Made by a program: the position numbers and the translations under genes
Shown: one piece after another, positions 1 through 54,804 of the stretch
How positions within the stretch are numbered: the stretch's first letter is position 1
Layout of the letters: the number at the start of each line of letters is the position of its first letter
Assembly: GCA_009692425.1 (NCBI GenBank)
Contig: SHZF01000025.1
Span: 1 to 54,804 of the forward strand
Length of the DNA: 54,804 nt
DNA from: Myxococcales bacterium
Lineage (GTDB): Bacteria > Myxococcota_A > UBA9042
Direction: 5' to 3'
Notes under the pieces: generated by a model
Seen by the model: only the letters and a program-made list of their open reading frames with translations
Database searches by the model: none
What the model was told of the DNA's origin: nothing

Positions 1-227
1 GCCGACACATCGCCCGCCGGGGCCACTCCGTCCGCCTTGGCCGTATCTGCCGTCGCGTCGCCGGCCACCGCCACGGCGCCATCCGCCGCCGTCGCGTCGC
101 CGGCCACCGTGTCTTTCGCCGCCGTCGTATCGGCCGCCGCGGTCGTTGCAGGCTTGGCATCCTCGCCACACGCGACCGCCAAAATGGCAACAGCCGCGAG
201 CGCGAGCGCTTGGTTCATCGTCTTCAT
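1..227 (-). CDS. Small lipoprotein with Ala/Thr/Asp-rich stalk, C-terminus outside window
   Basis: The ATG at 227 is preceded by a purine-rich GAGGAGAGAGAG. The first 20 residues are a lipoprotein signal: positive MKTMNQ, a hydrophobic Ala/Leu run, then LAVAC with the lipidated Cys at residue 20. The rest that can be read is a low-complexity stalk of Ala, Thr, Asp and Gly with ADTT and AGDAT words, as in lipoproteins that hold a domain away from the membrane. The gene runs off the left window edge, so its functional domain is not visible. A similar stalk is seen in the cupredoxin lipoprotein (start 36574) and at the C-terminus of the M48 lipoprotein. Confidence 0.75.
   Translation of the reverse strand, partial: MKTMNQALALAAVAILAVACGEDAKPATTAAADTTAAKDTVAGDATAADGAVAVAGDATADTAKADGVAPAGDVS
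49..109. repeat. 22-bp direct repeat inside the lipoprotein stalk
   Basis: The same 22-bp string (gccgtcgcgtcgcc then ggccaccg) occurs at 49-70 and 88-109. The 39-bp period keeps the reading frame, so it duplicates the VAGDATA-type stalk peptide. It probably arose by slippage or unequal exchange. Confidence 0.8.
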
Positions 228-356
228 CTCTCTCTCCTCGCGCCCAGGCGTTGACCTGGGCTGATTGTGGTTGTCCCGCGCGCCGTGCGGGGACGCCGCG
301 CCTTGCGGTGCGGAAGCGCGCATTCTAGCTCCGTTCGGCCAGAATGGCAAAAGTGC

Positions 357-406
357 CCGCATTTTCGTCGTTCGCCCACCGTGGGCAAGACTAACCGAAA
401 ATGCGG
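357..406 (-). terminator. Nested perfect inverted repeat past the glycosyltransferase gene
   Basis: An 11-bp perfect inverted repeat (CCGCATTTTCG at 357-367, CGAAAATGCGG at 396-406) encloses a second one (GCCCAC/GTGGGC at 374-386). It begins 7 nt past the stop of the minus-strand glycosyltransferase. No T-tract follows, so it is either an unusual terminator or RNA 3'-end stabiliser, or a protein-binding site upstream of the lipoprotein gene. Confidence 0.45.
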
Positions 407-413
407 TTGGTTC

Positions 414-1799
414 TCATTTGCTTGTCATGCCGGACTCCGAAACTGCCAGCGTTGACGATTGTTGTGTAGTATCAATGTGTTGCCGACCAGGTTCGACACT
501 CGCGGTCCCGGTCCGACGCAAGCGCCAGAAACTACGCGCGATCTCAGAAGTTTCGGAGCTCGCCAGTGCGGGTCTCGCCACCGTGCTGTCCGTGTCGAGG
601 AGCGCGGCAACGGCGGACAGCGGCTCTGGGGGCGGCGCCATGACCTGCTCGTACACGCCGACGATGCGCTCGAACGTCGCCTTCCAACTCCAGCGCCGCT
701 CCACTTCCGCGCGGCCGCGGGCGCCCAGCAGAGCAGCCCGCCCGGGCTTGAGCAGGTCGAGCCAGGCGTCGGCGACCGAAGCGGCCGTTGTTGTTTCGAG
801 CGCGATGCCTGCGCGCGTCAGGCCGAGCAGTTCGCCGATACTCATCTGCGCCGAACCGAGCACCGCCGCGCCCGACGCCATCGCCTCGACTGCCGCGAGG
901 CCGAACGTCTCGTACGGGCACAGGCAAGCGACTACGTCGACGGACGCCAGGACCCGGGCCATTTCGCGCGGCTTAGCCACGAAGCCGAGGTAACGTACCT
1001 CCGGATAACGGGCCGCGAGCGCCTCGACATCCAGTTGGCCGGGGCCATTTCCGGCGATCACCAGCAGCGGACGCTCGGCCGTCGTTTCGCGGATGCGTAC
1101 ATAGGCTTCGAGCAGCGGGCGGAAGTTCTTCTCCTCCGACAGGCGCCCGGCATACGCCAGAACCACGTCGCCGGGTCGCGCACCCCATTGGGCCCGCAGC
1201 GCCTCGTCACGGTGGCGCGGTGCGAACATCTGGGTGTCGACGCCCAGCGGCATGGGCACGACACCGGCGACGCCATTGCGCTGCAGTTGATCGACCATGC
1301 ACTCCGTCGCGGCCATCGTCGCCGAGAACGCGCCATATGTGCGGCGGGCCCACCACCACGCCGCCCTCTCGCCGAGCGCGCCCAGCCAGTGCCCGCCCCT
1401 GGAAAGGACGCGGCGGACGTCGGTGACGGGAAAATTCGCGTGCCAGAACCCGACCACCTTGGTGTCGAGACCGGCCACGGCAAAACGCACCCAGTCCGGC
1501 GTGTGGAAGGGTGAGCCGACTTCGACGACGTCCGGGCGAATCTGGCGCAACACGCGGCGCAGCACGAACGGGTTCCACATCAAGCGGTAGCCCGACTTGC
1601 CCAGCGACAGCGCGGGCACGTGGTGGATGCGGGCCGTGCCGTGCACCTCGACACCCGCGCGGTCCGACGGCAGTAGCAGGTGGTACTCGATGTCCTCGCG
1701 GCGCGCGAGATAGCGGAGCTTTTCCAAGTGATAGCGCCGCACGCCCCCGCCGGTGAGGCTGAAGAAGTCGTTGACATCGGCGATGCGAAGCTTGGCCAT
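414..1799 (-). CDS. Glycosyltransferase family 4 (group 1)
   Basis: A 461-aa protein with the two-Rossmann GT-B layout. The N-terminal half starts with ADVNDFFSLTGGG, typical of the acceptor-side glycine loop. The C-terminal half has the donor-binding EKNF, a VIAGNGPG turn and the family motif ETFGLAAVEAMASG, whose first Glu contacts the nucleotide-sugar. It probably transfers a sugar from an NDP- or GDP-sugar onto lipid or surface glycan at the cytoplasmic face. The ATG at 1799 is chosen because it starts the conserved fold; no good ribosome site is visible, and the frame stays open upstream to 1943. The substrate cannot be read from sequence. Confidence 0.85.
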   Translation of the reverse strand: MAKLRIADVNDFFSLTGGGVRRYHLEKLRYLARREDIEYHLLLPSDRAGVEVHGTARIHHVPALSLGKSGYRLMWNPFVLRRVLRQIRPDVVEVGSPFHTPDWVRFAVAGLDTKVVGFWHANFPVTDVRRVLSRGGHWLGALGERAAWWWARRTYGAFSATMAATECMVDQLQRNGVAGVVPMPLGVDTQMFAPRHRDEALRAQWGARPGDVVLAYAGRLSEEKNFRPLLEAYVRIRETTAERPLLVIAGNGPGQLDVEALAARYPEVRYLGFVAKPREMARVLASVDVVACLCPYETFGLAAVEAMASGAAVLGSAQMSIGELLGLTRAGIALETTTAASVADAWLDLLKPGRAALLGARGRAEVERRWSWKATFERIVGVYEQVMAPPPEPLSAVAALLDTDSTVARPALASSETSEIARSFWRLRRTGTASVEPGRQHIDTTQQSSTLAVSESGMTSK

Positions 1800-1937
1800 G
1801 AGGTGTGCGGACGCGGCGAGGTGGGTCTGGTGGAGTAGCGCTGCTCCAGTGCGGGGACGTTGCTCCAGTGCGCGCCGGAGGTCCCTTGCGCGGGCGTTTG
1901 TAGCGTGGGGCGGGAAAACCGCAAGAATCTCTTGTTT

Positions 1938-1963
1938 GTTCACCGAACGGGTTCACCGAACGG
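1938..1963. repeat. Two tandem 13-bp units with GTTC-N3-GAAC symmetry
   Basis: gttcaccgaacgg occurs twice head to tail at 1938-1950 and 1951-1963. Each unit holds the dyad GTTC-acc-GAAC. It lies in the roughly 290-bp gap upstream of the glycosyltransferase, so it could be an operator or a simple slippage product. Confidence 0.55.
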
Positions 1964-2092
1964 GTTTGCCGAGCGTCTCGCTCCAGCGGCTGCGCACTGA
2001 GCGGGCCCCGGGCGAGACCATGCACGACGCGTGCCAACCCTAGAGAAATCCGCATGGAGCCCAGTAGGGCCCGTGCAAAAATGAACGCGCCC

Positions 2093-3826
2093 TTACGGCA
2101 CCACGGGTGTCGCGCCGGGGGGCTGGCGCGGTGTCCAGCCCGCGGTCAGCCACGCTGCGGTGTGCAGGGCCGTGTCGGTGCGGCCGGGGCCGACGTTCCA
2201 CTGCAAGGCAAAGAGGGCCGCCGCGACGACGAGGGAGGCACATGCCACGGACCCGCGCGCGCCCGGCACCACACGCGTCAGGGCCTGAAGCAGCCAGCCA
2301 GCGCCCGCAAGGAGCGCCCCGAAATACGGCAGAGAACTCCACAGTGACGGCACGCCGCGCGCCATGGCGACGTTGTTGCCGACCCAACCGTGTGACAGCA
2401 AGGGTCCGACGATCTCGGGAAGGGGATTGTACACCTCGAACGGAAACCCCTGCGATACCGCGCTGCACAGGCCGGTGACCGCGATCGACGCCAGGGCAAG
2501 CCCGCCGAACACGGGCAGCCACGGCAGTCGTCGAGGCGCGGGCAGGGCGTCGAGGCCGTGGGCGGTCGCGATCACCGCAAACGGCACCAGCGCCGTGATG
2601 TAGCGGGGGCCCACCACCCAACCGCCGCGCCACAAGCTGTGGCTGCACTGGAACCATATGAAATACAATACGAGTATCAGCGCGGCCAGCGCCTCTCCGC
2701 GGCGTCCTGCCCAGAAGCCCGGTGCCGGTTCAGCGGTGGCGGTCGTGGCCAGCCCGAGATCTGCGCGGGCGCCGAGGGTGGCGATCTGGGCCGAAGGTTC
2801 GGCTGCGCGGTGGCGGCGCAGCGCGGCGCTGGCCAGGAAGACGAGCGCGGTCCACGGCGCAAAAAACCACAGCCCCGTATACGGCGACAACAGGGAGCCG
2901 ACGACCTTTTCGCGGTCGGGCCAGTGGATGCCCATGAACCCGGGGGCGATGTCGCGCTGGAAGCCGGGGTTTTCGAGAAACGCGTACGGCAACGTCCACG
3001 GCCTGCCGAACGCGACCGCGTGGTAGTGTGCCGTGAGCGCGACGGGCAGGGCGGCGCCCACGGCCAGCCACACCAGGTCGAGCGCCCGCCGGCGACGCAG
3101 CAGAGCCCACCCGCCGACGAGCGCCGCCGCCGGGGCCATCGGGTACTCGATCGCCGGCGCCCAGCCGAGCGCGCAGCCAGCCGCCATCATCCAGCCCGGC
3201 GCCGAATCCTGGGCGGCGCGCGCAACCAGCAGCCAGGCCGCCAGCAGCGCGAGGCCACCGGGCTGGTGGCCTGCAAACATCTGGCCGTACGTCAGCGACA
3301 GCGAACCGAGTGCGCCGGCCAAGACGACCGCCAGGCCGAGGTCCGGGTCGTCGAGGCGCCGCCCGAGGTGGCGGGCCACCAGGAGCCAGGCCAGCAACGT
3401 CGGCACGATCACGACCGTCACGCGCAGCCACCACACCCACGCCGCTTTCGACGGCACGCCCCAGCCCAGCAACCGGTAGCCGGTGCGCATGACCCAGGCG
3501 GGCGGGACTCCGAGGAATTGCAGACCCGGCGCCTTGCCCTGATAGAGCCACCCTGAACAGTCCGGGCCCTTGGCTCCGGCCTCGTCACAGCGGATCGCCT
3601 TGTCGTTGACCCAGCCCCAACGCTCGTACACCGGGCCCGTGTCGACGTTCTGTCCAGTGCTCCGGTCGCGGCGGCCGATCGCGTAGGTGCCGTGCTCCGC
3701 GAGCGCGCGAACGGCGTAGACGCGCACATTTTCGTTGGGATTGTTCGTCGGCTCGGACCAGACGAACAGCCACAGGTAGGCCGGCGCCAGCACCGCAAGC
3801 AGGCCGAGCGTGCGGCGCCAGGTCAC
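2093..3826 (-). CDS. Polytopic membrane protein, GT-C glycosyltransferase-like
   Basis: A 577-aa protein with about ten to twelve hydrophobic segments. After the first segment comes an extracytoplasmic loop with [20 protein letters not shown], which resembles the acidic first loop of GT-C (ArnT/PMT-like) lipid-linked glycosyltransferases, where an Asp or Glu is the base. A Cys pair in the same loop (RCDEAG and PDCSGW) could form a disulfide. The start is GTG at 3826, with GGAAA a few bases upstream. It lies 50 bp downstream of hppA on the same strand and ends about 290 bp before the GT4 gene. The family match is by layout rather than by a diagnostic motif, so the enzymatic role is tentative. 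Confidence 0.6.
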
Positions 3827-3876
3827 GGCAATTTCCGGGTTGGCTCAAAGCCACCGCATGGGAAATTCACAAGATC

Positions 3877-5973
3877 TCAGCGGCCGGCGACGAGCGGCGC
3901 GATCAGGAGGCTGACGACGCTCATCACCTTGATCAGGATCGCGACGCCGGGGCCCGACGTGTCCTTGAAAGGGTCGCCCACGGTGTCGCCGATGACGGCC
4001 GCCTTGTGCGTGTCCGAGCGCTTCGGGTGGCCGGGCAGCCCGCCCTTTTCGATGTACTTCTTCGCGTTGTCCCAAGCGCCGCCGGAATTCGCCATGAACA
4101 GCGACATCGACGCGCCGACTGCGAGCGCCCCGGCCAACGTACCTGCCAGCGCCGCCGGTCCGAGCACCCAGCCAACCACGACCGGCCCGACGACCGCCAC
4201 CATGCCCGGCAAGATCATCTGCGACAGCGCGGCTTGGGTGGCGATGCCGACGATGGCTTTCGGCTCCGGGTCCGCGGTGCCCTCGCGCAGGCCAGGGATT
4301 TCGTTGAACTGCCGGCCGATCTCGACCACGATCGCGCCCGCCGCCTTGCCGACGGCCAGCATCGTCGACGACGCGACGATGAACGGTAGCACCGCGCCAA
4401 TGAGCAGGCCGATGAGGATGTCGGGGTTGTTGATGGCGAGGTCCATCGCCGGCAGGCTGGCACGCAGGCGCGTCGCGTTCACCTCGAGCGAATAGGCGGA
4501 GAAAAGCGCCATCACCGTGAGCGTCGCCGAGCCGATCGCGAAGCCCTTGCCGATCGCCGCCGTGGTGTTGCCGACCGCGTCGAGTTCGTCGGTGATCTCG
4601 CGAACCTTGGGGTCGAGCCCTGCCATCTCTGCGATGCCGCCGGCGTTGTCGGCGACCGGGCCGTAGGCATCCACCGTCATCACGATCGCGGTGCCGGCCA
4701 ACATGCCCACCGCCGACAGGCCGATGCCGTACATGCCGAGGTCGCCCATCGCGGCGTTCGCGATGTAGGCCACGGCTGCGATCAGCAGCAGGCACACGAA
4801 CACCGACTCCATGCCGACGGCCATGCCGCGGATGACGTTCGTGCCGGCGCCCGTCTTGGAAGCCTCGGCGACGCCCTTCACCGGGCCGTAGTGGCCGGTG
4901 TAGTACTCGGTCAGCAGGCCGATCAGCGCGCCGCCGAGCGCACCACCCGCCAGCGCCACCGTCACGCTCTGCGCGACCTTGAACTGGGGCAGGATCGCGT
5001 ACGTGATCGCGACCAACACAACCGGCGGCAGCACCATGGCGGCGCGCAAGACGGTAGACGGCGCTGAGTTCTTCATGGCCCGCGCGATGAAGATGCCCGC
5101 GATCGACACAATGAGGCCGATGCCCGCCAGGATCAGCGGCAGCGCCACGGCAACTGCGCGCTTGGTCGGCTCGTCGAGGCTGGCACCGGTGGCGAACAGG
5201 CCGTCGAGCGTGGTGACGTTGATCGCGAGGCCGATCGCCATCGTCGCGACGATCGCGGCGACCAGTGACTCGTAGATGTCGGCGCCCATGCCGGCGACGT
5301 CGCCCACGTTGTCGCCCACGTTGTCGGCGACCACGCCCGGGTTGCGCGGGTCGTCTTCGGGAATGTTCTCAAGCACCTTGCCCGCGATGTCGGCGCCGAC
5401 GTCCGCGGCCTTCGTGTAGATGCCGCCGCCAATGCGGGCGAACAGCGCGATCGACGACGCGCCGACTGCAAAGGCATGGAGCATCGTGGGCAGATGATCG
5501 GTGCCCTGGTACATCGCGTACACGCCGTACAGGCCGATCAGCGACAGCGCGGCGACGCACAGCCCCATCACGGCGCCGCCGTCGAGCGCGGTCAACAATG
5601 CGTTGGCCTTGGAGCCACTGGCCGCGGCCTGGGCGGTGCGGACGTTGGCAAAGGTGGCTGCGCGCATGCCGATGAAGCCGGCGAGCAGCGACAGGAAGGC
5701 GCCGCACAGGAACCAGCCGGCCGCGATCGGGCCGAGCGAGGGCACGGCCGCCATGCAGCCGCCGACCACGACCGCGTAGACCGCCAGCACCTTGTATTCG
5801 GCGGCCAGGAACGCCATCGCGCCCTCGCGGATGTAGCCCGCGATGCGCTTCATCGCCTCGTTGCCCTCGTCGAGGCCCTTGATGCGAACGTAGAAGAAGG
5901 CCGCGATGATCAGGGCAAAAACGCTGGCGCCGAGCGTGACCTTGGTCCACAGGTCGAGAACGTCGGTCAACAT
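3877..5973 (-). CDS. hppA: Membrane-bound ion-translocating pyrophosphatase
   Basis: A 698-aa integral pyrophosphatase that couples PPi hydrolysis to H+ or Na+ pumping across the inner membrane. The canonical substrate loop is complete: [19 protein letters not shown] and the [16 protein letters not shown] acidic cluster. The C-terminal loop has [14 protein letters not shown]. At the position that separates the subfamilies it reads [10 protein letters not shown], with Ala where K+-independent enzymes have Lys, so it should be K+-dependent. Whether it pumps H+ or Na+ cannot be told from what I can see. The ATG has GAGG 6 nt upstream. It may share a transcript with the following membrane protein gene. 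Confidence 0.97.
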
Positions 5974-6121
5974 GGTACCTCGTGTGCACGACTGCGGAGG
6001 AGAGAAGTGCAGTCACATCAAATGGTTGCGCCGCCCGCGCGAACCGTGGCCCGGCGCGGAAAGGCGCGCAAGGTGCCATGGAACACGGGGCGGCGCAACC
6101 GTCGCTGACCGATGCTTGCGC

Positions 6122-6718
6122 CTACAGCTTGCGCGCGTTCTTGCCGAGGAATTCGGCGACGCCGGTGCGGTTCGCCTTCATGGCGGCCTTGCCGTGCGTC
6201 CAGCCGGCCGGGCAGACCTCGCCGTTGGTTTCGGTGTGCTGCAGGGCATCGACCATGCGCAGCATCTCATCGACGTTGCGGCCGAGGTCGAGGTTGTTCA
6301 CGACCTGGTGCTGCACCTTGCCGTTCTTGTCGATCAGGAACGACGCGCGCAGGGTCTTGGCGTCGTCGGCCATCACGTCGTAGTCCTTGGCGATCGACTT
6401 CGTGATGTCGGCCAGCAGCGGGTAGCGGACCGCGCCGATGCCGCCGTCCCTGACCTTCATCTCGCGCCAGGCCCAATGGCTGAACTTCGAGTCGACCGAA
6501 CAGCCGAGCACGACCGTGTTGCGCTGCTCGAACTCGGCGATGCGGTGGTCGAATGCGATGATCTCGGTCGGGCACACGAACGTGAAATCGAGCGGGTAGA
6601 AGAAAAGCACCACGTATTTGCCGAGGTACTGCTCGAGCGAGAGTTTCGCGAAGCTGCCGTCGGGCAGGACGGCTTCGGCGGTGAAGGCGGGAGCGGGCTT
6701 GTTGACGAGTACGGCCAT
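6122..6718 (-). CDS. Typical 2-Cys peroxiredoxin (AhpC/TSA)
   Basis: A 198-aa thiol peroxidase that reduces H2O2 and organic peroxides. The peroxidatic Cys is residue 49 in the FYPLDFTFVCPTE loop (with Pro42 and Thr46 of the PxxxTxxC motif), and the resolving Cys is 169 in GEVCPAGW. The length and both cysteines fit the Prx1/AhpC class, which forms an intersubunit disulfide and decamers. The start ATG at 6718 has AAGGA about 10 nt upstream and matches the family N-terminus. It follows the DoxX gene on the same strand with a 94-bp gap. No AhpF or thioredoxin reductase gene is in the window. Confidence 0.95.
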   Translation of the reverse strand: MAVLVNKPAPAFTAEAVLPDGSFAKLSLEQYLGKYVVLFFYPLDFTFVCPTEIIAFDHRIAEFEQRNTVVLGCSVDSKFSHWAWREMKVRDGGIGAVRYPLLADITKSIAKDYDVMADDAKTLRASFLIDKNGKVQHQVVNNLDLGRNVDEMLRMVDALQHTETNGEVCPAGWTHGKAAMKANRTGVAEFLGKNARKL

Positions 6719-6812
6719 GGTCGGGTCCTTGGTGTGGCGAGGGGACGGATGGGTGTGGCGCGGGAGGCGCGCCGAAAAGCGGCTGGCGGTGTACGGCAGG
6801 CGCGCCGGCAGA

Positions 6813-7469
6813 TCAAGCGCTGGCTGGCTTTTTCCCTTTCGTGCCGCCCCGAGTCGCATCTGCACCGCGCGCCAGCAGTGCGTCGATGCTGAACAAGCCG
6901 GGGCCGAGCGCGGCCACTGCCAACAACATCACGAGGTAGGCGAACGCGAGTTCCGAGGTGAAGTCGAACTTCGTGTTGAAGCTGTCCCAGTGTGCGGTGA
7001 GCATGGCGACGGCCATCACGAGGACCGCCGGCACGGCACACAGGCGGGCCATGGCGCCGACCCCGATGAGGACGCCGAAGCCGACCTCCTGGACGGCGGC
7101 CAGGGTGAAGTTCAGCTTGCCGCCGCCGGGCAGTTTCCATCCCGCGCGGCCCGCGATCGTGAGGTCGCCGAACCAGGCCACGGTCTTGTCGGCCTGCTCC
7201 TGGCACGCGGCCTTGCGTTCGCGGGCGCAGACGGTGCCGACCCCGGCCCGACAGGTGTCGTCCGCGCAATTCTCGCGGGCATCCCTTTCACAGTCGGAGT
7301 TCGGATCCGAAGAGCACTCGCCGCGCAGCTTGGCGACCTTGCCCATGCCGGCCTCGTACAGGCCGATGCCTGCGGTCAGGCGCAGCGCCAGCAAAGCGAC
7401 CGACGCCGCCAGCGCGCGCTGTGGCACGAGGTGGCCTCGCAGCCTGCCCAGAATTGTGCCGCTCGCCAT
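6813..7469 (-). CDS. DoxX-family membrane protein with Cys-rich loop
   Basis: A 218-aa protein with four hydrophobic segments in the DoxX arrangement (ALRLTAGIGLYEAGMGK as the first, then a helix containing GFGVLIGVGAM, another with LVMAVAMLTAHWDS, and a last one). DoxX proteins are small inner-membrane proteins, often linked to thiol or redox stress. Unusual here is a roughly 45-residue insertion between helices 1 and 2 with six cysteines (GEC, SDC, ENC, DTC, TVC, AAC), probably periplasmic and disulfide-bonded. The ATG at 7469 has GGGGGA upstream. Its neighbour downstream is a peroxiredoxin, in keeping with a redox role. Confidence 0.8.
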   Translation of the reverse strand: MASGTILGRLRGHLVPQRALAASVALLALRLTAGIGLYEAGMGKVAKLRGECSSDPNSDCERDARENCADDTCRAGVGTVCARERKAACQEQADKTVAWFGDLTIAGRAGWKLPGGGKLNFTLAAVQEVGFGVLIGVGAMARLCAVPAVLVMAVAMLTAHWDSFNTKFDFTSELAFAYLVMLLAVAALGPGLFSIDALLARGADATRGGTKGKKPASA

Positions 7470-7535
7470 GATTGTCCCCCGCCGATACGGTGCGAGAGTG
7501 CCGCAGACGGGGGCCGTTTGCCAGCATGTCGCGAG

Positions 7536-7639
7536 AAGTTCTCGGGGCACTGGACAAGCTTCTCGGCGCAGTGGACAAGTTTCGCGGCGCAGCGGGCAAC
7601 ATTTGCGGCGCAGTGGGCAAGATCTGTGGAATTGCGGGC
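7536..7639. repeat. Five imperfect 21-bp tandem repeats
   Basis: Units start at about 7536 (20 bp), 7556, 7577, 7598 and 7619 (21 bp each), with consensus AAG-TTT-CGC-GGC-GCA-GTG-GAC. The array lies between the divergent DoxX and RluA genes, and the last unit contains the probable GTG start of the RluA gene. The period is a multiple of three. Confidence 0.85.
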
Positions 7640-8327
7640 GGCCGACTTCCTGTTTGAAGACGCGGCCGTGCTGCTCGTGGGCAAGCCCGCCGGCGTCCCC
7701 GTGCACGCAACGCTGGCGGCCGAGCGCGACCACTTCGTGGCCATGGTGGCGCGCTACCTGACCGCCCGCGACGGCGGCGTCGGCTACCTCGCGCTTGTGC
7801 ATCGCCTCGACGTCGATACGTCGGGTGTCGTGTGTTTCGCGCGGACGTCCGGCGCCAGCGCCTCGCTCGGTCGCGCCTTTGAGGCAGGTGCGGCGACCAA
7901 GGTGTACTGGGCTTTGGTGCGGCGACCGGACCAGCTGCCGGAGCATTCCTTCCGCGTGCGGAACTACCTGCGTGAGGTGCGCGGCGGGCAACCCCCGGTG
8001 CGAGCGGTTCGGGCCGGTGGAGCGCTGGCGCTGACCGAAGTACGCATCGTGGCGGCGGGACCCCGCACGGTGGCGGTCGAAGCGCGACCGCACACGGGCC
8101 GGCGCCACCAGATCCGTGTCCACCTCGCCGACGCCGGCCTGCCGATCCTGGGCGATGCGACGTATGGCGGCGCTGCCCTGGGCGACCTCGCGCCACGGGT
8201 GATGTTGCACGCCCGCTCGCTCACGGTGCCCCACCCCGACGACGGACGCCCGCTGACGGTGACGAGCCCGCTGCCTCCCGACTTTGCCGCGGCCTCGCAT
8301 CCGCTGGTTTGGCCAGTCGCTGAATAA
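7626..8327 (+). CDS. RluA-family RNA pseudouridine synthase
   Basis: A 233-aa enzyme that converts specific uridines in rRNA or tRNA to pseudouridine. It carries the catalytic signature HRLDVDTSG (Asp of HRLDxxTSG is the nucleophile), the KPAGVPVH entry strand, and the closing RHQIRVHLADAGLPILGDATYGG region. There is no S4 domain, so it resembles the short, catalytic-domain-only members (RluA/TruC-like). The frame is open far upstream, but family similarity begins at LFEDAAVLLVGKP; GTG at 7626 is the nearest start and lies in the last unit of the tandem array. Which base it modifies is not evident. Confidence 0.88.
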   Translation: MELRAADFLFEDAAVLLVGKPAGVPVHATLAAERDHFVAMVARYLTARDGGVGYLALVHRLDVDTSGVVCFARTSGASASLGRAFEAGAATKVYWALVRRPDQLPEHSFRVRNYLREVRGGQPPVRAVRAGGALALTEVRIVAAGPRTVAVEARPHTGRRHQIRVHLADAGLPILGDATYGGAALGDLAPRVMLHARSLTVPHPDDGRPLTVTSPLPPDFAAASHPLVWPVAE

Positions 8328-8551
8328 TCACTAGTTGTTTTCGACGGATGTGGCGCACGCGACCGGAACACCCGGCGCGCCCCGCCTCCTTGCTGCCGTC
8401 GACAGTCGCCGCGCCAAGTCGTTGATCAGGATCGCGATTCGATCGACCAGCGCAGGCCAGCGCACCACTACCGATCGTTCGCAACCCGCGTTTTTCTGGA
8501 CCGATCCGCTGCCTCGGCGACGCTTCTGCGCGGCACGTCGCCGAGGTGCAG

Positions 8552-9565
8552 ATGTCCAGTCCGAATGTTCGCTCCAGTCAACCAATCCCGCAGTTCGCCA
8601 GCACGCGGGCGTTGCCGCCCTTGCGAGTCTTGGACGGAGGCGGGCCGGCCACGAACCGTGTCACCGGCCCCGTGCCGCGCGCCGGCCTGCACATCGTGCC
8701 GCAGCCCGTCGCGGAGCCCGCCCAGCCGTTCTTGAAATGGGTTGGCGGCAAACGGCGTCTGCTCGACCAACTCGTGCCGCTGCTGCCGACAGGGCGCTTG
8801 CGCTACGCGGAACCCTTCCTTGGCGGTGGCGCGATGTTTTTCCGGTTGTGGTCGCTCGGCCGGCTGGAGTCTGCGCTTCTGACGGATGCCTCAGCGGACG
8901 TCGTCAATGCGTGCAACGTGTTGCGCGATGACGTGGACGCGCTCGTCGGCCGACTGCGTGCCCATGCCCACGCCTACCTGCCCGCCGATGCCGACGCCCG
9001 GGCGGCCTACTTCTATGCGGTGCGCGACCGGCACCCGTCGCTCGTGCCGATGGACGCGGTCGAGCGGGCTGCCCGCATGGTTTTCTTGAACCGCACGTGT
9101 TTTAACGGGTTGTGGCGCGAAAATCGCCGAGGCCTGTTCAATGCGCCCCATGGCCGCTATGACGCGCCGACCCTGTGCCCGGAAGACCGCCTGCGCGCCG
9201 CGGCCCGCGCCTTGGATGCGGCCACCGTGGCGCGCGCAGACTTCCGCAGCCTGCCGAACCTGTGTCGGGCCCACGGCGTCACGTTCGCCTACCTCGACCC
9301 ACCATACCATCCCGTGAGCGTGACGTCGGCCTTCAACGCCTACTCCGGCGGCGCGTTTGCAGCCACTGCCCAGGCGGAACTGGCCGACACGTGCCGCGCG
9401 CTCGACCGGGCCGGCGTGCGCTGGATGCTGTCGAACTCGGACTGCGACTTCGTGCGAGGGCTGTACCGAGGCTTCGACATCCGCACGGTGCAGGCCGCCC
9501 GCGCCGTCAATTGCAAGGGCGATCGGCGCGGCACGGTGGCCGAAGTCGTCGTCCGCAACTACTAG
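8552..9565 (+). CDS. Dam-like (D12 class) adenine-N6 DNA methyltransferase
   Basis: A 337-aa protein with the alpha-class amino-methyltransferase order. FLKWVGGKRRLL and AEPFLGGGAMFF (about residues 60-97) bind S-adenosylmethionine, and YLDPPY (248-252) is the catalytic motif. TCFNGLWRENRRGLFN is the typical D12 middle segment, giving adenine-N6 methylation of a short site such as GATC. The first roughly 58 residues are a variable Pro-rich tail. ATG at 8552 has GAGG 5 nt upstream. No restriction enzyme gene is nearby, so it looks like an orphan methylase. Confidence 0.92.
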   Translation: MSSPNVRSSQPIPQFASTRALPPLRVLDGGGPATNRVTGPVPRAGLHIVPQPVAEPAQPFLKWVGGKRRLLDQLVPLLPTGRLRYAEPFLGGGAMFFRLWSLGRLESALLTDASADVVNACNVLRDDVDALVGRLRAHAHAYLPADADARAAYFYAVRDRHPSLVPMDAVERAARMVFLNRTCFNGLWRENRRGLFNAPHGRYDAPTLCPEDRLRAAARALDAATVARADFRSLPNLCRAHGVTFAYLDPPYHPVSVTSAFNAYSGGAFAATAQAELADTCRALDRAGVRWMLSNSDCDFVRGLYRGFDIRTVQAARAVNCKGDRRGTVAEVVVRNY

Positions 9566-9599
9566 CTACACAGTCGCCTAGAGCTACAGAGTCGCCTCG
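9564..9599. repeat. 18-bp tandem duplication over the dam stop codon
   Basis: agctacacagtcgcctag at 9564-9581 is followed by agctacagagtcgcctcg at 9582-9599. The first unit begins inside the TAG stop of the methylase, and the duplication recreates an in-phase TAG. Confidence 0.75.
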
Positions 9600-9689
9600 T
9601 CGGGATTTTCGGCTACGCCGTGGGCCCGCGACGAGGCTCCGCTACGGACAGTACGTCTTCTTGTCCGCGCCATCGGGCCAAGGGTCGGG

Positions 9690-11393
9690 TCACGGTTCCC
9701 CGACGAGGCTGCGCAATTTCTGCAGCAAGGCGATCGCGTCGACCAGGTCCGGCGGCGGATCGACCAACTGTCCATCTTCGGTCAGGATCGGCAGGACCTT
9801 GGCGTGGGCCTTGGCGAGTTGGATGGTAGTGTCGAGCAGTTCCACCGCCTTGCCTTTTTCGCCTGCCGCAACCGCCACGCACGCGCCTTGGAGCGCCATG
9901 CCGATGCGCAGCAGGAGCCACGCCCGCTGCACGATCGGTCCCGTGAAGTACGCATACCCGCCATCGAGAATCGGCACGAGCCCCGGAACCGCGACCTGTG
10001 TCGCGAACGACTCGGTTTTCTGGGTGCTCGCGGCCATGTAGCTCCATTCGACCTTGGCAAGTTGAAGCGCATCGGCGCCAGCGTAGTCCTTGGATGCGGT
10101 CAGGCGCACAATCATGATGCCGTTGTGCAGCGACGGGTGCAGCGCCGGCACCGACTTGGCCTCCGCGGTGTCGAGCGGCGCGACGCTGCCCGCATCTCCG
10201 GAACCGAACTGATGAACTAGCGCCTTGTCGGCCGTTCCGATCGGCGCGCCGACGCGCCAGCGCGAGCCGCCGAGGTGGTGCAACCCAAAGCCGGGCACGT
10301 CGTGTACGGACCAGCCGAGCGCAAGGTCGAGCGTGATCTTGACGTCCGTGGCGACCGTCTGCAGCACGGTGGCGAGGTCGCCCGCAAAGATGGCCCTTGT
10401 GTCCGTTCCCGTCGGGGCGGTCCAAGCAGTGCCGCCCCCTAAGATGGCGACCTGGTTGAGCAAGCCGGGGTCGAACTCGGCACCGAGACCGATCGTAGAC
10501 GTCGTGCACCCCGCCGAAAAACCATCCTTCGCAAGCTGAATCAATGCCTTGCCTGACGTCGTGCCCACGGTCGCGCGCCCGTCGGTCAGCAGCACCACGT
10601 GCCGGGACGCGAAGGCCGTCGCCTGCTTGCACTGCTGCAGGCCGAGGTCGAGTCCCGCGTGCAGATTGGTGCCGCCCGCCGCCTCCAGCCCGCCCAGCAC
10701 GATCTGCAACTGGGCAGCAAGGCCTGCGTCCAGGTTCGTTGCGGGCAGCAACACGGACGCCTCGTCGCTGAAGGTGACGACGGCGACACGGCTGCCCGCG
10801 GGCAGTTCGCCGATCAGGTTCTTGACTCCGTCGGTGACGCCCTTGAGCTTTTCGCCCGCCATCGAGCCGGAGCGATCGAGCACGAGCGTCAATGCCACCG
10901 GCGCGGCCATGGCGCCCTTGCCTTTGCCGACCTGCACGCCGAGTTGGAGCACGGCCTCCAGCGGAGCGTTCGGCGCGGGCTGCACGATTCCGGCGTAGGC
11001 CACGAGGTCGACCGTGCGGGTAATCTCAGCCGCCGGGAGCGCGGTCGCGTGTTCGTTGAGCCAGCCGACGAGTGGAATGTGGTCGGGCGTTGGGACCTTG
11101 CCGCCCGCCAGCAGCGCGCGAAATCCGTCGATGTTCTGGGGGCCCCCTGGTTTGAGTCCGAGCACGGGGAGCGCGGTGTTGGCGGTGACAGGGAGCGAGC
11201 CCCTTCTTGCGTCGGTACCTCCGGACACCGCGGTCACGTCGAACCACCCCAAGCTCGCGCCGTCGGCCGGCGTCCCGGACGTGGACGAGTCCGCCTTGAA
11301 CGAGGTGCCGGCGCTGGATGCGCAGGCTGCCAACGCGCCGCCCACGAGCAGGAGGGCTGCATGGCCGCCCACGCGGAAGGTCAAACTCGACAT
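9690..11393 (-). CDS. VWA-domain lipoprotein
   Basis: A 567-aa exported lipoprotein. ATG at 11393 has GGAG upstream; the signal ends with ALAAC, the lipidated Cys at 24. A conserved N-terminal stretch (about 45-150) precedes a von Willebrand factor A domain with the metal-binding MIDAS DRSGS at 173-177, a TFSDEA strand and LLTDGRA. The last third is a beta-rich extension, as in the YfbK/'VIT-VWA' style proteins (DUF3520-like). VWA proteins bind partners through a divalent metal; the partner is unknown. It is divergent from the Cys-rich lipoprotein across a 390-bp region. Confidence 0.88.
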   Translation of the reverse strand: MSSLTFRVGGHAALLLVGGALAACASSAGTSFKADSSTSGTPADGASLGWFDVTAVSGGTDARRGSLPVTANTALPVLGLKPGGPQNIDGFRALLAGGKVPTPDHIPLVGWLNEHATALPAAEITRTVDLVAYAGIVQPAPNAPLEAVLQLGVQVGKGKGAMAAPVALTLVLDRSGSMAGEKLKGVTDGVKNLIGELPAGSRVAVVTFSDEASVLLPATNLDAGLAAQLQIVLGGLEAAGGTNLHAGLDLGLQQCKQATAFASRHVVLLTDGRATVGTTSGKALIQLAKDGFSAGCTTSTIGLGAEFDPGLLNQVAILGGGTAWTAPTGTDTRAIFAGDLATVLQTVATDVKITLDLALGWSVHDVPGFGLHHLGGSRWRVGAPIGTADKALVHQFGSGDAGSVAPLDTAEAKSVPALHPSLHNGIMIVRLTASKDYAGADALQLAKVEWSYMAASTQKTESFATQVAVPGLVPILDGGYAYFTGPIVQRAWLLLRIGMALQGACVAVAAGEKGKAVELLDTTIQLAKAHAKVLPILTEDGQLVDPPPDLVDAIALLQKLRSLVGEP

Positions 11394-11783
11394 CGGTGGG
11401 TCTCCAGCATCCGGGGTCGCCCGAAGTGCGGCGGGTCCGGCAATGGTCATTGGCATTGCAAGGACCGTACCAGAGTTTTCGGTTGGCTCAAGCGGAGCCG
11501 CCCCCGTGAACAGATGCCCACGCGGATTCCCGCCCACGCAACGAACGAAAGACCTTGGTCCGCATGGGCATCTCGTGCGGGCCGCAGCTGCTGGCGACTC
11601 GCGGCAACGGCAAAAGGATCGACTTGTTTCTGTCGCCGTCCCTAGGCAAGGCGCTTGCTACCGCGGGTTGGGGCCGTGGCGGAGGCGTCGAAAGCGATTG
11701 CGATGTAGAGATTCTCAGCAAAGTGTTGGCAATTTCATTCCATCGGTTGCCGCCGCCCGGCAGGCGGGCTAGAAGGCACCATC
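11394..11783. other. Divergent intergenic region with a 14-bp inverted repeat
   Basis: No convincing gene on either strand between the VWA lipoprotein and the Cys-rich lipoprotein. The region should hold both promoters. It contains a 14-bp inverted repeat with one mismatch (AGATGCCCACGCGG at 11512-11525, CCGCATGGGCATCT at 11560-11573, 34-nt loop), a possible operator or mRNA structure. The stretch 11700-11760 is locally AT-richer, which would suit a promoter for the plus-strand gene. I cannot name -35/-10 boxes with confidence. Confidence 0.5.
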
Positions 11784-13217
11784 GTGAACGCCGGTTTCCC
11801 GCCTGTACCCGCCGCACGCTGCCTCGTCTGGGTCGCATCTGCCGGGGTCCTGGGCATCGCGATCCCGGGCTGCTTTGCGACGGGCGAGGCCGGCGACGCC
11901 TGTACCGCACACTGGCAGTGCGCCGGCGGCACGCGGTGCACAAACCAACTCTGCGTCGATCCGTGGTCGTGCATCGGGAGGCCGGCGTGCCTCGACGACG
12001 GCGCTTGTACCGCCCGCGGCCGCACGTGTGCCGTCGGGTCCGACGCGGACTGCCAGCGCGCTGCGGCGTGCTCGGCGGAGGGTCGTTGCTTCGCACGCCA
12101 CTCGTCGTGCGTGGCGGAGCGTTCCGAGGACTGCGCCAAGGCTCATGTGTGCCGAGACGACGGTCGCTGCCGCGCCGAAGCCGGGCGCTGCCTGCGCGGA
12201 GGGCGTTCGGCGCTGCGTTGCGGCAATGCGTGCGCGGCCTGGGGGCGCTGCGAAGTGGCCAAGGACGGCGCGTGCGTCGCCGTGTCCGACGCGGACTGCC
12301 GGACGGCGCTCGGCTGCGCGCTCGAAGGCCTCTGCTCCGCGCGTGGCGGCGCGTGTGTGGCGGCCATGGACGCGGACTGCCAGGCGGCAGGCTCGTGCCA
12401 GGCAACTGGGGCGTGTCTGGCGCGCGGCGGCGCGTGTGTGCGCAGCAGCGACCGCGTGTGCCGGGACGAAGCGGGCTGTCACGACAACGGCCTGTGCACG
12501 TGGCTGGATGGGCGGTGCGTCGCCTCGACCGACGCCGATTGCCGGTCATCGGCCCAGTGTGCGACCGACGGGCTCTGCACGGCCCACGTCGCCCGTTGCA
12601 TGGCCGGCTCCCCGGCGGACTGTGCGCGCGCCGTGATCTGCGGCGACGCGGCGCGCTGTACGCCGGAGCAAGGCACGTGTCGCGTCATGAGCGACGCCGA
12701 CTGTCGCAGGGCACGGAACTGCGCGGATACCGGCGCGTGTTCCTTCGCAGGCGGTCGCTGCCTCGTCGTCGCAGATGCCGACTGTGCGGCGTCGGCGCCG
12801 TGCCGCGACCACGGCCAGTGCTCCGCGCGCGACGGGCGCTGCGTCGTGGCCGCGACGGACGATTGTCGGCGCGGCAGCGATTGTGCTTTGTGGGGGTTGT
12901 GCCGCTGGGTCGGCGACATTCCGGTCGTGGCGCCCGCCGCTGTCGTACAGCCAACTCTTGGCGCGGCCGCCGTCGTGCGACCCCGTCGTCGCGCCAAGCC
13001 AGCGCCGCCTCCACCTCCGCCACGGCCGGTCCTGCGGCGCGCGACCGAACTCGGTGGCCCCGCGCCCGGCGAGTGCCGTGCAAGCTCCGACCGTGCGTGT
13101 CGCCGGGCTGCCGTATGTCGAACCGAAGGCCTCTGTGCGTCGCGCGGCGGGGAGTGCGTGGAACTGGGCGCGGTCCCGGTACTCGCGACGGACGTCACGC
13201 CCCTGACCGCGCGCTGA
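11784..13217 (+). CDS. Cysteine-rich repeat lipoprotein (about 13 four-Cys repeats)
   Basis: A 477-aa protein starting at GTG 11784 with AAGG about 8 nt upstream. The signal ends at AIPGC (Cys30), so it is probably lipid-anchored. From about residue 55 there are some 13 repeats of about 27 residues with four cysteines each, near-consensus C-x5-C-x4-G-x-C-x6-C-V-x3-DAD. A Pro-rich linker with AKPAPPPPPP separates the last repeat from the first twelve. The repeats suggest a rod of small disulfide-bonded modules. No catalytic motif is visible. Such Cys-rich surface proteins are frequent in Myxococcota and relatives; the function is unknown. Confidence 0.8.
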   Translation: MNAGFPPVPAARCLVWVASAGVLGIAIPGCFATGEAGDACTAHWQCAGGTRCTNQLCVDPWSCIGRPACLDDGACTARGRTCAVGSDADCQRAAACSAEGRCFARHSSCVAERSEDCAKAHVCRDDGRCRAEAGRCLRGGRSALRCGNACAAWGRCEVAKDGACVAVSDADCRTALGCALEGLCSARGGACVAAMDADCQAAGSCQATGACLARGGACVRSSDRVCRDEAGCHDNGLCTWLDGRCVASTDADCRSSAQCATDGLCTAHVARCMAGSPADCARAVICGDAARCTPEQGTCRVMSDADCRRARNCADTGACSFAGGRCLVVADADCAASAPCRDHGQCSARDGRCVVAATDDCRRGSDCALWGLCRWVGDIPVVAPAAVVQPTLGAAAVVRPRRRAKPAPPPPPPRPVLRRATELGGPAPGECRASSDRACRRAAVCRTEGLCASRGGECVELGAVPVLATDVTPLTAR

Positions 13218-13368
13218 AGGCGTGGCAGAATGGCCGTCGCGACGCCACATGCGCGGGCCTGCGCGCGGGGCGGCCCCGAATCCACGACCGCAACCGCTGC
13301 CCTTGCGCCACGGGACGCTTGTGCGTAGAACCCGCGCGCCCGGCGCGCCCCGGGCGTCGGACGCCGCC

Positions 13369-13989
13369 ATGACGGACCCTTCGCGCTTGTTCGTGCTCGA
13401 AGTCGGCGCGCGCCGCCCCGTCGATGTCGCGTTGGGGCCGGGTCGCCACGAACTGCGCGACTGCGGCGTCGAGGTTGCACTGGATGACAACGGCACGCGG
13501 GTTGCTGGCCTCGGTCACGGCCCCACGGCCTTCTTGCTGCCGGGCGCGCGCAGGCTGTACGCCGGCGCTTGGGTGATCGCCGCGGCGGGCACCCGGGTGA
13601 GTTGGGCTGGACGCGAGTGGGTGCTCGTCACCACGAAGCTGGCGGGCAGCGAGCCGGTGCCGCCCCGCGCGGTCAGCCTGCACCTCCACGCTCCCGGTCT
13701 GGCGGCGCGGGCTGTCCTCGTGATCGAACAGGGCAAGGACCGCGGGGGATTCCTACGGGTCCACACCGAGCCGCAGTTGCTGGCAGCGGGGGTCGCGGTC
13801 GGAGCCGTGCGGGCCAAGGATGGTGCGGAGACCCTGCGGTTGCGCGTTCACCCAGCCGGACCTGCCGTCCACGTCGGTGCCGACCCCCTCGAGCCCGGGC
13901 ACGACCGGACCGTGGCGAACGGCGACCGCGTCGTCGTGGGCGCTGCCGAAGCGGCCCATCACGTGATCGCGCACGTGCTCACATTCTGA
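13369..13989 (+). CDS. Uncharacterised beta-rich protein
   Basis: A 206-aa protein with no signal peptide or membrane segment and mostly short beta-strand-like stretches. The C-terminal ANGDRVVVGAAEA is reminiscent of the last strands of an FHA domain, but the Arg and Ser/His signature of functional FHA domains is not clear, so I do not assign one. The ATG at 13369 is preferred to the in-frame upstream starts because the earlier sequence is Arg/Pro-rich shadow-like. It sits 46 bp before lgt and 151 bp after the Cys-rich lipoprotein, all plus strand. Confidence 0.6.
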   Translation: MTDPSRLFVLEVGARRPVDVALGPGRHELRDCGVEVALDDNGTRVAGLGHGPTAFLLPGARRLYAGAWVIAAAGTRVSWAGREWVLVTTKLAGSEPVPPRAVSLHLHAPGLAARAVLVIEQGKDRGGFLRVHTEPQLLAAGVAVGAVRAKDGAETLRLRVHPAGPAVHVGADPLEPGHDRTVANGDRVVVGAAEAAHHVIAHVLTF

Positions 13990-14035
13990 AATCCGCGGCC
14001 ACTCTTGGCCGCGCCGCTGATCCGTCAGGAGTCCC

Positions 14036-15007
14036 ATGATCGGTCCATTGTCCGGAGCTCTCTTTGGCGGAGTCACGTGGGACCTCGACCCGCTGCTCGT
14101 CCAACTCGGCCCGCTGCAGATTCGCTACTACGGCGTCATGTTCGCGCTGACGATCTACACGGGGTTCTTCGTGTGGCGGCGCCAGGCCCTGCGCAATGGC
14201 GAGTCGCATGTGTTCGCAGAGGATTTCTTGTGGTGGGGCGTCATCGCCATCGTCGGCGGGGCGCGCCTCGGCCATTGCTTGTTCTATGAGCCGGAGACGT
14301 ACCTCAAGAATCCCATCGAAATCGTGAAATTCTGGAAAGGCGGGCTCGCCAGCCACGGTGCCGCGCTCGGCCTCGTGTTGGCCCTCTGGCTGTTTTCGCG
14401 CAAGTACAAGGTGACCTGGTTTCGGGTCGCCGACTACCTCGCCCCGGCCATCGCTATCGCGGCGGGCGGCGTGCGGATCGGCAACTTCTTCAACTCGGAG
14501 ATCGTTGGCCGCGTCACCGACGTGCCGTGGGGTGTCCAATTCCTGCGCTACTGCCGCATCGAGCACGTGCCGGTGGCCCAGTGCCTGCCGCGCCACCCGT
14601 CGCAATTCTATGAGTTCCTGATGGGCGTCGCGACGTATCTGCTGTTGACGGTGCTGGAGAAGCGCGACATCCGCCGGGCGGGGTCCGGTTTCTTCGCCGG
14701 CGTGTTCCTGGTGACCTACTTCTCGTTTCGATTCAGTGTCGAGTTCTTCAAGGAGTTCCAGACCGAACAACTGCGCGAAGGAGGCCCGTTGCACGCCATC
14801 GAGGAGGCGGTCGGCTTTCACTTCACGATGGGGCAGTGGCTGTCGGTCGGTTTCGTCGTCGCGGGGCTTGTGCTGCTTGCTCGCGCGCTGCGGCAGGCTC
14901 GCGAAGCGTTCCCTGTACCGACGCCTACTCCCGAAATCGCTCCCGAGCCACCGAAAGGACCGGGCGCGAAGTCGACAGCCGCGAAGAGAACCGGCAAGCG
15001 AAAGTAG
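14036..15007 (+). CDS. lgt: Prolipoprotein diacylglyceryl transferase
   Basis: A 323-aa inner-membrane enzyme that transfers diacylglycerol from phosphatidylglycerol to the lipobox Cys of prolipoproteins. The Lgt signature RIGNFFNSEIVG gives Arg147, Asn150 and Glu155, matching the essential Arg/Asn/Glu set. GGLASHGA supplies the conserved His107, and HPSQFYEF is the downstream family motif. Seven hydrophobic segments are visible; a Lys/Pro-rich tail of about 35 residues is extra. AGGAG lies just upstream of the ATG. Its presence fits the many lipoproteins in the window. Confidence 0.96.
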   Translation: MIGPLSGALFGGVTWDLDPLLVQLGPLQIRYYGVMFALTIYTGFFVWRRQALRNGESHVFAEDFLWWGVIAIVGGARLGHCLFYEPETYLKNPIEIVKFWKGGLASHGAALGLVLALWLFSRKYKVTWFRVADYLAPAIAIAAGGVRIGNFFNSEIVGRVTDVPWGVQFLRYCRIEHVPVAQCLPRHPSQFYEFLMGVATYLLLTVLEKRDIRRAGSGFFAGVFLVTYFSFRFSVEFFKEFQTEQLREGGPLHAIEEAVGFHFTMGQWLSVGFVVAGLVLLARALRQAREAFPVPTPTPEIAPEPPKGPGAKSTAAKRTGKRK

Positions 15008-15010
15008 TGG

Positions 15011-15529
15011 CTACCCCAACTGCACGGTGTCGAGCGCCCCTTCGAGTTCGAACAGGTCGCGCAACCCGACCAGGGGCAAGGCGATGCCGGAGCGCGTCCG
15101 TCGCGCGACCCGCGGAGACAGGACGCTCCAGTCGATGCGGGGGTGCACGTCCAACAGTACCAGATCCGGACTCGCGCCGTGCTTGAGATCGAACGTCGTC
15201 GCGTCGGCGTGGCAGGCCGCCTCTAGGGTCGGCAGCGGGCCGTAACCCGCGACCCGCAACGCGTCGAGCACGGCCCCGGTGTTGGTCACGCCCGGTGCCA
15301 TCACGATGCGGACACCCAAGTTGGGGGCGTCGTACCCGAACAAGAGCAGCGCCAATTCTCCGCCCAAGGCATAGCGCGCGCCGGAGGCCTGCAGCGCCGT
15401 CAACAGCAGGCGGTGCGGTACGTGGCGCCAGCGGCGCTGGGTGGCGAGAGGCGTCCGGGCAGGAAAGTGAAGCTCAAGGTCGGCCACGGCGGTCTCAGGC
15501 CAGCAGCAATGCGGCGCAGGGGCGTGCAT
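15011..15529 (-). CDS. Degenerate nucleotidyltransferase-like (MNT-fold) protein
   Basis: A 172-aa protein. The layout (RYALGGELALLLFGYDAPN, an Asp-rich later strand LVLLDVHPRID, then IALPLVGLRDLFELE) resembles minimal nucleotidyltransferase antitoxins or AbiEii-type proteins. However, where these carry the R-T-x-D-x-D metal-binding acids it reads LGVRIVM, so catalysis is unlikely. Start ATG at 15529 with AGGGGG 11 nt upstream; GTG at 15487 is an alternative. It is the last gene of the run pap - OPT - M18 - short frame, and ends 3 bp from the convergent lgt stop. The function is unknown. Confidence 0.55.
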   Translation of the reverse strand: MHAPAPHCCWPETAVADLELHFPARTPLATQRRWRHVPHRLLLTALQASGARYALGGELALLLFGYDAPNLGVRIVMAPGVTNTGAVLDALRVAGYGPLPTLEAACHADATTFDLKHGASPDLVLLDVHPRIDWSVLSPRVARRTRSGIALPLVGLRDLFELEGALDTVQLG

Positions 15530-15544
15530 GCGAGCAGGTGCCCC

Positions 15545-15799
15545 CTATCCGCCGAAGTACGCGAAGGCGGCACCTGACGTCCAGTGAAAGTGTGTAGCCC
15601 CGATCTGCCACCTCCGGCGCATTTCGTCGTTGGCGTCGTCCGTTGGCGATTCGACGTACCCGGTGTACGCGTTGACCACCAACCGCCTGGGCCCCCAGAA
15701 CTGCATCCGAATTCGGCCGTCGGGGGTGGGAGTCGGTGGTGGATCCGGGGGAAGGTTGGCTGCTGGAGCCTGGTAGCCGTAGCCTGTGTCCTGCCGCGA
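15545..15799 (-). other. Conserved 84-codon frame continuing in phase after the M18 stop
   Basis: Directly after the TGA of the M18 gene (15802-15800) the same frame stays open for 84 codons to a TAG at 15547-15545. It encodes a Pro-rich linker, then RMQFWGPRRLVVNAYTGYVE, SPTDDANDEM and a TSGAAFAYFGG end. An internal ATG (MQFWG) could start a 53-aa peptide. The middle part recurs at 36895-37005 with mostly silent changes, but there the Trp codon of QFW is TAG. So it is either a short gene, a TGA-interrupted tail of the aminopeptidase, or a repeat with coding ancestry. Confidence 0.45.
15597..15747. repeat. Dispersed repeat B, copy 1
   Basis: About 150 bp that matches the reverse complement of 36860-37005 at roughly 80-85% by eye. 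The match runs from ccccgatctgcc through ggcgcatttcgtcgtt, ttggcgattcgacgta and gaactgcatccgaattcgg to ggatcc. It lies between the M18 stop and the nucleotidyltransferase-like gene and overlaps the conserved 84-codon frame. Confidence 0.8.
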
Positions 15800-17407
15800 T
15801 CAGGCCCCGCCCGCGTAGAAAGCGCCGAGCACGTCGACCATGGCCGCCAGATCGTCAGCCCCGCACGTCTCGCACGCCGAGTGCATCGCCCACTGCGGAC
15901 AGCCGACATCGACTGTACGAACACCCAGTTGGGCTGCGGTGATGGGACCGATCGTCGAGCCGCACACGAGGTCCTGACGGATGACGAAGTCCTGCACGCG
16001 CGCGCCCGCAGCTTCACAGAGCGCCACGAATGTCGCCGCCGTCTCGCCGCTGGTGGCATAGCGGTCCGCGGCGTTGGCCTTGACGACGACGCCCTGGTTG
16101 ATGCGCGGCGCGTGCTGCTTGTCGTGCAGTTCCGGATGGTTGGGGTGCCAGGCGTGCGCCATGTCGGCGCTGATGCAAAAAGTATGTGCAAACGCCTGCT
16201 CGGGGTCCTGGCCCGCCGCCGTCGCAGGGTGACGCCGCGCCACGCGCACCAGCACGTCGCGCAGGAAGCTGGACGCGGCGCCAGAACTCGTCAGCGAACC
16301 CGTCTCTTCGGCATCGAAGAAGGCCGCCACACGCGTACGCAGCGGGTTCGGCACCCGCGCCACCGCAGTCATCATCCCCTCGAGGGCGCTCCACACCATG
16401 GCGAGATCGTCGTGGCGCGGCCCGACCACGAGCGAGCGGTCGATTCCGGCGCGCACGGGGCGCTGCCACGGCACGAGGTGGAGGTCGAAACCGTCGAGTC
16501 GTTCCAGGCTCACCCCCAAGCGCTCTGACAACGCAGAGAGCGCCCGATCCGGCTCGCCTTCGCCCGTCGCCAGCACCGCATTGAGCCAGCCTTGGGGATT
16601 GATGGGGCCCTTCTCGTTTTTCTCGCGGTCGAGGTGGATCGCGATGTCGGGGATCACGCCGATCGGCGCGTCGAGGTGCACGAGCCGCCGGGTCACGATC
16701 GGCTGGCCGGTGATTGCGTGGAACGCCGGCTGCCCGTTACGCAGGCGCACGATCTGGTGCACGGCGCCGGCGAGCGCCAGCGGCCGGTCGAGCCACGAGC
16801 GGCGGATCAGCCCGCCGTGGAACTGCGTGGTCAACAGCACCGTGCCGGCCGACTGCGCCACCGGATTGAGTCGCAGCCGCAGGTCGGGGCTGTCCGTGTG
16901 GGCGCCAACCAGGGCGTAGCCGGTTTCGACGGGCGAGCGCTCGCCGATGTGCAGGGCGATCACGGAACGGCCGTCGGGATGCACGACGATGGCGCGCTCG
17001 CCGGGTTCGATGTCGAACGGGGCGCCGAGCGCGCGCTCGACGAAGCCAGCCGTCTGCAGGCGCCGCACGACGCCGGCGACGGCATGAAACGGTGTCGGCG
17101 CCGCGTGCAGGAAGTCGACGTACCCATCGACGCGATCCCTCCCCGCATCGGCTCCTGCCAAGGCGGCGGCACCAGACCGCAAGGGAGGCCGCGCCGCCGC
17201 TGCTCGTTCCGGTCCTCCTTGCAACGCCGCGGCAAATGCGGCGCCCAAAGCCGACGACGGTGGCGGCAAAGGCCGCGGTGCTTCGGATGCGGCGTCGGCG
17301 TGGTCGGCCGCCTCGGCGGTGCCGGCGGCAGTGCTGGGAGCGGGGCGTGGCCGAGCGGGGCGACCCGAGCGGCCTCCACGCGGGCTCGATGGTGGGCGTT
17401 CTGGCAT
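15800..17407 (-). CDS. M18-family aminopeptidase with N-terminal Pro/Ala-rich extension
   Basis: A 535-aa metallo-aminopeptidase (aspartyl aminopeptidase family) that trims N-terminal residues from peptides in the cytoplasm. Zinc-site motifs are in order: GAHTDSPDLRLRLNP, FFDAEETGS, SADMAHAWHPNHPELHD and AMHSACETCG. The core starts near VDGYVDFLHAAPTPFHAV at residue 93. The first about 90 residues are low-complexity Arg/Pro/Ala. This long start is supported by a strong GGAGGAAA 8 nt upstream of ATG 17407, inside the end of the OPT gene (the stop is 3 bp upstream). Coupling to a peptide transporter suggests use of imported peptides. Confidence 0.93.
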   Translation of the reverse strand: MPERPPSSPRGGRSGRPARPRPAPSTAAGTAEAADHADAASEAPRPLPPPSSALGAAFAAALQGGPERAAAARPPLRSGAAALAGADAGRDRVDGYVDFLHAAPTPFHAVAGVVRRLQTAGFVERALGAPFDIEPGERAIVVHPDGRSVIALHIGERSPVETGYALVGAHTDSPDLRLRLNPVAQSAGTVLLTTQFHGGLIRRSWLDRPLALAGAVHQIVRLRNGQPAFHAITGQPIVTRRLVHLDAPIGVIPDIAIHLDREKNEKGPINPQGWLNAVLATGEGEPDRALSALSERLGVSLERLDGFDLHLVPWQRPVRAGIDRSLVVGPRHDDLAMVWSALEGMMTAVARVPNPLRTRVAAFFDAEETGSLTSSGAASSFLRDVLVRVARRHPATAAGQDPEQAFAHTFCISADMAHAWHPNHPELHDKQHAPRINQGVVVKANAADRYATSGETAATFVALCEAAGARVQDFVIRQDLVCGSTIGPITAAQLGVRTVDVGCPQWAMHSACETCGADDLAAMVDVLGAFYAGGA

Positions 17408-17410
17408 CTG

Positions 17411-19303
17411 CTACTTTCCTCCGAACAAGACGCCCCACGCGATGATGCCAACCGCCATCAGCGTCTCGCCGGCGATGAACCCAGACGCGGCGACGGCGGT
17501 GAAGCGCTCGGCAAACGCCGGCCGGCTGCGTGCCACCGACCACGCCAGGCAGGCGCCGAGGAACATGGAAGCGGACGTCGAGAACGCAAACGTCATCGCT
17601 ACGCCGAAGCCCGCAATCGACGGCAGCCAGCGCTTGGACCGGGCCGGCACCAGCGATTCGATGATGGCGAACGACGCGCCCGCCAGCGCGGCGTACTGGA
17701 TCGCGGCGAGCTTGTGCGGTTCTACGGCGCTGACACCCTGGGCCAGCAGTTCCGCCACCTTCTGCCAGACGACGGCGGCCGGCGCGGGCCACTTCTCGCT
17801 GCCGAGTTCGTCCGGATTCACCAAAAGCGTGTAGCCCAGGGTCGCAAAAACGGCGCCGACGGCGATGCCGAACACCTGGGCGATCACCTGGAAGCGCGCC
17901 TTGGCGCCCAACAGGTAGCCCGTCTTGATGTCCGTCAGCAGGTCGCCGCAATGGCTCGCACACCCGGCTGTGATGTTCGCCGCCATCAGGTTCGCCGGCA
18001 CGGAGCCCGGCATGACGGCGCCAAACACCATCTGCGGCACCTTGCCCATCGCGCCCACCGGATTCACGTCGGTTTCGCCGGTCGTGCGCGCGGCCACGAA
18101 CGCGAGAGCCAGCGCCATTGCCACGGCGAGCGCGCCCCAGTGGGGCGGGATGCCGAAGAACGCATCCGCCATGACCACGCACGCCGTGCCCGCGACCGCC
18201 AGCCCGCCCCAGAACCACGACGCCGGTGCTTCGAGGGCCGCCATGCGTGGGTCGGTACCTCCTGCCTGTTTGGACTGCACCGTCGCGACCACGCCGCGCA
18301 GCATCTTCGGCAACTGGAGAGCCAGGCCGACGAGCGAGTGCGACACCATCAGCGCGACGCCGGGCCACAGCGTCCACTTGTTGATCTCACCGTAGGCCAG
18401 CAGGTCGGCCGTACACACCCCACCTGCTGGGACCTTGGCACACGTGATGAAGCCCCACTGCAGCAGATACGGCGGCAGCACGTAGCGCGACAGCAGGCCG
18501 CCCAGGAACATCCAGAACGTGACGCGCACACCCATCAGCGCGCCGGCCGCGATCATCACCATCGACGGCTCGAACGCGACCGACTTGATGGCGGCAGCCT
18601 TGCCGAATATCGCGAACTTGTCGGGCAGCACATGGATGCCGTCGCGCACGAACGCGATGAGGCCGCCCACGATGCCGGTCAGCGCGAGTGCCTTGCCCTT
18701 GACCACGCCCTCGTCGCCCGTGCCGTGCAAGCTGCGCAGCGTCTCGGCGCACGCGATGCCCGACGGGAAACGCAGGCGCTCCTGGTTGATCAGTTTTCGT
18801 TTCACCGGGATGGCGGCGACGATGCCGAGCAGCGAGATGCCCGTCATCCAGGCCATGATCTGCGGCACGCTCAGCGATTGCTTGGTGCTCATGTAGAGCG
18901 CCGGCACGGCCGACACGAGCCCCGCCGACGTCATGTAGCCGGCCGCCGACGCCGCCGTCTGCATCGTATTGTTCTCGAGAATCGTGAAATGGCGGCTCGC
19001 CGGCGTGCCGAACACCTTTTGCAGCGTCGTGAAAAGCGCGAACGCCAGCACCGCCGACGTGATCGCGACGCCCAGACCCCAGCCGATTTTCAGGCCGACG
19101 TAGAGGTTCGAGATCGACATGATCCCGCCGATGACGCATCCGGTCGCGACGGCGCGCAGGGTGAGTTGGGCCTGGGCGTCACCTTGGTAGACGTTGTCGA
19201 GCCACCAGCGGTCGTGCTCGGCCTGCGGGGCGTCGTCGGCAGGCGGCGGGACGGCGTGCGCGGCTGGCGACGCTGCGATCGGAGCGGTCGGGGCGGTCGT
19301 CAT
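17411..19303 (-). CDS. OPT-family oligopeptide transporter
   Basis: A 630-aa inner-membrane transporter with about 14-16 hydrophobic segments. OPT hallmarks are present: ENNTMQTAASAAGYM, RFPSGIACAETL, TGETDVNPVGAMGK and CGDLLTDIKTGYLLGAKAR. Bacterial OPT proteins import small peptides, and sometimes metal chelates, using the proton gradient. It sits 124 bp after pap and 3 bp before the M18 aminopeptidase, so uptake and peptide breakdown are probably co-transcribed. The ribosome site at ATG 19303 is weak (GGACG). A cytoplasmic N-terminal Ala/Pro tail of about 25 residues precedes the first helix. Confidence 0.92.
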   Translation of the reverse strand: MTTAPTAPIAASPAAHAVPPPADDAPQAEHDRWWLDNVYQGDAQAQLTLRAVATGCVIGGIMSISNLYVGLKIGWGLGVAITSAVLAFALFTTLQKVFGTPASRHFTILENNTMQTAASAAGYMTSAGLVSAVPALYMSTKQSLSVPQIMAWMTGISLLGIVAAIPVKRKLINQERLRFPSGIACAETLRSLHGTGDEGVVKGKALALTGIVGGLIAFVRDGIHVLPDKFAIFGKAAAIKSVAFEPSMVMIAAGALMGVRVTFWMFLGGLLSRYVLPPYLLQWGFITCAKVPAGGVCTADLLAYGEINKWTLWPGVALMVSHSLVGLALQLPKMLRGVVATVQSKQAGGTDPRMAALEAPASWFWGGLAVAGTACVVMADAFFGIPPHWGALAVAMALALAFVAARTTGETDVNPVGAMGKVPQMVFGAVMPGSVPANLMAANITAGCASHCGDLLTDIKTGYLLGAKARFQVIAQVFGIAVGAVFATLGYTLLVNPDELGSEKWPAPAAVVWQKVAELLAQGVSAVEPHKLAAIQYAALAGASFAIIESLVPARSKRWLPSIAGFGVAMTFAFSTSASMFLGACLAWSVARSRPAFAERFTAVAASGFIAGETLMAVGIIAWGVLFGGK

Positions 19304-19427
19304 GGGCGTCCGGGCCGGACCGGCGACCGGAGGCGATCGCGGCGGGGCGGCCCGCGGGTTGTGCCACGAACGGTCCGGCGCAGCAACGGCGCAAATGGGC
19401 CCGTATTGACGGATTGGGGACGCGGGA

Positions 19428-20909
19428 TCAGAGCGCCGCTTCGACGCGCGCGCACACCGTCTGGAGCACGTCGAGGCGTGCGGCCCGCTTGTCTTCGGCT
19501 GAGATCAGCGTCCACGGCGCGAGGTCCGTGCTGGTGCGCTCGACCATGTCGCACACGGCACCCTCGTAGGCGTCCCACTTCTCGCGGTTGCGCCAGTCTT
19601 CGTCGGTGATCTTGAATTTCTTGAAGCCCGTCGCCGCCCGCTCCTCGAACCGCCGCAGTTGCTCATCTTTCGACAAGTGCAGCCAGAACTTGCACACGAT
19701 GAAGCGCCCGAGCGCGAGTTGCTCCTCGAAGTCGTTGATCTCCTGATACGCGCGCAACCAATCCGCGTCCGAACAGAAGCCCTCGACGCGCTCGACCAGC
19801 ACGCGCCCGTACCACGAGCGATCAAAGATGCCGACGTGGCCGCGTGGGGGCAGCCGGCGCCAGAAGCGCCACAGGTACGGCTGGGCACGCTCCTCTTCGG
19901 TCGGCGCCGCGATCGGCACGATGCTGTAGTGACGCGCGTCGAGGGCCCCGGTGATGCGGCGGATCGCACCGCCCTTGCCCGCGGCGTCCGCGCCCTCGAA
20001 CACGAGCAGGAGCGTCCGCCGTTTGAACTTCGGATTGCGCGACAGCAGGTTCAACCGGCCCTGCAGCGCCTCCAGTTGATCGCCGTACGCCGCGGGGTCG
20101 GCCTTGCGACTGAGATCGACCGCGTGGAGCACCGTGCGGCCGTCGAGCGAGGGCGCGGCGACGGGCGGGGCGACGGTGGGCAGCGCCTTGACCTTGGGCG
20201 CATCGATGCGCGCCCGCATGGCCCCCAGCAGCGTCTGCCCAACGGTGAGCGAACGGTAGCGGGCGTCGGCACCCTCGACGATCAGCCACGGCGCCCACGA
20301 CGTCGAGGTCTCGCGCAGGGCAACTTCGCACACGCTGCGGAATCCCTCGTAATTCTTGAAGTTCTTCCACTCCTGTGGCGTGACGCGCCAACGTGTACGG
20401 GCGTCGCCCTCGAGCTTCTTGAGGCGTTTCTTCTGGGCCGTTTTCGACAGGTGAAACCAGAACTTCAGCAAAAGCACGCCCTCGTCGGCGAGCATCTTCT
20501 CGAAGCGCTGGATTTCCTCGAGTTCGCGCCGGAACACCCCTTCCTTCCAGGCCCCGGTCACGCGGCCGATGATCGGGTCGGTGTACCAGGAGCCGAAGAA
20601 AATCCCAATCTTGCCGCGCGGGGGCAAGCTGCGCCAGAACCGCCACATGGGCGGCCGCGACCGCTCTTCGTCCGACGCCGCACCGAACGCATAGGTCTGG
20701 ATGTGGCGCGGGTCCATCCACTCGTTGAGGAGGTTGACCGTTTCGCCCTTGCCGGCGCCATCGACGCCGCCGATCACGATCACGACAGGGAAGCGCTTGC
20801 TCTCCGACAGGTCGAACTGCGCCTGCAGCAGCGCCTCTCGCAACGCTGGTACATCGGCAGCGAACCTTTCCTTGTCGATGGTGTGGCCCAGTTCGGCGGA
20901 TTCAAACAT
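19428..20909 (-). CDS. pap: Polyphosphate:AMP phosphotransferase, two fused PPK2 domains
   Basis: A 493-aa class II PPK2 enzyme that makes ADP from AMP and polyphosphate. Each half is a PPK2 domain with its own Walker A: GGVDGAGKGE (about residues 47-56) and FEGADAAGKGG (about 290-300). Each is followed by the PPRG lid region (SLPPRGKIG and RLPPRGHVG) and the conserved WY after it. The two-domain form matches Pseudomonas-type PAP, in which the C-terminal half carries catalysis. ATG at 20909 has GAAGAGG upstream. It is divergent from the diiron protein gene across 97 bp. Confidence 0.94.
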   Translation of the reverse strand: MFESAELGHTIDKERFAADVPALREALLQAQFDLSESKRFPVVIVIGGVDGAGKGETVNLLNEWMDPRHIQTYAFGAASDEERSRPPMWRFWRSLPPRGKIGIFFGSWYTDPIIGRVTGAWKEGVFRRELEEIQRFEKMLADEGVLLLKFWFHLSKTAQKKRLKKLEGDARTRWRVTPQEWKNFKNYEGFRSVCEVALRETSTSWAPWLIVEGADARYRSLTVGQTLLGAMRARIDAPKVKALPTVAPPVAAPSLDGRTVLHAVDLSRKADPAAYGDQLEALQGRLNLLSRNPKFKRRTLLLVFEGADAAGKGGAIRRITGALDARHYSIVPIAAPTEEERAQPYLWRFWRRLPPRGHVGIFDRSWYGRVLVERVEGFCSDADWLRAYQEINDFEEQLALGRFIVCKFWLHLSKDEQLRRFEERAATGFKKFKITDEDWRNREKWDAYEGAVCDMVERTSTDLAPWTLISAEDKRAARLDVLQTVCARVEAAL

Positions 20910-21006
20910 TACGACCTCTTCGTTCCTGTGGCTTCCGGCCGCCCGGAGTTTGGACCATTCTGTATCCTGTGCAACGGCGGACGCACCCGCCGTGTACAGG
21001 ATTGCC

Positions 21007-22227
21007 ATGGATCTGCCGACCTCCGACCTGTCGCGCCTCTCGCGGCGCCTCGACGTTGCCAACCTGCGGGATCGCCTGCGCCTCGACGAGTTGGCGAACC
21101 GGCTCGGCAACACGCGCGACGCGGTCGGCAGTCTGCGCAATGGCCGCAATGCGCGGGTGCTGCTCACCCTGGTCGGGCCGGCCGTGCGCGGCTACCTGTT
21201 GCAGAACGGCAAGCAGCCATCGGGCCGCACCGTGATCGAGGTCGACAGCGACGCCCATTTCGACTGGAAGTACCGGCGCGACCGCGACGAACTGGCCCGG
21301 CTTTACGATCAGGCCAAGCGCAGCCAGTGGGATGGGGCCACCGCGCTTGATTGGAGCATCGAAGTCGATGCCGCGCGCCCCGACCGACCGCTGATGTCGG
21401 ACGCGTTCTTTCCGCTGACGGCGATCGCCGGCTTCGTCGCCCTGCCCGCGGCCGAAAAAGCGCGCCAACGCCACGGTCTGGTCGCGTGGATGATGAGCCA
21501 GTTCCTCCACGGCGAGCAGGGCGCGCTGTTCGCCGCGTGCCAGGTGACCCAGGCGGTCGGTTGGATGGACGGCAAGCTCTACGGCTCGACGCAGGTCGTC
21601 GACGAAGGGCGCCACGTCGAGGTGTTCCATCGGTACCTGACGACAAAGCTCGAAAAGTTGTATGATGTCAACGACAATCTCTACGTCGTCATTGAGTCGT
21701 TGATGCGCGACGGTCGCTGGGACATCAAGTTCCTCGGCATGCAGATCCTGATCGAGGGTCTGGCGCTCGGCGCATTTGGCACGATGCGGCAGGCCAGCGG
21801 TGAGCCCCTGCTGCGCGAGTTGTTGCGCTACGTGATGCTCGACGAGGCCCGCCACGTCGCGTTTGGCGTGCTCGCGCTCCAGCACCACTACGCGCACGAT
21901 CTCGCGCCGGCCGAAGTCCGCGAACGCGAAGACTGGGCCTTCGAGATGGCCGTGCTGCTGCGCAACCGCTTTCTGGCTCACGAGTTCTACGATGAGTACT
22001 GGGCCCACAAGATGACGCGCGGCCAGTGGAATGAAATGGTGCTTGGCTCGGCGTTCATGGGCACGTTCCGCAAGCGCATGTTCCGGCGCATTGTGCCGAA
22101 CTTGAAGCGCATCGGCCTGCTGTCGCCGCGCATCCGGCCCCACTACGCGGAACTCGGCCTGCTGGAGTGGGAGCACGACAAGGCGGCGCCCGAGTTGACC
22201 GGCGAAGACCTCGTCGCTGAGGGTTGA
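21007..22227 (+). CDS. Ferritin-like diiron protein
   Basis: A 406-aa soluble protein with a four-helix diiron site that can be read directly: Glu170 (HGEQG), Glu200xxHis203 (VDEGRHVE), Glu250 (LIEG) and Glu280xxHis283 (LDEARHVA). This two-E/two-ExxH pattern is that of ferritin-like oxygenases and oxidases such as AurF-type N-oxygenases and related hypothetical proteins. The N-terminal about 80 residues include a short helical DELANRLGN segment. ATG 21007 has AGGA upstream. The substrate is unknown; neighbours (pap, HAD protein) do not settle it. Confidence 0.82.
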   Translation: MDLPTSDLSRLSRRLDVANLRDRLRLDELANRLGNTRDAVGSLRNGRNARVLLTLVGPAVRGYLLQNGKQPSGRTVIEVDSDAHFDWKYRRDRDELARLYDQAKRSQWDGATALDWSIEVDAARPDRPLMSDAFFPLTAIAGFVALPAAEKARQRHGLVAWMMSQFLHGEQGALFAACQVTQAVGWMDGKLYGSTQVVDEGRHVEVFHRYLTTKLEKLYDVNDNLYVVIESLMRDGRWDIKFLGMQILIEGLALGAFGTMRQASGEPLLRELLRYVMLDEARHVAFGVLALQHHYAHDLAPAEVREREDWAFEMAVLLRNRFLAHEFYDEYWAHKMTRGQWNEMVLGSAFMGTFRKRMFRRIVPNLKRIGLLSPRIRPHYAELGLLEWEHDKAAPELTGEDLVAEG

Positions 22228-22256
22228 CCGCAGAGGGTTGACCGCAGAGGGCTGAC
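22219..22256. repeat. 14-bp tandem repeat over the diiron gene stop codon
   Basis: gagggttgaccgca occurs at 22219-22232 and 22233-22246, and a third partial unit (gagggctgac) runs to 22256. The first unit contains the last two codons and the TGA stop, so TGA is repeated in each unit. Confidence 0.8.
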
Positions 22257-22340
22257 GGGCGCGGTAGCCAAACCGCATCGGCTGCCGCACAATCGCCGCG
22301 CAACCCGGACCGCACGCCCGCGACCGGCGACAGAGGTGGC

Positions 22341-23312
22341 ATGGCCGCGCCCGCCTGGCTCGAACAGATTCAGTTTGTCACCTTTGACTGCTTCGGCACG
22401 CTGCTCGACTGGCGCGCGGCGCTGGAGAAGGTCGATGTACGCGGGCGCGACGATTTCGAGAAGTTCGAAGCCGAAGCGCGGCGCATCGCGGAAGGCGACC
22501 AGTTCGTGCGCTATGTCGATGTGCTCAAGCAGTCGATCGCCAAGGTGAAGCCGCAGTTGCGCCCCGCGATCGCGGGCCTGTTCGCCGACGACTTCGGCCG
22601 CACGCCGCCCTTTGCCGACACGGTGCGAGCGATCGCGGGGCTGAAGGATCTGGTGCGGGTCGGCATCGTGTCGAATTGCGATGCCCAGCACGCGCTCGAC
22701 GTGATGGGCACATTGCGCACGTCGCTCGATGTCTTCATCACGGCCCAGGAAGTGCGGGCCTACAAGCCGACCGATCGCGCCTGGGACGCCATCGTGCGGC
22801 TCGGTGTGGCGCGGTCTGCCGCGACGCGCGACGGCTGGATGCACGTGTCGGCGTTCGAGCGCTACGACCTGACGCCCGCGCGCAACCGCGGCCTGAAGAC
22901 GTGTTTCGTGAAGCGGCCCGGCGGCGACGACAAGGCGACGTGTGACCTGCGCGTCGACGACCTCGACGAACTGGTCGCGCTGGTGGCCGAGGCGAAACGG
23001 GGTCCGCTGGTGCTCGAAATCGAGACGACGCCGGCGGCCGGCCAGGATGCTGCGGTGCTGGGGCCGCGCGTGCGGCAGTGGTTGCTCGATTCCGGCATGC
23101 CGTCGATGCGCACCGTGCCAGGCGTGCGCGCGGCCACCTTGCTGGAGCGCGAAGACGGCACCCTGATCGAGCAGTATACGTTTGGCGGCCGCGCCGAAAT
23201 CGACAACTTCGAGGCAAACTACGCGCCCGAGCACCGGGCCGCCGTGCGCGACGCGTTCGGGCGCACGGTAGAGCGGGCGGTACGGGCGGTCGCGATCCGT
23301 GGACGGCAGTAG
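22341..23312 (+). CDS. HAD-like hydrolase fused to a DUF4286-like domain
   Basis: A 323-aa protein. Residues 8-215 resemble the haloacid dehalogenase type of HAD hydrolases: motif I FDCFGTLLDW with the nucleophile Asp, motif II VSNCD, motif III Lys in AYKPTDRAWDAI, and a looser motif IV around ERYDLTPARNRGLK. The last about 100 residues (LVLEIETTP, a VPGVRAATLL strand, a YTFGG strand and a FGRTVERAVR end) look like the small DUF4286/ferredoxin-like domain. The ATG follows AGAGGTGGC. Substrate unknown; the C-terminal part might instead be a distinct ACT-like domain. Confidence 0.65.
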   Translation: MAAPAWLEQIQFVTFDCFGTLLDWRAALEKVDVRGRDDFEKFEAEARRIAEGDQFVRYVDVLKQSIAKVKPQLRPAIAGLFADDFGRTPPFADTVRAIAGLKDLVRVGIVSNCDAQHALDVMGTLRTSLDVFITAQEVRAYKPTDRAWDAIVRLGVARSAATRDGWMHVSAFERYDLTPARNRGLKTCFVKRPGGDDKATCDLRVDDLDELVALVAEAKRGPLVLEIETTPAAGQDAAVLGPRVRQWLLDSGMPSMRTVPGVRAATLLEREDGTLIEQYTFGGRAEIDNFEANYAPEHRAAVRDAFGRTVERAVRAVAIRGRQ

Positions 23313-23324
23313 GCGCGTGATCCG

Positions 23325-24761
23325 TCAGCGGCCGTAGAGCCCGATCCCTACGACTAGCGACTGAACGGCGACCGCGGTCGCGATGCCGGCGCGCACATGG
23401 CCGGTCGTCCACCACAGGGCGCCGCCCAAGGCGCCGAGCACGAACCACACCTGCCAGGCCAGGGCAAACGGCGCGCACACCGGCATCAGCAGTGTTGCGA
23501 CGACGATGGCCGTCCAGGGCGACCCCACCGCGGCGATGCGACGCATCACGAACCCTTGCACGACGCCGACGTGGACGAGCGGCAGCAGCACGCCGCACCA
23601 CGCGAGCACGCCAAGTCGCGTCGCCGCGTCGGGCACAGGCACCCAACGCCGGATGAGGCTCACGTCGATGTGCAGGTGTTGCAGCGCGATGCCGAGCACT
23701 GCGATGCCGCCAGCGATGGCCAGCGTGGCACGGAACCATTCCGTGGTCGCGTCCGTCGGCGGGCGACGGGCCAGCGCGTCGGCCCGGCGTCGCAAGACGA
23801 GCCACAGCAGAGCGCCGAGGGCAACGATGACCAGGGTCTGCATTCCGGCAATGCCGCGCGCGCGAGCTTGTTGGGGCGCGTGCACGTGCTGGCGGCGCTC
23901 GGCACGCAGATCGTCGGGCACGTCGTCGTCGGTCGCTGGCGAGACGATGGGGTCATGCAGCCCGGCGGCTTCGAGAACGCGCGCGATCACCTGGCGTTCG
24001 AGCGATGCCTCCGGGAAATCGCTGGCAAGAAGCACCATGCCGCGCGCGTCCGATCGGAGGACTCGGATACCGCGCCGCTTCATCGCTATCGTCGCCGCCT
24101 GGGTGGCCTCTGGCGTCACACGCGACCAGCGCGGCCGCAGCGTGATCATGTACGTCTCAGGGCCGCGCTCGAGCGCGAAACAGGCATTGCGGACGCTGTC
24201 GGCAAACGTCTGCAGCGCCACCTCTGTTTCCGGCCGGACGACCCCGGTGACGCGCAGGACGCGGCCCGTCGGCGTGTCTTCCTGCTGCACCGTGCCGGTC
24301 GGGTTCAGCGTGTGCAGCGCCGGCTCGTAGCGCGCGAGGTCGGGAGCCTCCCAGCAACGCCCGGACACGGCGAGCCACGGGTAGTTCGGGATGGCGCCGC
24401 CGCCGATGAATTCGGTCTCGCTCGCGATCGGTGGGTCCCGCATCAGCGCATGGAAAAGACCCGCCCACAGCGCGAAGACGGCGAGAGCCTCGCCCACTGC
24501 CAGCGCCACCGGTCCGACGAGAGGCTTGCGGATGGGCCGTACGCTGTAGGGCACAAACGGGGCCGACGAAGCGCGGCTCGGCCGCGGCACCTGGCTGGGA
24601 GCGGGCCTGCCCGTACCGGCTGGTCGCGCGTCCGCACCTGACGCAGCCGGCGGATTCGCATGACCTGCACCTGCATCGACGTGGCCCAACATGCGGGCGA
24701 GCGAAGACGCATCCAGCTCCTCCACGGAGCTCTCGTCTGGGCGGTCCGGCGGACGGGCCAT
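23325..24761 (-). CDS. Membrane protein with degenerate CPBP-like C-terminal domain
   Basis: A 478-aa protein. A Ser/Pro/Ala-rich cytoplasmic N-terminus (1-85) leads to one membrane segment (about 86-108), then an extracytoplasmic domain of about 190 residues, then about six membrane segments. The C-terminal layout (VGVVQGFVMRR, ALGGALWWTTGHVRAG) recalls CPBP/Abi intramembrane proteases. However, the catalytic EE is Gln-Gly and the family His residues are missing, so if homologous it is inactive. ATG 24761 lacks a good ribosome site. It is divergent from the methyltransferase across 142 bp and convergent with the HAD gene. Confidence 0.55.
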   Translation of the reverse strand: MARPPDRPDESSVEELDASSLARMLGHVDAGAGHANPPAASGADARPAGTGRPAPSQVPRPSRASSAPFVPYSVRPIRKPLVGPVALAVGEALAVFALWAGLFHALMRDPPIASETEFIGGGAIPNYPWLAVSGRCWEAPDLARYEPALHTLNPTGTVQQEDTPTGRVLRVTGVVRPETEVALQTFADSVRNACFALERGPETYMITLRPRWSRVTPEATQAATIAMKRRGIRVLRSDARGMVLLASDFPEASLERQVIARVLEAAGLHDPIVSPATDDDVPDDLRAERRQHVHAPQQARARGIAGMQTLVIVALGALLWLVLRRRADALARRPPTDATTEWFRATLAIAGGIAVLGIALQHLHIDVSLIRRWVPVPDAATRLGVLAWCGVLLPLVHVGVVQGFVMRRIAAVGSPWTAIVVATLLMPVCAPFALAWQVWFVLGALGGALWWTTGHVRAGIATAVAVQSLVVGIGLYGR

Positions 24762-24903
24762 CGTCTCTGGGTGCGCGGAATCCCATATCCGCCCTGCCAA
24801 TGTCGGCGCATCCGCCGCGCCTGTCAAAAACAGCCTGGCCGCGTGTCGGCGCCGCGCCAGCCCGACGCTTGTGCCCTCGGTGTTCGCGTGGCACGTTCCG
24901 GCC

Positions 24904-25569
24904 ATGCCTGACCCGACGTCGACACTCACCCACCTGCTCGCCCACCACCGCGACTTCGAAGACTTTCGCGCGCTCATGCAGGAGACGTCTGCGGGCCGCT
25001 TCGGCGCGATCTGGTGGGGCGTGTGGCAGCAATACGTGGCGCCGGTGCTGCCGCCAACCGGTCTGGTGATCGACCTCGGCTGCGGTCCTGGCGGGCTGTT
25101 TGCTCCGCTGCGCAAGGTGATGCCCGAGGTCCGCATCGTCGGCGTCGAGGTCCAGCCGGCCATGCTGCGGGCGGCGCGCGAACTGGCCATCGAGGTCGGC
25201 GCCACGATCGTCGAAGCCGACCTGAACGGTGCGTTGCCGCTGCCCGACAATGTGGCCGACGTGGTGACGGCCGTGCACGTGCTGCACGAGTTGCCGTTCC
25301 CGGTGCCTCTCCTGCGCGAGGCCCTCCGCGTGCTGCGACCGGGCGGCGCGTTTCTGCTGTTCGACTGGGTGCGCCAGCCGCTGCGGCAGTACACGAACGG
25401 CGCGGTGCTGACGCCGGACTTGCTGCAGCACTTCCGCGAGCACTGCCTGTTTACGGCCGACGACCTCGCCTACCTGTGCGACGATGTCGGATTCCGCGTT
25501 CTCGAAGTGATCGGTCGCCGCAACAACCAGTACGCCATGTTGGCGTGCGTCAAGCCTGCCGCCGCGTGA
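24904..25569 (+). CDS. Class I SAM-dependent methyltransferase
   Basis: A 221-aa protein with the Rossmann methyltransferase core: VIDLGCGPGGLF (motif I) at about residues 55-66, VGVEVQPAML with the acidic ribose-binding Glu (motif II), DNVADVVTAVHVLHEL (motif IV region) and LRVLRPGGAFLLFDW (motif VI). It resembles UbiE/Methyltransf_11 type enzymes acting on small molecules. No ribosome site is evident at ATG 24904, so it may be leaderless. It ends 3 bp from the convergent nupC stop. The substrate is not evident. Confidence 0.83.
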   Translation: MPDPTSTLTHLLAHHRDFEDFRALMQETSAGRFGAIWWGVWQQYVAPVLPPTGLVIDLGCGPGGLFAPLRKVMPEVRIVGVEVQPAMLRAARELAIEVGATIVEADLNGALPLPDNVADVVTAVHVLHELPFPVPLLREALRVLRPGGAFLLFDWVRQPLRQYTNGAVLTPDLLQHFREHCLFTADDLAYLCDDVGFRVLEVIGRRNNQYAMLACVKPAAA

Positions 25570-25572
25570 TCG

Positions 25573-26877
25573 TCACACGAAGATGCCGGCCAGCGCGCCG
25601 AGCACGTACGTGACCACCGAACCGCCCAGCATCGCGCGCAGGCCGAGGGACGCGAGGTCCTTGCGCCGCTCCGGCACCATCGCCGCGATGCCGCCGATCT
25701 GGATGGCGATGCTCGAAAAGTTGGCGAAACCACACAGGGCATAGGCTGTGATGATGGCGGCCCGCGGGCTCAACGGCGCCGGACTGGTCAGGTTCGTCGC
25801 GAGATCGAGGTAGGCGACGAACTCATTGAGCACGAGCTTGATGCCCAGAAAACTGCCCACCTGCGGCGCTTCGGCCCACGGCGTGCCGATCAGCCATGCC
25901 ACGGGAGCCATCGCCAGGCCGACGAGGCCTTGCAAGGTGACGCCGTCGAAACCCATGAGACCGAAAACCCAGCCGATGCCCGCGTTGGCAAGCGCGACCA
26001 AGGCGATGAACGCAATCAGCATGGCCCCGACATTGAGCGCGAGCGTGAGCCCCTCGCTGGCTCCAGCGGCGGCGGCGTCGATCACGTTCTGGTGCACCTT
26101 GGGCACGTCGATGTGGGCGTCGGGGCGCGTGGACGGCGTTTCGGACTCTGGCACGAGCAGCTTGGAGACCATGATCGTGGCGGGCGCCGACATTACCGAC
26201 GCGGCGAGCAGGTGGCCGGCGATGTCGGGGAACTTCGTCTGCAGCATCGCGACATACGCCGCCATCACTCCGCCGGCCACGTTCGCGAAGCCGCCGAGCA
26301 TGATGCAGTGCAGCTCCGAACGCGTCATGCGCGCCAGGAACGGGCGGATCATCAAGGGCGCCTCGGTCTGGCCGACGAAGATGTTGCCCACGGCCGACAG
26401 CGCCTCGGCGCCCGACGCCTGCATCAGCCGCGCCATCGATTTCGAGAACACGCGCACGAGCGCCACCATCACGCCGGAGTGGTAGCCGACCGCCATCAGC
26501 GCGCTGAAGAAGATGATCGTCGGCAGCACGGAGAAGGCGACGAGTGCCGAGCCCTTGACGAGGTCGCCGAACAGGAAGCGCGCGCCTTCGTTCGAGAAAT
26601 TCATCAGCTTGACGAACGCGGCGTTGACCTGCTCGAAGACCGCCTCTCCGGCCGACGTCTTCAGCATCAGCAGCACGAGTGCAACCTGCAGCACCATGCC
26701 GGTCACCACCGCGCGCAGGGGAAACCGGTCGCTGGGATTGCGCGTGCGCAGCAGCCAGCACAGGCCGAGCAGCACGCCGATGCCGAAGATCGCTTGCAGG
26801 CGCGGCAAGGCGCCGACATCCCCGATGTTCTGGCGCAATTGCAGCACGGCATTGGCGGCGGTCGTCGTCGGGTCCAT
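25573..26877 (-). CDS. nupC: Concentrative nucleoside transporter (CNT/NupC family)
   Basis: A 434-aa inner-membrane symporter for nucleosides. CNT hallmarks are in order: SNEGARFLFG, GNIFVGQTEAPLMIRP, ANVAGGVMAAYVAML, MSAPATIMVSKLL, LVLNEFVAYLDLA and ALCGFANFSSIAIQIGG, which together form the nucleoside and cation sites. About ten hydrophobic segments are visible. ATG 26877 has AGGAG 9-10 nt upstream. The gene is divergent from the PfkB-Q_salvage fusion gene (258 bp between starts), which suggests the imported nucleoside is that enzyme's substrate. Confidence 0.93.
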   Translation of the reverse strand: MDPTTTAANAVLQLRQNIGDVGALPRLQAIFGIGVLLGLCWLLRTRNPSDRFPLRAVVTGMVLQVALVLLMLKTSAGEAVFEQVNAAFVKLMNFSNEGARFLFGDLVKGSALVAFSVLPTIIFFSALMAVGYHSGVMVALVRVFSKSMARLMQASGAEALSAVGNIFVGQTEAPLMIRPFLARMTRSELHCIMLGGFANVAGGVMAAYVAMLQTKFPDIAGHLLAASVMSAPATIMVSKLLVPESETPSTRPDAHIDVPKVHQNVIDAAAAGASEGLTLALNVGAMLIAFIALVALANAGIGWVFGLMGFDGVTLQGLVGLAMAPVAWLIGTPWAEAPQVGSFLGIKLVLNEFVAYLDLATNLTSPAPLSPRAAIITAYALCGFANFSSIAIQIGGIAAMVPERRKDLASLGLRAMLGGSVVTYVLGALAGIFV

Positions 26878-27135
26878 CGTGGGGTGTCTCCTGCCAGCCG
26901 CCGACCCTACCCCACGGCGTTCCGCCGGGGAACCCGGATCTGCCGATACGGGCCCACCTCCGTCGTAGTCGCTCCGGGCTTGGTGCTCGATGGACCTGAT
27001 GTTCAATAGAGACTCAAGTCCTCACTCTGCCTAGGATCTGGACCCGTCTCGACGGCCCGCGGAGGTTCTAGGGTGGTGGATCTTGGGGAACACTGCCTTG
27101 CCCGGGGGCGGGCGTGGTGCCACCATCCTCGCCCC

Positions 27136-28944
27136 ATGCCCCAGGGCCTTCCCATCCTCGTCATCGGCGGCGCCTCCGTAGACCGACTGCGCGCCGCCGA
27201 AGGGGCCGTCACTACGCCCGGCGGCGGCGGCTTGTATACGGCGGTCGCTGCGCGCAAGGCCGGCGGAGACGTGCGGTTTTTCGGCTATCGCCCGGACCCG
27301 CTGCCCGAGCTTTTCGAGCGCGCCGCGACAACGGTGGCTTGGCATGGGCCGCCCGTGCGGCTCGAAGACATTCCCCACTTCGAGATCGTCTACGACACCG
27401 GCGGCGACGCGCGGATGGAGACGGCGACCTGGGGCAACGAGGCGACGCTCGACCCCGACATGGTGCCCGATTTTCTCTTAAGCGCGCGCTACATCCACAT
27501 CGCGGCGATCCACGACGCTTCCCTGCAGATGAAGTTCATCTCGGCGCTGCGGCGGCGGTCGCGGGCTCGGTTGTCGGCCGGGACGTTCGGCTACATGGTG
27601 CACCGTAGCCCGGATGCGGTGCGGGCGCTGATGGACGCGGTCGACTTGTTTTTCCTCAACGCCTTCGAGGCGGAGGCGATCTTCGGACCGCAGCCCCCGA
27701 CCGTGCGCCCGGGGCAGATTCTCGTGGTCACGCGCGGCTCCGACGGTGCCGACGTGTGGCAGGGCGACTGGTGTACGCGCGTGCCGGTATGCCCGGCGCG
27801 GCCGGTCGATCTGACGGGGGCCGGTGACTCCGTGTGCGGCGGCATGCTGGCGGGGTTGGCCGCTGGCATGCATCCGGTCGATGCGGCGCGCCACGGCACG
27901 GCATGCGCCGCGATCGCGATTGAAGCGCCCGGCATGACTGCACTGCTCGACACCGATCGCGCGGCGGTCGATGCGCGCAAGGTGCCGCTGATCGACCGCC
28001 GTTGCGCCGTCGACGACAGCCAGGTCGATCGGATCGCCGCAGTGTTGCGCGATCTGCCCGACGTGCGCCCGTTCGACTTCACGGGCCCGCATTTTCCCCG
28101 CGTCGGCGATGCCCACGCCTTGGATTATTTCTTTGCGGCCATCAAGCACCAGTTCGGCTTCTGGACGCCCGGGCACGGTTCCTGGCGAGCGCCCACCTAC
28201 GCGACCCTCGGCGGCGAGCGGCTGAAAGGGTCGGACTACTGTTTTGCCAGTTTTCGCCGGCAGTTGGAGCGCGACCCCCGCGTCCTGTCGCCCCAGGGGC
28301 AAGCGGCGCTGCGCTGGCAGGACACCGAGAGCCTGTTTCGCGACGACGATGGCCAGGTGCCGCTGCCGGTGCTTGCCAACCACCATGCGCTGGCCCGCGG
28401 GTATGGCCGCGACTTGTGGGAACTGGGCTGGACGCCCCAATCGCTCGTCGCCGAGGCCCACGCCGCGCCGGATCCGGTGCGCACGCTGCTGGCGCGACTC
28501 GACCACATCACGGGGTACCGCGAAGACCCCTTTCGCAAGAAGGCGACGCTGCTCGTGGTCGCGCTGGGGCAGCGCCCGGAGCGCTTCATCGAGTTGCATG
28601 ACGGCGCCTCCTTGCGGCCGATCATCGACTATCACCTCATGCGATCGTGCCTGCGCACCGGGCTCGTGCGCGTTCAGGATGCCGACCTCGCGGCGCGGCT
28701 CGCGGAGCGCAAGCTGGTGCCGCCCACCGACGAGGTGGCCGTGCGCAAGGCTTGCTTCGACGCAATCGAGCGCCTGTGTGCGCGCTCGGGGCGCGACGTG
28801 GGTACCGTCGACTGGTTTTTCTTCAATGCCCGGCGACGCTGCCCCGAAGTGACCGAGCCTGAGTGCGCGCGCTGCCCGCTGGACAGCACGTGCGCCCACC
28901 GCAAGGACCTGTTCCAACCCGTGCTGCGCACGACGTTCTACTGA
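27136..28944 (+). CDS. PfkB-type kinase fused to a Q_salvage (Qng1/DUF2419-like) domain with a Cys4 tail
   Basis: A 602-aa fusion. Residues 5-285 are a PfkB/ribokinase-like kinase: VIGGASVD start, glycine-rich GGGGLYTAVAARKAG (30-44) and LTGAGDSVCGG with catalytic Asp231. Residues 310-565 resemble queuosine-salvage proteins, which release queuine from queuosine 5'-phosphate. Matching features are ALDYFFAAIKHQFGFW, a VPLPVLANHHAL segment, YREDPFRKKATLL (compare their KRAQ segment), PIIDYHLMR with Asp498 (compare ADYRvPQ), DEVAVRKACFDAIERL and VDWFFF. The end carries C569-x7-C577-x2-C580-x5-C586, like the [4Fe-4S] loop of endonuclease III. ATG 27136 is chosen by the kinase N-terminus; the ribosome site is weak. 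An HhH-GPD DNA glycosylase is the alternative for the second half. Confidence 0.7.
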   Translation: MPQGLPILVIGGASVDRLRAAEGAVTTPGGGGLYTAVAARKAGGDVRFFGYRPDPLPELFERAATTVAWHGPPVRLEDIPHFEIVYDTGGDARMETATWGNEATLDPDMVPDFLLSARYIHIAAIHDASLQMKFISALRRRSRARLSAGTFGYMVHRSPDAVRALMDAVDLFFLNAFEAEAIFGPQPPTVRPGQILVVTRGSDGADVWQGDWCTRVPVCPARPVDLTGAGDSVCGGMLAGLAAGMHPVDAARHGTACAAIAIEAPGMTALLDTDRAAVDARKVPLIDRRCAVDDSQVDRIAAVLRDLPDVRPFDFTGPHFPRVGDAHALDYFFAAIKHQFGFWTPGHGSWRAPTYATLGGERLKGSDYCFASFRRQLERDPRVLSPQGQAALRWQDTESLFRDDDGQVPLPVLANHHALARGYGRDLWELGWTPQSLVAEAHAAPDPVRTLLARLDHITGYREDPFRKKATLLVVALGQRPERFIELHDGASLRPIIDYHLMRSCLRTGLVRVQDADLAARLAERKLVPPTDEVAVRKACFDAIERLCARSGRDVGTVDWFFFNARRRCPEVTEPECARCPLDSTCAHRKDLFQPVLRTTFY

Positions 28945-28945
28945 A

Positions 28946-29407
28946 ATGGCCAAGCCGCACCCCACCGAGCGCGTCATCGCGACCAACCGCAAGGCGCTGC
29001 ACGAGTACGCCATCGAGGAGACGCTCGAGGCGGGCATCGTGCTGCAAGGCTCTGAGGTCAAGGTGTTGCGCGCCGGCAAGTGCACGCTGACGGGTGCCCA
29101 CGTACGCGTGGTCGGTGGTGTGGCCCAGGTGATGGGTCTGCAAATCCCTGAGTACCCGTGGGCGCACCAGTTCAACCACGCCGTCGAGCGGCCGCGCCGG
29201 TTGCTGCTCCATGCGCACGAAATCGAGAAGCTCGGCGTCGAACTGCGTCGAAAAGGCACAGCATGTGTGGTGACGAAGCTGTACTGGAAGGGCGCCAAGG
29301 TGAAGCTCGAACTCGCCCTCGGCGTCGGCCGCAAGGACCACGACAAGCGGGCCGCGATCCACGATCGCGAGGCCAAACGCGACATCGCGCGGGCGCTGCG
29401 GCGGTGA
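28946..29407 (+). CDS. smpB: SsrA-binding protein SmpB
   Basis: A 153-aa tmRNA-binding protein needed for trans-translation and ribosome rescue. It shows the SmpB fold markers: ATNRKALHEYAIEETLEAGIVLQGSEVK, the Gly-rich turn, HEYPWxHQF-like PEYPWAHQFNH, RRLLLHAHEI and the DKRAAIHDREAKRDIARAL basic C-terminal tail that inserts in the mRNA channel. The ATG starts 1 nt after the stop of the kinase-Q_salvage gene, so the two are probably co-transcribed. No ssrA (tmRNA) gene was recognised in the window. Confidence 0.96.
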   Translation: MAKPHPTERVIATNRKALHEYAIEETLEAGIVLQGSEVKVLRAGKCTLTGAHVRVVGGVAQVMGLQIPEYPWAHQFNHAVERPRRLLLHAHEIEKLGVELRRKGTACVVTKLYWKGAKVKLELALGVGRKDHDKRAAIHDREAKRDIARALRR

Positions 29408-29769
29408 GGTGCTGCCTGCCGGCCGTCGCCAGCGCGTTGCTCGTCAGCGGGCTGGGCTGCGGCACTGCGACCCTGCACCGGGCCGAGGAGCCGGCGATCG
29501 ACGGCCGGATTGCCGGTTCCGACGCGCACACGATCTGCATCCAGAACCGCGCCGGCCGGGTATTCGCCGTGCCAGATGCCGACGTTGTCGACGTGGACCA
29601 TCCGAAGGCGTGGGCCATCTGGGGCTGGTTCCTGTACGTGGTGCCGGGCGTGCTCGGCATGGTCGAATACTTCGACTCCGTGCAGCGCTTGCAGAACGTA
29701 CCGTGCCCGACGGATGCCCGCGCCGTGTCCCGCGAAGAACGGGTGACTCCGCCGTGGGAGACCCGATGA
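29404..29769 (+). CDS. Small lipoprotein, paralogue 1 of a tandem pair
   Basis: A 121-aa protein. The GTG at 29404 overlaps the smpB stop (GTGA). The signal ends in VSGLGC, giving a lipidated Cys at residue 19. The mature part has GTATLHR, a beta-like stretch ending FAVPDADVVDVDHPK, one hydrophobic segment (WAIWGWFLYVVPGVLGMV) and a polar tail. It shares layout and words with the next gene, including CGTAT-HR and DxxDxDHP followed by a membrane segment. Unknown function; it looks like an envelope protein produced together with smpB only by gene order. Confidence 0.65.
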   Translation: MRCCLPAVASALLVSGLGCGTATLHRAEEPAIDGRIAGSDAHTICIQNRAGRVFAVPDADVVDVDHPKAWAIWGWFLYVVPGVLGMVEYFDSVQRLQNVPCPTDARAVSREERVTPPWETR

Positions 29770-30284
29770 ACCTGCGTCGCCCGCAGTCGGCAGTCGCGCT
29801 GGTCCTGGTGGTGGCGCTGGGCGGCGGCGCGTGCGGTACGGCCACGGTCCATCGGGTTGAAGCACCCGATCTGGCCGTGCGCCTCACTGCGGGATCGCGC
29901 ACATACCTGTACGTGACGGACGACACGAATCGATTCTGGCGCGTCCGCCGCAGCGACGTGCGCGACATCGACCACCCCGGCAACGTGCTGGCAGCAGCGG
30001 CCGCCCCCTTTCTGCTGGCCGGCCTGACGTTGCTCGGCGTCAGCAAAGCGACGACCCGCTCGCAAGACGCCACGATCTCCTACGCGATCGGGACCGTATA
30101 TACCGCGCTGTCGCTGCCGGTTTTTGCCGTCGGCTTCTGTTCGTGGGCTGGCTCCACGGCGGCCACCGACGATGTCAGCGAAGACGACGCCCGCTGGCCA
30201 CACGCGGTGCCCGGCTCAACTCAGAATGCGCCCGGTTCAATTGACGAGCCCGGTTCAACTGCTGAGTCCGCTTCAACTAAGTAG
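29766..30284 (+). CDS. Small lipoprotein, paralogue 2 of a tandem pair
   Basis: A 172-aa protein whose ATG overlaps the previous stop (ATGA). The signal ends in GGGAC with Cys25. CGTATVHRVEAPD and SDVRDIDHPG match the paired positions in the gene before it, and two hydrophobic segments follow. The C-terminal about 25 residues are an 18-bp-repeat product (PGSTxx words) ending exactly at the stop. The 3' end overlaps the convergent SCP2 gene by 12 bp. Function unknown. Confidence 0.65.
   Translation: MNLRRPQSAVALVLVVALGGGACGTATVHRVEAPDLAVRLTAGSRTYLYVTDDTNRFWRVRRSDVRDIDHPGNVLAAAAAPFLLAGLTLLGVSKATTRSQDATISYAIGTVYTALSLPVFAVGFCSWAGSTAATDDVSEDDARWPHAVPGSTQNAPGSIDEPGSTAESASTK
30210..30284. repeat. 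18-bp tandem repeats ending on a stop codon
   Basis: Units are at 30210-30230 (21 bp), 30231-30248, 30249-30266 and 30267-30284 (18 bp each), with core cccggttcaa. The last unit ends with the TAG stop of the second small lipoprotein. They encode PGST-like words. Confidence 0.75.
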
Positions 30285-30599
30285 CGGCAACAGTTTTGCT
30301 GCGAGCCCCGCATTGTTCACCTTCAAACTCCCGCTCATGAACGCCATCGGCGCCTTGAGCTTGCCGTTGACGATGTCGAGCAAGGCGGTCGCCGAGATCG
30401 TGACCGTACACGGAGCCTCGCCGCCACCTTGCGAGATCACGCCGCCGGGCTGGGTCAAGTCGACGATCCACTTGCCGCCGTCATTGCCGGTCACGTCGAA
30501 CAGGTACTTCGCGTTGATCTGGCCCTGCAGGCTCGGCTTGTCTTTGAGCTTCTGTGGGATGTGCGCGTCGAAAATCTCAGCTACGTTGGCGGCGGGCAT
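30273..30599 (-). CDS. SCP2 sterol-binding domain protein
   Basis: A 108-aa single-domain SCP2 protein, a lipid- or fatty-acyl-binding fold in the cytoplasm. The typical order is an N-terminal helix (NVAEIFDAHIPQKL), strands with YLFDVTGNDGGKWIVDL, the CTVTISATALLDIVNGKLKAPMAFMSGSLKV segment shared by the family, and a short C-terminal helix. AGGAG is 6 nt upstream of ATG 30599. It is convergent and slightly overlapping with the second small lipoprotein gene. The ligand is unknown. Confidence 0.9.
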   Translation of the reverse strand: MPAANVAEIFDAHIPQKLKDKPSLQGQINAKYLFDVTGNDGGKWIVDLTQPGGVISQGGGEAPCTVTISATALLDIVNGKLKAPMAFMSGSLKVNNAGLAAKLLPLLS

Positions 30600-30707
30600 C
30601 GGGGCTCCTGCGTCGAAGGGTCGTCCAAAGGGTCACCGGACGCGCGCCGAGTAGCATGGGCGGCCGCAGCTGGTCAACGGCGCCCTGTGTGCCCCAAGGA
30701 GTGGAGC

Positions 30708-31136
30708 GTGGTGCACGCGTCGGGACCCGTCGACACCGTGCTGCAAGTCTCCACGCCGGAGCGCGCAACGTTTCGGTTGGCGCTGGCCGGCCCTTGGCAG
30801 CGCGGAGGTGCCTAGCTGGCCGACCTCGTCGGGCGCGCGCGCAGGACCGAAGGCCGTACAGCGCATCGTGCAGGCCAGCTTCGACCTGTTTCCCGAGGAG
30901 GTGGAGTCCGACGTCGAGGGCGCTGTGACCGAGTTCCGGCGGCGGGTGCAGCGGCGCGCGACTCCGACGACGACCTGTGGGTGCGCGGCCCCGCAGCGCT
31001 CGAACGGCTGCAGCGCGACCGCGCCCTTGAATCGCTGCGCAAGGCCGGCGTGCTGGTGCTCGAAGTGACGGCGGCCGACCTGGCTTCGCGGCTCGTGCAG
31101 CGCTACCTCGAGATCAAGGGGCGTGCATGGCTGTAG
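30708..31136 (+). pseudogene. Relic of RDD- and DUF58-like coding sequence
   Basis: AAGGAG precedes GTG 30708, which opens a 35-codon frame (VDTVLQVSTPERATF, RLALAGPWQRGGA) like the N-terminus of RDD membrane proteins. It stops at TAG 30813 where the family usually has Trp (GAWLxD). Further on, codons with strong G/C third positions run in another frame (about 30855-30960: FDLFPEEVESDVEGAV), then return to the first frame (30966-31136: DDDLWVRGPAALERL, VLVLEV, RYLEIKGRAWL). That end resembles the C-terminus of DUF58 proteins. A nonsense mutation, a frameshift and probably a large internal deletion are implied. It overlaps the modC 3' end by 23 bp. Confidence 0.55.
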
Positions 31137-32241
31137 CGGGGAGCGCGACGGGAGCGAGCAACGCCACCCCCTTGATCTGGGCCCACACAGGCAAGCCGGG
31201 CGCCAAGTGCAGCGCGTCCACCGACTTGGTCGTCAGCCGCGCCACGACGGCCGCACCGCCCAGGTCGAGCCGCACCAGGTGCACGCCGGGACCGTCCGCT
31301 ACGACCTCGGCGATGACGGCTGGCAGGACATTCAGGATGCTCGTCGCCACCGGTCGTTCCAGCGCCACGCTGACGTCGCGTGCCAACACCCGGCACCGCA
31401 CCACGTCGCCGATTCTCGCCAACCGACCCGGAGCAAGCAGACGCCCACCGGCGAACGTCAGCTCCGCGAGGTGCGCTTGCGCGTCGTAGCCCGTGACTGT
31501 CGCCCGCAGCACGCTGCCGGCCTCGTCGTGCAGCGCAGCGGCGATGTCGAGGCGACCCAACAGGGTGTCGAGGGCACCGGCCGCACGTACGGTGCCGCCG
31601 TCGAGGAGGACGAGGTAGTCCGCAAGGCGGGCCACCTCATCCGCCGCGTGGCTCACCAGCACGGCGGGAATCGCGAGTTCGGCGTGGAGTCGCTCGAGGT
31701 ACGGCAACAGTTCGGCTCGGCGTGCCAAGTCCAGCGCCGCGAGCGGCTCATCGAGCAAGAGCAGACGCGGGCTCGCCAGCAGGGCCCGCGCGATCGCGAC
31801 GCGTTGGCTCTCGCCGCCCGACAGCGTAGTCGGGTGGCGCGCCAGCAGGCTGCCGAGATCGAACAGGTCGACGCTGCGGTCGAAGGTCACCCGCCGCTGC
31901 TCGGAAGGCTCTCGCCGCTCCGTTGCCACGCGCTGCCAGCCAAACGCAAGGTTCGCGCGCACATCGAGGTGCGCAAACAAGTTCGCTTCCTGGAACACAT
32001 AGCCGACCCCACGCCGGTGTGGCGGCACGAACACCCCTCTCGCATCGTCCTGCCACACCTCGCCGAGCACCTCGACGTGCCCCTCTGCGCGATCGAGCCC
32101 CGCAAGAGCGCGCAGCACGGTCGTCTTGCCGGCGCCCGACGGCCCGAACAGCGCCGACATGCCGCGGGCCGGCAACGTGAAGTCGACCGACAGCGCAAGG
32201 CCGCGCGGTGCGCCGCGCAGGTGGCAGTGGACGCCCGTCAT
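31114..32241 (-). CDS. modC: Molybdate ABC transporter ATP-binding protein
   Basis: A 375-aa ATPase. Walker A is GPSGAGKTT, the Q-loop YVFQEANLF, the signature LSGGESQRVAIARAL, Walker B LLLLDEPLAALD and the H-loop LVSHAADE. After about residue 290 there is a MOP/TOBE-like domain (RATVTGYDAQ, SILNVLPAVIAEV, VWAQIKGVALL) that senses molybdate in ModC proteins. ATG 32241 overlaps the modB stop as ATGA. The 3' end overlaps the RDD/DUF58 relic on the other strand. Confidence 0.95.
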   Translation of the reverse strand: MTGVHCHLRGAPRGLALSVDFTLPARGMSALFGPSGAGKTTVLRALAGLDRAEGHVEVLGEVWQDDARGVFVPPHRRGVGYVFQEANLFAHLDVRANLAFGWQRVATERREPSEQRRVTFDRSVDLFDLGSLLARHPTTLSGGESQRVAIARALLASPRLLLLDEPLAALDLARRAELLPYLERLHAELAIPAVLVSHAADEVARLADYLVLLDGGTVRAAGALDTLLGRLDIAAALHDEAGSVLRATVTGYDAQAHLAELTFAGGRLLAPGRLARIGDVVRCRVLARDVSVALERPVATSILNVLPAVIAEVVADGPGVHLVRLDLGGAAVVARLTTKSVDALHLAPGLPVWAQIKGVALLAPVALPATAMHAP

Positions 32242-32912
32242 GGCGACCGCGCATGGCGGCGGCCGACGCCATAGACCACCACGAGCAAGGCAAACGAGAC
32301 CAGGAGCAGCACGCCAGAGAGCGTGTGCGCGGCGGAGTATTCGAGGGCCTCGACGTGGTCGTAGACCGCCATCGACAGCACGCGCGTGGCGCCGGGGATG
32401 TTGCCGCCGAGCATCAACACGACGCCGAACTCTCCAATCGTGTGGGCAAATCCGACCACGACCGCGGCAACGATGCCCGGTGCGGACAGGGGCACCGCAA
32501 CTCGAAAAAAGCGGTCCCACGGCCCGGCGCCGAGCGTCGCCGCCACCTCGAGCGGCCGGTCGCCGACGGCCGCGAATGCCGCGCGCAGCGGTTGCACGAC
32601 AAACGGCAGCGAATGGCACAGCGCACCGACCACGAGCCCGCCGAACGTGAACGGGAGCAGCCCGATGCCGAGCCATTGCGTAGCGCGCCCGACGGGGCCG
32701 TCCGGTCCGAGTGCGAGTAGCAGGTAGAACCCGATCACGGTCGGCGGCAGCACCAACGGCAAGGCGACGACGGCGGCGACGACCGGCTCCCAGCGCGATT
32801 GCGTGCGCGCGAGCCACCAGGCGAGCGGGGTACCCACGAGCAGCAGCAAGCCGGTGACGACGGTCGCCAACCGCAGCGTCACGCCGACTGCGGCCAGATC
32901 TTCGGCGCTCAT
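32238..32912 (-). CDS. modB: Molybdate ABC transporter permease
   Basis: A 224-aa inner-membrane permease with about five or six segments. The binding-protein-dependent transport motif is visible as EVAATLGAGPWDRFFRVAVPLSAPGIVAA, where Glu-Ala-Ala-x3-Gly contacts ModC. VLPPTVIGFYLLLALG and HTIGEFGVVLMLGGNIPGATRVLS are ModB-typical. ATG 32912 overlaps the modA stop (ATGA), and its own stop overlaps the modC start, so translation of the three is probably coupled. Confidence 0.95.
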   Translation of the reverse strand: MSAEDLAAVGVTLRLATVVTGLLLLVGTPLAWWLARTQSRWEPVVAAVVALPLVLPPTVIGFYLLLALGPDGPVGRATQWLGIGLLPFTFGGLVVGALCHSLPFVVQPLRAAFAAVGDRPLEVAATLGAGPWDRFFRVAVPLSAPGIVAAVVVGFAHTIGEFGVVLMLGGNIPGATRVLSMAVYDHVEALEYSAAHTLSGVLLLVSFALLVVVYGVGRRHARSP

Positions 32913-33691
32913 CGGGCGCGAGGCTCCCATTGGTAGCCGGCAGCTCGCACGTGCGCGCCCGCCGCGGGGGTCTGCAGCCACGCAACAAACGCGCGCGCCG
33001 CATCGATCCGGTCGGACGCCGCCAGGACGACCGCCTGCTGCCGAAGCGCGGGGTGCCACGCGGCCGGGACCAACCACGCGGACCCACGCTGGCCGGCCGC
33101 GACGACCTGGGCCCACGCGACGAAACCCAGTTCGGCGTTGCCGGTCGCCACGAACTGGAATGCCTGCGCCACGTTCTCGCCGACCACGAGGCGCGGTCGG
33201 AGGCGGCTCGCCAAACCGAGGCGGCTCATCACGGCAGCGGCGGCCACTCCGTAGGGCGCCAGCTTCGGATTCGCGATGGCCAGGTGGGCAAAGGCATCCG
33301 TGTGCAGCACGGCGCCCGCGGCATCGACGAAGCCCGGCTGCGCGCTGTACAGGGCCAGCCGCCCGGTGGCGTACGCGCAGCGTGTGTCGGCCAGCGCGCG
33401 TTTCGCAACCACCAGCCGTTCGACGCTCGCTGAATCCGCGGCCATCAGCACATCGAATGGCGCACCTTGGCCAATCTGGGCGGCGAGTTTGCCCGTCGAT
33501 CCGGCCGTCGCGCGCACGATGTGACCCGTCGCCGTCTGGAAATCAGGGGCCATCTTGGCAAGGGTCGCCGCAAAGTTGGCGGCCACGGCCACGCGCACGT
33601 CGGCGCCATCGGCCGGGTGGGCGGTCACCAACGCCAAGCACGCGCCCAGCACGGTCGCGCACGTCAACGCCATCGATCTGCGAACAGGCAT
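32909..33691 (-). CDS. modA: Molybdate-binding periplasmic protein
   Basis: A 260-aa solute-binding protein with a Sec signal peptide (positive MPVRRS, hydrophobic core, cleavage near DGA). The family start VRVAVAANFAATLAKMAPDF supplies the oxyanion-binding Ser/Thr-like loop. ATAGSTGKLAAQI, GAPFDVLMAADSASVERL and IANPKLAPYGVAAA are ModA signatures. First gene of modABC, divergent from acyP with 95 bp between. No ModE regulator gene or recognisable Moco riboswitch was seen. Confidence 0.94.
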   Translation of the reverse strand: MPVRRSMALTCATVLGACLALVTAHPADGADVRVAVAANFAATLAKMAPDFQTATGHIVRATAGSTGKLAAQIGQGAPFDVLMAADSASVERLVVAKRALADTRCAYATGRLALYSAQPGFVDAAGAVLHTDAFAHLAIANPKLAPYGVAAAAVMSRLGLASRLRPRLVVGENVAQAFQFVATGNAELGFVAWAQVVAAGQRGSAWLVPAAWHPALRQQAVVLAASDRIDAARAFVAWLQTPAAGAHVRAAGYQWEPRAR

Positions 33692-33786
33692 CGCGCGGTC
33701 CCGGTCCTGCGGAGTGTGCGGCTCAGCCAAGCCCAAGCCGCATCGGCAGGTTGCCACGGAGCCACAGACCCTGCTACAGCGGCCTC

Positions 33787-34068
33787 ATGCACGCACGACG
33801 CATCCAGGTCCACGTATTGGTCTCCGGCGTCGTGCAGGGCGTCGGCTTCCGCGCCATCGCCCAGCGGGAGGCGAAGCGCCGTGAATTGTTGGGTTGGGTG
33901 CGCAACCTCGAAGACGGACGCGTCGAAGCCGTGATCCAGGGCCCCGAACCCGAAGTGAATGCCATGGTCGGCTGGTGCCGCAAGGGCCCGCTGCACGCGT
34001 CGGTCAGCGCGGTGGACGTCGAGCGCCAGCCGATCGAAGCCTTTCACGGCTTCGACCTGCGGCCCTGA
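33787..34068 (+). CDS. acyP: Acylphosphatase
   Basis: A 93-aa enzyme hydrolysing carboxyl-phosphate bonds such as acetyl phosphate. The active-site loop VSGVVQGVGFRAIAQREA gives Arg22, and GWVRNLEDGRVEA gives Asn40; both match the catalytic Arg/Asn pair of the family. The length is typical (about 90 residues) and no signal peptide is present. There is no clear ribosome site before ATG 33787. It is divergent from modA and convergent with the cupredoxin lipoprotein gene (13 bp between stops). Confidence 0.94.
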   Translation: MHARRIQVHVLVSGVVQGVGFRAIAQREAKRRELLGWVRNLEDGRVEAVIQGPEPEVNAMVGWCRKGPLHASVSAVDVERQPIEAFHGFDLRP

Positions 34069-34081
34069 ACGGGCGGCACGG

Positions 34082-36574
34082 CTACTTGACCGTGATCTTG
34101 CCCTTCATCCCGCTGGCTGCGTGGGGTTCGCACACGTAGTAGTACACGCCCGAAGACTTGAACGGCACCACCTTGGTTGCGCCGAAGCCGACCTTGAAGC
34201 CGCTGATCAGAGCCGTCTTGCCATTGGCATCCCACGTCGAATTGGAGACTTCGACGACATCGTGCTGCGCCGGCGTCGTGAACTCCACGGAGCCACCCGC
34301 AGGGATGACCACGTGGGCGGGCACGAACGCGTTGCCCGCGGTCTTGACCTTCGCCATGCCGGCGCCGGGGACGGCGGACCCGGTCGCGATCTGGACGTCG
34401 TCGAGGAACCAGCCCGCATTCTTGTTGCTGACCGAGTCCTTCGAGTCGAAGCGGAACCGGATCGACACGGACTGGCCCGCGAACATCGACAACTCGACCG
34501 CCACCGACGCCCACGCGGCAGACTTGTCGGTGTTGACCAACTGCACGCTCGCCACCGCGACGGTGGATCCCTCCGGCAGGACTTCGACGAAGCGCTGGTC
34601 GTACCCCGCCGAGTTCTTGTCGCCCATGTCGGCATAGGACCAGAACGTCAGCACCGCGGACGTGCTGGCCGGCACGTTGATGATCGGCGACGTCGCGCTG
34701 CCGGTCACCGTCTTGTTCGGCACGTCGTACGTCGTGCCGTCGTTGAAGTTGAGCGTACAGCCGCCCGACTTGGGCGCGGGGACCGCGGGCGTCGCATCGA
34801 TGGCCCAACCGACCTTGCTCGGCACGGGCGGCGTCCCTGTGGCGACGGGCGCGTCCAACTTCCAGCCCTTGTCCTTGCCGCAGTCGAACGCGTCAGTGAA
34901 AAGCACCGCTGAGCAATTCTGCGCGCCCGTGCACAAGCCTGCCTTGCACGCGTCGCCCGCCGTGCACACCTGGCCGTCGTCGCACGCGACCCCATCGGCC
35001 CCCGACTTTGTCGCGCACTTCATCGAGAATGACGTCACCTTCTCGCAAGCATCGACCGTGCAGGGGTCGCCGTCGTCGCACAGTACCGGCTTGCTGCCGC
35101 CGCAAACGCCGGCCTTGCACGCTTCGCCCGTCGTGCACGGGTCGCTGTCGGAGCACGTGGCTGCATCGGCCGCGTTGGCCTTGGCGGTGCACTGGGAGCC
35201 AACGCAATTGTCGCCGGTCGTGCACGCGTTGCCGTCCGAACACGTGGCGCCCTCGTTCAGCGGCGTCGTCGTGCACTTGCCGGTCTTGCCGTCGCACGCG
35301 TCGGTCGTGCACGGGTTGGCGTCGTCGCACTTGTCCTTGCCGTCGCACGAGCCGAACTTGCACGCATCGCCCGTCGTGCACGGGTCATCGTCGTTGCACG
35401 TCCCCTCCGCGTCGACTCCCTCGCAGAAGCCCTCGGCGCACGTGTCGCCCTTCGTGCACGGGTTGGCGTCGTCGCACGGCGCCGTCGTTGCCGCGCCATC
35501 GCATGTCCCATTCAGGCACTTGTCGTCTTTCGTGCACGGGTCGTCGTCGTCGCAGGGCGCGGTGTTCACCGTGTTCGCGCACTTGCTGGCCGCACACTTG
35601 TCGGTCGTGCACGGCTTGAGATCGTCGCAGTCCTTGTCGACCGTACACTGGGAGTTGGTGATCTTGAAGTCGTCTACGAATGCGCCCACTTCGCTGTTGG
35701 CGAAGCAGTCCTTCGTCCAGAACCGAAAGCGCAGGCGAAACTTCTTGCCCGCAAACTTGTCCAGCAGTTCCGACACGGCCGTGAACTTGCCGCCGACCGG
35801 CATGTCGTAGGTCTTGACCAGCGTCCAAATCTTGTCGTCGACGCTGACTTCGAGGTCCAGGTTGTCGTAGTCGCCCGTCTCCCAACCGCCGGCCAACGCG
35901 AATTTCACGGTCAACGGCGCGCCGGCCGCGACCGCGCTCGCGTCGATCGTGGGGCCCGTTGCAATGCCGCCCACGCTCAATGCTCCCTTCGGGCACGCGA
36001 AGTCTTTGCCGTTGTTGAAGTTAAGCGAGCACTCTGCCGACGCGAAGCCCGGCACCTTCGGGGTCGCATCGAGGGCCCACGCCGGTACTCCCGCCGCCGC
36101 AGTGTCGTACGACCAACCGGCCGCACCGGCACACGCGAAGTCGGTCGCGTACGGCGTCTTGACCACCGTCGTGCTGAGCGGGGGTCCGACCACTGCGTCC
36201 GTCTTGACGCCCGTGTCGGTCGCCGTCGTTTCGCCGGGTTTGGCATCGGCGATCGTTCCGTCGACCCCGCCGCCGTCGCCGGACGCCGTCGTGTCGCTGA
36301 TCGCCACCGCGTCGCCCGCGGCTGTTGCAGCATCTGGCGCTGCGACTGCCCCGTCGGCTCCGAGCTCTCCCGCGCTGGCTGAGTCAGCCGTGCCACCCGA
36401 TTCCGGCACCGCTGTGTCGCCTGAGCCCGTGTCCACTCCGATGCGGAGGTCGGTACCAGTTGGCAGCCCGCCCGTGTTGGCCGGGGCTTGGGCGATGGGG
36501 GTTGCGCACGCGACACAGGCGAGCAGAGCGAGAACAGCACAGCGAACAGACACACGTGTAGACAAAAGCGGCAT
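34082..36574 (-). CDS. Modular lipoprotein: jelly-roll, Cys-rich repeats, jelly-roll, cupredoxin
   Basis: An 830-aa surface lipoprotein. ATG 36574 has GGAG upstream; the signal ends in CVAC. An Ala/Asp/Thr stalk (about 25-150) is followed by a beta-sandwich-like module (about 150-330, ending VGAFVDDFKI) and about ten Dickkopf-like four- to six-Cys units with CDDxDPCT words (about 330-560). A second copy of the beta module follows (about 565-735, ending AGWFLDDVQI), then a plastocyanin-like domain (742-830). In that last domain His771, Cys815, His818 and Met823 (VCEPHAASGM) form a type 1 copper site. It probably works in extracellular electron transfer, copper binding or surface attachment. 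Confidence 0.82.
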   Translation of the reverse strand: MPLLSTRVSVRCAVLALLACVACATPIAQAPANTGGLPTGTDLRIGVDTGSGDTAVPESGGTADSASAGELGADGAVAAPDAATAAGDAVAISDTTASGDGGGVDGTIADAKPGETTATDTGVKTDAVVGPPLSTTVVKTPYATDFACAGAAGWSYDTAAAGVPAWALDATPKVPGFASAECSLNFNNGKDFACPKGALSVGGIATGPTIDASAVAAGAPLTVKFALAGGWETGDYDNLDLEVSVDDKIWTLVKTYDMPVGGKFTAVSELLDKFAGKKFRLRFRFWTKDCFANSEVGAFVDDFKITNSQCTVDKDCDDLKPCTTDKCAASKCANTVNTAPCDDDDPCTKDDKCLNGTCDGAATTAPCDDANPCTKGDTCAEGFCEGVDAEGTCNDDDPCTTGDACKFGSCDGKDKCDDANPCTTDACDGKTGKCTTTPLNEGATCSDGNACTTGDNCVGSQCTAKANAADAATCSDSDPCTTGEACKAGVCGGSKPVLCDDGDPCTVDACEKVTSFSMKCATKSGADGVACDDGQVCTAGDACKAGLCTGAQNCSAVLFTDAFDCGKDKGWKLDAPVATGTPPVPSKVGWAIDATPAVPAPKSGGCTLNFNDGTTYDVPNKTVTGSATSPIINVPASTSAVLTFWSYADMGDKNSAGYDQRFVEVLPEGSTVAVASVQLVNTDKSAAWASVAVELSMFAGQSVSIRFRFDSKDSVSNKNAGWFLDDVQIATGSAVPGAGMAKVKTAGNAFVPAHVVIPAGGSVEFTTPAQHDVVEVSNSTWDANGKTALISGFKVGFGATKVVPFKSSGVYYYVCEPHAASGMKGKITVK

Positions 36575-36675
36575 GGGGGGACTCCATCGGGTCAGGTGCG
36601 CGCCTGCGCGAATCGGTGAGCGAAGGGTAGCGGTGTCCGACGGCCGCAGCAACTCGCGTGGTGCGGTGCCGCCCC

Positions 36676-36766
36676 CAGGAGGATTTCGAGCTTGAGCAAC
36701 GCAGCCGCAGCCGCAGCCGTCGCGGGCGAGCAAGCACCGAGCCGAAATTCAAGGGATTTAGTCTAA
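36676..36766. repeat. Dispersed repeat A, copy 1
   Basis: A 91-bp sequence beginning caggaggatttcga and ending aagggatttagtctaa. It nearly matches 39343-39426, differing by an extra gcagcc hexamer, an extra A in cgaaattc and a few substitutions. It contains the hexanucleotide run (gcagcc)n. Confidence 0.85.
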
Positions 36767-36859
36767 CACGCACTCGACCAGCGCGGCAGCCTAGGAATGG
36801 GGTGCCGGGCGGTCAGACGCGCCCCACCTCCGCGCTGAAGAACTGCCCGCGCCGGACCA

Positions 36860-37005
36860 GGATCCACCAACCAACCTTCCCAGAATGCCGAATTCGGATG
36901 CAGTTCTAGGCGCCTAGGAGGTTGGCGGTGAGGGCGTACACCGGATACGTCGAATCGCCAACCGACGACGGCAACGACGAAATGCGCCAAAGGCGGCGGA
37001 TCGGG
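36860..37005. repeat. Dispersed repeat B, copy 2 (inverted relative to copy 1)
   Basis: The reverse complement matches 15597-15747 across about 145 bp. The plus strand reads RMQF-stop, then PRRLAVRAYTGYVE and SPTDDGNDEMRQ. Third-position differences dominate in the central part. Confidence 0.8.
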
Positions 37006-37088
37006 GCGGACAGCCCCCCTTTTCGCCGCCGGCCGTTGCGCCATACTGCGGTGCCGTCGCCCTGCCCGCGCCGCCACCGGATCCCGCC

Positions 37089-37943
37089 ATGACGCTCGCC
37101 GACCTGCAACTCCTCCTGCAACCCGCAGCGTACTTCGCGGGCTCCGTCGCCGTCGTCGTGGCGGGCAAGCTGGTCCGCGACGCGCTCGCGCTGTGGAACG
37201 ACCACCGCCTGCCGGAGCAGATCGTTCACCAGAACAATGTCGCCGCCGCCGTCGAGATGGGCGCTTTCGTGCTCGCGCTCGTGATCGGCCTGCTGGGCTC
37301 GATCGCCGTGCACGCGGAATCGGCACTCGATCAGGCGCTGGACTTCGGCGTCACCGGACTGCTCGTCATCGTGATGCTGACGGTAAACGACCGCGTGACG
37401 ATTCGCCTGGCGCTGCGCAGCGTCAACCTCGACGACCAGGTCAACAAGCGGCGCAACCTCGCGGTCGCCATCGTGCGTGGCAGCGGCAACGTCGCGGCGG
37501 CACTGGTGATTCGGGCAGCACTCGGCCACGATTCGCTGCTGCACGAGCGCGCGCTGTGGGCCTTGATCGGCCAGGTGGCGCTCGTCGTGCTGGCGCTCGC
37601 CTACCAACGCTTGACGCCCTACGACGACGCGAAGGAGATCGCCGAAGGCAATGTCGCCGCAGCGCTGCCTTTGGCCGGGATGCTCCTGGCCGTCGGCATC
37701 GTCACCGAAGCCGCGTTGCGTGGGGACGGCGTGGGCTGGGCCGAAGACTTGACGTCGGTAGGCATCGACCTCGCCGCCAGTTTCGCGCTGCTGACGGTAC
37801 TGCGCTGGCTCGCCGACGCATTCCTGTTGCCGGGCACCACGTTCGCCGAGGAGATCGCGCGCGACAAGAACGCCGGCGCCGGCTTCATCGAGGGGGCGTC
37901 TTTTGTCGCCGGCGGGTGGGCCGTCGCGTTTTTCCTGAACTGA
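37089..37943 (+). CDS. DUF350-family inner-membrane protein
   Basis: A 284-aa protein with about eight hydrophobic segments arranged as two similar halves. Each half has the DUF350 pattern of an acidic stretch, then NVAAA and a Gly-rich helix: first HQNNVAAAVEMGAFVLALVIGLLG, second DDAKEIAEGNVAAALPLAGMLLAVGIV. DUF350 (YjfL-like) proteins are membrane proteins of unknown role. The start ATG 37089 matches the family; the ribosome site is weak. It is followed 115 bp on by a VWA protein gene on the same strand. Confidence 0.8.
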   Translation: MTLADLQLLLQPAAYFAGSVAVVVAGKLVRDALALWNDHRLPEQIVHQNNVAAAVEMGAFVLALVIGLLGSIAVHAESALDQALDFGVTGLLVIVMLTVNDRVTIRLALRSVNLDDQVNKRRNLAVAIVRGSGNVAAALVIRAALGHDSLLHERALWALIGQVALVVLALAYQRLTPYDDAKEIAEGNVAAALPLAGMLLAVGIVTEAALRGDGVGWAEDLTSVGIDLAASFALLTVLRWLADAFLLPGTTFAEEIARDKNAGAGFIEGASFVAGGWAVAFFLN

Positions 37944-38058
37944 TACGAACCCTTTCTCGCGACGTCGCCGCAACGTGCCGTCTCACAGATCGCGCCCGCC
38001 CATCGCGCGTCACAGCTTCCGAACGCCGCCCCAATTCACCCGCGGCCCGGAGCCTGTC

Positions 38059-39264
38059 ATGCGTGCCCGTACGACCCCGTCCCAAATCCTCCTGGCCGCC
38101 AGCGCGGTCTGCCTCGGCGCATTTGCGGCCGCCCCCTCGCACGCGGAGCCGCCCGGCACCGTTCGCCAAGCCTTGCAGCCGCAGCCTACACCCGTCCAGC
38201 CCGGTCCCTCGATCGCGCGCCGCCCGCTGATCCAGGTTGCCGTGTTGCTCGACACCTCGAATTCCATGGACGGCCTCATCGCCCAAGCCAAGGCCGAACT
38301 GTGGCGCATCGTCAACGAGATCGCAGCCTACAAGAAGAACGGCCAGGAGGCCGACGTGCAGGTCGCGCTCGTCGAATACGGCAAACAGTCGTTGCCCGCC
38401 GGCGAGGGGTTCATGCGCGTCGTGGTGCCATTCACCGCGGAGCTGGACCGTGTCAGTGAGGCGCTTTTTGCCCTCCAGACCAACGGTGGCGACGAGTACT
38501 GCGGCCAGGCGATCGACATGGCGGTTGACGCCTTGCAGTGGAGCCGCGAGTCCGACGATTTCCGCTCGATCTTCATCGCGGGCAACGAACCGTTCACGCA
38601 AGGCCGCGTCGATTTCCGTTTCGCGATCGGCAAGGCGCGCAAGGCCGGCATCGCGGTCAACACGATTCACTGCGGCGGGCTCGACGAAGGCATCCGCGGT
38701 GCGTGGCGCGATGGTGCCGACCTGGGCCTAGGCTCGTTCATGGCGATCCAGCAAAACGACCAGCAGGTCAACATCGCGACGCCTTACGATTCGGAGATCT
38801 CGCAACTCGGCCAGCAACTCAACAACACCTACATCGGCTACGGCCACAAGGGTGAGTCCGCGAAGATGCGGCAGGCGGTGCAAGACAGCAACGCGGTGGC
38901 CGTGGGCGGTTCGACCGCAGTCGAGCGCTCGCTGGCGAAGTCAAAGGCCGGGGCCTACAAGAACGAGGACTGGGACCTCGTCGATGCGAAAAAGAAGGGC
39001 AAGGCCGACCTCATGTCGATGGCGCCCGCCGCACTGCCGGCCGAGATGCGGAAGATGAGCGAGTCCGAGCGCGAAGCCTTCGTGGAGAAGAAGTCGAAGG
39101 ACCGCGAGGAAATCCAAGCGAAGCTCACCTCGCTCGACGCCAAGCGCAAGAAGTTCATCGCCGACGAACTCAAGAAGGGCACCGGCAAGGAGAAGGACAC
39201 GTTCGATGCCGCCATGCGCAGGGCCCTGAAGTCCCAACTGGAGGCCCGCAAGTTCGCCCAGTAA
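38059..39264 (+). CDS. Secreted VWA-domain protein with C-terminal coiled coil
   Basis: A 401-aa protein with a Sec signal peptide (cleavage near SHA at residue 29). A VWA domain follows, with the MIDAS DTSNS at 65-69 and an IFIAGNEPFTQG strand that replaces the usual TDG. GDEYCGQAIDMAVDAL and IHCGGLDEGIRGAW are typical of this periplasmic VWA group. From about 290 to the end it is Lys/Glu-rich and helical, probably a coiled coil. ATG 38059 has GGAG upstream. Binding partner unknown. Confidence 0.85.
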   Translation: MRARTTPSQILLAASAVCLGAFAAAPSHAEPPGTVRQALQPQPTPVQPGPSIARRPLIQVAVLLDTSNSMDGLIAQAKAELWRIVNEIAAYKKNGQEADVQVALVEYGKQSLPAGEGFMRVVVPFTAELDRVSEALFALQTNGGDEYCGQAIDMAVDALQWSRESDDFRSIFIAGNEPFTQGRVDFRFAIGKARKAGIAVNTIHCGGLDEGIRGAWRDGADLGLGSFMAIQQNDQQVNIATPYDSEISQLGQQLNNTYIGYGHKGESAKMRQAVQDSNAVAVGGSTAVERSLAKSKAGAYKNEDWDLVDAKKKGKADLMSMAPAALPAEMRKMSESEREAFVEKKSKDREEIQAKLTSLDAKRKKFIADELKKGTGKEKDTFDAAMRRALKSQLEARKFAQ

Positions 39265-39342
39265 TACCTAAGCCCGCCGAATCGGGTCGAGGGCTCGCGA
39301 CGAACGCGGCGAGCGAGGCAAGGCGCGAAGGCGAAGGAATAG

Positions 39343-39426
39343 CAGGAGGATTTCGACCCTGAGCAACGCAGCCGCAGCCGTCGCGGGCGAGCGCGCACCG
39401 AGCCGAATTCAAGGGATTTGGTATGA
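39343..39426. repeat. Dispersed repeat A, copy 2
   Basis: An 84-bp sequence from caggaggatttcgacc to aagggatttggtatga, the same orientation as 36676-36766. It lies in the 269-bp gap between the VWA gene and the beta-helix gene. Nothing else is evident in that gap. Confidence 0.85.
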
Positions 39427-39533
39427 TCAGCGCGCGGGGTTCGCGTTCCCCACCGGGCGGTCCAGCGATGGGCCGCTCGGTCGCGCTTTTGGGGCAGGCG
39501 TGGTAGCGTTTGGGACGGGTTCGCGGGAGACCG

Positions 39534-40472
39534 ATGGCCGTCGTGCATGTACGTCGCAGCCTTTCCGTTGGCCTCGTCTTGTGCGCCGGCCTGCTCTTGG
39601 CGGGGGCAGGCTCCAAAGGTAGGCATTCCTTGAGCACCCTCGCCGCACCCGCAAAATCCCAGGGAACGGGTGCAACCGTGCAGGGCGTCCCCGCACCTTG
39701 CGACGGCATCGCCGTGCCGGCCGGAGGCGACGCACTCCAGAAGGCACTGGCGGCGGCCCCGACCGGCGCGCGGCTGTGTCTGGAGCCGGGCATCCACACC
39801 GGTGGCCTGGCGCTGGACAAGTCGGTCACGCTCGTCGGTACGGCGGGCGCGGCGCAGACCACGATCCGCGGACCGGGGCGCTTTGGAGTGCTGCGCATCG
39901 ACAAGGATGGCCTGCTCGTGCGGCTCGAAGGCCTGACGCTCGAGAAGGGCGTCGCCGATGCGGGTGCCGGGTTGGCCGTGCGTGGCCGCGGCAAGGTCGC
40001 GATCGTCGACTGCGTGCTGCGGGCCAACAAGGCAGGCATGGCGGGTGGCGGCGCCGTCTATGCGCGTTACGGCCTGCTCACTGTCGAGCGCACGCGCTTC
40101 GAGGGCAACCGGGGCCGCCAGGGAGGCGCCGTGCTCCTCGACACGGTCAAGGCTGAGTTCACACGCTGCACGTTTGCCGATAATGCTGCCGACGTTGGTG
40201 GCGCCGTGCGCGTCATTGAAGGCGTGGATGTCCAGTTCAAGGGCTGCGAGTTTCGCGGCAACACGGCGCTGAACACGGACACATCGACCCTGCTCGTTTC
40301 CGGCATCAAGTCAATGGAACCAAAAGTAGAACTCCAATCCATCGAGGCCGACGGGGGCCTCACCAACGGCCCGGAGATTGCGGGCGCCATTCGCATCCAA
40401 TCGAGCAAAGTGCCGACCGCGTGGCGCGCCCTCAAGGGCGTGCGCGACGGTGGCGGCAACACCTGGCGCTAG
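39534..40472 (+). CDS. Exported right-handed beta-helix (pectate-lyase-like) protein
   Basis: A 312-aa protein with an N-terminal signal (hydrophobic LSVGLVLCAGLLLAGAG). The body has rungs of a parallel beta-helix: an initial ALQKALAAAPTGARLCLEPG, VTLVGTAGAAQTTIRG, LEGLTLEKG, then GGGAVYARYGLLTVERTRFEGN and GGAVLLDTVKAEFTRCTFADN. The repeating xxGGAVxxx...F.xN pattern is that of polymorphic outer-membrane-type or pectate-lyase-like helices. No catalytic residue set is clear, so adhesion or glycan binding is as likely as catalysis. GGGAGA precedes the ATG. The calpain-like gene follows after 12 bp. Confidence 0.82.
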   Translation: MAVVHVRRSLSVGLVLCAGLLLAGAGSKGRHSLSTLAAPAKSQGTGATVQGVPAPCDGIAVPAGGDALQKALAAAPTGARLCLEPGIHTGGLALDKSVTLVGTAGAAQTTIRGPGRFGVLRIDKDGLLVRLEGLTLEKGVADAGAGLAVRGRGKVAIVDCVLRANKAGMAGGGAVYARYGLLTVERTRFEGNRGRQGGAVLLDTVKAEFTRCTFADNAADVGGAVRVIEGVDVQFKGCEFRGNTALNTDTSTLLVSGIKSMEPKVELQSIEADGGLTNGPEIAGAIRIQSSKVPTAWRALKGVRDGGGNTWR

Positions 40473-40484
40473 CCCGGAGGCCCC

Positions 40485-41483
40485 ATGCCCGCCCATGCCA
40501 AGAAGCCGAAGCCGGCATCCAATTCCGCGACACCCAAGCCGGGTCAGCCGGGTCAGGCGCAACTGCCAGGCCAGGCACCCGTGCGGCCGGGTGAACAGCC
40601 CAAGCCGCGCGACATGGCCGACCCGAGCGTAGTCACCGACGACGCCACGAAGAAGCCAGAGGACCACGCCTACAAGAAAAACGAGCGCGCGGCGCAGCTC
40701 TACGGCAAGAACGGCATCCAGGCCTCCGACGTACGGCAGGGGCGCATTGCCGACTGCTTCCTTGCCGCGTCGATGTCTGCGGTGGCGGGCGCGCGGCCGG
40801 ACGCGATCAAGAACGCGATCATCGACAACAAGGACGGCACCTATAGCGTGCGGTTCTACAAGGTCGATTGGAACGGCGAGAAGCGGGTCTCGAAGGAGAC
40901 CGTCGATTCAGACCTGCCGTGGGACCAAGCCAGCGACGCGCCCGCCTACGCCAAGTCGACCGAAGGCGGCGAGGGCGGCAAGGCATGGATGGAACTGTGG
41001 CCCTCGATTCTCGAAAAGGCCTACGCCCAGTGGAAGGGAGGCAGTTACGACGCGATCGGCCACGGCGGCAATTCTGGCGACGTGCTCGAAGCGCTCACCG
41101 GCCAGCGCTCGACCTCGGAATCGACTGCGGGCGCTGAGGCGGGCGGCACGAACGACGCGCTGTGGGCCAAGATGAAGAAGGCCTCGGCCGAGAAGAGGCC
41201 GATGACGGCGGGTTCCGGCGACAAGGACGACGCGAAATACAAGGACCCCAAGGCCGGCGTGTACGGCTGGCACGCCTACACGGTGCTGGGCGTGGAGGAA
41301 AAGAAGGCCGGCGACAAGACCGAGAAGATGGTCACGCTGCGCAACCCTTGGGGCAAGCGGCGGCGCGACGGCGATGCGGCGGCCGTGGGCGACAGCGACA
41401 ACGAGAAGGCGGCGGGCGTTTTCCAATTGGAGTGGAAGGAATTCCGGCGCCTGTACGACGACGTCACGATCAGCGGTGGCTGA
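40485..41483 (+). CDS. Calpain-like (C2 family) cysteine protease
   Basis: A 332-aa protein. After a Lys/Pro/Gln-rich N-terminus (1-75) the papain-like core carries all three calpain landmarks: QGRIADCFLAAS with Cys91, YGWHAYTVLG with His263, and VTLRNPWGK with Asn287. The Trp following Asn-Pro is also conserved. No calcium-binding or C2-like domain is attached and no signal peptide is seen, so it may act in the cytoplasm or be exported by another route. GGAGG lies 5 nt upstream of the ATG. It is probably co-transcribed with the beta-helix gene before it and the M48 gene after it. Confidence 0.88.
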   Translation: MPAHAKKPKPASNSATPKPGQPGQAQLPGQAPVRPGEQPKPRDMADPSVVTDDATKKPEDHAYKKNERAAQLYGKNGIQASDVRQGRIADCFLAASMSAVAGARPDAIKNAIIDNKDGTYSVRFYKVDWNGEKRVSKETVDSDLPWDQASDAPAYAKSTEGGEGGKAWMELWPSILEKAYAQWKGGSYDAIGHGGNSGDVLEALTGQRSTSESTAGAEAGGTNDALWAKMKKASAEKRPMTAGSGDKDDAKYKDPKAGVYGWHAYTVLGVEEKKAGDKTEKMVTLRNPWGKRRRDGDAAAVGDSDNEKAAGVFQLEWKEFRRLYDDVTISGG

Positions 41484-41570
41484 TGACGGCGGCCGATTTC
41501 GAGGCCGATGACGCCCGTGTGCAGGAAGCACGCGTGGGCGCCCTCAGCGTCTGCCGAGCGGGAGGAGCCT

Positions 41571-42560
41571 ATGCGTGGGGTAGGATGTCGTGTCGGTCTG
41601 GTGTCGGCGTGCGGGTTGGGCTGGTGCCTTGCGCTGGGAGGCGCGACGGCGTGCGACGAAGAGACGGGAGGGCTGGCGGGCGGCCTGCTGATCTCGCCGC
41701 AGCAGGAGGCCGAGATCGGCAAGGGCGTCGACCTCGAGATCAAGGCGGAATACAAGATCGCCGACCCCGCGGACCCGGTGACGCTGTGGGCCACGCAATT
41801 GGTGGGCAAGCTGGCGGACTCCGCCAAGCGCTTTCGCGACCCTGCGCCGTTCGGGGGCTACAAGGTGGCCATCATCGTCGATGACGAACTGGTCAACGCC
41901 TTTGCGGCCCCCGGCGGCTACACCTACATCGCGACGGGCCTCGTGCTGAAGGCCAAAACCTGCGCCGAGATTGCAGGCGTGCTGAGCCACGAATTGGGCC
42001 ATGTGGTGAAGAAGCACGGGGTCAAGCGGCTCGAACAGTCGGTGCTGGCGACCCAAGTGCTCAGCAGCTTGCTCGGCAGCGACAAAAGCCTCGGCAAGGA
42101 TGTCGCGGCCGGCGTATGGAAGTTCTTGCAGGCCACGCAGTTCAGCCAGTCGGACGAGGGGCAGTCAGATTCAGTGGGCGTCCAAGTCACCTTCGAGACC
42201 GGCTACAACCCATATGGCTTGCGCGACTTCTTCCAGGTGCTGCTCGACCAGCAGAAGGGCCAACTGAGCCTGCCGCCCTTCCTCAGTTCGCATCCCGCAA
42301 CTGCCGACCGGATTGCCGCCATCGAAAAGGAGATCGCGGCGCGCTATGGCGCCAAGGTGCAGCCCACGACGACGCAGACGTACGATTGCCTGGGCACGAC
42401 GCTGACTTTGGCCGAACTGCAAAAGCGCATCACGGCCAAGCAGATCCTCGTCCAGGTGGGCACGGGCACCGCCGCCGGTGCGGACGCGGGCGCCAGCGCC
42501 GATGCAGGGCCCGCGGTCGATGCCACCCTACCGGCGCCGGATGCGGCGAGCGGCCAGTAG
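41571..42560 (+). CDS. M48-family metalloprotease lipoprotein
   Basis: A 329-aa zinc protease, probably lipid-anchored in the periplasm (signal ending GGATAC, Cys28). The zinc motif SHELGHVVKKHG gives His140, Glu141 and His144. DEGQSDSVGVQ supplies Glu196 and Asp200, the third-ligand motif. TFETGYNPYGLRDFF and LPPFLSSHPATADRIA are typical of M48C (BepA/LoiP-like) envelope quality-control proteases. The C-terminal about 30 residues are an Ala/Asp stalk-like tail. GGAGGAG is right before ATG 41571. Confidence 0.92.
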   Translation: MRGVGCRVGLVSACGLGWCLALGGATACDEETGGLAGGLLISPQQEAEIGKGVDLEIKAEYKIADPADPVTLWATQLVGKLADSAKRFRDPAPFGGYKVAIIVDDELVNAFAAPGGYTYIATGLVLKAKTCAEIAGVLSHELGHVVKKHGVKRLEQSVLATQVLSSLLGSDKSLGKDVAAGVWKFLQATQFSQSDEGQSDSVGVQVTFETGYNPYGLRDFFQVLLDQQKGQLSLPPFLSSHPATADRIAAIEKEIAARYGAKVQPTTTQTYDCLGTTLTLAELQKRITAKQILVQVGTGTAAGADAGASADAGPAVDATLPAPDAASGQ

Positions 42561-42569
42561 CCCACCCAG

Positions 42570-42671
42570 ATGACCGTCGCAACGCTGCCGACGCGACGCA
42601 GGATCCCGTTTCGTGTCGCGCTGGTCGGGCTGGTTGCGGGCGGAATCGGACTGGTCGGCGCGTTCGCATGA
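42570..42671 (+). CDS. Possible 33-aa single-membrane-segment peptide
   Basis: A short frame starting at ATG 42570: basic LPTRRRIPFRV followed by a hydrophobic segment VALVGLVAGGIGLVGAFA that runs to the stop. It lies 9 bp after the M48 gene. There is no ribosome site. Its stop overlaps the ATG of the next short frame (ATGA), as translated neighbours often do. Weak evidence; it may be chance. Confidence 0.3.
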   Translation: MTVATLPTRRRIPFRVALVGLVAGGIGLVGAFA

Positions 42672-42757
42672 TCGAAGAACGCCTGCTGGCCGGCGACCGG
42701 CGCGAAATCGTGCGCACCTCGGCGGATCACGACTACCGCCCGCGTTTCCGACTGTAA
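42668..42757 (+). CDS. Possible 29-aa charged peptide
   Basis: A short frame overlapping the previous stop as ATGA. It encodes a charged peptide (MIEERLLAGDRREI, then VRTSADHDYRPRFRL). It could be the tail of a two-part small operon with the membrane peptide, or chance. It ends 22 bp from the convergent rhodanese stop. Confidence 0.25.
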   Translation: MIEERLLAGDRREIVRTSADHDYRPRFRL

Positions 42758-42779
42758 AGAAGTGTGTTGCGGCGGCGAA

Positions 42780-43154
42780 TCAGCAAGCAGGCCGCTGCGG
42801 TAGGCCGGCGGCGACCCACGCCTTCCAGCCACCCGCCAGAGACCACACCGCTGTGTAGCCCATGCGCTGCAGGTTGTCCGCAGCCAGGGCCGAGCGAAAC
42901 CCGCCGCCGCAATAGAGCACGACGGTCGTCTCTTTCACTGGCACCTGACCCACAATGTCGCGCTCGAGCACGCCGCGGCCGAGGTGCTCGGCGCCCTCCG
43001 CATGGCCCGCGCGCCATTCGTCGTCTTCGCGCACGTCGATCAAGCGGAATTCTTTGCCATCGGCGCGCCAACGGGCCAGCTCGTCCAGCGTACACTCGGG
43101 CACGCGATGCTTGGCGTCTTCGACCAGGGCGAGAAATTCGGGGCTGTGGTTCAT
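42780..43154 (-). CDS. Rhodanese-like sulfurtransferase
   Basis: A 124-aa single rhodanese domain. The active-site loop is YCGGGFRS with catalytic Cys82 and the loop Arg87. The preceding IDVREDDEWRAGHAEGAEHLGRG is the CH2A-type family motif with Asp40. Single-domain rhodaneses move sulfane sulfur from persulfide donors in the cytoplasm. GGAG lies 5 nt upstream of ATG 43154. It stands alone and is divergent from the next gene. Confidence 0.93.
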   Translation of the reverse strand: MNHSPEFLALVEDAKHRVPECTLDELARWRADGKEFRLIDVREDDEWRAGHAEGAEHLGRGVLERDIVGQVPVKETTVVLYCGGGFRSALAADNLQRMGYTAVWSLAGGWKAWVAAGLPQRPAC

Positions 43155-43451
43155 GGCACTCCAGGTTGGCGCGCGGCTGCGTCAGCCCGAACGCAGTGAA
43201 GGGTAGGTCGGCCCCCAGCGTCGCCATCTTCCAGCTTCGCGCAGTCGAGGTCGGACTTGCAGCCACACCCGCAGCCCACACCGCGTCGGTAGCCCTCCTT
43301 GCCATCCCCCCTCCCGCTCCCGGCAGACCGCAGCAGTGTAGCATGACCTTACCGATTCGAAGGCCTGCCCGACCCCCGCGGAGTCTGGTACCCGAACCGC
43401 CCTGTGGTAGGTTGGCTCGCGCGGCCCGCCCGGTCGCAGTGGGCGGCCCTG

Positions 43452-44237
43452 ATGCACATCCTTGTTCCGCCGTGTGCTGGCCTCGCGCTGTTCGCGGCCG
43501 CAGCCGTCGCCCTTGCCGCCGCGCCCGCCTGGGCAGAAGACGACGACGAGTGGCCGCTGGAGCACGACGGCAAGTGGTACATTCCGATCGACGTCGGGGT
43601 CGGCCCGGCCGCGCACTGGTTTCCGGCCCCGTACCGCAGCGCGGTGCCCGAACTTGGCTTCTCGGTGGGCACCTATGCCGTCGTCGCTCCCGAGATCGTC
43701 CAGATGCTGAAGGCGCGCATTCAGGTGCCACCAAAGTACCAGGCCCTCGTCGACCGCCTCGATCTCGAGCATGAGTGGCACGTGCGCCGCGCCCCGCTGA
43801 CCTACCTGCCCACGCACCTCGTCCTGTCGCCACCCTTGCCGACCCAAGGCAAGCCGACGTCTGCGTACGGGATTGCGTGGGACCCGCTGCTGCTGGACCT
43901 GCACGTCGGCCTCGGCAACACGGAAGCGCCCGTGCAGTTGCTGGTCGGCGCCGGCCTGCCGACAGCGTCGCTGACGTGGTTGGACAGCGGCACGCCGCAG
44001 GGTGGCGCCCAGTTCGCCGTAGGTCTCGGAGCCCAGGCGTCCGCGGCGCTGACGCTGCGCTTCACGTGGGCGTTTTCGGTCTCGTTGGAGTGGCGTTCGG
44101 ACCTGCGCGTGAGCGCTCCGCTCGTGCAGGATCTCTCCGACGGTGCCGCTACGAAGCAGTCGTGGGCCTTGTGGCACGTCGGCACGGCGAGTCTGGGCGT
44201 CCACTTCCGCCTGCCGACGTACCAGAAAGTGATGTAG
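43452..44237 (+). CDS. Exported, probably outer-membrane or periplasmic beta-rich protein
   Basis: A 261-aa protein with a clear Sec signal peptide (hydrophobic GLALFAAAAVALAAAPAWAE, cleavage near residue 33). The mature part alternates hydrophobic and polar residues, as in a small beta-barrel (LLDLHVGLGN, FAVGLGAQASAALTLRF and WAFSVSLEWRSDLRVS). It ends SLGVHFRLPTY plus a short tail rather than a C-terminal Phe. GTG 43404 is an alternative start. No family is recognised. Confidence 0.65.
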   Translation: MHILVPPCAGLALFAAAAVALAAAPAWAEDDDEWPLEHDGKWYIPIDVGVGPAAHWFPAPYRSAVPELGFSVGTYAVVAPEIVQMLKARIQVPPKYQALVDRLDLEHEWHVRRAPLTYLPTHLVLSPPLPTQGKPTSAYGIAWDPLLLDLHVGLGNTEAPVQLLVGAGLPTASLTWLDSGTPQGGAQFAVGLGAQASAALTLRFTWAFSVSLEWRSDLRVSAPLVQDLSDGAATKQSWALWHVGTASLGVHFRLPTYQKVM

Positions 44238-44256
44238 CGCTCCCGTTGCAGGCCGA

Positions 44257-44272
44257 CGGGGAAAATTCCCCG
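44257..44272 (+). terminator. Short GC hairpin after the exported beta-rich protein
   Basis: CGGGGAA-aa-TTCCCCG, a perfect 7-bp stem with a 2-nt symmetric centre, starts 20 bp after the stop. No T-run follows. It could also be a palindromic binding site. The rest of the 279-bp gap up to 44516 shows no gene. Confidence 0.35.
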
Positions 44273-44516
44273 ACCGGGGCGACGCGCCCGCGCTGGATTC
44301 CTGCTCCGGCTTGAGTCCCCCGACGCGAATCTCCCGATATCCGCAGCGGATTCCGATCTCGCCGCGGCCGGCACATTTCCTGCGCCACCTCACGGTGCCC
44401 GCCGGCCGGACCGTGGGACCTGTCGACCGCGCTCACGCCGACCGCGCGAACGGTACTGGGGTGTTTGACTCGACGCCCGCACCCGGCTAGATCGCGCCCC
44501 CCCGCCGTGAGGTCCC

Positions 44517-45140
44517 ATGTCTCTCGCCACCGGCACGCTGTCGTACCTGCGCTTCCTCGCCGAAACGGTGCCTGCCGCGTTCGAAGTGCCCTATTGTGAC
44601 GCGATGCACGAGCAGCGCTTTCGCGACATCGACGCCGACGGCGACCTCGAGCAGGCGCGCGGGTGGGTGGCGTGGGACGACGTGTTCGCCGCCGAATTCG
44701 ACCCCACGACGCTGGTGTCGGCGTCCGGGCACCTGCTGCTGCGCATGCGCGTCGATACGCTGAAGGTGCCGACCGTGACGCTCAAGGCCTACACGGAGCA
44801 GGCCGGCCGTGAACGGGCCCGCGCCGCCAACCGCGATCGCCTGACCAAGCGCGAACTCGATGCCCTGAAGCTCGAAGTGAAGAAACGCCTGCGCAAGCGG
44901 AGCCTGGCCAAGCTTCAACTGGTCGAAGCGGACTGGAACGTGCAGACTGGCGAAGTGCGGCTGCTGTCCACCTCGAAGGCGACGGCGACCGCGTTCGTCG
45001 AGCTTTTCGAGAAGACCTTCGCGCTCAAGCTCCTGCCGGTCGGGTTGCGCAACGTGTTGTGGCTGCGTGGCTTTCAGCCTGAAGAACTGGATCGGCTCGA
45101 TGCCTTGGAGCCCGAGCGCTTTCACCTGATCCCCGCGTGA
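44517..45140 (+). CDS. rdgC: RdgC-like protein, N-terminal and central part (split gene 1)
   Basis: A 207-aa protein. The stretch LTKRELDALKLEVKKRLRKRSLAKLQ, then a strand-like segment and SKATATAFVELFEKTF, parallels the RdgC middle domain (KDSLKDEV...LLPRAF, then SAKKAEDTLALLRKSL in E. coli). RdgC forms a ring around duplex DNA and limits RecA action. Here the chain stops where the E. coli protein would continue into its C-terminal domain, and a second gene 31 bp on supplies it. GTGAGG precedes the ATG. The symbol is by homology; the split is unusual. Confidence 0.65.
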   Translation: MSLATGTLSYLRFLAETVPAAFEVPYCDAMHEQRFRDIDADGDLEQARGWVAWDDVFAAEFDPTTLVSASGHLLLRMRVDTLKVPTVTLKAYTEQAGRERARAANRDRLTKRELDALKLEVKKRLRKRSLAKLQLVEADWNVQTGEVRLLSTSKATATAFVELFEKTFALKLLPVGLRNVLWLRGFQPEELDRLDALEPERFHLIPA

Positions 45141-45171
45141 CGCCTGCACGCCGCGGGTACGAGGACTTGCC

Positions 45172-45690
45172 ATGAATGCCGCCGCCCGCGACCGCTTTGC
45201 CTTCCTGGGCCGGGAGTTCTTGACCTGGCTCTGGTTTGAGGCGGAGACCAACAAGGGCGCCGTCGATACGCCGACCTTCGGGCCGGTGCGGGTCGATTTT
45301 GGCCAGCGACTGACACTTGAAACCGGCGGAAACGTGCGCGAGGGGTCGACTATCCAAGCCGAGATGCCGCTCCTGGTCGAGGAGTCGCGGGTGGCGCTGC
45401 GCACCGGCAAGAAGGTGGCGCGCGCGCGGTTGGTGTTGGAGGTCGGCGAGCGCACGTTTCAATTCGGCCTCGACGCCGAATCGCTGACGCTGGCCCAGGT
45501 GAAGCTGCCGACGGTGCTGTCGACCGAAGACGCCCCGCGCGTCGACGAGCGGTTGCTGCTGCTCGACGAACTCGAGGCGATGGTCGACGAGATGTACGCC
45601 CGCTTCGTGCGCCTGCGTTCCGATGCGAAGGCCTGGGGGCCGGTGCGCGACGAGATGAGGCGGTGGGTCGCGGCGCCCGCCCCCGCGTAG
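45172..45690 (+). CDS. rdgC: RdgC-like protein, C-terminal part (split gene 2)
   Basis: A 172-aa protein in a different frame from its neighbour, with its own GAGG before ATG 45172. GREFLTWLWFEAE, RVALRTGKKVARARLVLEV, LTLAQVKLPTVL and LDELEAMVDEMYARFVRLR align in order with the C-terminal part of RdgC (in E. coli EAGKVVTKLALDW, GSLKRLKFCDEL and the final helix with TGELAALIQNLIEGL). The separate start and ribosome site argue for two genuine subunits rather than a recent frameshift. The MBOAT gene follows 16 bp later. Confidence 0.62.
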   Translation: MNAAARDRFAFLGREFLTWLWFEAETNKGAVDTPTFGPVRVDFGQRLTLETGGNVREGSTIQAEMPLLVEESRVALRTGKKVARARLVLEVGERTFQFGLDAESLTLAQVKLPTVLSTEDAPRVDERLLLLDELEAMVDEMYARFVRLRSDAKAWGPVRDEMRRWVAAPAPA

Positions 45691-45706
45691 CACGAGTTCC
45701 GCGATC

Positions 45707-47137
45707 GTGCTGTTCAATAGCCAACTCTACCTCGTGTTTCTCGCGGCCGTCACCGCGCTGGCGTGGGCGCTCGCGCGCTGGCACGGCGTGCGCCTGCTCT
45801 GGCTGCTGCTCGCGTCGTGCGTGTTCTACATGGCGTGGGACCCGCGCTTCATCGTGCTGCTGCTTGGCGCCGCCACGTGGGACTGGGCCGTGGCCCGCCG
45901 CATCGAAGCGACCCCAGTTGCACGGCCGGGCGCGCGCAAGGCGTGGCTGGCGTGCAGCCTGGGGCTCAACCTGAGCGTGTTGGGCTACTTCAAGTACACC
46001 AATTTCTTCCTCCAATCTGTTGGCGAGGGCTTGCGCGCCTGCGGCATCGAGGCCGTGCTGCCCGTGTACGACATCGTGTTGCCGGTGGGCGTGTCGTTCT
46101 TCACGTTCCAGGCGATGGCCTACGCGATCGACGTGTATCGTTCCGAAATTGCCGCAGAACAGAGCCTGTCGCGCTACCTGTTGTTTGCGACGTTCTTTCC
46201 GCAGATGGTGGCCGGGCCGATCACGCGCGCCCACGTGCTGATGCCCCAGTTGCGGGCGCCGGCACGTGTCGACCGCGCCGACGTCTCCGACGCGCTGTTC
46301 CGCATCGGCAAGGGCTTGGCCAAGAAGGTGATCATCGCCGACTACCTGGCCGTCAACGTCGTCGACCGCGTGTTCAGCCAGCCGCACCTCTATTCGTCCG
46401 CTGAGGTATGGGTGGGGTTGTACGCGTATTCATTGCAAATCTATGCGGACTTCTCCGGCTATACCGACATCGCCATCGGGTCGGCGCGCCTGCTCGGCTA
46501 CCGCTTGCCAGAGAACTTCGCCCGCCCCTACCGCGCCCGCTCGGTGGCGGAATTCTGGCGGCGCTGGCACATCACATTGTCGGGATGGCTGCGGCATTAT
46601 GTGTTTTTCCCCCTCGGAGGGTCCAAGGGACCGGCGTGGCGCGCGCACCGCAACACGATGATCACGCTCATCCTCATCGGGCTCTGGCACGGCGCGTCGT
46701 GGAATTTCGTCGTGTACGGCGTCGTCCACGGCCTCGCGATCAGCGTCAACCGCTTGCTGCACCGCCGCAAGCCGCGCGGCTGGAACCCAGACGCCGACCC
46801 GTGGCCGACGCAGGCGTGGAAACTGTTCGCCACGCTGCAGTTCGTCGTGCTGGCCCGCATCCTGTTTCGCGCGCGGCAGTGGACGGGCGCCGAAGCGGTG
46901 TGGGGCGCGCTGTGGACCCCCGACTGGACAGTGGGCCGCATCGACGGCCTGACGTGGGCGATTCTGCTGGGTGGCTATGGACTTCATCTCCTCGCGCCGA
47001 CGCATCTCGAGAACGTGCGTGTCCGCTTCGTCGCCTGGCCGGCGTGGGCGCAGGGCGTCGCGCTCAGTGCGGTCGGGGTCGTCCTGGCCACCGTCGCAGA
47101 GACTGATGTCGTGCCGTTCATCTATTTCCAGTTCTGA
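45707..47137 (+). CDS. MBOAT-family O-acyltransferase (AlgI-like)
   Basis: A 476-aa inner-membrane enzyme. MLFNSQLYLVFL is the standard AlgI-type start, encoded from GTG 45707. MVAGPITRAHVLMPQL, YADFSGYTDIAIGSARLLGY, FWRRWHITLSGWLRHYVFFPLGG and LIGLWHGASWNFVVYG are the family blocks, the last carrying the catalytic His at about residue 328. AlgI proteins pass acetyl groups across the membrane for O-acetylation of extracellular polysaccharide or other surface molecules. An SGNH hydrolase gene follows, the usual partner that completes the transfer in the periplasm. Confidence 0.94.
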   Translation: MLFNSQLYLVFLAAVTALAWALARWHGVRLLWLLLASCVFYMAWDPRFIVLLLGAATWDWAVARRIEATPVARPGARKAWLACSLGLNLSVLGYFKYTNFFLQSVGEGLRACGIEAVLPVYDIVLPVGVSFFTFQAMAYAIDVYRSEIAAEQSLSRYLLFATFFPQMVAGPITRAHVLMPQLRAPARVDRADVSDALFRIGKGLAKKVIIADYLAVNVVDRVFSQPHLYSSAEVWVGLYAYSLQIYADFSGYTDIAIGSARLLGYRLPENFARPYRARSVAEFWRRWHITLSGWLRHYVFFPLGGSKGPAWRAHRNTMITLILIGLWHGASWNFVVYGVVHGLAISVNRLLHRRKPRGWNPDADPWPTQAWKLFATLQFVVLARILFRARQWTGAEAVWGALWTPDWTVGRIDGLTWAILLGGYGLHLLAPTHLENVRVRFVAWPAWAQGVALSAVGVVLATVAETDVVPFIYFQF

Positions 47138-47206
47138 GGTGCCCGGCGCACCGGCACCGGCCAAACCTCGCCCGTGGGGCCCTGTCGTGCTAGGGTTCGC
47201 CCCGCG

Positions 47207-48778
47207 ATGAGCGACCCATTGACCCTGTCGGAATTCCCCGCCCGCTGCGCGCCACCATGGGCGCACCTGGCGACCGTGCTCGTCGTCGTCGGTAGTGCGA
47301 GCCTCGTGCCCTATGCCCACCCTGGGCTGGTCGACTGGCGCTACTGGGACCGTTTCGACGCGGCGCCGCTGGAGCGCGCGTTGACCCTGCGTGCCCCGGA
47401 TGCCGACGAAACCGTGGCACTGGCCCAAGACGTCGCACCCCCGCTGGTGGCCGAAACGATGGAACTGGCCGGTGCCGAACTCGATCGTCTGGCCGGCGGG
47501 CCAGCGGTCGTCAGGGTGCCGAAGCCTGCCCTGGCGCCCCCGGCCGGCGAGGGCGCGGAATCGGAGGCCGCCACGTTGCCCGGCGCCGCGACGGCTGCCA
47601 ATCCGCTCCTGGTTGCGGACGATGTGCTCGGCGACCAGAGCGTGTGGATCGAAGACCCCGATGCCACGCTTGGCCCGCTGTGGCGCGGGTTCGAAGAACT
47701 GGTGCGACAACGGCGCAGTTACGTGCGCATCGCCCACTATGGCGACTCGCATGCCGCCAACGACGGCATCACGAACGTGACGCGACTCCTGCTGCAGCGC
47801 CGCTTCGGCGACGGCGGCCACGGCTTCACGCTCGTCCAGGGGCGCACGCAGTGGTATGTGCACAAGGGCGTCCAGCGCAGCGCATCGGACGGCTGGCGGT
47901 TGGTCAACTTTCTGACCGGCAACGCCAAAGATGGCGCGTATGGCTATGGTGGCGTTGCGGCAGATGGTGGCGCAGGCGCGGCGTACACCCTCGGCACGGC
48001 AGGCACCCACACGGCGAGCCGCGCCACCCTGACATGGCGCAGCCTCGGGCGCGCAACGATTGCCGTCGCCCTGGACGGAAAGCCGCGGAAAATGGTTGAG
48101 ATATCCACGCCAGTCGGCACGGACGGCAGCGAGACATGGGCCTTTCCCGATGGCAAGCACACGATCACCTGGACAGTCAAGGCTGGCCGTGTGCGGGTAT
48201 TTGGCGCCGCGCTGGAACGCGACCGGGGCGTCGTCTACGACAGCCTCGGCGAAGTGGGTGCACGCGGCACCCGTTGGCTGAATACGGGCGAAGCACACTT
48301 GAAGGCGATGCTCGCCCAGCGCCCGCCCGACCTCGTGATCCTGAACTACGGCGGCAACGAACGACTCGACAAAGTCTCCGAATCCAAGTACTTGGAGCGG
48401 ATGTCCCGGGTCGTTGCCCGCCTGCGCTCGGGCCGCGCCACAACCGCCTGCCTCGTGCTGGGACCCAGCGACCACGGCATCCGCCAGCGCGGTCAGATCG
48501 TCAGCGACCCTGCCGTGCTGCGCATCCATGGTTGGCAGCGTACGCTGGCACGCCAGAGCGGCTGCGCGTTTTTCGACACGCTCGCGTTCATGGGCGGAGA
48601 AGGCGCGATGGGTCGCTGGCACAAGAGCGGGCTCGGCTGGGCCGACTACTCCCACTTTTCGCCCAAGGGAGAGCAGGTCATGGGCGTCGGCATGTACCGA
48701 GCCCTGATGAAAGGCCTGCGCCAGTGGCAGGCGACCGCGGCGCAGCGACAGCCCGTCAGCGTGCCCCCGCATCCCTGA
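47207..48778 (+). CDS. Exported SGNH/GDSL hydrolase, probable acyltransferase partner
   Basis: A 523-aa protein with one N-terminal membrane segment (LATVLVVVGSASLVPYA) that anchors it in the inner membrane, then a disordered stretch and an SGNH fold. Block I is HYGDSHAANDG with the catalytic Ser at about 181. NYGGNE gives the block III Gly/Asn, and DYSHFSPKG (about 480-488) the Asp-x-x-His. It lies 69 bp after the MBOAT gene, as AlgJ/AlgX-like SGNH proteins do. Its last 23 bp overlap the convergent paralogue. Confidence 0.85.
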   Translation: MSDPLTLSEFPARCAPPWAHLATVLVVVGSASLVPYAHPGLVDWRYWDRFDAAPLERALTLRAPDADETVALAQDVAPPLVAETMELAGAELDRLAGGPAVVRVPKPALAPPAGEGAESEAATLPGAATAANPLLVADDVLGDQSVWIEDPDATLGPLWRGFEELVRQRRSYVRIAHYGDSHAANDGITNVTRLLLQRRFGDGGHGFTLVQGRTQWYVHKGVQRSASDGWRLVNFLTGNAKDGAYGYGGVAADGGAGAAYTLGTAGTHTASRATLTWRSLGRATIAVALDGKPRKMVEISTPVGTDGSETWAFPDGKHTITWTVKAGRVRVFGAALERDRGVVYDSLGEVGARGTRWLNTGEAHLKAMLAQRPPDLVILNYGGNERLDKVSESKYLERMSRVVARLRSGRATTACLVLGPSDHGIRQRGQIVSDPAVLRIHGWQRTLARQSGCAFFDTLAFMGGEGAMGRWHKSGLGWADYSHFSPKGEQVMGVGMYRALMKGLRQWQATAAQRQPVSVPPHP

Positions 48779-50042
48779 GTAGTGCCCACGCGAACAACTC
48801 GGCCAGCCAGAGATAGCCGGCCCGGTTCAAGTGCACGTCGTCACCCGGCGCGAGCCGATGCCGCCGCCAGCGCACCATCGCACCCGGCCCACCCATGGCA
48901 GCCTGCGCGTCCCAGTGCGCGCAACTGGCTTCGGCCGCGGCGGCACGCTGCACGGCAAGGATGTCCGGCGTGCGCGGGTGGCCCTCCTTGCGACCGTCCG
49001 GTCCGCGCACGAGCCGATCCGTCGGGCCGACAATCACGCACGCTGCCTGCGGCGCCGCCCGCCGAACGCGCGCCAACACCTCGCGCCACTGCTCGCGGTA
49101 GAGCGTGTCGGGTGTTGCGGCGTCGGCCACGTCGTTCGTGCCATAGGCCAGCACCACCAGATCGGGGCTGCGCCGCGCCACCTGTTGCGCCCAGCGGGCT
49201 TCGGCCCAGTGCAACTGGACCTCGGCGCGCATCCCCGGGATGCCCAACTGATCGACAACTGCGCCACCGCGGCTCCGTTCCGTCACCAGACCGTAGACTA
49301 CGACGGCTCCCGTGCCGAGCGGCCGCAAGCGCACGACGTGGGCCTTGTCCTTGAGCTTCCACGTCTCGAACTGGACGGATTCCGTGTCCGCGCGTGTGGG
49401 CACCACATGCGGCGCGCCGTCGATCGTCACCTCGATGTCGCCTCCGCCGGGCTGCGCACGCACCCACAGTTCCAGCCGGTCGAAGCGGCGCCCGAGCGGA
49501 TTGTCCACCGTCGTGCGGATTTCCGTCCACAATTCCGTAGCCGTTGCCGGCGCCGCCAGGACCACGCCGCCGTAGCCGTAATCACCCACCGCGGCGCCGT
49601 CTGCCTTGAGGTGGCGCAGCGCGAGCCAGCCCGGCGTCGATTCCACGATCAGGTCTTGGTGGCGATAGCCCGGGTTCCAGCGCAGGGGCACCGCAAAGCC
49701 GTGGCCGCCCTCGCCAAACTTGGCCTGCAGCAGCCGACGCAACTCGCCCGTCCACAAGTCGGCCGCCGTGTGCGAGGCGCCATACACTGCGATGCGCACG
49801 AAGCCTTTGCGCTTGGCGGCCCTGGCCAATGCCGCATGAAACGGCGTCAGTGCGCGCCGCGCCGGGTCCAGCACGGGTACTGCGGTGCCGGGTCGCCCAT
49901 GAGCGGCTGGTGGTGGCAGCGGTCGCGGTCGGCGCGGGGTCGGGGCCGCAGCGCCATCCACCGGAGCCCACCCCACCAGTGCGGCAATCAGGCCGACGGC
50001 GCTGAGCAGCGCAGCGGAAGGCAGGCGCATCTCAATCGCCAT
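48756..50042 (-). CDS. Exported SGNH hydrolase, paralogue of the convergent gene
   Basis: A 428-aa protein with an N-terminal signal or anchor (residues 5-30) and a Pro-rich linker. Block I reads YGASHTAADL, with Ser90 kept but Asp of GDS changed to Ala. YGTND gives block III and DDVHLNRAGY the Asp/His pair. Shared words with the facing gene (FGxGGHGF, then R.YxHxxx, a YGYGG turn, and RRSPDLVVL/QRPPDLVIL) show a common origin. It is the last gene of a run with E1-beta and E1-alpha (3 bp from the E1-beta stop). ATG 50030 is an alternative start. Confidence 0.82.
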   Translation of the reverse strand: MAIEMRLPSAALLSAVGLIAALVGWAPVDGAAAPTPRRPRPLPPPAAHGRPGTAVPVLDPARRALTPFHAALARAAKRKGFVRIAVYGASHTAADLWTGELRRLLQAKFGEGGHGFAVPLRWNPGYRHQDLIVESTPGWLALRHLKADGAAVGDYGYGGVVLAAPATATELWTEIRTTVDNPLGRRFDRLELWVRAQPGGGDIEVTIDGAPHVVPTRADTESVQFETWKLKDKAHVVRLRPLGTGAVVVYGLVTERSRGGAVVDQLGIPGMRAEVQLHWAEARWAQQVARRSPDLVVLAYGTNDVADAATPDTLYREQWREVLARVRRAAPQAACVIVGPTDRLVRGPDGRKEGHPRTPDILAVQRAAAAEASCAHWDAQAAMGGPGAMVRWRRHRLAPGDDVHLNRAGYLWLAELFAWALLRDAGAR

Positions 50043-50045
50043 GCG

Positions 50046-51107
50046 TCAAGTAGTCGCCGTGGCCATCGCGCGCATGGCCGCTTTCACGTCGGCGGCCTGC
50101 GGCACACTGTACTGTTCGTAGCCCCACGCGAGACCGACCCCCGGCACGTCGAGCCCCGCCAGCAGCCGAGGTGGCACTTCGAGACTGTAGAACGCCTCGT
50201 CGATCGCACGGCGCAGGACGTGCTCGCCAAAGTTCGTCACTTCGGTGTCCTCATTGACGACGAGGAGCCGCCCTGTCTTCTCGACACTCGCCTTTACGGT
50301 CGGCAGGTCGAAGGGATACAGCGTGCGCAGATCGATCACGTCGAACGTGAGTCCTTCTGCCGAGAGTTCGTCGGCCGCCTGTACGCACAAGTTCAGGTGG
50401 CGGCCGTAGCTGACGACCGTGGCGTTGCGACCCTCGCGCCGCACGCGCGCCACGCCGAATGGCACGGTATAGTCGGTCAGGCCGTCGGGCCAGCGTGGGC
50501 GCCAATTCGTGCGATCGACGCCGACGGGCGCGTTGATGCGGGCGTTCAACTCCTTTTCGTCGTCTGGCTCGCCCGGGATCGGCTCCTCGCCCTTGGTGCG
50601 CATCAACGCCTTCGGCAAAAGCACCATGACCGGGTTCGGCTCCTTCATCGCCGCAATCAGCATGCCGTAGGTGTCGAGCGGATTCGATGGCATGACGACT
50701 TTCCACCCCTGAACGTGGGTCATCATCGATTCAAACGAATGCGAATGGTACATCGAGCCGTGGATGCCGGCGCCGACGGGCGTCATGACGGTCAAGGGCA
50801 CGCAGTAGGCCCCCGCGCTCGACCAGTGAACGTTGCCGCACAGCTTGAGCAGGTCGATGCAGTTGAAAATGTAGTCGCAGAACTGGATTTCAGCGACGGC
50901 CCGCCCACCCGCATACGCGATGCCGAGTGCCGTACCGATGATGCCGCGCTCGTCCAGCGGGGCATTCCACGCGGTCTTGAGGCCCTGCGTGCACGTGAAT
51001 ACTCCGCCCAAGGGCGCGCCGACGTCTTCGCCAAAAATGTCCGTGACGCCGAGGTTCTCCTCGCCGTAGTGAAGGGCCATGCGAACGGCTTGGGCTTGCG
51101 TGGCCAT
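50046..51107 (-). CDS. 2-oxo-acid dehydrogenase E1 component, beta subunit
   Basis: A 353-aa thiamine-diphosphate enzyme subunit. TDIFGEDVG supplies the catalytic Glu that contacts the TPP pyrimidine. PLDERGIIGTALGIAYAGGRAVAEIQFCDYIF is the family block, GAYCVPLTVMTP and HSHSFESMMTHVQGWKVVMPSNPLDTYG follow, and the C-terminal transketolase domain has VIDLRTLYPFD and EDTEVTNFGEHVL. It pairs with the alpha subunit 45 bp upstream. The alpha2beta2 E1 decarboxylates pyruvate or branched-chain 2-oxo acids. No E2 or E3 gene is nearby. Confidence 0.93.
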   Translation of the reverse strand: MATQAQAVRMALHYGEENLGVTDIFGEDVGAPLGGVFTCTQGLKTAWNAPLDERGIIGTALGIAYAGGRAVAEIQFCDYIFNCIDLLKLCGNVHWSSAGAYCVPLTVMTPVGAGIHGSMYHSHSFESMMTHVQGWKVVMPSNPLDTYGMLIAAMKEPNPVMVLLPKALMRTKGEEPIPGEPDDEKELNARINAPVGVDRTNWRPRWPDGLTDYTVPFGVARVRREGRNATVVSYGRHLNLCVQAADELSAEGLTFDVIDLRTLYPFDLPTVKASVEKTGRLLVVNEDTEVTNFGEHVLRRAIDEAFYSLEVPPRLLAGLDVPGVGLAWGYEQYSVPQAADVKAAMRAMATATT

Positions 51108-51152
51108 CGTGCTGTCGTACTCCGGTTCAATCCCCGCAGGCTCGCGGAGCCG

Positions 51153-52175
51153 TCAATTCTGGCTGCCTGCGGGAGCAAGAACGTGCAACATCACATGTTC
51201 GCGCTCCGGCATCGGCTCCGTCTTCACCTGTTCGAGGGCGGCGTGAATGTGCGTCTGCCAGCGGTCCCATACCGCGCGCGCCGTCGCCTCGGTCAGCGTA
51301 CTCTCGCGCACCAACCGCGCTTCAAACGTCGCCACGCAGTCGGGCTCCTCGTGACGCAGCGCGCCCGACGACGAGGAGTGTCCGTACAAACGCGCGACGT
51401 TGCCCTGCAGGCAGAACGGCTTGCGCTCGTAGCGGCACCACGCCAGCGCCTCACGGAGCGCCTCGTACGTTGCGATCGGGTCGTTGCCATCGACGACCCG
51501 GTGCGGAATTCCGTAGCCGCCCGCACGTTGCGCCAGGTCCGCGCTCGACTGCACCTGGTGCGCTGGCGTCGAGATTCCCCAGTTATTCTGCGCGATCAGG
51601 ATCAGTACCGGCAGTTCCTGACCTGGCCGCGTGCTCCAGTTCAGGCACGACGCGAAGTCTCCCTCGGCGGTCCCCGCATCGCCGCCATTGACGATGCTGA
51701 CGCCGATGCCGCCGAAACGACGCTGCACCCAGGCGGTGCCCGGCGCGCTCACGTACTGCGTCTCAATCGTCGGCGTGACCGGCACGATGTTCCAGTGCCG
51801 GATCGCAAAATGGTTTACGAAGTTGCGACCCATGCTGTAAGGGTCAGTCACTGTGGACCGCATCTGGCGCAACAGGTCGATCGGCTGCGCTCCCATCGCC
51901 AACACGATCGCGGATGACCGGTAGTGCAGGTGCAGGAAGTCATGCGCCGGGCCCGTGCCCTTGTGCACGAGCAGCCCCAGCGGCACACCCCATGCCTCTT
52001 CGCCGGGGCCGCCAATCCAGAAATACCCGTGGCCAGTCCGCATCATGCGGATCATGGTCTCTTCGATGAGCCGCGCCTGCACCATGGCGTCGTGCAAGCG
52101 GAGCTTGAGTGCGTCGGTGACGGGCTCGCCCCACGTGCGCGCGTCCGCAGGCGCGGTGTCGTCCGACGGTGCCAC
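51153..52175 (-). CDS. 2-oxo-acid dehydrogenase E1 component, alpha subunit
   Basis: A 340-aa subunit starting at GTG 52175 with AGGGG 6 nt upstream. The TPP-binding motif is GGDAGTAEGDFASCLNWS followed by AQNNWGIS. HGYFWIGGPGEEAWGVPLGLLVHKG and RNFVNHFAIRHWNIVPV are typical of the myxobacterial and Bdellovibrio-type E1-alpha group, thought to act on branched-chain 2-oxo acids. The ARLYGHSSSSGALR phosphorylation-loop-like segment is present. It follows the membrane-anchored unknown gene by 2 bp. Confidence 0.92.
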   Translation of the reverse strand: MAPSDDTAPADARTWGEPVTDALKLRLHDAMVQARLIEETMIRMMRTGHGYFWIGGPGEEAWGVPLGLLVHKGTGPAHDFLHLHYRSSAIVLAMGAQPIDLLRQMRSTVTDPYSMGRNFVNHFAIRHWNIVPVTPTIETQYVSAPGTAWVQRRFGGIGVSIVNGGDAGTAEGDFASCLNWSTRPGQELPVLILIAQNNWGISTPAHQVQSSADLAQRAGGYGIPHRVVDGNDPIATYEALREALAWCRYERKPFCLQGNVARLYGHSSSSGALRHEEPDCVATFEARLVRESTLTEATARAVWDRWQTHIHAALEQVKTEPMPEREHVMLHVLAPAGSQN

Positions 52176-52177
52176 GC

Positions 52178-52831
52178 CTACCCCTGCAGGCCGCGGCCGC
52201 GCAGCCAGTCGTGCAGCAACTTGGCCGACGGCCCGAAGCCTTCGAACACGTAGCGGCGCCCCTCGGCTTCGATGACTGCCTTGTGGCCACCTTCGAACGC
52301 AGTGGCCGCAACCTGCGTCAACGCGATGTCGTAGCGGAATTTGCCCATTTCGATGTTGCCGACGGACTGCATCGTCGATGCCCCGTCTCCCGAGGCCAGG
52401 GCGCCGGACAGTGCGACGACCCGCGAGGCCGCTTCAAAGGCGAAGCCGCCGTCTTCGACGACCAACCGGCCGAACGGCGGCATGGCTCCGTGCAACTTGC
52501 CATCGACTTCGCAACTTACCATCTTCAGTTCCGAAGCGCTGGCGTTCGGTGAAGCAGCGGCAACCTGCGGCAGCATCGACAGCGTGGCTGCCTGGCGCGG
52601 CTTGGGAGCAGTGGCCGGTTGGTGCGGCCCAGGCGCCGCCGTGGCCGGTTGGTGCGGCCCAGACGCCGCCGTGGCCGGTTGGCTCGCGGGAGCGCTCGCC
52701 GTGGCCGCCCCTTGCGGAGGGGCATCCGCAGCGGGCCGTGAACGCGGTCGGTTCCGCATCATCACGGCGAAGACCACGATGCTGAGCACCAGGACGACGC
52801 CTACTCCGATCAACATGCCCATGCTCGCCAT
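52178..52831 (-). CDS. Membrane-anchored protein of unknown function
   Basis: A 217-aa protein: one N-terminal membrane segment (MLIGVGVVLVLSIVVFAVMM, within residues 4-26), a basic stop, a Pro/Ala/Gln linker with 10-residue repeats (GPHQPATAAP), and a C-terminal cytoplasmic or periplasmic domain of about 115 residues (KMVSCEVDGKLHGAMPPFG to KLLHDWLRGRG). The domain is beta-rich with a final helix, somewhat like a PH/GRAM fold, but no family is recognised. Its stop is 2 bp from the E1-alpha start, so they are probably co-translated. Confidence 0.6.
   Translation of the reverse strand: MASMGMLIGVGVVLVLSIVVFAVMMRNRPRSRPAADAPPQGAATASAPASQPATAASGPHQPATAAPGPHQPATAPKPRQAATLSMLPQVAAASPNASASELKMVSCEVDGKLHGAMPPFGRLVVEDGGFAFEAASRVVALSGALASGDGASTMQSVGNIEMGKFRYDIALTQVAATAFEGGHKAVIEAEGRRYVFEGFGPSAKLLHDWLRGRGLQG
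52611..52700. repeat. Three 30-bp tandem repeats in the anchored protein linker
   Basis: Units start with gtggccggttggtgcggccc at 52611, 52641 and 52671. The first two are nearly identical; the third diverges after its first 12 bp. They encode the Pro/Gln/Ala linker. Confidence 0.85.
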
Positions 52832-52915
52832 CACCTGCCGCTCCGACCGCCCGCCACCGTGCGAGCGCGGGTTGTCGCACGAATCGCCGCTGCCGAAAAG
52901 CGCAACTTGGGTCAA

Positions 52916-53986
52916 CTACGGCTTCGAGAACGCCTCGCCCGCGCTCCCGGTCTCCGTCAGCCGCCATGTCGTGCACTGCTTGGCGGTGGCGAGCGACGCA
53001 GGGAACTGCAGACCGAAGTTGCCACCCAGGGCGCTCGTCCACTTCAACTGCACCGCCGTGCCCTTGATGGCCCAGCTGCCGGCGCTGGTCACGATGCCGC
53101 TCCAGAGGCAGACCGCGCCGGTGGGGCATGGGCTCACCGCATCCTGGCGTACAAACGTACCATCAGCCTTGAATTGGTACGTCGTCGCGTACTTGCCGTC
53201 CGTGACGTCGGTCCACCAGGAAGCAAGTTCGGCCGCGCCGATCGCGGCAGCCTGAAACGCTCCATCAGTGCAGCACGGGCCCGAGTTGTAGACTCCGACG
53301 CCTGCGCCGGACGCCGAGCATGCGTTGCTGTACGTCTTGCCGTTGCACCCACAAACGGGCAGGTAGACCATCAGGCAAATCTGGGCCTTCTGTGCACAAG
53401 TGCCGGACGCGTCGGCCGCGCCGCACAAATCGCCGGGCTTGTAGTTGCAGAACAGGCCCGTTGCACACGACTGCATCCCGCGACCGCCGCAGGCCGCGCC
53501 GAGAGGGGTTCCGACGCTGCACGTGCCCTTGGTGCAGGAGAGCGTCGCCGTGACGCCCCCGTCTACCGCCGTCGTCAAGACGAGCGCCCGGTACGTGCCG
53601 GTCGCTGAGGGCGTATTCGTCACGAACGTCGAGCCGGATTTGGCGGCCGCCGACTTGATGTACTTCCACGTCGAGCCCGACAGCTTGTAGAGCTTGAGTT
53701 GCACCGACGACATTGGCGTCGACGCCGCCACGCTGAGTTGGAAGAGCCCGCCTTGCTTCGCCTCGAAGCGGAACTCAGCCTTGGGCGCGGCCCAGCCCTG
53801 CGCCGGCGTGCCGAAGTACAGAGGCGTCCATTCGGTCAGTTCGGCCGTGATCGTGCCGAACTCCGCTTCAGACGTGGCAGAAACGGCGACGGGCTCGGCC
53901 GCGCACGCCAACAGGAGGGCGACCGCCACCGGGTAGGGCGCGCCGCCGCCGGCGAGATCTTTCAGCCATTTCAACCACTTCTGCAT
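52916..53986 (-). CDS. Lipoprotein with Kazal-type inhibitor domain
   Basis: A 356-aa protein with a signal ending LLLAC (lipidated Cys at about 28). Residues 45-160 form a beta-sandwich like a pre-peptidase C-terminal domain. A Cys-rich region (GAACGGRGMQSC and on) leads into a Kazal-like module with YLPVCGCNGKTYSNACSA, GVGVYNSGPC at its end. The last about 100 residues (YQFKADGTFVRQD and on) look lipocalin-like. ATG 53986 is chosen because it starts the signal; GTG 54004 is possible. It follows a clan CD protease gene on the same strand, so inhibition or protection from that protease is possible. Confidence 0.75.
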   Translation of the reverse strand: MQKWLKWLKDLAGGGAPYPVAVALLLACAAEPVAVSATSEAEFGTITAELTEWTPLYFGTPAQGWAAPKAEFRFEAKQGGLFQLSVAASTPMSSVQLKLYKLSGSTWKYIKSAAAKSGSTFVTNTPSATGTYRALVLTTAVDGGVTATLSCTKGTCSVGTPLGAACGGRGMQSCATGLFCNYKPGDLCGAADASGTCAQKAQICLMVYLPVCGCNGKTYSNACSASGAGVGVYNSGPCCTDGAFQAAAIGAAELASWWTDVTDGKYATTYQFKADGTFVRQDAVSPCPTGAVCLWSGIVTSAGSWAIKGTAVQLKWTSALGGNFGLQFPASLATAKQCTTWRLTETGSAGEAFSKP

Positions 53987-54146
53987 GACACGCTCGTGAC
54001 CCACCCAAAGCGAGGGGCCGAGAGTGTACGCCTACGCCCCGAAACGCTCAACCTGTTTTGTCGCGCGCGCAGCGGGGGTCAACGCATGCCCGCCCTGCCG
54101 TGAAACTGCCAACGACGAGGCGATTCGCACTGTGACCGCCAGACTC

Positions 54147-54803
54147 CTACGGCACCGTGACAGCAATCGGCGTGATGCTCGGCTTGTACTCGTTGTCCGC
54201 CTCGCCATCGACCACGCGCAGGGCGTCCTTGCCCCAGTCGTATGCGGGTCCTTCGGTGCCAGCGACCTTGAGGAGTTCCAAGTAGCTTGGCTGCTTGCCC
54301 GACAGCAGGCTTGCGAGGAAACGGCCGAGCCCGGCGCCCGACCCGCCTGAGAACGACTCCAGGCCGTTGGTCACCGTCTCGATGTCGCGGGTGCCGTTCG
54401 CCTTCAGCGCGAAATAGTCCTTGTTGTAGTAGTTGTAGCTGATGCACGAGTCGATGAAGAAGAGCTGGTAGCTCTTGGGAAAATCACCCGTCGTGTAGCG
54501 CTCGGGGTCCCACGGGCCCGATCCGATGTAGCTGTGCCCGTTGTACAGGATCACGTCGGACTTCTGGATGGCGCGGCGGTGCGGTGTCTCCGTCGAGCCC
54601 GCACCGTAGAACTGATTGATCCGAATGGTCACCTTGCGCACGGCGGCAGAGCCGATCTTCACGTTTACGACCTGTTCCAGCGTGACCCAGCGCTTGAAAA
54701 GCTTGTCGCCGACCGCTTTGCGTAGCGCCAACCGGTCCGCCGTAGTCGTCACGTCGGGCGGGAACCCGGTGCCATGCAACTCCCACTCGACGAACTGCTG
54801 AAA
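54147..54803 (-). CDS. Clan CD cysteine protease-like protein, N-terminus outside window
   Basis: 218 codons are visible; the frame is open to the right window edge. The His-Cys dyad of caspase/clostripain/gingipain-like proteases is clear: hydrophobic strand then YNGHSYIG (His), and about 35 residues on FFIDSCISYNYYN (Cys). The stretch before the His (TIRINQFYGAGS) and the final GKDALRVVDGEADNE are consistent with a secreted peptidase of this clan. Subfamily cannot be told without the N-terminus. The Kazal-domain lipoprotein gene follows 160 bp downstream. Confidence 0.65.
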   Translation of the reverse strand, partial: FQQFVEWELHGTGFPPDVTTTADRLALRKAVGDKLFKRWVTLEQVVNVKIGSAAVRKVTIRINQFYGAGSTETPHRRAIQKSDVILYNGHSYIGSGPWDPERYTTGDFPKSYQLFFIDSCISYNYYNKDYFALKANGTRDIETVTNGLESFSGGSGAGLGRFLASLLSGKQPSYLELLKVAGTEGPAYDWGKDALRVVDGEADNEYKPSITPIAVTVP

Positions 54804-54804
54804 C

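Follow-up and report, generated by a model that had tools for sequence, protein, structure and literature searches.

The closest described relatives of the protein considered here belong to Qng1, the substrate of which is a 5′-monophosphate (PDB titles; PMC11592518), and because Qng1 acts on the 5′-monophosphate a nucleoside kinase is its expected partner. Within Qng1, D298 and W302 are active-site residues (PMC11592518), while K199 and D231 are the sites of mutations in structures that have been solved (PDB titles). Qng1 needs queuosine that is already 5′-phosphorylated, and a natural fusion of a kinase with a Qng1-like domain would give a direct handle on this missing kinase step, making it testable with one purified protein. 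In the literature searched, a partial collection without the main Qng1 papers, no queuosine kinase is named and no PfkB-DUF2419 fusion is described, a silence that is weak evidence in both cases.

Two other systems bear comparison. In PsuK and PsuG a PfkB nucleoside kinase is coupled to a 5′-monophosphate glycosidase, with the two fused in one chain in metazoa, amoebozoa and fungi (PMC9247573). In C. difficile, QueK is a nucleosidase feeding a queuine-to-preQ1 route through QueL, an arrangement compatible with a preQ1-type TGT (PMC11570991); in contrast to the locus described here, QueK comes from a protein family with no relationship to that of Qng1 (PMC11130926), and its scheme needs no kinase.

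The window, the whole stretch of 54,804 nucleotides that was analysed, carries a nupC gene divergent from a 602-residue fusion, and both the coordinates and the Pfam domains agree with the preliminary description of the locus. The features, in window coordinates, are as follows.

25573-26877, minus strand: nupC, CNT-family nucleoside transporter of 434 aa (Pfam PF07662, PF01773 and PF07670; TIGR00804)
26878-27135, no strand: divergent intergenic region between nupC and the fusion
27136-28944, plus strand: fusion ORF of 602 aa, PfkB-type kinase and Q_salvage-superfamily domain
27136-27990, plus strand: N-terminal half, residues 1-285, PfkB-type nucleoside/ribose kinase domain (PF00294; model closest to 3kd6)
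27817-27828, plus strand: invariant GAGD kinase motif, residues 228-231
27994-28941, plus strand: C-terminal half, residues 287-602, Q_salvage/Qng1-superfamily domain, predicted NMP nucleosidase
28537-28539, plus strand: K468, equivalent of Qng1 K199, kept in 26 of 26 sequences
28627-28629, plus strand: D498 in IIDYHLMR, equivalent of Qng1 D231, kept in 26 of 26
28810-28812, plus strand: D559, equivalent of Qng1 active-site D298, kept in 26 of 26
28840-28893, plus strand: four-Cys motif C569-x7-C577-x2-C580-x5-C586, resembling the EndoIII/MutY [4Fe-4S] motif
28946-29407, plus strand: smpB (PF01668, 157 bits), starting one base past the fusion stop codon

The nupC product has three Pfam CNT domains above cutoff (252, 65 and 59 bits) and scores 394 bits against TIGR00804, below the cutoff of 442. 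The co-occurrence of nupC with the fusion, anticipated in the preliminary description, holds across several related genera but is not general. The gene is divergent from and adjoining the fusion in the window and in five related loci (L001-L004 and L010), and lies within about 4 kb of it in a further three (L005, L035 and L036), giving nine loci with the window counted, but it was not seen near the fusion in the locus stretches of five other family genomes (L006, L008, L009, L014 and L037). A sigma-70-like site was looked for in the intergenic region and not found, and a link to a riboswitch was dropped as an Rfam search of the window and of eight related loci gave nothing. The one-base spacing indicates that smpB is probably co-transcribed with the fusion; smpB adjoins the fusion in several relatives but not in others, such that its linkage was dropped as functional evidence and smpB is treated as a neighbour only. 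A defence role for the locus was likewise dropped with no PADLOC match, and no plasmid-borne copies of the fusion were found.

The fusion is real and conserved. A scan of bacterial genomes recovered the complete fusion in 15 loci, 14 of them with 66-68% identity to the window fusion and mostly from Myxococcales, the remaining one from Anaerolineaceae, in Chloroflexota, with 43% identity. Among 284 Myxococcota genomes the full-length fusion occurred throughout the window's own family, in about 20 genomes at 61-68% identity, a few copies there being fragmented, and relatives at 34-40% identity were present in a few other Myxococcota families; one genome (G045) carries a second copy that is 40% identical. 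The Pfam Q_salvage model by itself is unsuited to counting the fusions, most of which it missed when run on whole genomes. Selection on both halves is strongly purifying, with dN/dS between close pairs of about 0.03-0.09 in each half, and this together with the full-length homologues in some 20 family genomes and 15 scanned contigs shows that the fusion is not a product of chance. A further fusion was found in Chloroflexota (L108), and both of the loci from Chloroflexota have a gene for a SurE nucleotidase within about 2-5 kb of the fusion. Pairing with the kinase is not obligatory, since two loci (L033 and L109) have the C-terminal domain without it; no kinase gene was seen beside these stand-alone domains when the stretches around both were inspected by length, by eye or with Pfam.

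The PfkB profile (PF00294) matches residues 22-272 at 90.9 bits against a cutoff of 25.8. The intact GAGD site with Asp231 and the PIIDYHLMR motif are both present as first described, and TGAGD is invariant in the aligned family. The model of the full-length fusion (pLDDT 85, pTM 0.68) matches PfkB kinases, and the kinase half comes closest in fold to 3kd6, a nucleoside kinase from C. tepidum in complex with AMP. The kinase half thus resembles nucleoside kinases, in line with the role given to it in the preliminary description, but ribokinases score nearly as well; specificity for nucleosides is likely but unproven.

By sequence alone the assignment of the C-terminal half is borderline, since Q_salvage (PF10343), the cutoff of which is 25 bits, covers residues 324-550 and scores 23.0 bits when the entire protein is searched and 25.5 bits when the C-terminal half is searched separately. 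Across the family, 22 of 24 members match Q_salvage at E<0.1 and one matches the HhH-GPD profile PF00730, weakly (E 0.074). A profile of the 24 members searched against the PDB found human QNG1 with E 7e-7 and EndoIII weakly (E 0.8), the latter through the VDxH and Cys-cluster motifs, and when the family profile was compared with a profile of 19 Qng1 proteins from Chloroflexota the probability was 97.8% (E 7.7e-13). The AlphaFold2 model of the C-terminal half (pLDDT 83) matched the Qng1 structures with Z of 22.4-22.9 and an rmsd of about 3 Å over 281-290 residues, among them S. thermophilus Qng1 (7u91, 7ulc) and human QNG1 (7ugk), the closest comparison having Z 22.9 and rmsd 3.0 over 281 residues, as against Z 11.0 for the best HhH-GPD enzyme. 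The relationship of this half to Qng1/DUF2419, claimed in the preliminary description from ordered motif matches, is thus borne out, and the comparison of Q_salvage with HhH-GPD folds that it had proposed came out on the side of Qng1.

Residues were mapped onto the numbering of S. thermophilus Qng1 in 26 family sequences. The equivalents of K199, D231, Y232, E267, R271 and D298 and of the C-terminal R-T-x-x-Y are kept in all 26, while the equivalent of W302 is Phe in all 26 (F563 in the window fusion). The ADYRxPQ motif of Qng1 is replaced by (I/V/M)DYHxMR, one member having Q for M, and D69, D186, Q202, P235, Q236 and W276, which are invariant or nearly so in Qng1, human QNG1 included, are replaced in the family. 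As these Qng1-invariant residues outside the catalytic set are changed, base specificity is not transferable from Qng1. In the tree, the family forms a separate, strongly supported clade outside Qng1, with human QNG1 inside Qng1, subject to a long-branch warning that leaves the deepest joins unsure.

The four Cys residues of the C-terminal tail are invariant in the 24-sequence alignment, with the spacing C-x7-C-x2-C-x5-C in nearly all members, and are not conserved in Qng1. The spacing of the EndoIII cluster is Cx6Cx2Cx5C, from which that of the fusion is one off, and the region is poorly modelled; judged by the motif, the tail probably carries an iron-sulfur cluster. We place the C-terminal half in the Q_salvage superfamily but not among the Qng1 orthologues, given the separate clade, the EndoIII-like four-Cys tail and the replaced Qng1-invariant residues. 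To this can be added that the family is only about 20% identical to Qng1 and kinase-fused. The preliminary description had given this half the activity of Qng1; it belongs to a sister clade, the specificity of which may differ.

The reading that we favour, with moderate confidence, is that the fusion processes nucleosides in two steps, as an enzyme of the PsuK/PsuG kind in which the kinase would generate a nucleoside 5′-monophosphate and the Qng1-like half would break this down to ribose 5-phosphate and the free base. The nucleoside may enter the cell through NupC. The PfkB half would use ATP to phosphorylate the 5′-OH of an imported or recycled nucleoside, and the Qng1-like half, with its helix-hairpin-helix-glycosylase-type fold, would then hydrolyse the N-glycosidic bond of the monophosphate, perhaps with channelling of the intermediate between the two. 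The order of domains differs from that of PsuKG, where the glycosidase comes first, whereas here an unrelated Qng1/HhH-type half follows the kinase; the bond also differs, being C-C in PsuKG and presumably N-glycosidic in the fusion. Counted for the two-step reading are the kinase fold, the Qng1 fold and profile, the retained K199, D231 and D298, the conserved fusion, nupC, SurE, the PsuKG precedent and the apparent salvage of queuosine precursors by the family genomes. Counted against it are the changes at Qng1-invariant positions outside the catalytic set, the ribokinase match of the kinase half, which almost equals the nucleoside-kinase match, the two relatives in which the C-terminal domain stands alone, and the several family genomes in which nupC is not nearby.

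A modified purine nucleoside is the most probable substrate, and the leading candidates are the 7-deazaguanine nucleosides, either queuosine or a preQ1-type nucleoside, the base of which could be used by the preQ1-type TGT of the cell; a 7-deazaguanine nucleoside of either type is plausible but unproven. The queuosine genes bear on this choice. The window's genome encodes TGT, QueA, QueG and two QPTR importers, contrary to the expectation in the preliminary description that queA and queG would be lost. QueF gave no match in this genome and QueC a short partial match only, the same QueC search having recovered the full gene in another genome (G226). The other family genomes have the same profile, save for gaps in a less complete one (G101), such that genomes with the fusion carry TGT, QueA and QueG, mostly with QPTR, and nearly all are without QueC. 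The only TGT detected in the window's genome has the preQ1-type pocket GGLSVGE, as have those of its relatives, compared with GG[LS][AS]G in the queuine type (PMC11570991). It appears that preQ1-type precursors are taken up by the cell, which completes queuosine itself. The preliminary description had held that complete de novo queuosine synthesis combined with the lack of a queuine-compatible TGT would count against it; synthesis is not complete, with QueC and QueF not found, while the one TGT detected is of the preQ1 type. Taken as a whole, the preliminary interpretation is supported in part, direct release of queuine for TGT being the part that is not. Chloroflexota genomes that carry canonical Qng1 (e.g., G343 and G334) likewise combine QueA with a preQ1-type TGT, so that this profile alone does not exclude queuosine as the substrate. 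A second TGT in the Chloroflexota fusion carriers (G284 and G452) was considered as a candidate queuine-type enzyme; its pocket, GGWPL, is of neither the preQ1 nor the queuine type.

Most of the alternatives concern the substrate. Each of these is either a special case of the two-step mechanism or consistent with it, and the confidence placed in each is therefore not a share of a fixed total. It is possible, and we hold it tentatively, that the proteins form a distinct sister family of Qng1, probably iron-sulfur NMP nucleosidases that are usually kinase-fused, recovering a 7-deazaguanine of the preQ1 route or another modified base; if true, this would be a salvage enzyme beyond those named in the literature searched. 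With a similar, less than even, chance the fusion might degrade or detoxify some other nucleoside, modified or damaged, in the way that PsuK/PsuG deals with pseudouridine, with no link to queuosine. The replacement of the Qng1-invariant D69, Q202, Q236 and W276 and the deep separation from Qng1 would fit such a role, and the second copy in G045 suggests different substrates, but the nearest characterized relative is specific for queuosine, and salvage of queuosine precursors appears to take place in most genomes that carry the family.

Indirect salvage, in which the fusion frees queuine from queuosine and a QueL-like lyase converts it to preQ1 from which TGT, QueA and QueG rebuild queuosine, is unlikely. 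It fits a preQ1-type TGT with QueA and QueG and without QueC and QueF, and C. difficile has a route of this kind through QueK and QueL (PMC11570991), but the reading rests on a postulated QueL gene. Somewhat less likely again is the direct salvage put forward in the preliminary description, whereby NupC imports queuosine, the kinase forms queuosine 5′-phosphate, and the second half sets free queuine for direct insertion by TGT. The Qng1 fold with its key residues and the nupC neighbour agree with this, and with QueC and QueF not found salvage is needed. Against it, the preQ1-type pocket of the only TGT found would make freed queuine a poor direct substrate, the B. henselae TGT with a similar pocket using queuine at high concentration only (PMC11570991), QueA and QueG are kept, although needed for the preQ1 route only, and the family is a separate clade with altered positions.

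A reading of the C-terminal half as an HhH-GPD/EndoIII-type DNA glycosylase, with the whole fusion acting in repair, is highly improbable, and was dropped as a main reading on the gap in Z, for while EndoIII, MutY and AGOG share with this half the fold core, the VDxH aspartate motif and a Cys-cluster motif, the Qng1 match has twice the Z over more residues, the N-terminal region is that of Qng1 and differs from theirs, human QNG1 is matched by the family profile, a small-molecule kinase is fused, and the locus offers nupC as a neighbour and no DNA context. The four-Cys tail and the VDxH motif place the family between Qng1 and the DNA glycosylases, which bears on the origin of the queuine salvage enzymes.

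The source record of one locus carrying the kinase-Q_salvage fusion, L005, is titled Klebsiella pneumoniae, and yet its fusion falls within the Myxococcota family. The same sequence was also found in G101, a genome of that family, and the source of L005 is probably a mislabelled MAG.

Other Q_salvage-like architectures were observed among the compared loci. At L112 (contig G295:C410), a further Q_salvage-like domain, with a Cys-rich tail, shares a predicted open frame at 2847-4379(-) with a GIY-YIG endonuclease-like domain, and the pair is a candidate fusion. L111 (G286:C233; 2596-3702, + strand) likewise encodes a Q_salvage-like protein whose tail is Cys-rich; this protein has an additional weak match to the AGOG 8-oxoguanine glycosylase and is perhaps intermediate between Qng1 and the DNA glycosylases.

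At L110 (G303:C33), two Qng1-like genes, 407-1549(+) and 5651-6862(-), lie either side of a solute-binding-protein transport gene set, with a gene for an ABC_cobalt-family (ECF-type) permease nearby, an arrangement suggesting a possible transporter link for the Qng1 superfamily. In the window itself, the open frames at 31114-33757(-) resemble, as judged by eye, a modCBA-type (molybdate) ABC transporter cluster.

In several Chloroflexota genomes the canonical TGT is accompanied by a second, diverged TGT paralogue with the pocket 'GGWPL' (loci L134, L135, L136, L137 and L138). Immediately upstream of the Chloroflexota kinase-Q_salvage fusion at L015, one frame (5582-7153, + strand) combines a metallophosphatase with a SAM hydroxide adenosyltransferase, a family whose product is adenosine.
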